A stretch of DNA of 64,000 bases, taken from NCBI GenBank assembly GCA_020809425.1, contig JAGGDC010000001.1, positions 1,873,001 through 1,937,000 on the forward strand, read 5' to 3'. This DNA is from Candidatus Synoicihabitans palmerolidicus. GTDB lineage: Bacteria > Verrucomicrobiota > Verrucomicrobiia > Opitutales > Opitutaceae. The notes below the pieces were generated by a model. The model saw only the letters and a list, made by a program, of their open reading frames with translations, had not been told where the DNA came from and did not search any database. The position numbers and the translations under genes are program-made. Every line of letters begins with the position of its first letter. Position 1 is the first letter of the stretch. Below, piece after piece: positions 1-64,000 of the stretch.

Positions 1-3000
1 TGGATTCTCTCCTTCGCCTCCAATCCGATTTTTGAAAAAGGTACGGCCAGTGCTCAAGCGTTCCTCGTCGCCTTCACGGGCACTGGGTTCAGTGCCCTGC
101 TCTTTTTCCTCATCTTCGGCCTCGAGTCACGATTTCGGAGTCCGTCGACCCCCGCCCGAGCGATCGATGTCGGTCCTCCCGCCAGCGTATCAATTCAGAA
201 CGCCATCCTGCAAAACGCTCGCACCGCCATCATCGTCACCGACCTTGAGGGCCTTATCACACTCTTCAACCCCGCCGCCGAAGACCTAGTCGGCTACAGT
301 GCGGCAGAAATGATCGGAAAACATACCCCGGAGGTTATTCACGATCAGCAGGAAATCGCTGAACAGGCTGCCACACTCTCTGAAGAACTGTGCGTGGTAA
401 TTCCCTCCGAATTCCGAGTCCTCGTTGCCAAGGCCGATCTCAATCTGCCCAACACGTACGAATGGTCATACATTCATAAAGACGAGACCTTCATACCCGT
501 CCTGCTTTCCGTAAGCACAATCCGCGACGCCGAAAACAGCATCACGGGCTATCTCTTTGTCGCGACCAACCAACCCGATCGCAAAGCCGCCGAAAAAAAA
601 TTGGCCGCAGGGTTGCATCAGGTGAATCGCATGAACGCCGCACTCAATGAACACGACATTGTAGCGATCACCGATGTTCGAGGAATCATCACCGATGTTA
701 ATCAAAAGTTCTGCGCAATCTCCGGCTATGCTCGCTCCGAACTGGTCGGAAAAAATCATCGCATCCTCAATTCGCACACCCACGATCGCGAATTCTTCAC
801 CTCCATGTGGAAGGTCATCTCCCAAGGGCGCACCTGGCACGGTGAGATCTGCAACCGCGCCAAGGATGGAACCCGCTATTGGGTCGACACCACCATCGTG
901 CCCTTTACCGGAACTGATGGAAAACCGGAACACTACATTGCCATTCGCACCGATATAACAGCCCAGAAGCGCAATGTGGCACTCCTTAACGACTCCCAGC
1001 GATTGGCCGCCGTGGGGGCTGGGAATACATCGTGCATACCAAGTCCTTGAACTGGACTTCGGAGAGTTTTCGCATATTCAACCTGCCCCCGGAGACCCAG
1101 ATAGAACTCCAAACTCAAATCGGACTGTGCACCCCCGCTTTCCGCCTCATGCTGCGACAGGCTTGCCATGAATCAATGTTGTCGGGCGCGCCGTTCGATC
1201 TGGAACTCCAGATTCAAACCGCGCCCGGCTCGGCCTCTCGGTGGATTCGCATTACCGGCCGCTCCGAAATGGCTGGCCATGGCGCCTACCGTCTTAGCGG
1301 TTCAGTGCAGAACATAGACCACATCAAGCGCGCCCAAATCAACCTCGCCGCCAACGAGGTACGATTCCGTACCCTGACCGAACTCCTTCCCGTCGGTATT
1401 TGATAATTCGATACAGACGGCAATTGCCGCTATACCAATTCCGCGTGGCAAAAAACCTCCGAACAGTCACACGAAGATAGTCTCGGTCAGGGCTATCTCG
1501 AGACCATCCACTCCGTCGACCGCGCAAACTTCCTGCACGCCTGGAAGAAAGCCGCGGCCGTCGGCAAACTGTTCGAACACGAATTCCGATTTCGCAACCC
1601 CAGCGGACGCGTCCGCTGAATACACACCGTCGGCACCGCCATCAACCGCGAGGGCCAAGCTGCCGGGTTCGTGGGAGCCAATCGCGATATCACGACCTCC
1701 GTCGCATGGTCGAACTGCTCCGCGAAACTCAAGTCCTCGCCGCTATCGGCGGATGGGAACTACTTCTTCCTGAAAATCGATTGGAATGGACCGATGAGAC
1801 CTACCGTATTCACGGTGTCGAAATTGGAGAACCCTTGGATACCGAACGGGCCTTCGAATTCTACCACCCCGAAGATCAACGGAAAATCAGACGCGTAGTC
1901 GATGAGGCAATAACCACCGGTAAACCGTGGAACCTTGACCTGCGCATCATGACAACGGCCGGCAAGGAATGCAGGGTCCGTTCCACCGGCAAAGCGGAGC
2001 TGGAGAATGGTCAAGCCACACGCTTGGCCGGCACTTTCCAAGATATTGATGCAGCCAAACGCGCACAACTGGCCCTCGAAGCCAGCGAACAACGGTTCCG
2101 CACCTTGGCCGAGGTATTGCCCGTCGGCATTTTTGAGGCCGACGTCTCCCGCCGTAGTATCTTTAACAATACCCGTTGGCTGGAAATAGCCGGGATCACT
2201 TACGAGGAAGCTCTCTACGATGGCTGGTCGTCCGGAATCCATCCCGCAGATCGTGATCGCATCTTCGCCGAATGACCCGCTGCGCCGAAGCACACATCGA
2301 CTACGAGGCTGAGTTTCGATTTCAACGCCCCGACGGCGGCACCCGTTGGGTCCACTCAGTTGCCACCCCGCTTCATCATGACAATCAAATCGTCGGATGG
2401 GTCGGCGCCAACGAAGACGTGACCGATCGGCGGATCGCCCACGAAGCGCTCTCCGCCAGCGAACAGCGATTTCGCACCCTCGCCGCCACGCTTCCCGTCG
2501 GTGTCTACGAAACCGACGCCCGCGGAATTATTACCTATGTCAACTATACCTGGATGCGTATCGCTGGCTGCAAGGATCTCCCTGCTCACGGGAACGAGTG
2601 GATCGAACACGTGCACCCCGAGAATCGAGAAAGTCTCCTCCGGGCATGGAGCCACGCCATCAACGACCAAGCCGACTTCTCCTTGGAATTTCGTTTCCAA
2701 CATCCGGACGGCACCATTCGCTGGGTGCACTCCTCCGCCACCCTGATCGAGCGCGAACATCGCGCCTCAGGCTACGTGGGAGTCAACGAAGACATCACCG
2801 CTCAACGCGACTCTATCCAACGCATGGCCGCCTCGTTGTCAGAGAAAGAAGTGCTGCTTCGAGAGGTCCACCACCGCGTGAAAAACAACCTTCAACTCGT
2901 CACCAGCCTGCTCAACCTCCAAGCAGGCTACATCAAGGACGCCTCGGTGCTTGAAGGATTCCGCGAAAGCCAACGACGCGTGCGCGCCATGGCCCTCGTG

Positions 3001-3467
3001 CATGAGATGCTCTACGCTCATACTTCTCTCGCGCGCATCCAAATCGATGTCTACTTCAAGCCACTCGCCCAAACCATCATTCGCAGTTTCCCCAACGCCA
3101 GTTCGGGGATTACGCTGGAGGGAAATATCGCCCCCCTTGCCCTCTTGCCCGATGTCACCATTCCGCTCGGCCTCATTGTCAACGAACTCCTGACCAATGC
3201 CTGCAAACACGGTCTGGCGACCCAGTCCGAGCTCACTCTCACCCTCTCAGTGAGCAACTGGCGTCAGGAGGAATCACTCTCCTATTCTCCGACAACGGAC
3301 CGGGCATGCCTGCCGATTTCGATCCGACTCAAACCAAATCCCTGGGTTTCCGACTGGTCAACCTCCTGTGCAAACAACTCCGCGCCAATCTCCAGACCCC
3401 TTCCGCCGGAGGGACCGCCCGGTACGAGTTACATCTCCCGCCCGATAAATCCGATTCTCTCTCATGA
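1..3467 (+). pseudogene. Multi-PAS sensor histidine kinase (HisKA_2/HWE-like), disrupted
   Basis: Frame 1 is open from base 1 through about 1050, with PAS motifs (NAILQNARTAIIVTDLEGLITLFNPAAEDLVGYS). Repeated PAS blocks (RFRTLAEVLPVGIFE) follow, then LREVHHRVKNNLQLVTSLLNLQ. Frame breaks near 1030, 1690, 2275 and 3260; in-frame stops at 1401 (TGATAA) and 1618 (CGC TGA ATA CAC). Confidence 0.85.
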
Positions 3468-3632
3468 ACGCCTCCATTCGCATTCTTGTCGTCGAAGACG
3501 AAGCCATCCTCGCAGAAGATCTACGCGAAACCCTCGAGCGACAATCCTACCGCGTCCTGGATATCGCCGACAATGCCGACGATGCTTGTGCACTCGTCCG
3601 CGCCCTGCAGCCCGATCTTGTCATGATGGACA
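3464..3632 (+). pseudogene. Response regulator receiver domain, 3'-truncated
   Basis: MNASIRILVVEDEAILAEDLRETLERQSYRVLDIADNADDACALVRALQPDLVMMDN, then abrupt loss of homology at the group II intron 3' end. ATGA overlap with the kinase stop. Confidence 0.85.
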
Positions 3633-3654
3633 ATCGGGTAGGCGGAGGGATCCA

Positions 3655-4839
3655 GTGTGCTGAGAGTTAATTAACTATACCGAATGAAGGGATGCGGCGG
3701 TGCGGGCGCGTTGGGTTTTCTCCAGGATGGCGGAGCCTTCGGCCTTCCAAGTGTAGCGGGTGGGTTCGAGGTCGCGTGCGGCCATGTAGGTTTCGATGGC
3801 GTTGGTGAGGTCTCGAACGCTGGTGAAGCTGCCATCGCGGATACAATCGACGGTGAGGTCGCGAAAGAAGCGCTCCACTAGATTCAACCAGGAAGAGGAT
3901 GTTGCAGTGCAGTGCAGTGCGATGCGCTCGACGCCATGGGCTTTAGCATGGCGCTGATTGCGCCACTTTATCCAGCTCTTCACTTTGGCGTGCTTGTGGG
4001 TGGCGTAGTTGTCGATGATCAGATGCAGGACCAAGCCGTCGGGTGCCTGCGCATCGATGTGCTTGAGGAAACCGAGCCATTCGCGGTGGGTATGCCGAGA
4101 GGCGGTGCGTCGCATGATTTTGCCGTCCAGATAGCCGAGGGCGGCGAATAGCGTGACCGTGCCGTGGCGGGTGTAATCGTGGGTGGCGGTTTTGATGTGC
4201 CCGATACCCAATGGCAGGCCCGGCTGGGTGCGCTCAAGCGCCTGGCACTGGCTTTTCTCGTCGCAACACAGCACCAAGGCCCGATCGGGCGGATTCAGAT
4301 ACAAGCCGATGACATCCCAAAACTTGGCCTCGAAGTTCCGGTCACGCGACAACTTGAACGTGCGTCGCAAATGGGGCTTCAGGTCGTTGGCCCGCCACAG
4401 ACGCTGCACGGTGTGGGCCGACACCCCCTTGGCCTTGGCCATCGCCCGTGAGGACCAGCGGGTGCGCCCGGCCGGGGGTTGCGTGACCTCAGTGACGATC
4501 TGCGCGCGAATCGCCACATCCACACTCGGCTTCCGGCCCGAACGTCTCGCTTCGGCCAATCCAGCCAACCCTGCCTCCCGAAATCGCTTTTCCCACTTCG
4601 CCACCACCGGACGATTCACTCCGATCTGAGCAGCCACCGTCTCCTGGCTTTTCCCTTCGGCCCGCAACAACACGATGCGCGCCCGCCTGACCTCCCGTTG
4701 CGGCGTGGTCGGGCGTTTGATCATCTGTTCAAGTTCTTGATGCTGCGCGGCATCAATGATTAGCGGATTAACAGGGCGGGCCATGCACCCATCCTGCACT
4801 ACTATTTTTGTTTTGTATAGCTAATTAACTCCACTACAC
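3655..4839 (-). mobile_element. IS630-family insertion sequence, copy 1 (intact)
   Basis: Terminal inverted repeats GTGTGCTGAGAGTTAATTAACTATAC / GTGTAGTGGAGTTAATTAGCTATAC around a complete transposase. TA on the right flank, CA on the left. Confidence 0.9.
3675..4799 (-). CDS. IS630-family transposase
   Basis: 374 aa ORF; N-terminal HTH (TPQREVRRARIVLLRAEGKSQETVAAQIGVNRPVVAKWEKRFRE) and DDE core ending SSSWLNLVERFFRDLTVDCIRDGSF. Confidence 0.95.
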   Translation of the reverse strand: MQDGCMARPVNPLIIDAAQHQELEQMIKRPTTPQREVRRARIVLLRAEGKSQETVAAQIGVNRPVVAKWEKRFREAGLAGLAEARRSGRKPSVDVAIRAQIVTEVTQPPAGRTRWSSRAMAKAKGVSAHTVQRLWRANDLKPHLRRTFKLSRDRNFEAKFWDVIGLYLNPPDRALVLCCDEKSQCQALERTQPGLPLGIGHIKTATHDYTRHGTVTLFAALGYLDGKIMRRTASRHTHREWLGFLKHIDAQAPDGLVLHLIIDNYATHKHAKVKSWIKWRNQRHAKAHGVERIALHCTATSSSWLNLVERFFRDLTVDCIRDGSFTSVRDLTNAIETYMAARDLEPTRYTWKAEGSAILEKTQRARTAASLHSV

Positions 4840-5533
4840 TAGCCTCCGCCCTCCCCACCACCCGGCATGCGGGTCCGCACCGGGCGGTTCCGAAACGCTA
4901 TCGGACCGTAGTTGGATAGAACCGAATCACCTACTTGGCAGCTGGGCCCTTCGGTTGAGTTTGAGAAACCCGTTTCGCACCGACTACCCGATACACCGGT
5001 CGGTGTCGGAGGGTGGATCGAGCAAACGGACTCGCGCTCATCATTTTGGTTCGGGCCTTCGTCACAGTTGAGACCTCCAGTTCATTCGTCGGACGGGTAA
5101 CCCGTCGGCGACTACTCCCGGCTCGTTTCCCGTGACTACTATGCCTTCTGCTGACTCCTCTGTTTCCTCCGTCGTCGTTACCGACGCGGCTGCTCCCCGT
5201 CATAGACGGGACGCGGGGCGCAGAGGCCTCCCCGGATAATGGCATCAACTTCACTCGCACGAGCGCACCGTCTACCCTACATCCTGTACCACAGGACTTC
5301 GTCATGTGGTGGTGACTCGTCCCGGATGCTAAGCCTATTACCATGTTTCTGTTCGTCGCCCCACGAGTTTGCCTGCGGCTTCTTTCAGACCCAGCCTCAC
5401 GGCTACGCCCTTGCCCTCGGCTAGGGCTTTTATTTATCTGACTTTCCTGTCGGTATTTCATTTATTTGGTTCCATGCACAGAGGACTTAAACCTCATCAG
5501 TTGATGCCCATTCCGAGCATACTCCAGTCGCCG

Positions 5534-5578
5534 CAGACAAGGGCGGCAAACCGCCGCGTCTGAGCTCAACCGTTAGGC
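5534..5578 (+). other. Partial integron attC-like site (3' half: hairpin plus CGTTAGGC core)
   Basis: CAGACAAGGGCGGCAAACCGCCGCGTCTGAGCTCAACCGTTAGGC: hairpin CAGAC..GGCGG CAAA CCGCC..GTCTG, then a GTTRRRY-type core followed 4 nt later by an ORF start. The opposite R''/L'' half is replaced by the intron. Confidence 0.45.
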
Positions 5579-5582
5579 ATCC

Positions 5583-5714
5583 ATGATTGCGGACATCCTT
5601 GCAGGCTTCCTCTTCTTCTCGATGGTTCCACTCATGATTGGCTACTTCGGCACGGGAGTTTGGATGATGTCTGAGACCAAGATCGATACGGAGTTATTCG
5701 GTGAGAGTGGGATG
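5583..5714 (+). pseudogene. Cassette-like small ORF, truncated by IS3 insertion
   Basis: MIADILAGFLFFSMVPLMIGYFGTGVWMMSETKIDTELFGESGM read from ATG 5583; runs into the IS3 end at 5715. Not in the supplied ORF track. Confidence 0.45.
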
Positions 5715-7048
5715 CTGAGGTGGACCCATGAAGTTGGACAGGAAGGATGATTAAATCCCAAAGGAGTCCAATATGTCGAAGAAACGACGTGCCTTCAGTG
5801 CCGAGTTCACAGCGAAAGTAGGGCTCGAAGCCCTCAAGGGAATCGAGCCGATCCACGTAATCGCGCAGCGTCACGAGGTGCATCCGGTGCAAGTGAGTCA
5901 GTGGAAGAAGGAGGTGTCCGAGCGGTTGCCGGAGGTCTTCGCGAAGCCCTCGGCGCAGGTGCGCGACGAGATCGAGCGGAATCGCAAAGAGAAGGAACTG
6001 TATGCGCGGATCGGGCAGCTGCAGATGGAGCGCGAGTGGCTCAAAAAAAAGTTGGCGCATGTGGGGAGTAAGGAGCGCCGCAGCATGATCGAAACCGAGC
6101 ATCCGAAGCTGAGTGTGGCCCGGCAGTGCGAACTGTTGGAGCTGCCACGCTCAACCTACTACCACCACCCGAAGCCACCGAAGGAAGCGGACCTGGCGTT
6201 GATGAAACAGATCGACGAGAGCTACCTCGAGTCACCGTTCTTTGGTAGCCGCCAAATGACCCGTTGGTTGCAACGCGAAGGACACGTGGTGAACCGTAAA
6301 CGGGTGCGACGATTGATGCGATTAATGGGACTCACGGCGATCTATCAAAAACCGAGTCTGTCAAAGAAAGCGGCCTCTCATCAGATCTACCCGTATCTGC
6401 TGCGAACGCTGAAGGTTGAAAGGTCGAGTCAAGTGTGGGCAACAGATATCACCTACATCCCGGTGTGCGGTGGCTTCGTTTACCTGTGTGCGGTGATCGA
6501 CTGGCACTCGCGGATGGTGCTCGCATGGGAACTGTCCAACACGCTCGATGCGTCGTTTTGCGTGCGAGCGGTGCAGTGCGCGATGGCGATTTACGGCAAG
6601 CCGGAGATCTTCAACCCCGACCAAGGCTGCCAGTTTACCAGCGCCGAGTTCACCCAGCCATTGTTGGCCGCCGGCGTGCGACTGTCGATGGACGGCAAAG
6701 GACGGTGCTTGGACAATGTCTTGGTCGAACGCCTGTGGCGCAGCGTCAAATACGAGGAAGTCTATCTGAAACGCTATGAGACGATGGTCGAGGCCCATGC
6801 CAACTTGGAGACCTACTTGCTGTTCTACCACGACCGACGACCGCATTCCGCCCACGGCCGCCAAACACCATCCGAGGTCTACCACGCACAACTCGACCAA
6901 GCCGCCGCCTGACGGCGGCTATCCGAGCGGGGAGGAAGCCGAGCTTCCTCCCCTGCACCCCTCCATTATCTTTTATTCTTGGTCAGAAAAACCAGAAACC
7001 ATAACTATAAATCCGCCCGACCTGTCCAACCGACGGGGTCCACCTCAG
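5715..7048 (+). mobile_element. IS3-family insertion sequence
   Basis: Inverted repeats CTGAGGTGGACCCATGAAGTTGGACAGG (left) and CTGAGGTGGACCCCGTCGGTTGGACAGG (right, reverse complement) bracket the transposase. Confidence 0.92.
5773..6912 (+). CDS. IS3-family transposase, OrfA and OrfB in one frame
   Basis: 379 aa: HTH_Tnp_1-like N-terminus (RRAFSAEFTAKVGLEALKG) continuous with rve integrase core (WATDITYIPVCGGFVYLCAVIDWHSRMVLAW...DQGCQFTS...). Confidence 0.95.
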   Translation: MSKKRRAFSAEFTAKVGLEALKGIEPIHVIAQRHEVHPVQVSQWKKEVSERLPEVFAKPSAQVRDEIERNRKEKELYARIGQLQMEREWLKKKLAHVGSKERRSMIETEHPKLSVARQCELLELPRSTYYHHPKPPKEADLALMKQIDESYLESPFFGSRQMTRWLQREGHVVNRKRVRRLMRLMGLTAIYQKPSLSKKAASHQIYPYLLRTLKVERSSQVWATDITYIPVCGGFVYLCAVIDWHSRMVLAWELSNTLDASFCVRAVQCAMAIYGKPEIFNPDQGCQFTSAEFTQPLLAAGVRLSMDGKGRCLDNVLVERLWRSVKYEEVYLKRYETMVEAHANLETYLLFYHDRRPHSAHGRQTPSEVYHAQLDQAAA

Positions 7049-7751
7049 TCGCGTGACCGGAACTTCGAGGCCAAGTTTTGGGATGTCATCGGCTTGTATC
7101 TGAATCCGTCCGATCGGGCCTTGGTGCTATGTTGCGACGAGAAAAGCCAGTGCCAGGCGCTTGAGCGCACCCAGCCGGGCCTGCCATTGGGTATCGGGCA
7201 CATCAAAATCGCCACCCACGATTACACCCGCCACGGCACGGTCACGCTATTCGCCGTCCTCGGCTATCTGGACGGCAAAATCATGCGACGCACCGCCTCT
7301 CGGCATACCCACCGCGAATGGCTCGGTTTCCTCCAGCACATCGATGCGCAGGCACCCGACGGCTTGGTCCTGCATCTGATCATCGACAACTACGCCACCC
7401 ACAAGCACGCCAAAGTGAAGAGCTGGATAAAGTGGCGCAATCAGCGCCATGCCAAAGCCCATGGCCTCGAGCGCATCGCACTGCACTGCACCACTGCACT
7501 CCAACATCCTCTTCCTGGTTGAATCTAGTGGAGCGCTTCTTCCGCGACCTCACCGTCGATTGTATCCGCGATGGCAGCTTCACCAGCGTTCGAGACCTCA
7601 CCAACGCCATCGAAACCTACATGGCCGCACGCGACCTCGAACCCACCCGCTACACTTGGAAGGCCGAAGGCTCCGCCATCCTGGAGACAATCCAACGCGC
7701 CCGCACCGCCGCATCCCTTCATTCAGTATAGTGCATTAACTCTCAACACAC
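7049..7751 (+). pseudogene. IS630-family remnant, copy 3 (3' part only)
   Basis: SRDRNFEAKFWDVIGLYLNPSDRALVLCCDEKSQ... nearly identical to copies 1 and 2. 5' part missing at the IS3 junction; internal frameshift near 7490; right end ..CTCAACACAC|TA. Confidence 0.92.
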
Positions 7752-7756
7752 TAGCG

Positions 7757-8230
7757 GTGCCCCGCTTTCGGAACCACCACCGGGCCGACTCACTCCCCCC
7801 ACTTTCTTGGATCCAAGGCCGGCTGGCAACCAACTGCCCGCAATCTGGACTTCGTATCGTCCCTGCAAAAAAATGCCCGAGTCACTGCCCTTCGCGAGCA
7901 GGAATTCCAACTCCAGTTCCAAGTCCCCGTGCTCAATTCGTGTAGCAAGATCGCTGACCTCACGCGCCGAAGAGGGCATCGCCACTACACCATGGCCCGG
8001 CAACACCTGCATCGCTGACTGAGTCCGTAGTCGTCCGCCTACATCGCCTCCCAGCACCCAGCCACTATCCGTGGGCGCGAACTCGCTCAGATCCTTCAGC
8101 TAGAGGAGGTCGAGCGGCACCAATCGCTCTTGAGTACTTAGGGGGGAAACCACGGCGCACGCGACCAGCAGCTTCAAAACAGGGGACAATCGGGTCATAA
8201 GCAAAGCGGAAGCAACGGGACATCCCTTCC
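7757..8230 (-). pseudogene. DUF1080 (3-keto-disaccharide hydrolase-like) remnant
   Basis: LELEFLLAKGSDSGIFLQGRYEVQIAGSW matches the DUF1080 core; 3' end lost next to the IS630 remnant, frame broken upstream. Confidence 0.6.
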
Positions 8231-8315
8231 GACTCCACGTCAATTCCCGCGCGCACTGATTATTGACATCGTTCAGCAGCCCGCCGCCGCCTAAACGACC
8301 GGCGCCCGCCGTAGC

Positions 8316-8813
8316 CTAGCGCTGAACCTCCGGACCGCTCGGTGGCAACCAGCTTCCCTCGCCCAATGCAGTCTCCAAAGCATCCAAGAGACTATCATAG
8401 CGACCATGTTCAGCATGGCTTTGACTGACCGCCCCCACGCGGAAGTCTCCTTCCTTCGCTTCTCTAACCAGGATCTGGACACTCGTTTCTGTTTTCCCAA
8501 CTTCGCGTAATCAAACCGTAATCTGAAATTGCCGCGCTGAGCCGAATTTTTCTGTTTCCAACAAATGACCGTAGGCCTCGATGACTCCTTGCGCCGGGGA
8601 GGACCATGAAAGGGTGTAATCCATCTGTTCCAAGACGGTGGTCATCTTCTCGAAAACCTCCGGCTTCGCCCGTGCAAAGAACCGGGTCTGCGGTTGCACC
8701 CCGTCGAGGCGCGTCCCCACCGCATCCTCAATGGTGGAACATCCCGTGAACAAGAGTGAGCCCAGTAGCCCCCCGCAGAAAAATCTAATTAGCGATGACA
8801 TGGTGATCCCCAA
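8316..8813 (-). pseudogene. Putative lipoprotein with one in-frame TGA
   Basis: MGITMSSLIRFFCGGLLGSLLFTGCSTIEDAVGT...RQFQITV* then the same frame continues LREVGKTETSVQILVREAKEGDFRVGAVSQSHAEHGRYDSLLDALETALGEGSWLPPSGPEVQR* to 8316. Confidence 0.6.
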
Positions 8814-8814
8814 C

Positions 8815-9894
8815 CTAAGCGGGTTGTTGCTGAGAAAGGCAATGCAACGTCCCCAAACCCCAAATAAGTGCGCTGCAATCGATTGGCACTACGTCGCGCC
8901 CGGGAAACCAACTCCCGATGATCGAACAAGCTTCCGCATCCCGCCGTGGTTGTTGAAAGGTCGGGACCAGCACTGCCCCGTTCACGATAAGAAAATTGGC
9001 ATAACTCGCCGGCACTTGCACCCCTTTAATTATCACCGGTTTGGGTATGGGGAGCTCAACGACTTCGATCGGTTTCCCCTGCATGGTCCGAAAATCCAGC
9101 ATGCGCTCCCGGTTGGCTGCAAACAGTTTGTGGTTTGGACTACGTCGATTTTTCTCCACGCAGGTAATCAGTCCGTCCGGCTTGAAAAACCGGGCGATGT
9201 CATCGATGTGGCCGTCGGTATCGTCGCCGACGATGCCTTTCCCCAACCAAAGGATACGCCGCACACCGAGGTAATCCTTGAGCGCCTGTTCGATCTCTTT
9301 TCGTGTCAGATCCGGATTGCGGTTCGGGTGCAGCAGGCACTGCTCCGTCGTCAACAAAAGCCCTCTCCCATTTACATCGATCGACCCGCCTTCCAATACC
9401 ATCGATTTCTCAAATCGTGGCATGCCCAAGGCTAGCGCGACCGATGGCGGGATTTCGTTATCCAAATCAAACGGTGGATACTTCCCGCCCCACGCATTGT
9501 GCATCCAATCGGTCAAAGCCACTTCTCCGCTCTTACGATGTTTCACAAATATCGGGCCGTGATCCCTACACCACGCGTCGTTGGTCGGATGATCATAAAA
9601 CTCGACGCGTTCCATCACCGCTCCGGCCTTGGTGCACAATCGTTTCGCCCGCTCCTGCAACGGTGCTCCACAATTGATACGCACCATCTCATAACGGCTG
9701 ATCGCCGCCACGTAGCCCGCAAAGGTGGCCGGTATAGTCCGAAACAAACCCGGCCAGGAAGCCTTCTTATGCGGCCACGACAGCCACACCGCCTCCTGCG
9801 GTTCCCACTCCGCCGGCATGCGAAATCCGAGCTTGGTGGGCGTCAGGACCTCCGTATCCATATCCTGACGACGTGAAGTCGCGGTGGCAGCCAT
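8815..9894 (-). CDS. aguA: Agmatine deiminase
   Basis: 359 aa; FRMPAEWEPQEAVWLSWPHKKASW, NDAWCRDHGPIFV, GGSIDVNGRGLLLTTEQCLL, GDDTDGHIDDIARF. Confidence 0.95.
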   Translation of the reverse strand: MAATATSRRQDMDTEVLTPTKLGFRMPAEWEPQEAVWLSWPHKKASWPGLFRTIPATFAGYVAAISRYEMVRINCGAPLQERAKRLCTKAGAVMERVEFYDHPTNDAWCRDHGPIFVKHRKSGEVALTDWMHNAWGGKYPPFDLDNEIPPSVALALGMPRFEKSMVLEGGSIDVNGRGLLLTTEQCLLHPNRNPDLTRKEIEQALKDYLGVRRILWLGKGIVGDDTDGHIDDIARFFKPDGLITCVEKNRRSPNHKLFAANRERMLDFRTMQGKPIEVVELPIPKPVIIKGVQVPASYANFLIVNGAVLVPTFQQPRRDAEACSIIGSWFPGRDVVPIDCSALIWGLGTLHCLSQQQPA

Positions 9895-9897
9895 GGT

Positions 9898-10782
9898 TCA
9901 GACGCGGTCGATAAACCGTTTGGTGATATCCCCGTAGGCGTCAATCCGACGGTCACGCAGGAACGGCCAGTGCGTGCGGGTCACATCCACTTTATCCAAT
10001 TCCACCGGCACCAATAGAATCTCCTCTCGGTCCACCGAAGCCTTGGCCAGGATCTGACCACTGGTCCCGGCCACGAAACTTTGTCCCCAAAATTCAATGC
10101 CATCGCCCCCGATCGGCGTCTCGAGCCCCACCCGGTTGATCGCCGCCACATAGCACCCATTGGCCACCGCGTGACTGCGTTGAATTATCTCCCATGCCCC
10201 ATGCTGATTCTCCCCGTATTCAGCTTTCTCTGACGGATGCCAACCAATCGCGGTCGGATAGAACAAAATCTCCGCGCCTTGCAATGCCGTCAAACGGGCG
10301 CCTTCAGGATACCACTGATCCCAGCATACCAGCACTCCGATCCGACCAAATTTTGTGTCCCACGCGCGGAATCCCGTGTCGCCCGGCGTGAAGTAGAACT
10401 TCTCATAAAACAAGGGATCATCTGGAATGTGCATCTTGCGATAAATGCCCAGCAACGAACCGTCCGCATCGATGATCACCGCCGTATTGTGATACAGCCC
10501 CGAAGCACGCTTCTCGAACAACGAAACTACGATCACCACTCCATGTTTCTTGGCGATCTTTTGAAATGCTTTCGTGCTCGGTCCGGGAATCGACTCCGCC
10601 AGGAGGAAATTGTCGTGGTCTTCGTTCTGGCAGAAATACTGCGAACGAAACAACTCCTGTGTACAGATGATCTTCGCCCCCTGCTTGGCCGCCTTTTCGG
10701 TCAACGCCAACGTCTTCTTAAAATTGGCCTTGGGGTCGCCAGTACAGACGTGCTGGAGCAGTCCTAGTGTAACTTTGCGCAT
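9898..10782 (-). CDS. aguB: N-carbamoylputrescine amidase (nitrilase superfamily)
   Basis: 294 aa; ICTQELFRSQYFCQNED, YRKMHIPDDPLFYEKFYFTPGDTGFRAWDTKFGRIGVLVCWDQWYPE; adjacent to aguA. Confidence 0.95.
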   Translation of the reverse strand: MRKVTLGLLQHVCTGDPKANFKKTLALTEKAAKQGAKIICTQELFRSQYFCQNEDHDNFLLAESIPGPSTKAFQKIAKKHGVVIVVSLFEKRASGLYHNTAVIIDADGSLLGIYRKMHIPDDPLFYEKFYFTPGDTGFRAWDTKFGRIGVLVCWDQWYPEGARLTALQGAEILFYPTAIGWHPSEKAEYGENQHGAWEIIQRSHAVANGCYVAAINRVGLETPIGGDGIEFWGQSFVAGTSGQILAKASVDREEILLVPVELDKVDVTRTHWPFLRDRRIDAYGDITKRFIDRV

Positions 10783-10810
10783 GACGAATAACTACCGGGA
10801 TTAACGTCAG

Positions 10811-11737
10811 TTAATTGACGATTTTGTTGAGCGGATACTCCACGATTCCCTCAGCCCCCAGATCGATCAACTTCGGGATCAACTCCCGTGCATCACTCTC
10901 CGGGATCACCGTCTCCACCGCACACCAATTTTCAACGGTGAGCGGAGATACCGTGAGCCCACGCATTGAAGGCAGGATCTCCTGCACTGCTGCGATCCGT
11001 GATTTTTCAAGATTCATCTTCAGGCCCACCTTGTTCTCTGCCTGCAACGCCCCCTGCAACAGCATCGCGATGGTCTCGATCTTCTTTCTTTTGGCCGGAT
11101 TCTCCCAACTCGTCTTGTTGGCAATCAGTTTGGTGTTGGTTGCCAACAAGGTGTCCACAATCCGCAACTTGTTGGCGCGAAGTGAAGACCCTGTCTCGGT
11201 GATGTCGACGATCGCATCCACCAAATCAGGCACCTTCACTTCGGTCGCTCCCCAGGAAAACTCGACCTTGGCATCGATGCCTTTGTCCGCGAAATAGCGC
11301 TTCACCGTGCCCATCAATTCCGTGGCGACCCGCTTGCCCGCCAAATCTTCCGGCTTTTGCACATCCGAAGACTCCGGAACACACAACACCCAACGAGACT
11401 TCAAGGTCGATGCCCGACTGTAGATCAAATCGCACACTTCCACGACATCCGATTCATTTTCCAGCACCCAGTCATGGCCCGTGAGTCCACAATCGAAAAA
11501 ACCGTGCTCCACATATCGGCTCACTTCCTGGGCACGCACAAAGCGGCCATCGAGTTCCGGATCGTCGATCGATGGACAATACGAACGAGAGCTCGTGGTA
11601 ATCTTCCAGCCCGCCTTGGCGAACAGGGATTTGGTTGACTCCTCGAGACTGCCCTTGGGCAAACCGAGCATGAGCAATGGTGTGGATGCAGACACTCCTG
11701 AAACCGCACACCTCCGCTCCTCCGCCTTCAATCCCAA
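10811..11737 (-). CDS. hisG: ATP phosphoribosyltransferase, long form
   Basis: 308 aa; LGLPKGSLEESTKSLF, DCGLTGHDWVLEN, VDAIVDITETGSSLRANKLRI; HisG_C-like tail. Confidence 0.93.
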   Translation of the reverse strand: MGLKAEERRCAVSGVSASTPLLMLGLPKGSLEESTKSLFAKAGWKITTSSRSYCPSIDDPELDGRFVRAQEVSRYVEHGFFDCGLTGHDWVLENESDVVEVCDLIYSRASTLKSRWVLCVPESSDVQKPEDLAGKRVATELMGTVKRYFADKGIDAKVEFSWGATEVKVPDLVDAIVDITETGSSLRANKLRIVDTLLATNTKLIANKTSWENPAKRKKIETIAMLLQGALQAENKVGLKMNLEKSRIAAVQEILPSMRGLTVSPLTVENWCAVETVIPESDARELIPKLIDLGAEGIVEYPLNKIVN

Positions 11738-11924
11738 TCTTATCTCATCCCGACGGGCAACGGTACCTCCGATCCTGCATTAATCCCCTCCGCAAACGAC
11801 TATTCTACTGCTTTGATCAATATAGTTCACCACCAGGGTCGATCGAATGAGATGAATCTTTCTCTATGAGTCCAGGTATCCCCCACTTTGCTGGCTCCCC
11901 TTCCATTTGTGAAAAACGCTACCA

Positions 11925-12696
11925 GTGCTAACACTGGCCGGTAATACCCCCTCTGAAAAACCATGCGGCCAGAACCATAAGCCGATAATCCTTATTGTGG
12001 AGGATGAGGAAGAGCTCGCCAAACTAATCTCCGTTCATTTGGAAGAGGTCGGGATGCAGCCCAAATCTGCGGACGCGCCGCCCACGCCACCCGTTTCTTC
12101 ACCCGCAATTTCGCCAACTTGATGTTGCTCGACATCAATCTTCCAGACCAATCCGGATTCACTCTGATCGAGGAGCTCCGCCGTGAGGATATTGCGATTC
12201 CCACCATATTCCTGACAGGAAACGCCCTCGAAACTAATAAAAGCAGGGGCTTGGAACTTGGCGGAGACGACTACATCATGAAACCATTTGGCTACGCCGA
12301 ACTCATTGCCCGCATCCGCGCCGTGCTTCGCCGTTCCGAATCCTGCGATGACCTTAAGGTAACCAAGAATGCACGCGTGAGTGACCAGCCGTTCGAAGTT
12401 TGCGGCGGCACCGTTCATCCTGGCCGTCTCGAGATTCATTTTGACGACCGAATCGAGAATATCGGCCGTAAGGAACTGGGATCCTCGCGTACCTCCATGC
12501 ACACGAGGGCATCGTCATCACTCGCAAGGCACTTATCCATTCAGTTTGGGGAATACATGCCGATGTGAAGAGCCGTTCCTTGGACCAATACATCGTCAAA
12601 GTCCGCGATCTGTTCAAACGCAAGGGCCACAGTTTGGACTCGTTCCGCACCGTCCATGGGGTGGGCTCCACGAACAGTGTCGAAGCGGGCTCTTGA
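11925..12696 (+). pseudogene. OmpR-type response regulator, two frameshifts
   Basis: PIILIVEDEEELAKLISVHLEEVG | MMLLDINLPDQSGFTLIEELRR...DYIMKPFGYAELIARIRAVLRR | ...RKALIHSVWGIHADVKSRSLDQYIVKVRDLFKRKGHSLDSFRTVHGVG*. Confidence 0.82.
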
Positions 12697-12884
12697 GCCC
12701 AGCCCTCTGATCCTCCACTCGCTCAATCAAATTCCCTTCCGACTCCGCTTGGCCGCCTCATTTCTCTTAGCGCCGCTCCTTCATCGATTATTTGGGTCAG
12801 ACACTTTTCGCGCTCCGCTAGTTTTACTTTCACTTTTTCTGGGACCAGCGCGAAGCGTGCTCACCTGGCTGCTCATAGTGTCGA

Positions 12885-15800
12885 GTGGCTCATATCTGTC
12901 TGGCTGCGACCATCCCCGCCGCTCCCGCCGGTCAACTCGAAACCGGCGTTCCCCCGTTCAATGTCCTGGGACGGGAAACGTTGGGGAGGGATGCGCTTCC
13001 CTCCGATCTGAAACCAATGCCGGACGGGCGCCTCCTCATCGTCTCTGCCCGGCAACTCGTTTTTGGAGACGGCACCCGCTGGGAAGTCATAAATAGATCC
13101 CCCGACGATCACACCGTTCCTCTGGTCGGCGTCGCCGTCGGTCCCGATGGCCGTATTTATAGCGGCATGCAGGGCGGATTTGGCGAAGTCATATTTTCCC
13201 CCGACGGCACATGGTATTTACAAAAAATAGCGGACTGGCCGGCGGAACTCACCGGTCCCATCGCCGTCCCCGGGCAGTGCGTTCAAATCGGCGACAACTG
13301 GTACTGGCATAGTCAAAGCGGGAAAATTACCAATGGCGTCCTGGCGAATCCGCCCGGATCTTCGGCCGGACCAGTACGATCGAAACCATCTTTAAATTCA
13401 AGGATCGGGTCTATGTCAGCGATCGGGTGGTCGGCCAACTCTTCGACGTCGCCGACGGCGTCTCCACTCCGGTTTTCTCAGACCAAATCATCACCACTGA
13501 TGATTCGTTAACGGCGACGACCCCTTTCTCTGACGATACATTGCTCGTCGACACCTACGGTAGAGGCCTGCAGCTCTTTAATGCCACCTCTCTCACTCCT
13601 TTTTCCACCGAAAGTATCTTCAATCGCACAAGCCGCTTTATCTCCATTCACGCGACCATGGATGATCGGTTCGTCGCCGCCATTGAAGGCTACGGTGTGG
13701 TTTACTTCGACCGCCAAGGTCACGTGATCGATGTCCTCGATCGCACCCGCGATCCTCGTATTTCACGAATTCGACATCTGCTCCCGACTGAGAACGGCGT
13801 ATTTTGGGTCTTGCTCCCCGACGGAATCGCTCGAGTGCCACTCCCCGCCCCATTAACCTCCTTCGAATTCTTACTTTCCGCCGGTATTGACTATGCCTCC
13901 GTCCATCGCCTGGACGAAAATTTGTGGCTGGTCGCCGACGGAAAACTACTACGCGGACACTACGACCGGGACGACCGTCTCATAGATTTCGTTGAGGATT
14001 CGCCTCCCGACTCAACGGTATATTCCATTTCGACCGACACCGGACTCCTGATCACGGGCCCCTTCAGGGCATTTTCTATCGAACCGAGAATACCTGGCAG
14101 CGCTTCCGTCCCGACATCCTTAACTTCCGACTAATGAGTAAGAAAGCAAATTCCGAACAGTGGATCTATGCTGCGTCGAACGAAATCGGTCTCATGCAAG
14201 TCGACGGCGAGGAACTCACCATCCACCGACAATCTGTGCGCGACCTTTTCGGAGTTTTTAAATTCGTCATCGACGATGCCGGCATGATTTGGCTGGAACT
14301 GGGCTCAGGTTTACTGGGCCGTATCGATTCGACCCAAACCGATCTCAACCTGGAACGTTTCGACACAGCCGCTGGCGTGCCAGACAGTTGGGTCCAAGTC
14401 TTTGTCATCGATGGTGTCGCTCGATTTAATATCGCGGATCGGCTTTACCGTTTTGACGAAGCCTCTCGGCATCTCGTGCTCGACGCAAAATTTTCGGATC
14501 AACTACCCGGGTTCGGGCATATCTTCGGACGGCCAGTGCGCGACGCGAAGAACCGACTTTGGATTACCAGTGAAAACCGTATTCACGTTTTCGACACTAC
14601 TACTACCCCTTGGTCCAAGCTTCCATTTGATCTACCTCCGGGCCTGACTTCCTACAATACCATCCCTGAGACCGGTGGCGTCGTTTGGCTGCTCGGAGCT
14701 CATCGTCTGGCTCGATTTAGACTCGGACCGGCAAAGAGCTCGCGCGCCCCCCTCGCCAAACCTTGCTTACACGCCTGGTCCTGCCCCCGTCAGGTCGCAC
14801 GATCTTTACTCCCGATGCGCAAATTCCCCCACTGGCCTATAATGAAAATTCCCTGATCGCCCACTTTCTCGCCCCTAGCGCCGACTTCCAGCCCACTCCT
14901 TTCTTCGAGGCGCGGCTGTCCCCTAATGCACGCTGGGAACCCCAAGGCTCGTCCGGTTCCGCGGTATATAACAACCTACCTGAAGGCGATTATGAGCTCC
15001 AGATTCGCGCACGGTCTGGCGACGCCATTGCTACTCTGGATTCCGTTCGCTTCAGCATCGCTACTCCTTGGGTCCGATCAAATCTCGCCTACCTCGCCTA
15101 TGGAGTCGGCGCGCTTGGGTTAATCGGACTCGTCATTTGGACGTCCACGTTACTTGAACGCCGTGAAAATACTCGCCTTGAGGGGCTCGTTAAACAACAC
15201 ACCCTGGAGCTCCGGCAAACCAACGATCAGCTTGAAGAGCAGGTTCAGGAAATTCGTATCCTATCTCAGGCCATCAATCAAAGTCCGGTCAGCGTTCTCA
15301 TCACCCAGCACGATGGCACCATCCTCTACGCCAATCCTCGAGTGTGTGAGCTAACCGGATACCTTGAGGCTGAATTAATCGGACGCCAAGCTCTCGATCT
15401 TCGTAATTTAACCGACCACTCCGTTAAAAAGGAGGCGATCACCGCGTCGCTTATGCGGGGTGAATCTTGGACTGGAGAGATCCTGAACCGCCACGCCGAC
15501 GGCCGTATCGTCCACGTGCGCTCCACGCTCTCTCCTGTCAACAACCCGGAGCAAAGTGGGCACCTCTATCTCATTTTGGATGAAGACATCACCAGCTGGC
15601 GGGCCGAGCAAGAGCGGCACCGCCTGCTCGAAGACCAACTGTTCCAAGCCCGTAAACTTGAGTCCATCGGTACCCGCGCCGGAGGTATCGCCCACGACTT
15701 CAACAACATTCTCACCGGAATCCTGGGTCACATCGAAGTCGCACTACTGGACGTGGATCCAAGCAACCCTCTGGCCGATGATCTCAAGGACATCCGCCGC

Positions 15801-16512
15801 AACGGCTTGCGTACCAAATATTTGGTGTATCAAATCCTTACTTTTTCTCGCAAGGCAGACTCCAAGCTCGTCCCCATCGATATTTCGGAACCCGTCCGGG
15901 AAGCCTTCAAACTGGTGCGAGCCTCCACCCCTTCATTGGTGGAAATTACCCAAGATATTACGTCTGGCACCGTCCTCGCTGATGCCACCCAAATCCACCA
16001 GATCGTCCGCAACTTGTGCACTAATGCAGCACACGCGCTCGAAGGAAGGCGCGGTCGTATTTCGGTCGAACTCCGGTTCCTTCAGGTCGAGGCTTCCTTG
16101 AGTAATCAAATTTCCGGGCTAAATCCTGGTCCCCACATGGCACTCCCCGTGTCCGACGACGGATCAGGCATGGACAACGATACTCTCGCACGAATCTACG
16201 ACCCATTCTTCACCACCAAAGAGCAAGGCAAAGGTACAGGCCTCGGGTTGTCCATCGGGAAGGGCATCCTCGCGAGTCACCGGGGAGCCCAACGCGTGCG
16301 TAGCAGCCATGATGTCGGCACGACCTTCGAACTCTATTTTCCCTGCTCTAGGGACGCCCTTCCCATCGAGGTTCCCTCGATCGAAGATATTCCTCGAGGT
16401 GACTCTCTGAGAATCCTGATCGTCGATGACGAACCGACTGTAGTGGAATTCGTATCCACACGACTGAAACACTTTGGCTACAATCCCATATACATGCCGC
16501 AGTCCAACACTG
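12885..16512 (+). pseudogene. Hybrid sensor kinase with periplasmic beta-propeller (Reg_prop/Y_Y_Y-like), frameshifted and truncated in the REC domain
   Basis: Propeller-like repeats, then FFEARLSPNARWEPQGSSGSAVYNNLPEGDYELQIRARSGDA, PAS, GGIAHDFNNILTGILGHIEVAL, DDGSGMDNDTLARIYDPFFTTKEQGKGTGLGLS, RILIVDDEPTVVEFVSTRLKHFGYNPIYM ending at the IS30 end. Confidence 0.85.
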
Positions 16513-17757
16513 AGTGCACAGGCTGAGAGGGAGTGGTTCCCTTTCTCCTAATGCACTATAATGAATACTATACGTTTAATATTGGGATTGATGATTGGCG
16601 GGATTGAGGTTGCGGCAGGCCGCAGGAAGGGAGCGGTGAGCAGCTATACACGAGCCAAAGAGAGGACGACCGGCCCGGCAAGCCGGGCCGGTCGTCCTCT
16701 CTTTGGGAAAAACTCCGCGCTGGCGTCGTGGGCGCAGAGCGGAGGATTTGGAGTGGTGGCAAAAATACAACGGCGCATCACCGCCAAGGAACGCGAAGCG
16801 ATTCATGCCGGTTTGGCCCAGGGCAAAAGCGGCGCTCAGCTTGCCGCCGCCCTCGGCCGCGACGCCTCGGTGGTCAATCGCGAGATCACCCGCAACGGCG
16901 GGCGCTCCAGCTACAGCGGCATGGATGCGCAAACTCGCACTTGCCGTCGGCCCAAGTGCGCCGCGCGCAACAAAGTCGCCGACACGCCCGCCTTGCGCGA
17001 CGAGGTGCTGGCCCTGTTTGCCACCGGCGCTACGCCCAAGCAAATCGCAGTCGCCTTGAGACGACGTCATGGCCTTGATCTGACCCGACGCGTGAGCCAC
17101 GAAACCAATCTACGACTTCATCTACGTCCACTCCAAAGGCTCGGTTAAGAAGGAGTTGATCGCTTATTTGCGGCGCAAGAAGCCCCGGCGCAGTCCCGCC
17201 CCTCGCGCCAAGGGCAAGCTCTCGGGCCAGTTGCCGGGCGCGATCAATATCGGCGAGCGACCTGTTGAGGTGGAGCGCCGGGAGGTGCCCGGACACTGGG
17301 AGGCCGACTTGGTCATGGGTGCGGGCAATCGCACCGTCATTTTGGTCATCACCGAACGGGTCTCCCGCTACGTGATGATCGTCCCGTTGGGCGGCGCCAA
17401 AGACGCGATCAACGTCGCCCGCGCTCTCATCCGGGCCTTCAAACGCCTGCCCGCCCACCTGCGCAAGACCCTCACCTACGACAACGGCCGCGAAATGGCC
17501 CAACATGCCGCCTTCTCCCTGGCCACAAAAGTGACGGTCTACTTCTGCAATCCACACAGCCCTTGGCAGCGCGGTGCGGTCGCGAATATCAACGGTCTGA
17601 TCCGGGAATACTTCCCTAAAGGCATCGACTTTAACACCGTCACCAAAGGCCAAATCGCCAAAGCGGAGTGGCTACTCAATAATCTCCCTCGCATCGGGCT
17701 CGACGGACAGTCTCCCGCTGAAGTCTTTCATGCTATTATACAAAAGGACTGTGCACT
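16513..17757 (+). mobile_element. IS30-family element, copy A
   Basis: Short inverted ends AGTGCACAG...CTGTGCACT flank an IS30-type transposase. Confidence 0.8.
16655..16706. repeat. 52-nt palindrome (25-bp perfect arms, AA spacer) in the IS30 leader
   Basis: CCAAAGAGAGGACGACCGGCCCGGC AA GCCGGGCCGGTCGTCCTCTCTTTGG, arms 16655-16679 and 16682-16706. Confidence 0.97.
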
Positions 17758-17767
17758 AGCTGCTTGA
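16756..17767 (+). pseudogene. IS30-family transposase, frameshifted near 17095
   Basis: RRITAKEREAIHAGLAQGKSGAQLAAALGRDASVVNREITRNGG then, in another frame, VEVERREVPGHWEADLVMGAGNRTVILVITERVSRYVMI...PHSPWQRGAVANINGLIREYFPKG. Confidence 0.9.
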
Positions 17768-19049
17768 CGCCGCCCTTTGTCCGCAAACGCCAACCCGGCG
17801 ATGAACAGGCTCACCGTGAAACCCACGCCACCGATCAATCCCGCGCCCACGATGTGCCGCCAGGCTACGCCACGCGGCAGCGCCGCCCAACCCAGTCGCA
17901 CCGCCAGCCAGGCAAAACCAGTCACGCCCGCCACTTTGCCGACGAGTCAACCCGCCATCACGCCCCACGTCACGGCACTGGTGAAAGCCTGCCGGGCAAA
18001 CTCCGCCGAAAGCGCCACGCCGGCGTTCACCAACGCAAAGACCGGCAGCACCAAATAACTCGTCCATGGATGAACCATGCGTTCCAGCCGCTCCAGCGGC
18101 GATTCCGTCTGGCGGACCAGTTCTTCGATGCGTCCGAGAATGACTTCGTCCCGCTCCGATTTCTCGGTGTCCAACGCATCGCGCACGTCCGGCAGCATGC
18201 CCCGCACGGTTTCCACAAAAGTGCTCCGGCGCCCCGACTACCTCGCCGGCGTGATCGCGCCGAGAATCACTCCGGCAATCGTCGCATGCACGCCCGATTT
18301 GAGCATCGCCGCCCAAAAGAGGACCGCCGGAAACAAATAGGCCAGGGTCGAGCGAAACCCCAACCAGCGCATGGCGAGCATCAGCCCCAAAACCGCGACC
18401 GCCACCCCCATCGCCGGCAGGGAGAAATGCGCGGTGTAGTAAACTGCAATCACCACGATCAAGCCCACGTCATCGGCGATCGCCAACGTGAGCAGGAACA
18501 GCCGCCGCGATGCGGGCACGCGGTTGCCCAGCAGCGCGAGAATGGCGACGGCAAACGCGATATCGGTCGCCATGGGAATGCCCCAACCCGCCGCGCCCGT
18601 TCCGCCGAAATTCACGGCAAAATAAATTCCGGCCGGCAGCATCATTCCGCCCAGAGCCGCCGCCACCGGCAGCGCGGCCGTGCGCGCGTCCGACAGGTCG
18701 CCGTCGACCAGCTCGCGTTTGATCTCCAGCGCCACCACAAAAAAGAACACGGCCATCAGCCCGTCGTTGCTCCAATGCTGCAAGTCCAGCGCGAGCGAGA
18801 AGGCGCCGATTCGCAGGGAGACCGACGTATCGCGGAGGGCAAAATACGACGGGCTCCACGGCGAGTTGGCCCAACCAGAGCGGCGACCGCGCAGACCAGC
18901 AGGAGCGCGCCGCTGATCGTTTCGCTGTAGATAAATCGCTCGGCCGGGAGCAGCACCTGCCGATTCAGCGACGAGTGTGCGGCGCGCACCTCGCGCATCC
19001 CGCGCGTGTGCGCCGGCCCAGACGCGTTCGATGATTCCGGTTCGCTCAC
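17758..19049 (-). pseudogene. nhaA: Na+/H+ antiporter NhaA, frameshifted and 3'-truncated by IS30
   Basis: [126 protein letters not shown] in three frames. Confidence 0.92.
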
Positions 19050-20164
19050 TGCGGGGTGCTGGTAGGTCCATCGCCATCGGCCGGTGCGCCGGCGGGCAGA
19101 TGCTCGGGCACATCCAGGCGAGCGACCCCGATCCGGCTATCGGCCATGCCGTAATAGACATCCATGCGATCCGGCTGACCGAGATCATCGCGACGGTCGA
19201 TACCCGTGGGGAACACCACATTGGAAACGGTGCCGCTACATTCCTCTTTCAACCGCAGGGCCAACACCGGCTCCACCGAACGATAGAGGATCGTGCGCGG
19301 ATGGTCCGGCGAAAGCACCATCACGCCGGCGGAGTAACTCAGCGGGTGTTCATTCGGACCCGACTCCGGCAGTTCCTGCACCTCGTGATCAAGGATCAGC
19401 CAGCCGTGCCGGGTCAGGATGGGCGGAGTGCCGCCGCCGATCTTGAGCATCTCCCACGGCTACACCGGCGTCGCCAGCCGGTGATGGGAGTTAAAGAGGC
19501 TAAGCTGCTGCGCTTCGAAACCGTCCAAGGCCATCGGACAATAGGAAATCCAGAGGCTCTCATGGTCGAGGTCCACCACATGGGCGTCCGCGTCCAGCGC
19601 GGTTTCCTCGGGACGCGTGCCGCGAAACAACGGTCGATGTAGGATGGCCATCTGCAGTTGCCCGCAGTGGTTGGGGATGGCCACCGGGAAGACGCTGGCG
19701 TCCTTGTTGTCCACGTGGACAAAATCGACGCCACGATATGGCTCAAACGTCGCGAGCCCAAGCCGCTTCCAGTGTAACAGATCTTCGGATACCGCAAGCG
19801 CGATGCGGGGTCCGTCCGGCGAATGGCCGGTGTAAGTCATCACAGAGCGCTGAATCCGCTCCACGAACGTGATGCGAGGATCCTCGCAGCCACCGCGACC
19901 ATCCGGCCACCGCTCGTAGTCGGCTTCCGGTTCCAGCGCGATGCCCAGTCGCTCGACCCCACAGGGATCGCCTGCGTCGTCGAATTTCACCCGGGCGATA
20001 CCAATGCGGGAATAGTTCCCCTTGGCGACGAGTCTGGGGAACAGATACAGCTGGCCATCCGGACCTCTCATCGCCGCGGGATTCAAGGTCCCTTCGACCT
20101 CGGAGGCATTGCCGGGCTCCGGTTCCATGATGACGCCGAGTCGTTTGAGTGGAAAATCACTCAC
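19046..20164 (-). pseudogene. GH130-family glycoside phosphorylase-like, one frameshift
   Basis: EGTLNPAAMRGPDGQLYLFPRLVAKGNYSRIGIA, EDPRITFVERIQRSVMTYTGHSPDGPRIALAVSEDLLHW | GGTPPILTRHGWLILDHEV...YSAGVMVLSPDHPRTILYRS...VVFPTGIDRRDDLGQPDRMDVYYGMADSRIGVARLDV. Confidence 0.87.
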
Positions 20165-21640
20165 CGGATTTTTTCCCCCGCGTGGCCGAGACAGGCGATG
20201 ATCGTCTCGGTCATGCGTTTGGTTTCCTCAGGGTCCCGGACCTGGATGGAAACCACCCCCGCTTCCTTCGCCGGGTAATCATTGCCCCCCAGAAAAAAGC
20301 GCGTCGCCGATGAACACCATCTCGTCGATGGCAATACCGAGCGTATCGCGGAGTTTGCTGATGCCGTAGGCCTTATCGATGCCCTGCTGGGTCACATCAA
20401 TGGAGGTCGAGCCCCCCACGCGCACGGAAAACTCCGGGATGAGTTTATCCAAGAGAACCTTGATCTGCTTCCGCTTGGCAAAGTCGGGATCCCATTTCTT
20501 TTTCTCTTCGAGCGGCGCCTGCTGCCCCAAGGCAGAAAACGTAATCTGGCTTCCCCGGTCTTCGATGGTTTCGCCCCAAGTCTTTGCAGCTTTGAAGCCC
20601 GCAGTTTCGAGCGCCTGCTCGAGCGAGCTGACGATCTGCTTCGATTCATCGGCGCTGAAATCCTCGGAGTAGATCTTTTCCCAATCGGCGGCGAATTGGT
20701 AAAACTTCGTTCCGCAGGTGGGCAGCAGCGACAGGTTTTTCAGGTGTTCGTCGTGAGGCAGATTGGCGAGCAACTGCTCTTTAAACTGGGGCCAGTCGCC
20801 GCCTGAAATCACCGCCACCTTCGCCATGCCCAGCAGCGCGCTGAGGAGCGTGGCCATCTCGGCATCGAGCGATGCTCTGCTTTCGGCGAGCGTGCCATCC
20901 AGATCGAAAACGATGAGTTTTTTACCAACGGCGGTGCCGGCATCCTGCATGCGAGATTCCATCGGCGGATGACCCAGCGGGATCTCGCCGCCTTCGTTTT
21001 CCCAGCGCTCCACGGCCTTCTGTTTCAGGCTGGCCCGCGCAGACTCGGTGCCGGTCCCCGGCGATTCGGACGCGACGACATTCCATTGTTCGATGGCAGG
21101 CTCGTCGGGCCGATCGTGCTCGAAGCAAAGAATGCTATGCGAGGCGGTGCTGAGCAAAAACGGACGGGCCTGCTCGACGGCCAGGCCAATCCAACGGGCA
21201 GCGAGCACGCGTCCGAAATGGCCGTGCGTAAACAGCGCGACGTCGCCCGATAGGGTGCGCAAGCGAGCGATCAACCGGTCCGTCCGGATGGCGATTTGGA
21301 CCGGCGACTCGCCGTGCGACGCACCGTCGTGAAAGATCGTCCACTCCGGCCGCTCGCGGCAGATGTTGTCACCGAGTCGGCCTTCGTAGTCGCCGTAGTC
21401 CCATTCGGCGAGGTCGGGTTCAACCTCGGCCCAGGGAGCCGGCGCGGCCAAGGCACATGTTTGCCGGGCTCGCTGGAGCGGACTGGTCAGCACCCGCGAA
21501 AACGTGATGCCATGCAGGCGCACGCCCAACGCCCGAGCCTCGCCCTCCCCCTTTGCGGTCAGAGGAAGATCTGTGCGACCCGTGTGCTGGCCAGGGATGG
21601 ACCAGACGGTCTCACCAATGACGGAGGAGATGAAGGCGAA
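20161..21640 (-). pseudogene. Histidine phosphatase - HAD-IIB phosphatase fusion, frameshifted
   Basis: GETVWSIPGQHTGRTDLPLTAKGEGEARALGVRLHG...TSPLQRARQTCALA...LFTHGHFGRVLAARW joined in one ORF to KKLIVFDLDGTLAESRASLDAEMATLLSALLGMAKVAVISGGDW...EMVFIGDALFSGGQ, with a frame break just before the stop and another at the RHG motif (CGTCATTGGTGAG). Confidence 0.75.
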
Positions 21641-21799
21641 GCGTCATAACAGGACCACTCCGCAGGCTTGAGCGCCCATCAGCAGTTGCGGATTCATATT
21701 AGCGTGCAGTCTACGCCAAAGCGCCGCGTGAGCGTATGGGGTCTTGCCCCACCGCACCGCGACCCGCGCCGTCCGGCAAGGGATCACGTTCAAAGACCT

Positions 21800-22147
21800 T
21801 CTTGCCGCCTAAATCTAAGCCGGTTTGCATGGCACTCACATGCCGAAAAAGCTTCCGCTCCCCGCAAAAATCCGGCTGCCCTTCCCGTCGCTTGGGAACC
21901 CGATGGAACCGTCACCCCGGCTCGCTCCAATGCCGAGCTTTACGCCATCTTGGAGAAGGAAGACATTGCGATTGTTCACCGCGTCTCTAAGTCACACCAA
22001 GCCGCAGCCATGAGCGACCAATCCCGCACCCTCGCCTCCCTGCGCGACACACTACTGCCGAAGCTATTGAGCAGGGAGCTGAGCGTGGCGGGCGGCAACT
22101 CTCCGGAATGGCCGGATAGTTCAAACCAAAGGAGACTGAACCCATGA
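21800..22147 (+). pseudogene. Type I restriction specificity subunit (HsdS) C-terminal remnant
   Basis: MSDQSRTLASLRDTLLPKLLSRELSV is the HsdS-type C-terminal helix motif; no complete upstream domain. Confidence 0.55.
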
Positions 22148-22790
22148 ACAAAGATTCAGAAACGCCGCCGCCGGATGGCCAGTTCCTCGTTTACCAGACG
22201 GAGGACGGAAAGCAGAAGCTTGAGGTGCGGTTCGAGGGCTAGACCGTCTGGCTCTCGCAGCAGCATATGCTCGAGCTGCTCCAGACGACCAAGCGGAACG
22301 GCAGGCAGCACCTAAAAGGCAACTTGCCGAGGGGAAGTTGGTCCAAGATTCAGTAGTAAAGGATTCCTTTACTACTGCCGACGACGGGAAGAACTACGCG
22401 ACCCGTTTCTACAATCTCGATGCCATCATACCAGACGGAGGATGGTCACACGCGCATCCAATGCCGTTTTTCAAACGAGATGCTGTGGCTAACGCAGGCG
22501 CTCATTTCCGAGCCGTTCTAAGTCCCGGTGCCGACAGTAAACGAGCATTTACGCGGATGGGTAACTGGCCGACGGGGGCAACTGTTCGGAAATTCCGAAT
22601 AGTTCGAATCGAGGGCAAGCGGGACGTGGCGCGGGAGATCGGACACTATAACCTGGAAGCCGTCCTCGCCGTCGGGTTCAGCGTGCGTAGCCACCACACA
22701 CGCAGTTCACCACCTATCACTCGGCTGCATGAACAGGCTCATGCACGGGGTGAAGGATACGAAGTTCGAGATTAAAGCCGCGGTAGCGCG
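22144..22790 (+). pseudogene. RhuM-family protein remnants (two fused fragments)
   Basis: DGKQKLEVRFEG*TVWLSQQHMLELLQTTKRN...LVQDSVVKDSFTTADDGKNYATRFYNLDAII, then a second RhuM-like N-terminus (YQTEDGHTRIQCRFSNEMLWLTQALIS) and RKFRIVRIEGKRDVAREIGHYNLEAVLAVGFSVRS. Confidence 0.65.
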
Positions 22791-22797
22791 GCGGATC

Positions 22798-25172
22798 TCA
22801 TGGGGTCGCGTCCCACTTCCAGTTGCGGATCTCCGGCATGTCCTGGCCGTTTTGGTTGATGTAGTGGCGGTGCTCGATGAGCTTGGCCTCGAGCTTCCGT
22901 TTTAAGGTGCGGCCTTTTTCGCCCGTGTCGGGCAGGCGGTCGATCGTGTCCATCACGAAGTGGAAGCGGTCGAGATCGTTGAGCACGGTCATGTCGAAGG
23001 GCGTCGTGATCGTGCCCTCTTCCTTGTAACCGCGAACATGAAAGTTTCTGTGATTGGCTCGTCGATACGTCAATTGGTGGATCAACGACGGGTAGGCATG
23101 GAAGGCAAAGATGACGGGCTTGTCCGCCGTGAAGAGCGCGTCGAAGTCGGTGTCGTTCAGGCCGTGCGGATGCTCGCTCTCCGGCTGGAGTTTCATGACG
23201 TCGACCACATTGACCACGCGGACTTCAAGCTCGGGCAAATGCTCCCGCAGGATCGAGACCGCGGCGAGCGTCTCCAGGGTGGGCACGTCGCCACAGCAGG
23301 CCATGACGACGTCGGGCGTAGCGCTTTCGTCGTTGCTGGCCCATTCCCAGACGCCAATGCCGGCCGCGCAGTGCTTGGCAGCGGCGTCCATCGTCAGCCA
23401 TTGCGGCGCGGGGTGTTTGCCGGCGATCACGACGTTCACGTAGTGTCGGCTGCGCAGGCAGTGATCCATGATCGACAGCAGGCAGTTGGCGTTCGGCGGC
23501 AGATAAACCCTCACGACCGACGTCTTCTTGTTCACAACGTGATCGATGAAGCCGGGATCCTGATGGGTGAACCCGTTGTGATCCTGGCGCCAGACGTGCG
23601 ACGCGAGCAGGTAGTTCAACGAGGCGATTTTGTGGCGCCACGGCAGGCCGGCCGTGACCTTGAGCCACTTGGCGTGCTGATTGAACATCGAATCGACGAT
23701 GTGGATGAACGCTTCGTAGCAGTTGAAGAGGCCGTGCCGTCCGGTAAGGAGATAGCCTTCGAGCCAGCCTTCGCACTGATGCTCGCTGAGAATTTCCATC
23801 ACACGTCCTTGGCACGCCAGAAACCCGTCATGCGGCAACACGGCCGCTTCCCATTGGCGGTCCGTCGTTTTGAAAAACGCTTCCAAGCCGTTGGACAACG
23901 TTTCCTTGGGGCCGAAGACGCGGAAGTTCCGTTGGGTTTCATTTTGCTTCGCCACGTCGCGCAGAAACGGTCCGAGCACATGGGTGTCGCCGAGACCGGG
24001 CGCACCCGGCACGGGCACGATGGCGGCGTAGTTGCGATAGTCGGGCATGCGCAGATCCCGGAGTAACTTGCCGCCGTTGGCATGCGAATTCGCGCCCATG
24101 CGACGATCGCCCTTGGGCGCCAACTCGGCCAGCTCCGGTCTCAAGCGGCCTTGCTCGTCAAAGAGCTCCTGCGGTCGATAACTGCGCAGCCACGCGTCCA
24201 GCATGCTAAGATGTTCGGGATGCGTCCGGGGATCAGACAGCGGCACCTGATGCGCGCGGAACGAGCCTGCGATCTGCTGGCTGTCTATCCAAGTCGGACT
24301 GGTCCAACCCTTGGGCGCAATGAGTACGATCATGGGCCAGCGGGGACGCGTGCCGTTGTCGAGCACACGGGCCTCGTGCTGGAGACGTTGGGTGTCGCCC
24401 ACCCCAACTCCATCGTGGCCGCCATCGCTTCGTGCATGACCGCATGGTCGGCGTGGTAGTCCACGAAATACGGCGTCCAACCGTAGCCCCGGAACAACTG
24501 CTCCAGTTCGTCGCGCGTGATTCGGGCCAAGATCGTGGGATTCGAAATCTTGTAGCCGTTGAGATGCAGGATCGGCAGCACCGCACCGTCGGTGACCGGA
24601 CTCAGAAATTTATTGGAATGCCAGGCGGTGGCGAGCGGACCGGTTTCCGCTTCGCCGTTGCCGACCACGCAGGCGACGATCAAGTCGGGATTGTCGAACA
24701 CTGCGCCGAAGGAATGACTGAGCGAATAACCCAGTTCCCCCCCCCCCTCGTGGATCGACCCCGGCGTCTCCGGCGCCGCGTGACTGGGAATGCTGCCGGG
24801 AAAGGAAAACTGGAGGAACAGCTTCTGCAGCCCGGCCTCATCCTGACTGATGTCCGGGTAGACCTCGCTGTAGGTGCCTTCCAAATACGTGTTGCCCACG
24901 ACGGCCGGACCACCGTGACCGGGCCCGGACACGTAGATCATGTCGAGGTCATGCGCCTTGATGACGCGATTGAGGTACGCGTAGATGAAGTTCTGTCCCG
25001 GGGTCGTGCCCCAATGGCCAAGCAGCATGTGCTTCACGTCGTTGATCGCGAGTGGCCGGCGCAGCAGCGGGTTGTCGAACAGGTAAATCTGGCCGACCGA
25101 GAGGTAGTTTGCCGCTCGCCAATAGGCGTCGATTCTGCGGAGCAAGTCTGGTGTAAGGGTGTTCGTTTTCAT
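22798..25172 (-). pseudogene. xfp: Phosphoketolase, single frameshift near 24400
   Basis: Two overlapping ORFs reconstruct a full-length enzyme: [65 protein letters not shown] ... [45 protein letters not shown]. Confidence 0.95.
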
Positions 25173-25232
25173 GCGTACTGAGGATGTTTGATCGCGATGA
25201 TCCGCCGGTCCGGGGCGGATCACCGGCGAAGG

Positions 25233-25361
25233 TTATTTTCGAGTGAGTTTTATGACCACCAGGACGAGAATGACGAAGACGAGCAGGCCGATCGCCGGCC
25301 CCAGCCACATGCCGCCGCTGTGCATCCAGCCACTCATCCATCCGTGGTTAGAGTTCATCAT
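25233..25361 (-). CDS. Small single-TM protein (42 aa)
   Basis: MMNSNHGWMSGWMHSGGMWLGPAIGLLVFVILVLVVIKLTRK*; His/Met/Trp-rich N-terminus plus TM helix. Not in the supplied ORF track. Confidence 0.45.
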   Translation of the reverse strand: MMNSNHGWMSGWMHSGGMWLGPAIGLLVFVILVLVVIKLTRK

Positions 25362-25404
25362 GATGTTGGGTCCGCGTGGGGGGCGTGATCGGTGGGCGAG
25401 CGGG

Positions 25405-25630
25405 TCATTTCTTGCCCGGACCCTCCAAGGCGAAGCGGATCTTCAACGTTACCTGCCAGTGACGGACTTTGCCTTTTTAGATGTTGCCGCGCGTATCGAT
25501 CACCTGGAACCAGCTCAAATGCTTGACGGTTTGAGTGGGCGCGCTGAATGGCCAGGTTCACCGCGTCTTCGATGGACGTGGAGGATGTGCCAGTGAGTTC
25601 GATGATTTTTTAGACGGTTGGATCTTTCAT
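25405..25630 (-). pseudogene. Dodecin-like protein, disrupted
   Basis: MKDPTV*KIIELTGTSSTSIEDAVNLAIQRAH | [41 protein letters not shown]; two TAA stops and one frameshift. Confidence 0.75.
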
Positions 25631-25757
25631 AAAAACAAGCAGGGATGCGGTGACCAACGTTCGTTCCCCCTAGGACGAGGAGACACTTACGATAGTGAAC
25701 CTACGCCCGCCTGGTGCCCATGGGGTCTATCCCTACTTCAATCGGGGGCGGGGCCTC

Positions 25758-26942
25758 TCAGATGGTTTCGTTCGTTCGGAGTTTGAGCACATCGCCAACC
25801 GAGCGCGCGATCATTTGTTCCTCGTCGGTGGGAATGACCCGCACATTCACTTCTGCAGAATCCGTCGATATCAATCGGCGTTTTTCCGATTGCGGGAGCG
25901 ATGCAGTTTGATGCCTAGAAACTCGAGGCCCGTGCAAATACGCTCCCGGATGATCGGCGCGTTTTCACCGATACCACCGGAAAAAACGAGCGTATCCAAC
26001 CCACCGAGCGCAGCGGCATAAGCGCCGATTCACTTCTTGGCCTGGTAGCAAAATCGCTCAATGGCCTCGGCCGCGCGCACGTCCTCAGCCTCGCGGTCGA
26101 GCAGATCGCGCACATCCGATCTCGATTCGGAGACGCCGAATAAGCCCGACTCGTGGTTCACCATGTGTTCGAACTGCCCGGGCGTCATCTTTTCGCGGCG
26201 CGAAAGAAACGACAGCAGACCCGGATCCAGCTCGCCGACGCGCGTGCTCTCTTATCACGAGGCCGGCCGCCGGCGTGAAGCCCATGCTGGTGTCGATGCT
26301 CTTGCCGTCGCGCACGGCGGCGAGGCTCGCCCCGTTGCCGAGATGAGCGAGGATGACGCGGTCGCGCTTCGCCGCCGGATCACCAAGACGGGCGAGTTCC
26401 TCCATCAAAAAAGCGTAGGATAAACCTTAAAACCCGTAGCGTTCGACACCTTTGGCCGCGTAGCGCCGCGGGATGGGCAGGAGCCTGGCCACGCGTGGCA
26501 TCGTGTGGTGAAAAGCCGTGTCGAAACACGCCACTTGGGGCAGACGGGGATGGCGGCGACGGATCGCCTCGATCAGTTCGATCTCACGCGGGAGGTGCTC
26601 CGGGTCTTAGGGCGTGATACGGGGCAACTCCGCCAGATACTTCGGAGTGACACGGACCGGTGCGGTATGATGCATGCCATGCACCACCCGATGTCCAACC
26701 GCGCGGAGAGACGAACAGTACGGTTCCTGCTCGAGCCATCTGATCAGGAATTCGGCCGCCGTGCGATGATCGGACGCCTTTAGTCGCACCGGCGATGCGA
26801 CCACGCCGGCCGCATCGACGGAGACCAGATTGGTGCCAGTCAGGCCGATGCGATCAATCCGTCCCGAGCATGACGGCTGGGAGGCACCCGGTTCAAACCA
26901 AGCGAAGCGAATGCTGGATAACCCCCCGTTCAGCGTGAGCAC
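25758..26942 (-). pseudogene. ackA: Acetate kinase, multiply disrupted
   Basis: [122 protein letters not shown]-like region in several frames. Confidence 0.9.
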
Positions 26943-27087
26943 GTGGGGCCGAGGAAAAGCGTTGGAGGGGGATGCGGGAAGACGGTCGATGCGCCATCAT
27001 GCCGATCGTCACCCCTGCTGACCATGGGGTGTTCAGCTACGGTTGTGGTTCCCCGGTTCAGCCGCGCTTCACGTAGGGTTTAACCCC

Positions 27088-29480
27088 ATGGCTATTCCCT
27101 CGGGGTTGCGCACATTATGCGCCACGCCACCGCTCCCGCAGCTGGGCCCCTTTTCCGTGCCACAAACAACTCTCTCTCTCTTCTCCGATCGACGCTGGCC
27201 ACCCGCCAAGAAGATCGCCTTCATCGGTAGCTATCCGCCTCGCCAATGCGGCATCGCTACGTTCACGGAGGAGCTCCGCCGGGCAGTAGTTGCCCATGGG
27301 GGGCACCGAGGCGTGTGCGGTCGTCGCTATCAACGACGGCGCGGAAAACTACGCCTACCCACCGGAGGTCATCTTTGAGATCAATGAGCAGGATATCGCG
27401 AGCTACGAACGCGCCGCCGAATTGCTTAATCAGTCCGGCATCAACGTTGTGTGCCTACAGCACGAATTCGTGATCTTCGGCGGCAGCGCAGGTGGCCATA
27501 TCCTGGCGCTCCTCCGGACCCTAAAAATGCCTGTGGTCACCACGCTGCACACGTTGCTGCGCGATCCCGGTCCGGAACAGCAGCGCGTCATGGAAGCCTT
27601 GATCAAAGTTTCCGCCCGGCTCGTCGTCATGACCGAGCGGGGACGCCGGTTCCTGCGCGAGATCTACAACGCGCCCGCCGACAAGATCGACATCATCGCG
27701 CATGGCATCCACGACGTGCCTTTCGAGGAACCAGATCGTTTCAAAACCCTCTTCGCGGTGGACGACCGCCCGGTGCTGCTGACCTTCGGTTTGCTCTCGC
27801 CCAACAAAGGCATCGAGCAAGTCCTCAACGCCCTGCCCGCCATCATCGCGGCATTTCCCCGAACCGTGTATCTCGTGCTCGGCGCCACCCACCCAAATCT
27901 CGTGCGCGAACACGGGGAAGATTATCGCCTGGGCCTGGAGCGTCTGGCCAAGAACAACGGCGTCGAGCAAAACGTAATTTTCTATAACCGTTACGTGGAC
28001 CTGCTCGAGTTGAAGGACTTCATCGGCGCGGCCGACGTCTATGTCACCCCTTATCAGAACGAGCGTCAGATCGTCTCCGGCACGCTCGCCTACGCGTTTG
28101 GCGCGGGTAAGGCCGTGGTCTCGCCCCCCCCTACTGGCACGCCGGCGAGCTGCTCGATCATGGACTCGGCGTGTTGGTTCCGTTCGGCGACAGCGATGCC
28201 ATCGCCCGCGAAGTGTGCGATCTGTTGCGCGACGAACCCCGCCGGCTGACCATGCGGCAAAACGCCTACCGGGTCGGTCGCGATATGGTGTGGAGCCGTT
28301 CGGCCGCCCATTATCTGAGGAGCTTCGCGACCGCGCGCACCGTGTATGCGGACACCCAACGACGCACGCTGCTCGTGCGCACGCTCGCCGAGGCGCCGAT
28401 GCATCTACCGACGCTCAACCTCAACCACGTGCGACGCATGAGCGACCCGACCGGCATGATGCAACACGCATTGTATTCGGTTCCTAACTACTCCCACGGT
28501 TACTGCACCGACGACAATGCTCGCGCCCTCATGCTCACCCTGCTCTGGACGCAGCTCGGTGAGACCCAGCGGGTCATCAGCGCGCTCACCACAACCTACA
28601 CCGCCTTTCTGGCCCACGCGTTCAATCCCGATCAGCGACGTTTCCTCAACTTCATGAGCTACGACCGTCGCTGGCTCGAGACCCAGGGCTCGGAAGATTC
28701 TCATGGCCGGGCCCTCTGGGCACTGGGCGTGTGCGTCAGGCGATCGCGGCTGCCGCCTCCTGGCGGGCCAATTGTTTGCCGTCGCGCTGCCCACGATCAC
28801 CGCCCTGGTGCATCCCCGCACCTGGGCCTTCGCCCTGCTTGGTATCCACGAATACCTGACACACTATCCCGACGACGGTGCCGCCAACCGGATTCGAACC
28901 GTATTGGCGGAACGCTTGATGACCCGCTTTGTGGAGCACGCCCGGGACGACTGGCAGTGGTTGGCTGACCGACGCCACCTACGATAACGCCCGCCTCCCT
29001 CACGCCCTCATCCAGTGTGGCCACGCCACCGACCAGCCGGCGATGGTGGAAACCGGCCTCGCGGCGCTGCACTGGCTCCTGCAAATCCAGACCTCTCCTC
29101 TCGGTATTTTCCAACCAATCGGTTCCGACTGCTTCTGTCACCGCAACGGCACCCGCGCCTTCTTCGATCAGCAACCGGTCGAAGTGCAGGCCACGGGGTG
29201 TGCCTGCCTCGAGGCCTTTCGCACCACCTCGGATCCGCTCTGGCTCGAACGCGCTCACGTGGTGTTTGAGTGGTTTCTCGGCCGCAACGATCTCTCCCTC
29301 ATGCTCTACGATACCAAAACCGGCGGCTGCCGCGATGCCCTCCACTCCGACCGCGTCAACGAGAACCAGGGGGCCGAGTCCACCCTGGCATTTCATCTGG
29401 CCCGGGCCGAACTCCAGCTCGTGCACAACGACCTGGCCGCGTTCTCGCATTCGGCGCCCGTCCTGGAGGTGGCGCTATGA
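27088..29480 (+). pseudogene. GT4-type glycosyltransferase with C-terminal alpha/alpha-barrel-like domain, at least three frameshifts
   Basis: KKIAFIGSYPPRQCGIATFTEELRRAV | ...VVCLQHEFVIFGGSAGGHILALLRTLKMPVVTTLHTLL...LTFGLLSPNKGIEQVLNALPAI... | ...PNYSHGYCTDDNARALMLTLLW... | ...TDATYDNARLPHALIQCGHATDQPAMVETGL. Confidence 0.85.
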
Positions 29481-30929
29481 TTCCACTCACTCCACCCGTC
29501 TGCCCGATCGTCAACCGCACCAACATTTTCATCAACCCGGATCGCAAACGTGTACTCATCCGGCCGTTCTCACCCGGCAACGAACAGCGCATCCTGAAGA
29601 TCATCGCGCGTCTGCTCGCTCTATCAGAGCCCGAGATCGAACATCTCCTGACGCAGGTGCTGAGGGAGTTCTCAGACCGCCATCAGAAGACGAAACACAT
29701 CTTCATGGAGCGCTTCGAGTTTTGCGCCCGCATCTGGTGACCGACCGCGAACTGAGCGAAGCGCGCAAACTCGTCATTGGTTCGTATTTTACACACGAAT
29801 ACTCACTGGAGGCGGCGGCACTCTTTAATCCGTCCATCGTCTTGCATCCCGACCAGTCGGAACTGCCCACCGGCTCGATCCGTTTCGTGCTCAGTCTGCG
29901 CGCCACCGGAGAGGGTCACATTTCTTCGATCACGTTCCGCACGGGCGTGGTCGATACGAACAACCAGATTACCATCATCACGCCCACGCGCTTCGTGACC
30001 GAACCCCATGCGGTGCTGGATGCTCCCTATACGAAGTCGCAATTTTTACGCCAACTCGCCGAGTTGCGTTTCGCCGGAGAATTCACCCGCCACACCATGG
30101 ATGAGCTCCCCGCAACGGTTACCCTGCCGAAGTTGAAGGCTGCCATCGCTTTCGGGCGGAATCAGCTGATCGATGGCGAGCTCAACGGCTCGGCGGTGGC
30201 GGCACCGGCGATTCTCGACCTGGCCCATTCCAATTATCAGGTACGTTTCCCGGCCGACTACCGGATGTCGGAACGCGTGATCTTCCCCCGTTCGCCGAGC
30301 CAGCGCAATGGCATCGAGGACGCACGGTTCGTCTTGTTTCAGCACGACCGATGGCACGCGATCCTACTTCGCGACCTACACGGCCTATGACGGGCGGATG
30401 ACACACCCCCAGCTGCTCGAAACCACCGACTTCCTGGACTTCAAATTCATCACACTGAGCGGAGCCACCGTGCAGAATAAAGGCATGGCCCTGTTCCCGA
30501 GAAAAATCAGTGGCCGCTACGCCATGGTCTCACGGCAGGACAACGAGAACATCTTCCTCATGTTTTCCGACGACCTCCATTTCTGGCGCACCGCGACGAT
30601 CATTCTCAAGCCCACCTACCCCTGGGAATTCGTCCAACTCGGCAACTGCGGGTCACCCATCGAGACCGCGCAAGGCTGGCTGGTGTTGAGCCACGGGGTC
30701 GGGCCGATGCGCAAGTATTCCATCGGCGCGTTTCTGCTCGACCTCGAAGACCCCACGAAAGTGATCGGCCGCCTGGAGTCGCCGCTGATCACCCCCCGCG
30801 AGGACGAACGCGAAGGCTACGTGCCCAACGTCGTCTACTCGTGCGCTAATCATCCCGTATGCGGTATCCGATCACGCCACCCGCTTCGCCACCATCGGGC
30901 TCGACGTAGTCCTCGCCGCAATGGTCTGA
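29477..30929 (+). pseudogene. Second GH130-type protein, frameshifted
   Basis: NRTNIFINPDRKRVLIRPFSPGNEQRILKIIARLLALSE | ...EYSLEAAALFNPSIVLHPDQ...SERVIFPRSPSQRNGIEDARFVLF | ATYTAYDGRMTHPQLLETTDFLDFKFITLSGATVQNKGMALFPRKISGRYAMVSRQDNENIFLMFSDDLHFW...GNCGSPIETAQGWLVLSHGVGPMRKYSIGAFLLDLEDP. Confidence 0.88.
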
Positions 30930-30948
30930 ACACACGCGCTACCCACCG

Positions 30949-31912
30949 ATGAAATTCCAAGATTACTACGAAACCCTGGGCGTGACCCGCAACGCCACGG
31001 CGGAAGAGCTCAAACTGGCCTTCCGCAAACTCGCACGCCTTCATCATCCCGACGTCGCGCAGAATAAGATCGCCGGTGAAGCGAAATTCAAAGAGATCAA
31101 CGAGGCCTACGAAGTGCTTGGCGATCCGGCCCAGCGGAAACGCTCCGACGAACTCGGCGCGGATTGGCAAAACGAAGACGGGGGTCCAGCAAGACACCGT
31201 CGAACGCGCCCGCGTCCGGCCGAGCCGGACGTCGAGTTCAGCGGCACCGGATTCAGCGATTTTTTCGAATCCTTCTTCGCGGGTGGACGCGACGGATTCG
31301 GCTCCAGGCGCACCGCCGATCCGCGCGGCTCTACGGGTGGCGAAGCGTTCCACCACCCGGGTCAGGACGTCGAAGCGGATCTTCTCGTGACGCTCGATGA
31401 AGCCCTGCATGGCGCGGCTCGCAAGGTCTCCCTACGTCGACCCGGCATGAACCGCGAAGCCGAACGCACCGACACCTATCAAGTTAAAATCCCCGCCGGC
31501 GTGCGCGAGGGAAAGCGTATCCGCCTCACCGGTCAGGGTGGTGCTGGCTACGGAAACGCGGCGGCGGGTGATCTCTACCTGCGAGTGCGCCTCGCTCGTC
31601 ACCCGGATTTCGCGGTGCGGGCAGCCGACTTGCATTGTGATGCTGGATCTGGCGCCGTGGGAGGCGGTGCTCGGCGTGCAAGCCAAGATCCCCACGCTCG
31701 ACGGCCTCGTCTCGATGCGGGTGCCTCCGGGCACCGAGGCCGGCAGCCAACTGCGCATGCGCGCCCTCGGCCTGCGCCAGGACGACGGAACGCGCGGTAA
31801 TATTTACGTGACCATGAGAGAGCGAACCCCGCATCCCGTCTCGCCCGAAGAGCGGGCACTTTGGACGCAACTCGCCCAGCTCTCGACGTTCAAACCAAGG
31901 AAGGAATCATGA
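30949..31912 (+). pseudogene. cbpA: DnaJ-class curved DNA-binding protein (CbpA-like), frameshift near 31630
   Basis: MKFQDYYETLGVTRNATAEELKLAFRKLARLHHPDVAQNK...YEVLGDPAQRKRSDELG; C-terminal LDLAPWEAVLGVQAKIPTLDGLVSMRVPPGTEAGSQLRMRALGL in another frame. Confidence 0.9.
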
Positions 31913-32245
31913 ACCGCGCCCCCTCTGCTTCACCTTATGCGTTACTGGTGGTCCGCCGGGGCGGGAGCACGCCGGTGGGTGCACACGTTGGATGAAGCCG
32001 CCCGCGTCGTAGGGATGCACCCCGAACGGCTGCGGCACTATTGCCGACTCGGCGTGTTCGGCCCTGCGCTGGCGCATGACGATCGCGAACCCCAGTTTGA
32101 TGATGATCGGCTCTACGAACTGCGGCGCTTCGAGCATTTCCGGCAACGCCTGGGAGTGAATCCCGATGCCCTTCGATTACTCTGCGACCTCTAGCGCGAA
32201 GTAGAACACCTGCAAACCGAACTCCGCTTTTTTCGCGACCGGTGA
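31909..32245 (+). pseudogene. CbpM/MerR-like chaperone modulator, disrupted
   Basis: WVHTLDEAARVVGMHPERLRHYCRLGVFGPAL...LRLLCDL*REVEHLQTELRFFRDR*; follows cbpA. Confidence 0.7.
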
Positions 32246-32371
32246 ACTTCCGACTTCCGTCGGTGTGTCGAAGCCGGATTCTACCCCATAGCCCTCAGCG
32301 CGGCGAGCGCCCATCATAGCGGTCCCGGACACCGCAATCCCGGATTTGTCGAACGCCTTCAAAACCTACCT

Positions 32372-32821
32372 ATGATCACCCTCGCCCAACTCACCGGTGC
32401 GCACCGAGAAACCTATCAGGAGATCCTCGCAGCAAACTTGCGACGGACGGCGGTCAGAGCCCTCTTGGCAGCGCTGGGTCACGTCTCGATAACTCCAGAA
32501 GATCGCCTGCATGTCACCCGCAACGGGCATGTGCTGTTGCTGCCGCGTTCAAGTGCGAAGAAAGTCGAGTCGAAAACGACGGTGGTCGCGCTACGGCGCT
32601 TTCTCAAACGTTCCGAACTCCCCGTGATCCACTTCCACTCATTCCGGAAGACCTTCCGAGCCTTTGGCGTCCACTACGGGATCAACCCACGGTCCGTCCA
32701 AGAGATACTCGGACACTCGGACGCAAATTTAACGGCCAAGGCTTACACCGACGTTCCCGCGTTGGCGCTCCATGACGAAATCCGCAAGCTGCCATGGCTC
32801 GGAAATGACACACCAATTTAG
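32372..32821 (+). pseudogene. Tyrosine recombinase C-terminal fragment
   Basis: HFHSFRKTFRAFGVHYGINPRSVQEILGHSDANLTAKAYTDVPALALHDEI carries the R..H/R..Y-type catalytic region; no N-terminal part; adjacent to tRNA-Val. Confidence 0.8.
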
Positions 32822-32915
32822 CCAAAATACGCACAAAAACGTGTGTACGAGCTGATTTCGGGCTTAATCGAGCTTTCCCATACCCTTGGCAAGGGGTAAT
32901 TTAAGAATTCCTAAA

Positions 32916-32993
32916 TGGTGGACGCAACAGGACTCGAACCTGTGACCTCTTCCGTGTGAAGGAAGCGCTCTAACCAACTGAGACTATGCGTCC
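32916..32993 (-). tRNA. tRNA-Val(CAC)
   Basis: GGACGCATAGTCTCAGTTGGTTAGAGCGCTTCCTTCACACGGAAGAGGTCACAGGTTCGAGTCCTGTTGCGTCCACCA; anticodon loop TTCACAC; CCA encoded. Confidence 0.95.
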
Positions 32994-33200
32994 GTCTCCA
33001 GCCTCTTACGAGGATCGGCGAAGTTGAATAACCCCACGGCGCAAATCAAGCCGCTTTTCACGCCCCTTTCGCTCCTGAACCTATTCGTGTCTTCAAGTCA
33101 CCCTGCTTCAGTGCGTAGCGGTAGCGAAATCATCCGTGTCCATTCTTGATGAAGTAACCAATCCTGCCTCTCCGACTCCAACGTTCCACCGCCTCACCGC

Positions 33201-33872
33201 TCAATCTCGTTTCACTCGCTTCGCCACTGGCCGACCCGGTGCCACCTTGGCGGGACCGTTCAAATGCAGACAGATCGGGCAAATATGTCCGTCACACCCC
33301 CGCGCCGTACAAAACTCCCGACCGCAGAAAATAATCCTCAGGTGCAACACGTTCCATTCCTCTCGGGGAAAAAGTTTCTTTAAATCCTTTTCCACCCGCG
33401 GCACCGTACCTCCTTTGGGGGATAACTTCCACCGCTGCGCCAAGCGATGGATGTGCGTATCGACCGGAAACGCCGGCACCCCAAACGCCTGCGCCATGAT
33501 CACCGACGCCGTCTTGTGGCCCACCCCAGGCAATGCCTCCAATGCCTCAAACGTCGCCGGCACCTTCCCTTCATGAACCGTCAGGATGATCTCGGACAAC
33601 TTCCAAATCGCCTCCGCTTTGCGCGGCGCCAACCCACACGGTCGCACCACTCCGTTAATCTCCTCCACCGACAACTTCACCATCTCCTGGGGTGTCGAAG
33701 CCTTCGCAAATAACCCCGGGGTGACTAAATTTACCCGCTTATCCGTGCACTGCGCGGACAAAAGCACCGCCACCAACAACGTATACGGATCCGTATGGTC
33801 GAGCGGGATGGGCGTTTGGGGATAAAATTCCTCCAGTCTGCTGGATACGTAAGCGGCTCTTTCTTTGCGCAT
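33201..33872 (-). CDS. nth: Endonuclease III
   Basis: 223 aa; LLSAQCTDKRVN, LEALPGVGHKTASVIMAQAFGVPAFPVDTHIHRLAQR, Fe-S cysteines CGREFC...CPICLH. Confidence 0.95.
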   Translation of the reverse strand: MRKERAAYVSSRLEEFYPQTPIPLDHTDPYTLLVAVLLSAQCTDKRVNLVTPGLFAKASTPQEMVKLSVEEINGVVRPCGLAPRKAEAIWKLSEIILTVHEGKVPATFEALEALPGVGHKTASVIMAQAFGVPAFPVDTHIHRLAQRWKLSPKGGTVPRVEKDLKKLFPREEWNVLHLRIIFCGREFCTARGCDGHICPICLHLNGPAKVAPGRPVAKRVKRD

Positions 33873-34027
33873 TACCGATGAAGTATGAAAAATAGGCCCA
33901 TTGTCACCTACGCTTTACTTAAAAAAGTTCGGTACGCTGGCGTAGGGGTTGCTGCCTACAAAATCGACACCGACACGAACCTTTTTAGCGTTTTTACGCG
34001 GCTGCCTCGGCGCAGGTCACCTTCGAT

Positions 34028-34567
34028 TTGCGCAATACCTCTGAAGGGCCGGGCTTCGACTTGGATGGATCGCTATCCGGATCATCCATAGCGGGCGGTA
34101 TCACCATTACCATGACGGGGTTCCACGATGGCAGCTTCAACCAAACCGGGACTGGATTCGGCCTAAATTCTTCGGCCTCAACAGTCGAAGGTGATGACAC
34201 CGATGAGTTTGATGAAAACGAAGGGTTTACGTTCTCCTTCGACACCACCGTCCTGCTTCAAAATGTCACCGTATCCAGCTTTGGTGGTAGTAGTGCTGGA
34301 GCGATCTCATTCGACGGAGGTTCGACCATCGCATCGATAACGGCAACGGGCATGACTTCACTGTCAGATACCCAAGTCTTGCAAGGCACTGTTCTGCGGT
34401 TCACCTCAACCGGCAGCGGTTCCACCGATCAATTTTCGCTCGATAGCTTGACCGTTTCCGCCGTCCCCGAACCCTCCACCTACGCCACCCTCGGTGGGCT
34501 CGCGATCCTCGGCTTTGCCGCTACCCAGCGTCGCCGCCGAAACCAGCGCAACGCTCTCCCTGCTTAG
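34028..34567 (+). CDS. PEP-CTERM sorting domain protein (N-terminus unclear)
   Basis: C-terminus [28 protein letters not shown]. The signal-peptide region ([19 protein letters not shown]) lies in frame upstream but behind a TAG, so the start is uncertain. Confidence 0.8.
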
Positions 34568-34647
34568 AAAATCGCAACTCATCGGATTCATCGCGAATCC
34601 CCTTCTTTCAATTTGCCGGACGGTGGGCTCTGCCTACCGTCCTTTTT

Positions 34648-37575
34648 ATGCCTGCTTCCGCGACCCATCATTCGTCGCTCTCCGACCTCCTCCCTCCCAC
34701 CGACACATTCGCCCGCCGCCACAACGGGCCCGATGCCGCCGATCAGGCGCGCATGCTCGCCACGCTCGGCCTGCCGTCTCTCGACGCCCTCGTCGGTGCG
34801 GCTGTGCCCGCCGATATTCGCCGAGGTCCTCTCGAGCTGCCCGCCGCCCTGGGCGAATCCGCTGCGCTCGCCGAACTCCGCTCCATCGTCACCGAAACCC
34901 AGGTCTTCCGTTCCTTCATCGGTCAGGGCTACTACGGCACCGCCACCCCCGCCGTCATTCAGCGCACGATTCTGGAAAACCCGGGTTGGTATACCGCCTA
35001 TACTCCCTACCAGGCAGAAATTTCTCAGGGCCGCCTTGAGGCCCTTCTCAATTTCCAAACGGTCATTTCCGACCTCACGGCCCTCGATATCGCCAACGGT
35101 TCCCTGCTCGACGAAGGCACCGCCGCCGCCGAAGCCATGATGATGGCTCACCGCCTGCGTCGCGGCAAAGGATCCGTTTTCTTCGTTTCCGAAAAATGCC
35201 ACCCCCAAACGATCGACATCGTCCGCACCCGCGCCGAACCCCTCGGCCTCACGATCGTCGTCGGTGATCATACGTCCTTCATCCCCAATGCCGAAACCGT
35301 CGGGGTCCTGGTGCAATACCCTGATACCTCGGGCGACATCCACTCCTTCGAAACCTTCTTCACCGCGGCCCACGCCGTTAAAGCTTATACCGTCGTCGCC
35401 ACCGACCTGCTCGCCCTCACCCTTCTCCGCGCTCCGGGTGAGTTTGGCGCCGATATTGCCGTCGGCTCCGCCCAACGCTTCGGGGTTCCTCTCGGGTTCG
35501 GTGGTCCTCACGCCGGTTTCCTGGCTACCAAGGATGCCTTTAAACGCCAAATGCCGGGCCGCCTCGTCGGCGTCTCCAAGGACGCCCAAGGCGACCCCGC
35601 CATGCGCCTCGCCCTCGGCACTCGCGAACAACACATCCGCCGCGATAAAGCCACGTCCAACATCTGCACCGCCCAGGTCCTGCTCGCCGTTATAGCGTCC
35701 ATGTATGCGGTCTACCATGGTCCCACCGGCCTGCGCCGCATCGCCCGTCGCACCAAACTTCTCACCGAATTACTCGCCGCCGCCCTGCGCACCGCCGGCG
35801 CTTCCGTTAATTCCGCCCCCGTTTTCGATACCCTGACCATCGGCAACGTTTCCGCCGCCCGCGTCCACGTCGCCGCCCACGCCCAACGCCTCAACGTCCG
35901 GACGATCAACGACTACACCGTCGCCATTTCCCTCGACGAACTCACGACCTTGGGCGAAATCCAGTCCCTGCTCCGCTGTTTCAATGAGTCTGCCACCCTG
36001 CCCGACGTGGACTCCACTGATTCTTCGTCGGCATTTTCCGCCGACGCCACCGATTTCAGCGCCTCGTTTGCCCGTCCCACCCCGTTCCTCACCTCCCCGG
36101 TTTTCAACACCCACCACACCGAGCACGAGCTCCTGCGTTACATCAAACGACTCGAGGCCAAGGACTTGTCCTTGTGTCATTCTATGATCTCCCTCGGCTC
36201 ATGCACGATGAAGCTCAATGCGGCCAGTGAGATGTTCCCCGTCTCCTGGCCTGAATTCGGCCAACTTCACCCTTTCGCGCCCGCCGAACAAACCCGCGGC
36301 TACGCCAAACTCACGTCCGACCTCGAAACTTGGTTGGCCGAAATCACCGGTTTCGCCGCCGTCTCTCTGCAGCCCAACGCTGGCTCCCAAGGCGAATACG
36401 CCGGCCTGCTCGCCATCCGTGCCTACCACATCGCCCGCGGCGACGCTGATCGCACCGTCTGCCTTATTCCTACGAGCGCACATGGTACCAACCCTGCCAG
36501 TGCCGTCATGGGCGGCATGAGTGTCGTACCCGTCGCATGCGATGACGCCGGCAATATCGATCTCACGGACCTCCGGGCCAAAATCGCCACCCACGCCCAT
36601 CACCTCGGTGCTTTGATGGTCACCTACCCGTCCACCCACGGGGTATTCGAGTCATCGATACGTGAGATCTGCACTCTCATCCACGAAGCCGGGGGCCAGG
36701 TCTACATGGACGGTGCCAACATGAACGCCCAGGTCGGTCTTACTTCCCCCGGACATATCGGTGCTGATGTCTGCCATCTGAATCTTCACAAAACCTTCTG
36801 CATCCCCCACGGCGGCGGCGGCCCGGGAGTCGGCCCCATTGCCGTGGCCGCTCACCTCGCGCCTTACCTTCCGGGCCATCCGCAGGGCCTGTTCCGCCCT
36901 CCTCACGCCGACTTTCGCAACCCCGGCGCCGTCTCTGCGGCACCCTACGGTTCCGCCAGTATCCTCGTCATCTCGTGGATGTATATCCGCATGATGGGTC
37001 CCGATGGCCTCACCGTCGCCACCAAGCTGGCTATCCTCAACGCCAACTACGTGGCCAAACGCCTCGAGGCGTTTTTCCCCGTCCTCTACCGCGGCAATCA
37101 AAACCTCGTCGCACACGAATGCATCATCGATCTGCGCGCTTGGAAACCTCAAGGCATCGAGGTCGAAGACGCCGCCAAACGCCTCATCGATTTTGGATTC
37201 CACGCCCCAACCATGAGTTTCCCGGTCGCCGGAACATTCATGATCGAACCCACCGAGAGCGAATCCCTCGCCGAAATCGACCGTTTCTGTGACGCCTTGA
37301 TTGCCATCCACGGCGAGATGCAGGCCGTCGTGCATGGCGAATCCGACGCAACCGACAACCCATTGCTCAACGCCCCCCACACCGCGCGGGCCATCGCCGC
37401 CGACGACTGGGCCCATCCCTATTCACGCGATCTCGCGGCCTTCCCCGCTCCCTGGACGCGCCAATCGAAATTCTGGCCGGCCGTCGGTCGGGTCAACAAC
37501 GTCTACGGCGACCGCAACCTCGTGTGCTCCTGCCTCGGTATGGACGCCTATTCCGAGAGCAGCGCTGAATCCTGA
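34648..37575 (+). CDS. gcvP: Glycine dehydrogenase (aminomethyl-transferring), single chain
   Basis: 975 aa; [79 protein letters not shown]. Confidence 0.97.
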
Positions 37576-37889
37576 CTCTGGGGAAACCCACAGTATCGAT
37601 TGGCCCCGCCTCACTGGCCGCCTCCGGGAATACAGGGCGCAACTTTGCGCCTTTTCTCGTGGCGCGCGTCTTGGCGGAGGTTCGTATCGTACTTTCCACT
37701 ACGCTCTCCATTCAGCTCTGCGCCCTGAACGCCACCTCCGCACCGATACCGCGCCTTGCAGATATCGTGTCTCGGTCAAATCCGTCCCGTAGCTTAGCCG
37801 TAACGATGCAGTGGAAAAAGAGTCACCGATGGTGAAGTGATTGGAGTTGAATGAAAAGAAACCAATGCAGGAGCGAGAACGCGCCTCAC

Positions 37890-39054
37890 CAATCGGTGAC
37901 CGAAGCAATCCAGTTTGAGAGCGCGGGCCGGTCTATCCAAATCGAGTTTACCCGACCAGAAACTCAGCGCGCACGCAGGCACGGCGACGTTCTGGTCGTT
38001 TTTGCAGTCAAGCGGTTGGCGCGAGGCCCTGGAGAGAGCGCTGCCACATCCGGCCCCGACTTCGAACAATGCGCTCACCGCGCTGAGCAAGGCGCTCGGC
38101 TTCATGCAAGGGCTGTTGTGCGGGGCCAAGAAGCTCACGCATGTGGCCTATTTGCGGCGCGATCCGATGATGCCGCCCCTGGCTCGGCCTCAAGCGCGTG
38201 GCGAGCCAGTCGACCCTCTCGCGGTTCTTTCAGGGCTTCACCAGTGCAGGGGCCAACCTCGCGTGCTTCCAACCCCTTTTCAAGTGGTGCCTGCACCGCC
38301 TGCCGAGCCGCCCGAAAGGCTATGCACTGGATATGGATTCCCCCCGGTTGCTACACGAGGACGGTCATCAACAAGGCGTCAAGGTCGGCTACACCCGCGT
38401 GGGCATCAAGCCGTGTCTGCATCCCCTGTTGGCGATCTTGAGCAAAGTGCGCATGGTGGCGGGGTTTTGGCTGCGACCTGGCGACACCGCCTGCGCCAAC
38501 CATGCACTCGGCTTCTGCCGGGAGCTGTGGGGCAACCAGCCCAAGGCATGTGCGCCTGCGCGTGGTGCGCGCCGACGCCGGCTTTTGCCCGGCCGATTTG
38601 TTGGCACTCTGGGAGGAACTACGGGTGAAATTCATCGTCGCCGCGCGCCTGACCCGTCCGGTGAAAAGCCAGCTTTGTGGCGAAACTCGCTGGCGGGCGA
38701 CAGACATCGACGGCACCGAGGTGACCGAGCTGGGCCCCCCGACGGCGAATGGCCCGCCTCATCGGCATCCGCCACCGCGTGCAGGACAAAACTAGACGGG
38801 CCGGCGGCAAGCTGCTCATCGACTGCCCGGGTTACCTGTATCAGATGCTGGTGACCAACCTCGCGTTGAACTCGCCCCCCTTGGCCGTCGGGCGCGACTA
38901 CAACGGACGGGCCGCCTGCGAAAACGTGATCAAGGAACTCGACCACGGCTACGCTCTGCCCGACTTGGCCTGCGCCGCGTTTTGGGCGACCGAAGCGGCG
39001 CTGAATCTGGCCGTGCTCACGCACAACCTGATCGTTTTGTTCGAACGCAAACTA
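37890..39054 (+). pseudogene. IS1380-like transposase, frameshifted; 3' end interrupted by IS630 copy 2
   Basis: SQSTLSRFFQGFTSAGANLACFQPLFKW, ALDMDSPRLLHEDGHQQGVKVGYT, ACENVIKELDHGYALPDLACAAFWATEAALNLAVLTHNLIVLFERKL; three or more frames. Confidence 0.8.
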
Positions 39055-40258
39055 GTGTGCTGAGAGTTAATGAACTATACTGAATGAAGGGATGCGGCGG
39101 TGCGGGCGCGTTGGATTTTCTCCAGGATGGCGGAGCCTTCGGCCTTCCAAGTGTAGCGGGTGGGGTAGCGGGTGGGGTAGCGGTAGCGTGCGGCCATGTA
39201 GGTTTCGATGGCGTTGGTGAGGTCTCGAACGCTGGTGAAGCTGCCATCGCGGATACAATCGACGGTGAGGTCGCGGAAGAAGCGCTCCACTAAATTCAAC
39301 CAGGAAGAGGATGTTGGAGTGCAGTGCAGTGCAGTGCGATGCGCTCGACGCCATGGGCTTTGGCATGGCGCTGATTGCGCCACTTTATCCAGCGCTTCAC
39401 TTTGGCGTGCTTGTGGGTGGCGTAGTTGTCGATGATCAGATGCAGGACCAAGCCGTCGGGTGCCTGCGCATCGATGTGCTGGAGGAAACCGAGCCATTCG
39501 CGGTGGGTATGCCGAGAGGCGGTGCGTCGCATGATTTTGCCGTCCAGATAGCCGAGGGCGGCGAATAGCGTGACCGTGCCGTGGCGGGTGTAATCATGGG
39601 TGGCGGTTTTGAGGTGCCCGATACCCAATGGCAGGCCCGGCTGGGTGCGCTCAAGCGCCTGGCACTGGCTTTTCTCGTCGCAACATAGCACCAAGGCCCG
39701 ATCGGGCGGATTCAGATACAAGCCGATGACATCCCAAAACTTGGCCTCGAAGTTCCGGTCACGCGACAACTTGAACGTTCGTCGCACATGGGGCTTTAGG
39801 TCGTTGGCCCGCCACAGACGCTGCACGGTGTGGGCCGACACCCCCCTTGGCCTTGGCCATCCGCCCGTGAGGACCAGCGGGTGCGCCCGGCCGGGGGTTG
39901 CGTGACCTCAGTGACGATCTGAGCGCGAATCGCCACATCCACACTCGGCTTCCGGCCCGAACGTCTCGCTTCGGCCCATCCAGCCAACCCTGCCTCACGA
40001 AATCGCTTTTCCCACTTCGCCACCACCGGACGATTCACTCCGATCTGAGCAGCCACCGGCTCCTGGCTTTTCCCTTCGGCCCGCAACAACACGATGCGCG
40101 CCCGCCTGACCTCCCGTTGCGGCGTGGTCGGGCGTTTGATCATCTGTTCAAGTTCTTGATGCTGCGCGGCATCAATGATTAGCGGATTAACAGGGCGGGC
40201 CATGCACCCATCCTGCACTACTATTTTTTTTCGTATAGCTAATTAACTCCCACTACGC
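39055..40258 (-). mobile_element. IS630-family insertion sequence, copy 2 (transposase frameshifted)
   Basis: Ends GTGTGCTGAGAGTTAATGAACTATAC / GCGTAGTGGGAGTTAATTAGCTATAC with TA on both flanks; transposase near-identical to copy 1 but broken at about 39335 and 39840. Confidence 0.95.
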
Positions 40259-40431
40259 TAGGCATTCGCGGTAGTGCATTAAATCAGTGCAGTGTGCGGT
40301 GCAAAACCATGGCATTGCATTGCAACGCGGTATAGATTTTATGCCATAGCCTGCCTAGTGATTGGTAATCATATATTTACAAATCTATATTTTACTTGAG
40401 CGAAGAGGTGTAGGCAGACACGCGATTCTGC

Positions 40432-40653
40432 ATGGCAAAGCCTGTTGATTCCCCATATCCTCCCCTAAGAAATCCTATTTGGCTCTCGCTCCGGAAAGCG
40501 GCCGATATTCTTGGTGTCCACCCTCGCACTTATCGTCGGCGCTCGGAACAAGGGTATTGCCCTCCGCTTGAGAAACCGGTCGGAGGGCGGCTAGTTCGAG
40601 TTTCATTCGAGCAATTGCAACTCGTCGATGGAACCCGGAGGTGGCTTCGGTGA
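40432..40653 (+). CDS. Excisionase/MerR-type HTH protein
   Basis: 73 aa; WLSLRKAADILGVHPRTYRRRSEQGYCPPLEKPVGGRLVRVSFEQLQ; directly upstream of the integrase. Confidence 0.65.
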   Translation: MAKPVDSPYPPLRNPIWLSLRKAADILGVHPRTYRRRSEQGYCPPLEKPVGGRLVRVSFEQLQLVDGTRRWLR

Positions 40654-41845
40654 GGAGCTACCGCAATCGAGGCGAAGGGCAGTCATGGCTGACCAAGAAG
40701 GGACGGCGCAACGAATACTATGCGTGTATTCGTCGGCCTTCGTGGCCTCGTCGGAAGTTCTTTCCGTTGCGCACAACGGACAAATGGTCGGCGGAATCCA
40801 AGATGGCCAAACTGCTACACCGCCTCGAGCGCGAAGAGGCGGGTATCGCGTTGCCTCCAGAACTCGAAGGAGCGGCCGCAACTCCGATCACCGCACATTT
40901 GAGGGACTATCTGGCAACCTGCCGCGCCAATGGTCGCCGTCTCCATACGATCACGAAATACGAGGCTGAGATCCGGCGTCTCTGTCAGCGCTGCGGATGG
41001 GTTCTACTCGGAGACATAACCCTGCGATCCTACGACACATGGCGGACGACGACCGCTCGTTCTCGGAAATCCCTTCGTGATGGCCTTACGACCATGCGAA
41101 CATTCTTAGTGTGGCTTCGCTCGCGATCTCGTATCGAGCTAGACTCGCTGGAACACGCTGGCACACCATCAGCACCGTGGGTGATGGCCTTTCACGTCGC
41201 GCCCTGACTCCGGACGAAGCGCGTAGCCTTCTGGACGTAGCTCCTCAACATCGACGAATTGTCTACATGCTGGCGCTCTATGCCGGACTCCGACGCAACG
41301 AAATCGCGTCGTTAACGTGGGGGGATTGCTCCACTCGGGACGGCGTCGCCTGGCTTCGGCTTCCCGCTACAGTCGCGAAGAACGCAAAGGTGTCAGACCA
41401 CCGGATACCAGACTTTTTGGCGTATGCGTTGTTGGAGTATCGGCGATCACATTGCTCGGAAACATCTGTCGTGATTCGCGAAGGCGTTCCCAGGGTGCCG
41501 ACGCTTCGCGGAGACCTATCACGTGCCGGTATCCTCTTTGAGGACGAGAAGAGTCAGCGTGTGGATCTGCATGCCCTACGGCACACCTACATAACGTGGC
41601 TCGCTCAGACAGGCGTCATGCTACGCGAGTTGCAGGCGCTGGCTCGACATAGCGACATCCGAACAACGTCACGGTATCTGCATCCGAGCCAAGACCGGAC
41701 ACACGAGGCGATCGACAAACTACCGCGGTTGAGTGGAGAGGGGCCAGTGACTCCACGAGATACCTCGGACGGTCACAAGGGGCCCCAATTGGTCCCCAGC
41801 TGTCACAACCAATCCAAACGGAGCAGAGAGACCGAAAACACGTAA
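40641..41845 (+). pseudogene. Tyrosine recombinase/integrase, one frameshift near 41130
   Basis: TAHLRDYLATCRANGRRLHTITKYEAEIRRL (core-binding) | LTPDEARSLLDVAPQHRRIVYMLALYAGLRRNEIASLTWGD...HALRHTYITWLAQTGVMLRELQALARHSDIRTTSRYLH. Confidence 0.9.
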
Positions 41846-41914
41846 CTCCCTATGAATGTCACAACGAGACACAACAAGGCCCCCGGTGTCACAACCAGAG
41901 GCCTTGTTTCAAAA

Positions 41915-41990
<76 letters not shown>

Positions 41991-42057
41991 TTGAGGGAAG
42001 GCAGACAAGAATGAGCGACGGAGCCTCCGTCAATAGATTTTTGGGGATTATTTGAGC

Positions 42058-43044
42058 TCATTCGATCACCTCCAAATCAAACACTTGCTGATTGCGGGCT
42101 GAACGTGGCAACGGAACCACTCCCGAACCGAGCATCGCCGCCGACATTTCGTCTCCATACCAGTAGCGCAACCACGGCAACAATCGGGGCACTTCAGCCC
42201 GCCTGAAAGTCAAATGCACCGCTCTGCGCAAGGGATAATCTCCCGCGTGCAGATTGTCCGGTGTCGGTCCAAATGCCACTTGTCCCGGCTCTGGAGCCAC
42301 CAACAGCACTTTTAACCTTGCCGATGCCTTCGGCAACCAGGGTACGACGCCCATTCCGCCATCATCCGCCAAGACCGCCTTCAACGTCTCTTGCAGAGTA
42401 TCATGCATTCGTACTTCGTTTCTCAGTCCGCCTTCCGGCAGAACTTCGTGCTCAAACAGCACATAGGACAACCTTTCCGCCGGCGAGGTCACGTGCGGCG
42501 ATATCGGCATTCCCGACCACAGGCCCGTTGCTCCAAAATCCCCCCATCGCGTGGTGGGCACCGCACTGAACGCTCCATACACCTGCCTCAAATCGGCAAA
42601 ATCAACTTGATCCACCGGCACTCCAGTGGGGACCACCACCACCGCGGTCAAATAACCCAGCGTTACCGAAGCAAAGTCTTTGCCCAACTCCGGGGCCGAA
42701 GAGTCTTCGATCAATACGGCTATATCGAGGTTTCCCACGCCCAATGAATCTACGGCCGGTCGACTGCCTCTAAACTCCACTCGAATTTCCTCCTCATTCG
42801 ACTGCGCTCGCGCTTCCAGCGCCTGCACCACCGGGCCGCCCAACAAATCAGCCCCACCCATTCGCACGGGCTTGGCCGCCTCCGTCATGGAAAACACGAA
42901 CAGTCCCAAAACGCCGAGACCTCGCCGGCTCCAGCCAACCAGCCCGGCTCGATGTGCACCGGCCCCTCCCATTGGCTTTCGGTCACGCATCAGGTTCATT
43001 GAGATCGAGTCGTTCTTTATTCTGCTTCCCCTTCTCCCATGCAT
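42058..43044 (-). CDS. PstS-like periplasmic substrate-binding protein (start uncertain)
   Basis: RMGGADLLGGPVVQALEARAQ...VEFRGSRPAVDSLGVGNLDIAVL...VPVDQVDFADLRQVYGAFSAV...YPLRRAVHLTFRR; overlaps the 3' end of the kinase gene. Confidence 0.65.
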   Translation of the reverse strand: MHGRRGSRIKNDSISMNLMRDRKPMGGAGAHRAGLVGWSRRGLGVLGLFVFSMTEAAKPVRMGGADLLGGPVVQALEARAQSNEEEIRVEFRGSRPAVDSLGVGNLDIAVLIEDSSAPELGKDFASVTLGYLTAVVVVPTGVPVDQVDFADLRQVYGAFSAVPTTRWGDFGATGLWSGMPISPHVTSPAERLSYVLFEHEVLPEGGLRNEVRMHDTLQETLKAVLADDGGMGVVPWLPKASARLKVLLVAPEPGQVAFGPTPDNLHAGDYPLRRAVHLTFRRAEVPRLLPWLRYWYGDEMSAAMLGSGVVPLPRSARNQQVFDLEVIE

Positions 43045-43800
43045 CCGCCCTCACGGATGGCTTAGCTTTCCCTCTGTGGTCGCTTCCATAGTAAGCATAA
43101 TTGTGCGTGTAATACCCATACTCCTCGCCTGCATCCGCTGGAATTTGGTTAAGAATCGCTCCCACAATCGGGGTGCGTGCGCTTTTCAAAGTCTGCTGAG
43201 CTCGCAACGTCATCGCCTGGGGATTCCGTCTATGCTGAATCAACAACAAGGCTCCATCCATCGCCGTGGCCAACACCGAGGCATCACTCACTCCAATCAT
43301 CGGAGGCGAATCCAAGAGGATTCGATCATAGCGCGAGGGTAACGTGGTGATCATTTCCGTTAAACGCTGAATGTGGATCAGGCCTAACGTAAATCCGACT
43401 TGGCCGCCGCTGCTCATGAAATCCAGTCCCGGCGCCACCCCCACCTGCAACACGGCATCCAACTCCGCTTCGTCTTGCAAATAATCCGAAAGCCCCGGTT
43501 CACGCTTCCATCTTCCCAACGTATGCTACGTGGGTCTCCGCAAATCAGCATCCACTAACAATACCTTCTGTTCCCCCACGCGCCATCACTTTGGCCAACC
43601 GATGCAGGGTGGTCGATTTGCCTTCCCCCGGACCAGCGGACACGAACGAAATCGCTGCCGATGCCGCCGGTTCAGATTGGTTTGCAACACCCTGAACGGC
43701 TCCGTCGCCACCATGTCGTCCGCGTCAAAAGCGTTGGGTTTCACCACTAACGGGATCACCACTACCACCGGTACGGCGGCGTCAAGCGGTTGAGCCCAGA
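42983..43800 (-). pseudogene. Bacterial tyrosine kinase (Wzc/CpsD-type), no Wzz domain visible, disrupted
   Basis: DMVATEPFRVLQTNL, SFVSAGPGEGKSTTLHRLAKVMA, EQKVLLVDADLRRPT*HTLGRW, YDRILLDSPPMIGVSDASVLATAMDGALLLIQHRR, Tyr-rich tail EEYGYYTHNYAYYGSD. Confidence 0.8.
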
Positions 43801-45254
43801 CTCGTTGCCCGGCATACCACGCCGCTCCCGCTGGCACGTCTGCCATCCATCCTGAAATGGGATCTCCTCTGCGTTCCACTTCTTCACCAAGAGCAATAAA
43901 GAACGCCGGATAATACGGAGGGTAGCTGAAGTGAATACACCGCGGTTCTGCCAAATAGTGCACCAACGGCAGCGCTTACACCGCCAACAAAGCCGTCGCC
44001 GCCCACCTGGGGATCCGCCGCAACCCTTCACTGCTCGCCACCAGTACCATAAAAAAACCGGCCCCAAAAATAATAATCAATGGGCCACCACCACCGTGGG
44101 ACTGCGCTCGCCTTCCTCGGAATTCATCAACCCGTTCGCGAGTACCATCACCGCCAACGCGATCGCAAATACCGTGCGGAGCCGGTTGGTGCCTTCCTTC
44201 CGAAATCGATAGATCCACCCGGTCACAAAAAACGCCGTCAACACCAGTCCGCCTCCCGACCACAACTGATGGCCCAACGTTTCCTGAAGCGTGGTCAGTG
44301 TCTTATTTCCGCGTTTATTTAGACTCACCGGCGGTAACGCGGGGCTCAACGTCGTGCGCCAAACCTCCGGATCCGCTGTAGGATCATCAATTCGCAGCGC
44401 CAGATCCTGGGCAGCCAAAGCCACCGGCGAACCGGTCAACCCGATGTTTCGCACCATCCATGGCGTCACCACGAGACCCGCCACCACGATCGCGAGACTC
44501 AACCCCACCCACGATCGCCGCCACATCGCATGACCCACCGCCAACAACGTGCCCCACGGATAATCCGTCAAAAACAACACCCCCACCAAAGCTCCCGCTT
44601 CCGTCCACGCGATCCACCCACGACGACTGCTCGGCTCCTCCCCATCCGCCCAAACCAGCATCTGAAACAATCCCAACAATAATACCATCGCCCACGGCGT
44701 GCCATCCACCGCCACCGCGTGCGTCCAGACAGGAGCCGATATCAAGAGCGCCAACGCCGCCAGTCCGCCCACCATCGGATCAAACAACCGCGTCCCCAAC
44801 CGCCAAGTCTGCAGCGCCGCGACCCACACCACCACCACGTTTAAGCCCAGTAACAGATAGTCCGTCCCAAATCCCTCCGGCGGTGTCGGCGCTTCCGCAA
44901 ACAACGCCTCCCGCGTGGCGTCGGGCAACACGCCCAACACCAATCCAATCACGCCGGCATAGCCTGGCGCGTGATACAACTCCGGCAGCCTCTTCTCCAT
45001 CGCGAACAACTGCCCGTGTCTCTGCATCACCGCATGGGCCTGCGGATAATTGATCGAGGTGGTGAACCCTTGCCGGTCGCCCATGACCGGCCCAAATCCG
45101 CCTGTCGCAACGTTTCCTCCGTGCGGGGGCCATGGAATTGTTTGAACGCGACCGTAAACGACATCACCGCCAACCCGAGCCACAATGCCCCGACTTTGAG
45201 CGCCTGCGCTCCGCGACCTTGCTCCAACCAATGAATCCAACCTTGTGCGTTCAT
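43786..45254 (-). pseudogene. Polytopic membrane protein, GT-C/mannosyltransferase-like, frameshifted
   Basis: Multiple TM segments; QGFTTSINYPQAHAVMQRHGQLFAMEKRLPELYHAPGYAGVIGL...; C-terminal FSYPPYYPAFFIALGEEVERRGDPISGWMADVPAGAAWYAGQRVWAQP in another frame. Confidence 0.5.
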
Positions 45255-45276
45255 ACCGTGGCGTCGGAGACCGCAC

Positions 45277-46695
45277 TCAATCCGTGACGTCCAACTCCGG
45301 CCACAAGGCCAACTTGCGGTGGAGAGTCCGCCGACTGATGCCCATGAGTTTTGCCGCCCGGGTGCGATTTCCCCGCGCTTTCAGCAATGCCTCCCGCAAC
45401 AGACGTTTCTCATTCTCCTCCACGGAGAAATTTCCACCGCCCATCGCCCCGCCGGAGCCACTCGCACCTCCGGCTGCCCTCGCCGCCGCGCTGTCCGAAC
45501 CGAGACCGGTGCCTTCCCCCCTAAATTTCGGATCCAAATCATACTCTGTCAGCTTGCCTCCGCGGTGCAACACCATCGCATTCTCACAAAAATTACGCAG
45601 CTCCCGAATATTCCCGGGCCAACGATAACTGCTCAAGGTCGCCAATGCACCGGGTTCCACCGTCGGCACCGGCAACCCGTTCTCCTCCGCAAAGTACGTC
45701 AGATAATGCGCCAACAACGAAGCGATGTCACTCGTGCGCTCCCGCAGAGGCGGCATTTTGATGCCTACCACATTCAAGCGGAAAAACAGATCCTCCCGGA
45801 ACTTACCCTCCTGCACCAACGTTTCCAGATTCCGATTCGTCGCCGCCACCAGCCGGACGTCCAGATTTATGGGCTTGGTCCCTCCTACTCGTTCGATCGA
45901 CTTGGTCTCCAAAAACCGCAGCAACTTCACCTGCGTCGACGACGAGATCTCGCCGATCTCATCCAAAAACAAAGTCCCTCCATCCGCCGCTTCAAAGCGC
46001 CCGATCCGGCGCTCCATCGCCCCGGTGAACGATCCGCGTTCATGACCAAAAATTTCACTTTCCAATAAATTTTCCGACAACGCCGCACAGTGCACCGCCA
46101 CAAACGCGCCACGAGCCCGGAGGCTCGACTGATGAATCGCCTGCGCAATCAGCTCCTTGCCCGTCCCTGACTCCCCTTCCACTAGAATGGTCGCTTTCGA
46201 CGGCGCCACCAACTTCACCCGATCAATAACCTCCACCAACTTCACTGAATCTCCCACGATCCCCTTGAAGTTGAACTTTTCGTCCAGCCGTTCGTGCAGT
46301 TGCTTCACTTCCACCTCGAGCGTGCGACTCTTCAGCGCCCGATTGATCAATATCTCCAGACGCTCGATATTCACCGGCTTGGTCAAAAAATCCACCGCCC
46401 CGCGCCGCATCGCCTCCACCACCGTATCGATGCTGCCATAAGCCGTCATCATCAGGACCGCCGGTCGGTTCGGTAGGGTCAGCGCTTTATCAATCACCTT
46501 CAACCCACTCTTACCCGGCATCCGCAAATCCGTAACGACCACGTCATAGGTCTCGGCCCCCATTAAATTAAACGCCTCATCCGCACTTCCCGCCACCGAC
46601 ACTTCAAAACTATCCTCCAAAGCCTGCTGCAGCCCTTCGCGAGTATGCCGTTCGTCGTCCACAATGAGCACTGTTGGAACCATACTCCATCTCAC
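45277..46695 (-). CDS. Sigma-54-dependent response regulator (NtrC family)
   Basis: 472 aa; TVLIVDDERHTREGLQQAL, VEGESGTGKELIAQAIH, IFGHERGSFTGAMERRIGRFEAADGGTLFLDEIGEIS, GNRTRAAKLMGISRRTLHRKL. Confidence 0.93.
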   Translation of the reverse strand: MRWSMVPTVLIVDDERHTREGLQQALEDSFEVSVAGSADEAFNLMGAETYDVVVTDLRMPGKSGLKVIDKALTLPNRPAVLMMTAYGSIDTVVEAMRRGAVDFLTKPVNIERLEILINRALKSRTLEVEVKQLHERLDEKFNFKGIVGDSVKLVEVIDRVKLVAPSKATILVEGESGTGKELIAQAIHQSSLRARGAFVAVHCAALSENLLESEIFGHERGSFTGAMERRIGRFEAADGGTLFLDEIGEISSSTQVKLLRFLETKSIERVGGTKPINLDVRLVAATNRNLETLVQEGKFREDLFFRLNVVGIKMPPLRERTSDIASLLAHYLTYFAEENGLPVPTVEPGALATLSSYRWPGNIRELRNFCENAMVLHRGGKLTEYDLDPKFRGEGTGLGSDSAAARAAGGASGSGGAMGGGNFSVEENEKRLLREALLKARGNRTRAAKLMGISRRTLHRKLALWPELDVTD

Positions 46696-46849
46696 GCTTA
46701 CCTTTCCCTTGGCGTCAAGTCATGATGCGACAAATTGTCACACCTCACGACCATTCGGAACCGCTCTGCGCCGCCAAGGTCGTAGTGCTTACTTCTCATT
46801 ACCCGAAGTTTCACCTTCGGTCCCCCCTCCCCCTCCCCCTTCCCTTGTC

Positions 46850-47378
46850 GTGAAATCCCCCACCCCTTTCCGTCAGGTCCTCCTTGGTTTAGCCCTCACT
46901 CCGTGGATCCTCCTGTCCTCAGGTTGCACGCTACTCCAACCTCCAGCGCCGACCTACCTCGATCGAGAACCGGTCACCTATGCCATCATACTCTACCTGG
47001 CCGAGGGGGAATCCCTCACTTCCGAAGAGCGGACCTATGCGCTCTCCTTCGCTCGCGACCCCTTGCTCGCGACCCCTTGCTCGCGACCCCTTGCTCGCCA
47101 GTGGACTTATCATGCCAGAAGACGGGCTGATCGACGACGCCGAACGCGCCCAACTCCTCTTCCGCGCTCGCATGGAAAACGGTCAATTGGGCGAAATCGC
47201 CGGAGTCCCCGCCGTCACCGAAGGTCGCACCGTCTTCCTGGCCAATCCTCGTCGCCTCACTGACCGTATTTGGTGGGACGCCTCCTACCCGCAAGGAATT
47301 CCTCCCTACTACGGTGGGGGCTTCGACCAATTTCCCTCCCCCGGTCCCGGCTGGGGTTACCCCAATCGCCGGAACTAG
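46850..47378 (+). pseudogene. Putative lipoprotein, frame broken by a 14-bp tandem repeat
   Basis: GTG start: VKSPTPFRQVLLGLALTPWILLSSGCTLLQPPAPTYLDREPVTYAIILYLAEGESLTSEERTYALSFARDPLL..., joined (if the repeat count is 1 mod 3) to ASGLIMPEDGLIDDAERAQLLFRARMENGQLGEIAGVPAVTEGRTVFLANPRRLTDRIWWD...*. Confidence 0.65.
47051..47092 (+). repeat. 14-bp tandem repeat, 3 perfect units
   Basis: (GCTCGCGACCCCTT)x3 followed by GCTCGCCAGTGG. Confidence 0.98.
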
Positions 47379-47424
47379 GACCGTGGTCATCGCTACGAAG
47401 GCGATCGCCGCGTGGACCTACCCG

Positions 47425-48954
47425 AATGGCGCTTAGTTAGGCGAGCAGTTGCGTGAGATTGCTCGTCCGTCAAACCTTCTAAGTTAATGCCTAATAATAG
47501 GTTGCGGAATACTGGCTTATTGGTAGTGCAACTGCATGAAGATCAACACGTTGTATCTGCCAGGGTTTTCGCATCGCTTGTGTGGGAGACGCTCCAATGG
47601 TGCGGCCGCTAGACTGATTGAGCGGGCGGTTAAGCTCGATGGGCTCGCGGCGCTGGTGGCGCGCTTTGTGGCTCCGAGCACATTTGCAGGCATCGGTAAG
47701 CGGGACCGGATCTTTACGCCTTGGGTGACCTTTTGCGCGTTTCTTGGGCAAGTGCTGCAGCGTGGTGCGAGCTGCCGCGATGCGGTTCGCCGGGTGCAAG
47801 CATGGCATCTGCAGGCCGGGGCGGCGACGTCGGTCGACGATGCCACCGGTGGCTATTGCCAAGCCCGGGCGCGGTTGCCGATCACGGTCTTGCGCACCGT
47901 ATTCAGCCAGCCGTCTCGTGGAGGTAGCTCATCAACGCACCCGCGAGGCCGATCATTGGCTCGGTCACAACGTGAAGGTGATCGATGGCGGCGGGCTTTC
48001 CATGCCCGACACCACGGCCAATCGGAAAGTTTATCCTTACGCGGGGTGCCAGCGCAAAGGATGCGGTTTCCTCACCGGCCAGATGGAGGGAATGTTCTCC
48101 CTGGCAACCGGCCATTTGGTGAAGTTCGTCCTGTCCTCATGGAAGGCGAGTGAGGCCCCGCTGGCGCGCCAATTGATCGGTTGGGTGCACAGGGGAGAGG
48201 TGCTCCTGGCTGCTCGCGGGTTCTGCAACTGGATTTTCATCAGCCTTGTGCAACGCAAGGGTGTGGATGTGGTGATGCGCTTGCATCAATCGCGTCGGAC
48301 AGGCACCGGCAAAGTCTGCTGGCCCAAACCCCAGCGACAGGGCCGGTGGGAAAAATGTTTGTGGAACGAGCTGCCTGAGAGCCTGACTTTGCGCATGGTG
48401 CGCTTTCGAACCGAGGTGCGCGGCTTCCGCACCCAGCACATCGCGGTGGTGACCACGCTGCTCGATGAAGAAAAGTATCCCGACGCGGCCATTGCCCAAC
48501 TCTACCTGCGCCGCTGACAGGTGGAACTGAACTGCCGGGACATCACGACGACCCTCGGGCTCGACGTGCTACGCACGCGCACCCCGGCGATGATCGCAAA
48601 GGAAATCCACTTGCAGGCCATCGCCTACAACTTGGTGCGCCTGCTCATGCTCGAAGCCGCACGCCAGCATGACGTGGCACCAATGCGCCTGTCTTTCCAA
48701 GGCACCATCAGCACGCTGCGGGCGTTCGCCCACCTGCTCTCAGGCAGTGCGCGCGAAGCGAACCAACGCTTCGAAGATCTGCTCCTCGCATTGGCCGCCG
48801 ACCCGGTGCCCTAACGCCCGCATCGCAGTGAACCACGCGCCGTCAAACGAAGGCCCAAAGTCTACCAACTGATGACCAAGCCTCGGCGGCACATGCGCGT
48901 ATCCAAATCACGGCTACTAAAATAGACGAATAGACCCCTTAACTAAGTGCCATT
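47425..48954 (+). mobile_element. IS4-family element, disrupted transposase
   Basis: Inverted repeats AATGGCGCTTAGTTAGG / AATGGCACTTAGTTAAGG. Transposase pieces: TFAGIGKRDRIFTPWVTFCAFLGQVL | NVKVIDGGGLSMPDTTANRKVYP...IAQLYLRR*QVELNCRDITTTLGLDVLR... Confidence 0.82.
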
Positions 48955-49019
48955 CCACCCTGAGGTGGTGTTTTGAAGGTTATTTGAGGAGGGAAAACAA
49001 GACTTTACGTTGATTGATT

Positions 49020-49200
49020 TTGGCGGAGCGAACCGGGCCGGGACGATGAAGACCGCGCAGCGGTCCGTCCCGCCGGGCGGTGAGCGCCGATCCGAAGATG
49101 ACATGGGGGGGCGTTGTCAGGAGCGACGAAGTCGCAAGAACTGACAATGTTATGACTACGAATCAAATACCCCCCCACATCATCCGCCAGCGATTCAAAC
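49020..49200 (+). ncRNA. Candidate IS110 bridge RNA (structured leader)
   Basis: Nested inverted repeats: GACCGC-GCA-GCGGTC; outer G7 (49105-49111) / C7 (49170-49176) enclosing TTGTCAG...CTGACAA and GCGAC-GAA-GTCGC. Confidence 0.4.
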
Positions 49201-50253
49201 CGGTTGGGCGAAGTAATCAAGCTGGGCATCGACGTGCACATTGAAAAATACGTCATCGTCATGAAGATCGACGGCAGCGCGCCGGAGCGGGCGAAACGCT
49301 TCACTCCGGAGCAGTTCATCGTCTGGGTGCATGAACTCGCCGGCCGGTGCGACCAGCTCTACAGCTGCTACGAGGCCGGTCCGTTTGGCTTCAACCTACA
49401 CCGTCGACTCCAAGAGATGGGCGTGACCAATCACGTGATCCGCCCGATCAATTGGGATGAACACGGCAAGAACGTTAAGACCGACGCGCGTGATGCGACG
49501 CAGATGATGCTATGCTTGGACGGATACCTGCGCGGCAACCATCGCAGCTTCAGCACGGTGCGCGTGCCCCAGTGAAACCGAGGAACGGCGGCGCAGCATC
49601 CCCCGCCAACGCCAGAGCTTGATCAAGGAGCGCAAGCGGCTGGCGGCGAAGGCGCGAGGTCACGTGATGTATTACGGCGGGCGCCTCCAGGGGGGGAATG
49701 GTGGAAACCAAGACGCTGGAAGGATCTGGACGAACAGCTCGAGACCCACGTGCTGGGGCTGCTGGAGCCTCTCAGGACAATCCTGTTGGCGATCGAAGAA
49801 CAGATCGTGCTCGTGGGGAAGCGACTGGAGGAAATGTGCGAGGTGGCGCTGCCCAAGGGCATGGGCACAGTCATCTTCGAACAAATGGAACGAGAAGTCT
49901 GTGATTGGAACCGTTTCGATACCCGCAAGCAGGTGGGCAGCTACACCGGGTTGTGTCCCAGTGAAGACCCCAGTGACAGGCGCCGTTTCCAGGGCTCGAT
50001 CACCAAGCACGGCAATCCACGTTTAAGACACATGCTCATCGAGTGCGTCTGGTTGCTGATACACTGGAACCCGGACTACCGAGGCATCGTGAAGTGGCGA
50101 GACAAGCTGCTGGAAGCCAAGCTGACCAAGGCGAAGATCGTCGTCGCCATCGTTCGACAGTTTGCGGTGGATTGGTGGCGAATCAGAACGGGCAAAGCCA
50201 CGCCGGACCAATTTGGATTAGCCATGAACGAATTACCCGCGATGAGTGGCTGA
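49195..50253 (+). pseudogene. IS110-family transposase, frameshifted
   Basis: VIKLGIDVHIEKYVIVMK, YEAGPFGFNLHRRLQEMGVTNHVIRPINWDEHGKNVKTDARDATQM | FDTRKQVGSYTGLCPSEDPSDRRRFQGSITKHGNPRLRHMLIECVWLLI. Confidence 0.9.
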
Positions 50254-50482
50254 AATCACCATCGACGGAGCGAAATAGACGATTTTAGCGGAGTGTGCCC
50301 GACCTGACCCCTGTCGCTTTTGATGTGATATTCTTGAAGATTGGGCAGCCTCGCTTCTGCAGCCTGTAGTGACCGAATGGATATGTCATAGTGTGCTCCC
50401 CGTTGACGGGGACACGGATAGCAGGAAATCCCGGCCTCATACCGAGTCCGTGGTGGCTCAGAAGACGCAAAAATCAAATCCA

Positions 50483-50548
50483 CCACCTTCAACTCAATCC
50501 ACTACCACCTTCAACTCAATCCACTACCACCTTCAACTCAATCCACTG
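50483..50548 (+). repeat. 22-bp tandem repeat, 3 units
   Basis: (CCACCTTCAACTCAATCCACTA)x3, last unit ending in G. Confidence 0.97.
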
Positions 50549-50757
50549 AATGTAACTGACCCCCCCCAAACGGAATCACTCTTGACGACTATCCCCATGG
50601 CAGGGGTCAGGCTTTGTAGTTTGTAGTTGAACGGAAGCAAGACCGTCTTTTCTGTTCCAAGATTGCCCCAGAGTGTGACCTAAGTGGATCCGAATTTGCA
50701 CTTTGCACCTAAGTCCGACCGTTTCTTTGACCACCCTAGGAGTCTAAATGCCGCATC

Positions 50758-52098
50758 CTAATTCAACCGTTGCTGGAGTCGTTCCACAATTGCAAGTGCG
50801 CGGCCAGCGATCACGCGGAATTCGGGACTCACCGTCGTTTCGTCTGCGGCAACTAGTCGCCAAAACGTGACGGCCCACACTACGGCTTTCCTCCACGCAG
50901 GCTCGAGCGCCGGCAAGGGTGGTGTAGGAACGAAGTCCACGTCACGCAATTCGCCCTGTGCCGTCGGTGCCCAGCGCATCGGCAGCATGTCGTAGACTGG
51001 CGCGGGTATAAACGGGAGCGAGTCATCGAACCAGAACCCCAGGTTGCCGGCATGCATATCAGTGTTGCCGATCAGCGCACCGAAACAGGCGAGCTTTCGC
51101 ACCGTCTCCAATCCCGCTGTATTCACGAGTCCAGCACGGTGGAGAAATTCCCCCCGACTGACCCAATCTGGGCGGGCGGCATCTCCAAACGTGCCCGCCA
51201 AGGCCTCGAGCGAAACCACTCCACGTCGGCCATGGACGCCTACGCGATCAAACCTCGGCACAATAAGGAACCGACGCTGCTCGACATCCCGCACCTGCAC
51301 CGAACAATTGTCACCGTTCGCCTCTGCCAACACTTGAGTCGCATGCGCTTCAGCCGACAAAAGATCCGCCCAACGCCGTCCCACCGGATTGCCTAGCGGA
51401 GGACTGAACTTAATCAAAGCATGACTCGGTTCGGGTTCAGTGTGATAATAGACGGCCAACTTTGGTTGCTCGCCACCGGCCGAACTTCCTAGGATACCCC
51501 CGCTCAGAACATCGTCCACCAAGCGACTCAGTTCGTTAATCCCGCGAGGAATCGGCAACCCATCGGTTTGCGTAAACTGGAAGTGGTTCTGCCAATTGCC
51601 ATCACCCACCAAAAGATTGCCCGACAAATTTTCCCCATCAACCACCTGATAGCGCAGGATGTCGTCATCGCTCCAAAGCCGCGGATCCGGGGGCAGACCG
51701 AGTGACTGAGCGACTGAACCGCGCGCCCTGGCTCGCCCCAAAAAACCCTGCGAGCGCACATCGCCGAGGAAAAACGGAAAACCCTCCCCAAATCCATCCA
51801 CCACCCCTGCCGCGTGCTCCCACTCCGGCGGACTGCCCAGCCACTCAACCTTCCAGCCCCCACACAAGGCATGCAGCACCGCCCAAGCCCGAGCCCTGCC
51901 CTGCTCGTTGATTCGATAAATCGTCCAGCGATCTTCGTGCTGCAGCCGACGCCGAAGCGCATATTGCGTGCGCCTCGCAGACCCCAAGGCAACCACCCTC
52001 TCTCCCAGCTCTCCGAGACGGCGCGATACGGTTGGCTGGGCGACACCTTCCCGTTCCATCAGACCGCGAGCCGTTAGAGGACCAGACGCTTGGAGCAA
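50758..52098 (-). CDS. yjjJ: HipA-family kinase-like protein with N-terminal winged HTH (YjjJ/HipH type)
   Basis: 446 aa, TTG start in the track; VAQPTVSRRLGELGERVVALG wHTH; GSSAGGEQPKLAVY, HALIKFSPP, ANGDNCSVQVRDVEQRRFLIVPRFDR, ACFGALIGNTDMHAGNLGFWF. Confidence 0.85.
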   Translation of the reverse strand: MLQASGPLTARGLMEREGVAQPTVSRRLGELGERVVALGSARRTQYALRRRLQHEDRWTIYRINEQGRARAWAVLHALCGGWKVEWLGSPPEWEHAAGVVDGFGEGFPFFLGDVRSQGFLGRARARGSVAQSLGLPPDPRLWSDDDILRYQVVDGENLSGNLLVGDGNWQNHFQFTQTDGLPIPRGINELSRLVDDVLSGGILGSSAGGEQPKLAVYYHTEPEPSHALIKFSPPLGNPVGRRWADLLSAEAHATQVLAEANGDNCSVQVRDVEQRRFLIVPRFDRVGVHGRRGVVSLEALAGTFGDAARPDWVSRGEFLHRAGLVNTAGLETVRKLACFGALIGNTDMHAGNLGFWFDDSLPFIPAPVYDMLPMRWAPTAQGELRDVDFVPTPPLPALEPAWRKAVVWAVTFWRLVAADETTVSPEFRVIAGRALAIVERLQQRLN

Positions 52099-52599
52099 GA
52101 GTTGGAGACGCTGAGAAGTGAGTTGACGAGAACGAGCAATTATTCCTTTATGAATAGATTACAAGACTATTTTATATCCTATTAATCAACTAGTAACGGG
52201 CTTATTTAGCCCTGATTAGAATAGATTTAAATAAGCTTACATATTTTCGCGATTCGATCAAAGGGGCGATCCGAAGGATCATGCTTTGTGGTTTTTGGGG
52301 GCCGGAAAAGGGGGCCGGGAAAAGGGGTCAAACTTTGCACTTTGCACTCCTACACCTTGCTTTTCGAACGCATGGCCCCTGCGATGAGGCTCGTTACTTG
52401 AGCCGTTCGCGCGAGGGGAGAAACTTGAGACAGGGCGCTCCACGCCATTCAGCTCAAGTGCCTAATCAGACTGCGATTCGCACTTTTCGGACCGCCGTAA
52501 TTCGTCTTCAATAGCCGCCTGCATTTCCGCCGGATCATCGGGCGTGATCATGATGGTGCAGGCTCCCAGTCCTACCACCAAGGGCATGGTCTTTTGTTT

Positions 52600-54401
52600 T
52601 AGGAATGGGAACGGATGGCGCGCAGGGAGATATGCGTAGAATGTTGGCAGGATTCGAAGACGTGCGGCAGGGGCCGCTCGGGCCAGTGTTGGGCGCAGAC
52701 GCGCAGCAGGACGCTGCGCAAGAGGGCGAGGTTGGCCCAGGGGGGCGTTGACGTTGCGGGTACGCGAGTGGTCTTCGCGCCAGCAGGCGTCGCGGCGCCA
52801 GTGGTTGCGGATCTCCACTCCGCCCCAGTGCCCGCGGATCAAGGCGCGCATTTGCGCAGGGCTGCGTTCTGCGGGTGCCAGGCTGCTGGCGTAGGCGCGT
52901 TGCTCGCAACTTTCGGTGAGGTCGCGTTTTCGCACCGTGGTTTTGTCGACGAGCACCAGGCTGCGCAGCCCGGGGTAGTCGGCTTGCGAGGGCGTGGCCA
53001 CCACCACGGACACCCGCCAGGTGGTCACGCGGCCCCGACTCGGATCGGTCAGCTCAAAAAAGGGGGTGGAACGGTCCGGGCGCGCTGGACCAGCGCGCTC
53101 AGCTGGGGTTGGTTGCCTTTGATCTGGGGCACATACTCGCCGCCTTTTTCCACGATGGTGCGGGCCTGCTCGCGGGTGGCGTGCAAGGCGTCGCCGGTGT
53201 GACGATCTGCTCGTCCACCGACGCGGCGGCCAACACCTCACCGACGCGGGCCTGTTCACTGCGCGGGGTGTTTTCCTTTTGATCGACGATGGCCAGGGCG
53301 ACCGGCGCGCCGGTGTCGGCCTCGACCAGGCTGAGCACCCCGACCGCGTCGCGGATAAACTTTCCGTCCAGGGCGAGCGCTCCGGGCAGGGCACCGGCGT
53401 GGGCTGTGAGCCAGCGGTTGTGAGGGCCTGGGCAAAGGCCTCCGGATACGAGCCGGGTGAGCACGTCGTAAAACACGCTGTAACTGGGAGCCAGGCGGAC
53501 CTTTTTGCCGGCCTCACGGGGCAGGGCCAGGGCGAAGCGCTGGTCTTGGTCGAGCAGGTTGGCCATACGAGCGATCGACGCGATGTCGCGCCGGCCGGCC
53601 AGCAGCGCGAGCGCCACGAGGCCAAGAACCGGACCGATCTTGAAGCGGGTGTTTTTGGCGCGCGGATCGGGCACGCCGCACAGGGCCTCCAACAGAGAGG
53701 ACAACTGGCCGTTTTTGAGCGGCAGGGTGGCGGTGGGCGCGCGGCGCAGTCCCGCCCGGCAGTCCCCGGGCAAAGCGGGGTCGGGGGCGCTCAGCAGGGC
53801 CTTGGCCGAGGGGTGCAGGGGCCGCAGCAGCCACAGGTGCTATGGGTTTGCCGTGAAGTCGCCTCGGTGCCGTTCGTAACCCTGGCTGGTCCCGACCGGC
53901 TCCCATGCGGAGGCCTTGTAGCACGTGCCTTGGTAGGCCTCCGGGTCGGTGAAGGTCTCGGCTAGCAGCGGCCGATAGCCGAAGCGTTCCTGCCAATGGC
54001 CCGGCAACGTGCGCACCGCCGCAGCGAGCACCTGGGAGGCGAAATTGGGCTCCTCCGCCGCGCTTGGTGAGCAGTAGAAAGCGGCGGTTTTGCACCACCA
54101 GGGAAAGCCGCTCGACCTGGCGGGTCGCATCCCAGCCCACCCACCGGTCCCGGTCCTTGAGCGCGTAGCAGGCCGGACCCCACGCCAGCAGCGCCACACC
54201 GCCCGCCCCCCTCTTTCGACAATCTGGCGCAGGTAATCGCCCACCGAATGCCCGGATCCCAAGTAGTGCCGCTCGTGCAGCTGCGCGTCGAACCACTCCT
54301 GCTCGGCCGCAGTGGCCGCGCACCTCCACGTTTCGATCCCAGTGCTTCTGCTCCGGGGTTGCGTTCGTCGCTTCCCTTTCCGTTTCACCTTTAGATTTCA
54401 T
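52600..54401 (-). pseudogene. ISAs1-like transposase with N-terminal DUF4338 (DruA-like) domain, many frameshifts
   Basis: ERHYLGSGHSVGDYLRQIVERGG, GYRPLLAETFTDPEAYQGTCYKASAWEPVGTSQGYERHRGDFTANP (DUF4338-like), then LLEALCGVPDPRAKNTRFKIGPVLGLVALALLAGRRDIASIARMA...ALALDGKFIRDAVGVLSLVEADTGAPVALAIVDQKENTPRSEQ (ISAs1-like). Confidence 0.75.
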
Positions 54402-54762
54402 CCCACTGAAACAGATCGAAAATCGTCCAAATGGTTTAGCTCAAAGTTACACCGCTGACCTTCAATCACTTCACCCGTCTCGGGAAAAGCCATGCACGAC
54501 CTTCCTCAATGTAGGTCATAAACATCGACAAACTCAGAGCCATCCCCGGGTAGATCAGAAACAGTCTTGTTCGCTTTTGGTTCATGGTCAGACGGAGACC
54601 TCACACACAACGTGCTAAGTCTCCGCGCTAACCACAAACGGTGAAAGAACAGCGCCAAAGGAGCGGATTTCGGGCCAACGTCAACTCAGATTTCATTCTC
54701 CTGTGCTTCCCTGCACCACGTTCGACGAACTTGAGAAGTTGAGAAGGTGTCTGTCCCTATTA

Positions 54763-54905
54763 AATCAAGAAGGACGCCCCCTCTGATGGGCGCCCTTCAA
54801 GACCTAACACCAAGCAAACCTAAGAACTCTAAATCTAACTGCTACAAACGAAAGTCGTTGTGCAGAGAAGTAGACGTTGGTAGAGGCGAGAAACGCTCAA
54901 ATATA
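54763..54905 (-). repeat. Intergenic repeat copy A with terminator-like hairpin
   Basis: Minus strand: GGTTTGCTTGGTGTTAGGTCTTGAAGGGCGCCC ATCAGAG GGGGCGTCCTTCTTGATTT. Confidence 0.6.
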
Positions 54906-55045
54906 ATTCATAATTTCTGAGTAAAAATATAAAAACCCTCCATGAAGTACGTATCTATATTTTATTCAATTACTTATGAATCCACCATTCCAGTCCTTCG
55001 CCGCTCCAAATCCGCTCGTTCCAGTCCGGCCTGTTGCCGTCTCCC

Positions 55046-55185
55046 CAAAAATAGGGGCGCCCTCACGGGCGCCCCTAATGACCTAACGCCAAGCAAACCG
55101 TAGAACCTCAACATTCGCTGAATCTTTAACGGGCGCTATCTATCTGCATGGCGGTAGACGCGGTAGTTGTGCATTCGCTCAATTT
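55046..55185 (-). repeat. Intergenic repeat copy B with terminator-like hairpin
   Basis: Minus strand: GGTTTGCTTGGCGTTAGGTCATTAGGGGCGCCC GTGA GGGCGCCCCTATTTTT; 10-bp perfect stem then a T run. Confidence 0.65.
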
Positions 55186-55234
55186 TCGTTTATTTTTTTC
55201 ATGCCAATGTTCCAACGCATGGCAGATTCAAGGA

Positions 55235-56264
55235 TCAGTTTGAATCGAGATTAGATATAAGCTGCTTGAAGAGTTGAGCGGGAGACTTCCAGCCGAGGAT
55301 CTTGCGGGGACGCTCGTTGAGCATTTGCTGATAGGCACTGAGTTGCTGATATGAGACGGTGGACAGGTCGGAGCCTTTAGGCAGGTAGTGACGGATGCAG
55401 CCGTTTTGGCTTTCGCAGGTGCCGTGTTCCCAAGGACTGTGCGGGAGGCAGAAGAAGACCTGGAGACCGAGATCGGCGGCAAGGCGGCGGGTAAAGGCTT
55501 CCCGCACGCTTTGGGCATCCTTGTGAGGCAGATGGCAAAACATGGTGTAACGGGTGGTGCGTTCCACGAACACGCCAACCGCCGAACGGTTACCCGCGCC
55601 GAGGATCAGATCGCCTTCGTAGTGGCCGGCGATTAAGCGATCCTCGACCTCGGCGGGACGTTGATCAACCGAGCACCCTATCGGGGATCTTGCCCTGGGT
55701 GGCGACCACACCACGGCGGTGAGGCTTACGCGCCCGGTGGCTGCGCCGCAGGCACTTGGCCAATTCCCGTTACAGCTCCCCGCGGGCAACGACGTAAACG
55801 TCACGGTAGATCGATTCGTGCGACGTGTGCATGTGCGGCGTGTCAAGATGGTCGAGTTTAAGCGTGCCAGCGATTTCCTCCGGGGACCAGCCTCGCCTCA
55901 GATAAGCATGCCCCGCGTCCCGCAAAGGGGGCATCTGGTCGATCGCACAATACCCGCGCCGGGTTCGTCCCATGCGCTCGTGCGCGGCGCGATGCGCGCT
56001 CTGAGCGCCGTAATGGTCGCGACTCGCATTGCGCTTCAACTTCGCCCTAATCGCACTGGGCGACCGGCTCAGCCTTACCGCAATGGCCTGCTGTGTTTCG
56101 TTGGCACGTAATCCACTTTGGTTCTCGATTCGCTCCTCTAAACTCAAAACGGTATGCGTCATCGGCTTGCTTTGTTCGGGTATCACGCAAAGCACAATCG
56201 GAGGGACCGGCTCGGCGGTCCCTCTCCGGTTCCTCCGCCTCAAGGGGCAAACCGGCTGGGACAA
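55235..56264 (-). pseudogene. IS30-family transposase, copy B, frameshifted
   Basis: VLSLEERIENQSGLRANETQQAIAVRLSRSPSAIRAKLKRN...GWSPEEIAGTL | GHYEGDLILGAGNRSAVGVFVERTTRYTMFCHLPHKDAQ...LPHSPWEHGTCESQNGCIRHYLPKGSDLS. Confidence 0.9.
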
Positions 56265-56428
56265 TACAGCGAGACGTTGCTCTTCTATACTCAGGAATTT
56301 CGTTCAGGTTGGACATTCAAACTCATCCTTGAGCGCGCCCACCAAACTCCGGAATCTATCTCCGCCGTGCTAAGACTAAATCGCTCTCGTCAACCGTCTG
56401 TGTCCCGTCTCCCACCGCCAACAGAAAA

Positions 56429-57637
56429 CTAGGACGCATCAATCAAACTACCCGGCTCACTGGTCACTCGCTTTGGCAATGAGGATTTCAACGGATACCG
56501 GTGAACGTTTCCTTCGTAATTACGGAAGACAATTTCATCATCGTTGATCGACTCGATAGAATCGGGATTGATGGGCACTTTGCCGCCACCGCCAGGCGCA
56601 TCTATGACGTACTGCGGCACCGCGTATCCCGTCGTGTGACCACGCAATGAACGCACAATCTCAATCCCCTTACGTACATCCACTTTGAAATGTGCTCCTC
56701 CCGTAATGAGGTCCATTTGATAAATGTAATACGGACGCACTCGCATCCGCAGCAATCGGTGCACGAGAGCTTTCATTACATCCGCATCATCATTAACTCC
56801 TGCCAACAAGACACTTTGGTTACCAAGTGGCACACCGGAAAAAGCCAAACGCTCACACGCATCGCGTAGTTCAGCCGTGGCCTCCTTAGGATGATTTACG
56901 TGGATACTCATCCAAATCGGACCATACCGTTTAAAAATGTCACACAACTGAGGCGTGATTCGCTGTGGTAAAAAACCCGGAATTCTGGATCCGATCCGAA
57001 TGAACTCCACGTGCGGGTTCTCCCTCAGGCGCGCCAGCAAATGCTCAAGTTTCCGATCCGACAAAAGCAACGGATCTCCGCCTGAAAGCAGCACATCACG
57101 CACTTCCGGATGTGATTCAATGTAGCGCAGACCCTGTTCAAACTCAGGATGGAAATTGTAGTCTTGCGCGTTCGAAACCAACCGGCTCCGAGTGCAGTAA
57201 CGGCAATAGGCCGCACAACGATCCGTGACTAAAAACAAAACCCTGTCCGGATAACGATGCACGATTCCCGGCACCGGTGAATGCTCATCTTCGCCCAGCG
57301 AGTCCAATTGCTCCTCCGCAGAAACCAACATCTCCGCTTCCCGGGGAATCAGTTGTTTTCGGATCGGGCAATTCGCATCATTGCGATCAATCAGGTTGAA
57401 AAAATACGGCGTGATCGCGAGAGCCAACTTCTTCCCCGCAAACGCCACACCGCGCCTTTCTTCCGCCGTTAACGTCATGTAACGCTGGAGATCCTCCAAC
57501 GTCGTGATGCGATTTTTAAGTTGCCACGTCCAATCCCGCCACTGCTCGGCCGGCACGTGCTGCCATAATCCTTGGCCTTCAAACCAAGAGGATCGATCTT
57601 CAATGTACCCCATGCTTAACCCGAGAGAAAGCGTCAC
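56429..57637 (-). CDS. KamA-family lysine 2,3-aminomutase-like radical SAM protein
   Basis: 402 aa; HRYPDRVLFLVTDRCAAYCRYCTRSRLV (CxxxCxxC), VLLSGGDPLLLSDRKLEHLLARL, QSVLLAGVNDDADVMKALVHRLLRMRVRPYYIYQMDL. Confidence 0.92.
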   Translation of the reverse strand: MTLSLGLSMGYIEDRSSWFEGQGLWQHVPAEQWRDWTWQLKNRITTLEDLQRYMTLTAEERRGVAFAGKKLALAITPYFFNLIDRNDANCPIRKQLIPREAEMLVSAEEQLDSLGEDEHSPVPGIVHRYPDRVLFLVTDRCAAYCRYCTRSRLVSNAQDYNFHPEFEQGLRYIESHPEVRDVLLSGGDPLLLSDRKLEHLLARLRENPHVEFIRIGSRIPGFLPQRITPQLCDIFKRYGPIWMSIHVNHPKEATAELRDACERLAFSGVPLGNQSVLLAGVNDDADVMKALVHRLLRMRVRPYYIYQMDLITGGAHFKVDVRKGIEIVRSLRGHTTGYAVPQYVIDAPGGGGKVPINPDSIESINDDEIVFRNYEGNVHRYPLKSSLPKRVTSEPGSLIDAS

Positions 57638-57801
57638 GCTGGGCTGGTGTCAAATGGCTGCAATGAGTTCGCCACCGCATCGACCCGGTCAATGGGCCCC
57701 ATTAATTTTGCTCACAATTTGTCCGTGGCTGATTTAAGGTTAATGCTATCGTGGTGACAGTCTGCTAGGATGATCACGCCTTTTACCCCTATTGGCCCCC
57801 C

Positions 57802-60027
<2,226 letters not shown>

Positions 60028-60088
60028 TCTTTCGTCTCTTCGCACGAAATCCCTTGGCAGTCGCGAATCGACGGGTTGTCGTCCGCCT

Positions 60089-61264
60089 TTGATGTCTTCC
60101 TCTAAGCCAGCGATCCTTGCCCTAGAAGATGGTTCGGTTTACCACGGCCTTGCCTTTGGTGCTGATGCCATCGTAGCCGGGGAGTGTGTCTTCAACACCT
60201 CCATGACAGGGTATCAGGAGATCATCACCGATCCCTCCTACTTCGGCCAGATCATCACCATGACCGCCGTGCAAATCGGTAATTATGGCATCACCGCAGA
60301 AGACGCCGAGTCCGCTGCTCCAAGGTGCAGGGGATTTGTTGTAAGCGAACTGTCACCGATCGCCTCCAACTGGCGCTCCACCATCTCTCTTGGGGACTAC
60401 CTATGCCAACACGGCATCCCCGGCATCAGCGAAATCGATACCCGCGCCCTCACCAAGAAACTGAGAGTCGATGGCGCCATGAAATGCTGCATCAGCACTT
60501 TACCCATCAGTGACGAAGATGCCGTCAAACGAGCCCGTGAATGGCAGGACATTGCTGGCAGCGATTACGTGAAGGAAGTCTCTTGCAAGGAGCCTTACAT
60601 CTGGGGCGCTGACGACGCGGCACGCTTTAATCCTCCCTATGTCCCAGCCGGCACCTCCCTGGGAATCAATCCAGACATCACCCCACGCTTCCGCGTAGCC
60701 GCATTCGATTTCGGCGCGAAATATTCCATTTTTCGCAAACTCATCCGCCATGGATTCGAGGTGCAGATATTCCCCGCCAACGCTTCTCCGGCCATGATTC
60801 GAGAGTATGCCCCGGACGGTCTCTTTTTGTCCAATGGTCCTGGCGATCCCGCCACTCTCGACTACGTCCATCGCACAGTCAACGCCTTGATTCCAGCGCT
60901 GCCCACTTTTGGTATCTGCCTGGGCCACCAAATGCTGACTCATGCCCTCGGCGGTAAGACCTTCAAACTGAAATTCGGTCATCGCGGAGGGAATCAACCG
61001 GTCAAAAACCTTGAAACCGGACGCGTTTTCATCACCGCCCAAAATCATGGTTTCGCCACCGACCCCGACAGTTTGGCCAGCAGCGGCGCGATGGCCACCG
61101 AAATCAATCTGAACGACAACACCGTTGAAGGCTTGCGCCACAAGGGATTGCCCATTTTCTCCGTGCAATACCACCCCGAGGCCGCCCCCGGCCCCAACGA
61201 CGCCGATCCCCTCTTCATCGATTTCTATAATCTGATCAAAAAACGTCAGGAAGGGACTATCTGA
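60089..61264 (+). CDS. carA: Carbamoyl-phosphate synthase small subunit
   Basis: 391 aa; ALEDGSVYHGLAFGA, GVFNTSMTGYQEI-type CVFNTSMTGYQEIITDPSYFGQII, FGICLGHQML, FSVQYHPEAAPGPND. Confidence 0.97.
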   Translation: MMSSSKPAILALEDGSVYHGLAFGADAIVAGECVFNTSMTGYQEIITDPSYFGQIITMTAVQIGNYGITAEDAESAAPRCRGFVVSELSPIASNWRSTISLGDYLCQHGIPGISEIDTRALTKKLRVDGAMKCCISTLPISDEDAVKRAREWQDIAGSDYVKEVSCKEPYIWGADDAARFNPPYVPAGTSLGINPDITPRFRVAAFDFGAKYSIFRKLIRHGFEVQIFPANASPAMIREYAPDGLFLSNGPGDPATLDYVHRTVNALIPALPTFGICLGHQMLTHALGGKTFKLKFGHRGGNQPVKNLETGRVFITAQNHGFATDPDSLASSGAMATEINLNDNTVEGLRHKGLPIFSVQYHPEAAPGPNDADPLFIDFYNLIKKRQEGTI

Positions 61265-61349
61265 TCGGGTAGGCCCTCAAACGACCTCATGACCCACCGG
61301 GGTATATGAGGTTGGCCTTATATGACGGACACCGGGCGCGATCCGATTT

Positions 61350-62102
61350 TCAATCTGACGCGTTCAGTGCTGACTCAAATTTTTCAGCATCCGCCGGCAT
61401 ATCGATGCCTAGTCCAGAATCTTCTGTCAGGCCAACGGCAATGTCGTAGCCATTCTCGAGCACCCTTAATTGCTCCAGTTTTTCGATCTGTTCCAAATCT
61501 CCTGGAGGTAAAGAGGCAAACTGTTCAAGTAACTCCGCCTTGTAAGCATACAGGCCCAAGTGTTTGCGACAGGGATTAGCCACTACCCAATCGTCTTCAA
61601 TCGTCAGACCCAAATCGCGAGGAAATGGCATCCGAGATCGGGAGAAGTAGAGCGCTCGGCCATCTCGGCGCATGACGACCTTTACTAGATTCGCGTTATA
61701 AAAATCCACGACCCTCTTGAAAGGCATCGCTAAAGTGGCCATCGCCACGGGTCCCACGATCAAATCAACCAACATCCGAATCTGCTCCCCCGTCACCAAC
61801 GGTTCATCCGCCTGGACGTTTATGACGTGCTTCGCCCCAACCGTACGGTTGGCCTCCGCCAACCGATCCGTCCCACTTTGGTGATCCGCTCTCGTCATCA
61901 GCGTATCGAATCCCGCTTCGCGCAAGGGATGCGCCAGCAATTCATCATCGACCGCAAACCACAAAGGAAATTCTGGCGCCTCCGCGGCAATTCGCCGAGC
62001 CACCCACAATAAAAGCGGCGTTCCTCTCACCTCATGCAGCAGTTTCCGCGGAAAACGCGTGGATTCTAGTCGGCACGGCACGATGATTGCGATTTCAGGC
62101 AT
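61350..62102 (-). CDS. kdsB: 3-deoxy-manno-octulosonate cytidylyltransferase
   Basis: MPEIAIIVPCRLESTRFPRKLLHEVRGTPLLLWVARRI, NVQADEPLV, YFSRSRMPFPRDL, HLGLYAYKAELLEQFASLPPGDLEQIEKLEQLRVLENGYDI. Start trimmed to 62102 from the longer ORF. Confidence 0.95.
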   Translation of the reverse strand: MPEIAIIVPCRLESTRFPRKLLHEVRGTPLLLWVARRIAAEAPEFPLWFAVDDELLAHPLREAGFDTLMTRADHQSGTDRLAEANRTVGAKHVINVQADEPLVTGEQIRMLVDLIVGPVAMATLAMPFKRVVDFYNANLVKVVMRRDGRALYFSRSRMPFPRDLGLTIEDDWVVANPCRKHLGLYAYKAELLEQFASLPPGDLEQIEKLEQLRVLENGYDIAVGLTEDSGLGIDMPADAEKFESALNASD

Positions 62103-62175
62103 AAACTGACCAGAAGTTTGCCTGTCCGGTTTTTGAGTTGCAAGCCGCCCGACCGCTACGGAGCCTTTCGCTTTC

Positions 62176-62478
62176 ATGGCAGACACGGCCGATTCTACTT
62201 CCTCCGGTGCCCAGCTCGTCCGCGAATTGGTTGTGCAGAACAAGATGGGTATCCATGCGCGCCCTGCCGCTATGATTGTCGGTGTCACCAACCAATTCAA
62301 AGCTGACGTGTTGGTCGAAAAGGACGACGAACAGGTCAACGGCAAGAGCATCATGGGTCTCATGATGCTGGCCGCTGGCAAGGGCTCCAAAGTCCGCTTC
62401 AGTGTAAATGCTGAGGACGGCCCCGCCATGCTTGACGAATTGGACGCTCTCTTCGGTCGTAAGTTCGACGAAACCTAG
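62176..62478 (+). CDS. ptsH: HPr-family phosphocarrier protein
   Basis: VQNKMGIHARPAAMIVGVTNQFKADV with active-site His; GLMMLAAGKGSKV. Confidence 0.9.
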   Translation: MADTADSTSSGAQLVRELVVQNKMGIHARPAAMIVGVTNQFKADVLVEKDDEQVNGKSIMGLMMLAAGKGSKVRFSVNAEDGPAMLDELDALFGRKFDET

Positions 62479-62626
62479 ACCAGGCACGTCAACCGCGATC
62501 CGCGGCGATGAGCACTTCGCGACGCCAATCACGGACGACGGCCCCTCAGCGCGCCAACTCGTTCAACCTCAGGAAATCAATGCTCCCCACGGGATGTAAA
62601 CACCGAGTCTTCCCTGTAAGAGCCCA

Positions 62627-63439
62627 CTAATCGTTGCCTGCCAGCCCGTAAAAACGCCGCGCGTTCAGCGTGGTGGTTTCCGCTAATTCAGCATAATCCA
62701 CTCCCCACATTGCGGCAGCAAAATCCGCCGTGTGCCGCACATAAGACGGTTCATTCGGTTTCCCACGGTGCGGAACCGGAGTCAGATAGGGCGCATCGGT
62801 TTCGAGCATCAAACGTTCCAAGCCTTGCACTTTGGCCGCTTCCCGCACCACTTCCGCACTTTTGTAAGTCAGGATGCCGGTAAAGGACGCAAATCCGCCC
62901 CGCTCACGAAGCATCGTCATTTCCGCGGGACCTTCCGCAAAACAATGAAACACCACTCGGTCCCAGGGAATACCGCTCGCGTCCACCAACTCCACGCTTT
63001 CCTCGAATGCCCCTCTGGAATGCACGACGACCGGACAATCAAAGCGACGTGCCAGCACGAGCTGCTCTGCCAACGCCGCCTTCTGCCATCCCATTAACTC
63101 CTCCGCCCGAGTGTCGTCCTGCTTCGGCAGGTGAAACCGATCCAAACCGCACTCACCTAAAGCGACTGGACGAGGGCCTTCGCCATTCCAAAACGCAGGT
63201 AACTCCGCTAACTGTTCCGCCCAGTCCTCCCCCACGGAACAAGGATGCAACCCCGCCGTGTAATGTACGATCCCGTGGTGAGCTCGAGCGAGTTCACGGT
63301 AGATTGGCCAATCATTTTTATCCGTTCCGACCGTGATGAGTGCTTCTACATCCGCCGCTTGGGCGCGTTCGAGAATCGGTCCCAATTCACCTCGACGGGC
63401 GAATGAGTCCAGATGGGTGTGCGAGTCGATTAAGCCCAT
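62627..63439 (-). CDS. tatD: TatD-family metal-dependent hydrolase
   Basis: 270 aa; IDSHTHLDSFARRGEL, GLHPCSVGEDW, ALGECGLDRF, VVVHSRGAFEE, MLETDAPYLTPVPHRGKPNEPSYVRHTAD. Confidence 0.93.
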   Translation of the reverse strand: MGLIDSHTHLDSFARRGELGPILERAQAADVEALITVGTDKNDWPIYRELARAHHGIVHYTAGLHPCSVGEDWAEQLAELPAFWNGEGPRPVALGECGLDRFHLPKQDDTRAEELMGWQKAALAEQLVLARRFDCPVVVHSRGAFEESVELVDASGIPWDRVVFHCFAEGPAEMTMLRERGGFASFTGILTYKSAEVVREAAKVQGLERLMLETDAPYLTPVPHRGKPNEPSYVRHTADFAAAMWGVDYAELAETTTLNARRFYGLAGND

Positions 63440-63452
63440 GAATTCAGGTGAA

Positions 63453-64000
63453 TTAGACGCCGTATAGGTTGCCGTAACGCTTCTCCAAATACGCCAACAA
63501 GGGCCTTGGCGAGAGCGGAGCCCCGGTCACTCGTTGGACCAATTCCAATGCCGAGTAACGACGCCCTTGTGAATGCACGTTCGTTTGCAGCCATTCCAGC
63601 AATCGCCCAAATTTTCCTCGCGCGAAATCGTCCTCCACGCCCGCTACCTGCTCCGTGAGCGTTTGCCACAGTTGTGCGGATATCATGTTGCCAAGACAAT
63701 AACTCGGAAAATACCCAAACGCACCTCCACTCCAGTGCACGTCTTGCAACATGCCCTCGGTATCGGTCGTCGGACGACGGCCCAGTATAGCTTCGCAAAG
63801 GTCGTTCCACGCTCGCGGGAGTTCCTCCACCGTCAACTCGCCACTGAACAGCTTCTGCTCCAATTCAAACCGTAGGATGATGTGCAGATTATAATGCACT
63901 TCATCTGAGGCCACCCGGATCAAAGTCGGCTGCACCGCATTGACCGCCAAATAAAGATCTTCCGAGGAAACGTGCGCCAACTGAGAGCCAAATTCTTCCC
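63453..64000 (-). CDS. M32 carboxypeptidase Taq-type metallopeptidase, C-terminal part (runs off window)
   Basis: DEVHYNLHIILRFELEQKLFSGELTVEELPRAWND, DVHWSGGAFGYFPSYCLGNMISAQL; frame open to the window edge. Confidence 0.9.
   Translation of the reverse strand, partial: EEFGSQLAHVSSEDLYLAVNAVQPTLIRVASDEVHYNLHIILRFELEQKLFSGELTVEELPRAWNDLCEAILGRRPTTDTEGMLQDVHWSGGAFGYFPSYCLGNMISAQLWQTLTEQVAGVEDDFARGKFGRLLEWLQTNVHSQGRRYSALELVQRVTGAPLSPRPLLAYLEKRYGNLYGV

Follow-up and report, generated by a model that had tools for sequence, protein, structure and literature searches.

How does an intron that encodes no reverse transcriptase (RT) come to lie behind an attC site, and what copied it there? The question is raised by the window analysed here, a stretch of 64,000 nucleotides from Candidatus Synoicihabitans palmerolidicus. 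The original prediction had described in it a group IIC intron lacking an RT ORF and preceded by an attC-like 5' exon, and had taken it for a maturase-less derivative that could depend on a maturase acting in trans.

A class C intron without RT ORF

Positions 5522 to 3633 of the minus strand are a class C (IIC) group II intron without RT ORF, 1890 bp long with its insert and about 703 nt long without the IS630 element, as had been anticipated. We looked for an RT ORF inside the intron and found none, so the element does not qualify as an autonomous retroelement with its own RT or maturase. It comprises the following parts:

3633 to 5522, minus strand: ORF-less group IIC intron GTATG...CCTACCCGAT (ends common to sister copies, Rfam matches, covariation)
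5241 to 5406, minus strand: D1 core, RF02001 (group-II-D1D4-3; Rfam, 118 bits, E 1.4e-23)
5107 to 5192, minus strand: D1-D4 segment, RF01998 (group-II-D1D4-1; Rfam, 38.2 bits, gathering cut-off 35)
5307 to 5310, minus strand: candidate EBS1 (ACCA) in a conserved D1 terminal loop (complementarity to IBS1)
4857 to 4888, minus strand: Domain 5 with CGC triad (D5 alignment of 24 class C introns, nearly all paired)
4842 to 4856, minus strand: D5-D6 linker and 5' strand of D6 (alignment with uninterrupted copies)
3633 to 3652, minus strand: 3' strand of D6, with the bulged branch-point A at 3639 and the 3' splice site

The two Rfam matches bear out the group IIC features that had been read in D1-D4, and the alignment with 24 class C introns does the same for the canonical D5 and for the D6, which ends with TACCCGAT. 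Covarying D1-D4 and D5-D6 helices, a 3' AY and a bulged A in D6 are all present, as expected of a group II intron. The predicted extent, 3633-5534, was right at its 3' end; its 5' end has to be moved from 5534 to 5522, a first base that is fixed by the ends common to the sister copies and by the exact restoration of host genes. Complete copies begin with GTATG, a slight departure from the usual GTGYG, and have the same 3' end as the window intron, single changes being rare among sisters. Furthermore, an ORF-bearing homologue in a congeneric genome (G003) has exactly the same span and is 81% identical. The check proposed originally with Rfam Intron_gpII gave a match to the uninterrupted sister L015 (44.6 bits); sisters L013 and L018 fell below the cut-off, and there was no match in the window, where D6 is split by IS630.

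Identification of EBS1 and IBS1, also proposed originally, gave a candidate pairing. The putative EBS1, ACCA, is complementary to the IBS1 TGGT of attC-inserted relatives and pairs with three of the four bases of the window exon TGGA; the -1 base of IBS1 (A) is mismatched in the window copy, L013 and L015. Another reading of EBS1, AUCCGG, was dropped, those bases being paired in the consensus fold.

Covariation of the ribozyme

The 5' part of twelve related introns gave 119 consensus pairs, 52 of which show double changes in at least one sequence. Between the ORF-less and the ORF-bearing group of this genome, 27 of the 119 pairs differ: 19 by double compensatory changes, seven on one side with pairing kept, and one that is broken. 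Slid controls, in which the partner was shifted by 1-3 columns, gave 0-3 double compensatory and 26-34 broken pairs; the consensus structure comes from the same alignment and is somewhat favoured over the slid versions, and the contrast is still large. Moreover, 11 of 26 D5-D6 pairs are double compensatory when 24 related class C introns are aligned, of which this genome contributes ten. The persistence of pairing at 26 of the 27 differing positions indicates that the ORF-less lineage went on evolving under ribozyme structural constraint. A lack of compensatory base pairing, which the original prediction had named as grounds for giving it up, is therefore contradicted by the 19 double changes.

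Insertion sequences in and beside the intron

Two insertion sequences lie in and beside the intron:

about 3655 to 4839, minus strand: IS630-family element in the D6 loop (Pfam DDE_3/HTH, inverted ends, ends matching other copies)
5716 to 7047, plus strand: IS3-family element with its transposase at 5773-6912 (Pfam rve/HTH_21, ends as in L012)

The IS630 insert measures 1.19 kb and carries its transposase (4799-3675) on the intron strand. Its target is a CTAG in the D6 loop, the right TA duplicate of which now reads TG; other copies of the element in the genome have identical ends and are also located at CTAG. A second IS630 fragment (7048-7752) abuts the right end of the IS3 element and has no matching left part, an arrangement that would have been produced by an IS-mediated deletion or rearrangement.

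The attC site and the lineage of the intron

The exons and the neighbouring cassette are arranged as follows:

5523 to 5579, minus strand: 5' exon, the bottom strand of an attC site, with IBS1 TGGA at its end (model R1)
5583 to 5715, plus strand: start of a cassette ORF directly after attC (MIADILAGFLFF...), interrupted by IS3 (sequence reading)
3464 to 3632, plus strand: 3' exon, the initial 56 codons of a response-regulator/histidine-kinase gene, which breaks off at the intron boundary (remainder flanks L016)

What had been called attC-like is a true attC: a covariance model (R1) that was derived from 14 attC sites in the congeneric genome G002, and did not include the window site, matches 5579-5515 of the minus strand with 52.1 bits (E 1.8e-13); neither the window nor the rest of the genome has another good match. 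A Pfam search with the cassette ORF start gave no match. The intron is inserted into the bottom strand of attC at its core, as are IIC-attC introns; its 3' exon is half of a response-regulator gene instead of the remaining attC core. Therefore, we file the window copy as a member of the IIC-attC lineage and not as an intact IIC-attC insertion. The lineage itself is assigned from its relatives: the 5' exons of RT-bearing ones in G003, G020 and L029 end with TTGGT or CTGGT, and the 3' exons of many class C relatives start with T followed by a stretch that looks like the attC core, for example AGGC or GGGC.

Integron integrases scored above the cut-off in several congeneric genomes. The sole integrase seen in this genome is a fragmentary, integron-integrase-like gene broken by stop codons (G000:C3:250428-250992, L126). 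Two contigs of G002 (C47, L113; C19, L114) carry arrays of about 15 very similar attC sites; no integron integrase above the cut-off was found in that genome, and the arrays are possibly an integrase-less cluster.

An amplified family and its RT-bearing relatives

Twelve D1 matches were found in the genome: seven ORF-less ones including the window copy, four with an RT (intact or former) and a twelfth that scored 34 bits. The maturase-less derivative is indeed ORF-less and, as had not been foreseen, belongs to an amplified family with at least six further ORF-less sisters. These at least seven copies are 96-97% identical over the parts that they have kept and are dispersed at unrelated sites, with identical ends and unrelated flanks. 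All complete ones share one ORF deletion, flanked on either side by what is left of the RT, MNWRSQL* at the former start and the C-terminal YPTTVR* before D5; therefore, the loss of the ORF preceded the dispersal. This order of events bears on whether the ORF-less copies are immobile fossils, which moved with their own RT before losing the ORF or were duplicated at the DNA level. Fossils might look like the window copy and several others, which carry IS insertions or are truncated. However, the common deletion places the loss before the spread, DNA duplication would not yield exact ends between differing flanks, and the structure has been kept, so we regard fossils as highly improbable.

The search for a IIC maturase and for RT-bearing relatives with the same ends, suggested with the original prediction, was successful. 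Four relatives, about 76% identical to the ORF-less copies, encode a GsI-IIC-like RT, and three of these ORFs are open. The GsI-IIC RT is their best solved relative (479 bits; LtrA scores 130 and the T. elongatus maturase 118). YADD is present, and RVT_1 and GIIM are the only domains; the resident RTs therefore have no endonuclease domain, as expected of a lineage with a class C RT. Their dN/dS relative to G003 is about 0.17. Hence the genome combines an amplified ORF-less family with a related RT, as trans-mobilised introns do, and the three open maturase ORFs of the same lineage support the possible dependence in trans that had been put forward. Among 223 genomes of the order, this one included, no ORF-less copies were found beyond this genome, and the only other match was the ORF-bearing intron of G003. 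A search of plasmid DNA for the intron returned short conserved pieces only.

Intron fragments beyond the D1 matches were also found (L121-L125). Two of them (L124:1555-1640 and L125:1949-2040) are 3' ends of class C introns with a different D6, with a decayed RT near L125; they represent a third, perhaps older, intron type in this genome.

Divergence between the two groups is uneven. D5-D6 is 94% identical between them, and sliding identity reaches 96-98% in alignment columns 1-40 and 121-160 and 51-85% elsewhere, as if some intron parts had been constrained or exchanged. The two near-identical blocks (window about 5522-5480 and 5410-5370), at which G003 differs, suggest either gene conversion or an RT contact common to both groups. 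In the middle of D1-D3, about one position in four differs between the groups; therefore, recognition by the resident RT is not certain. In the maximum-likelihood tree, the ORF-less clade (100/100) lies outside the ORF-bearing clade of this genome and G003 (95.7/92), and tips are similarly short and star-like in both groups. Active, self-splicing ORF-less copies might thus have been spread by a different RT, now lost or unassembled: in D1-D3 they fall outside the group of the resident RT introns and G003, only 70% of the genome is assembled, and other decayed class C remnants exist (L124, L125). However, the first 40 columns and D5-D6 closely match the resident RT introns and the tip lengths of both families suggest bursts of similar age, which makes a different RT unlikely.

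Probable copying in trans

Trans-mobilisation by the resident IIC maturase would best explain these observations. We consider it very probable that the window intron is a non-autonomous member of the IIC-attC lineage that lost its ORF, kept its ribozyme and was copied, most likely in trans, by a resident RT, the window copy having later received IS630 and a foreign 3' exon. An ancestor would have lost most of the RT ORF from D4, and the shortened ribozyme would have evolved further under structural constraint. The ORF-less intron would then have been copied to many sites, its RNA splicing and then reverse-splicing into single-stranded DNA, presumably with the help in trans of the RT/maturase that the resident ORF-bearing relatives encode. 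One copy would have inserted at the attC core, bottom strand; IS630 would have entered its D6 loop, and recombination with an ORF-bearing copy in a response-regulator gene may have given it its foreign 3' exon. The window copy has probably reached a dead end, and the uninterrupted sisters are likely to be the active ones.

Targets outside attC

Several family members sit in protein genes, beyond attC, which the original prediction did not include. Joining the flanks restores reading frames, all antisense, at L011 (MISSHRDFLV), L009 (GFVIQGGQPMRMLIRGVGPQL), the ORF-less copy L015 (EDFIIQADNPYLHGMFQSERY) and L017, and exact empty sites are present in sister species. The uninterrupted ORF-less copy L018 (G000:C1:2226680-2227382) lies in sense orientation within a protein gene, which we take to resemble BNR/GH74 proteins, and the exon junction would restore its reading frame. 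The ortholog in G002 is continuous across this junction (68% identity, 1107-aa open frame); the host gene is frameshifted in this assembly, where sequence errors are possible.

The upstream stem-loop is strong in the attC copy, L009, L012, L016 and L017 and weak in L011, L013, L015 and L018. The mean of the 60-nt upstream exons lies below background (P about 0.005; about 0.09 for 80 nt). A strict need for a stem-loop at every target is not supported, hairpins being weak at several sites.

A chimeric copy

The remainder of the response-regulator gene forms the 5' exon of intron copy L016 on contig C3. In G003 and G001, both gene parts lie in one frame with exactly one codon between them, the codon split by the intron. 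Once the two parts are joined, the receiver domain matches PF00072 from end to end. In addition, the D6 remnant to the right of IS630 and the CTAG at which that element inserted resemble those of the ORF-bearing type, the type that adjoins the other half of the gene at L016, a resemblance resting on few bases. The simplest reading would be that an ORF-less copy located in attC recombined with an ORF-bearing one located in the response regulator to give the window copy.

The joining of attC to genes by IIC-attC introns has been proposed as a source of new cassettes, in a model that PMC7923331 gives in summary, and the plus-strand order here (gene part, intron, attC) is that of the proposed route. 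We therefore suggest, tentatively and as the less probable case, that the window copy arose by natural recombination in the way in which integron cassettes have been proposed to originate and, at the same time, that it was driven by a SINE-like IIC lineage, non-autonomous and long-lived, part of which has left attC sites for protein genes. The exchange of flanks could be an artefact, given an assembly that is 70% complete with frameshifts in at least one host gene. The junction would then have been misassembled at a repeat, the real 3' exon being the other half of attC. The introns and IS630 (36 matches to its end sequence) are indeed repeats, and L010 has an attC-core-like 3' exon (TGGAC) and no 5' exon. 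However, contig C1 (2.3 Mb) spans many intron and IS copies, suggesting long reads, and the intron type to the right of IS630 is the one beside the other gene half; such a misassembly thus seems possible and on balance rather doubtful. It would concern the window copy only, and is compatible with copying in trans as well as with the other alternatives.

Relation to known introns and significance

Like IIC-attC introns such as S.ma.I2 (PMC7923331, PMC8876359), the family has a class C RT (here in sisters), inserts into the bottom strand at the attC core and opposite to cassette transcription, and has the attC hairpin upstream of the insertion point. Unlike them, the window intron has no RT ORF, family members also lie inside protein genes, and IBS1 is mostly TGGA, not TTGT or TGGT.

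ORF-less trans-mobilised introns are already known in other classes. For instance, the ORF-less TeI3 introns of Thermosynechococcus elongatus are mobilised by TeI4 maturases (PMC2882425). They share with the present family one ancestral ORF deletion, RT remnants on both sides and an amplified ORF-less family beside ORF-bearing drivers, which are candidates here; the differences are class C, a target of the attC lineage and an activity that is predicted here. According to a review (PMC4424553), ORF-less introns occur rarely in bacteria and almost never without a related RT intron. The same co-occurrence is seen here (PMC4424553, PMC8919778), with an ORF-less lineage that outnumbers the resident RT introns and differs from them by about 24% in D1-D4. 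In the openly accessible literature searched, we found no description of an ORF-less IIC-attC family. Two further ORF-less class C introns were seen in other genomes. A Desulfobulbaceae MAG has one that follows an attC-like exon and apparently lacks part of D1 (L050:4442-4923); the other, in a Planctomycetaceae MAG, immediately precedes an intron with an RT (L061:67-907).

The fullest documentation of trans-mobilised ORF-less introns comes from a thermophilic cyanobacterium. A IIC family that offers many ORF-less copies, candidate drivers in the same genome, empty sites and one sense copy would allow a direct test of splicing with a IIC maturase supplied in trans. Moreover, the chimera of attC and gene, if real, would be a concrete specimen of how IIC-attC introns may help to build gene cassettes.
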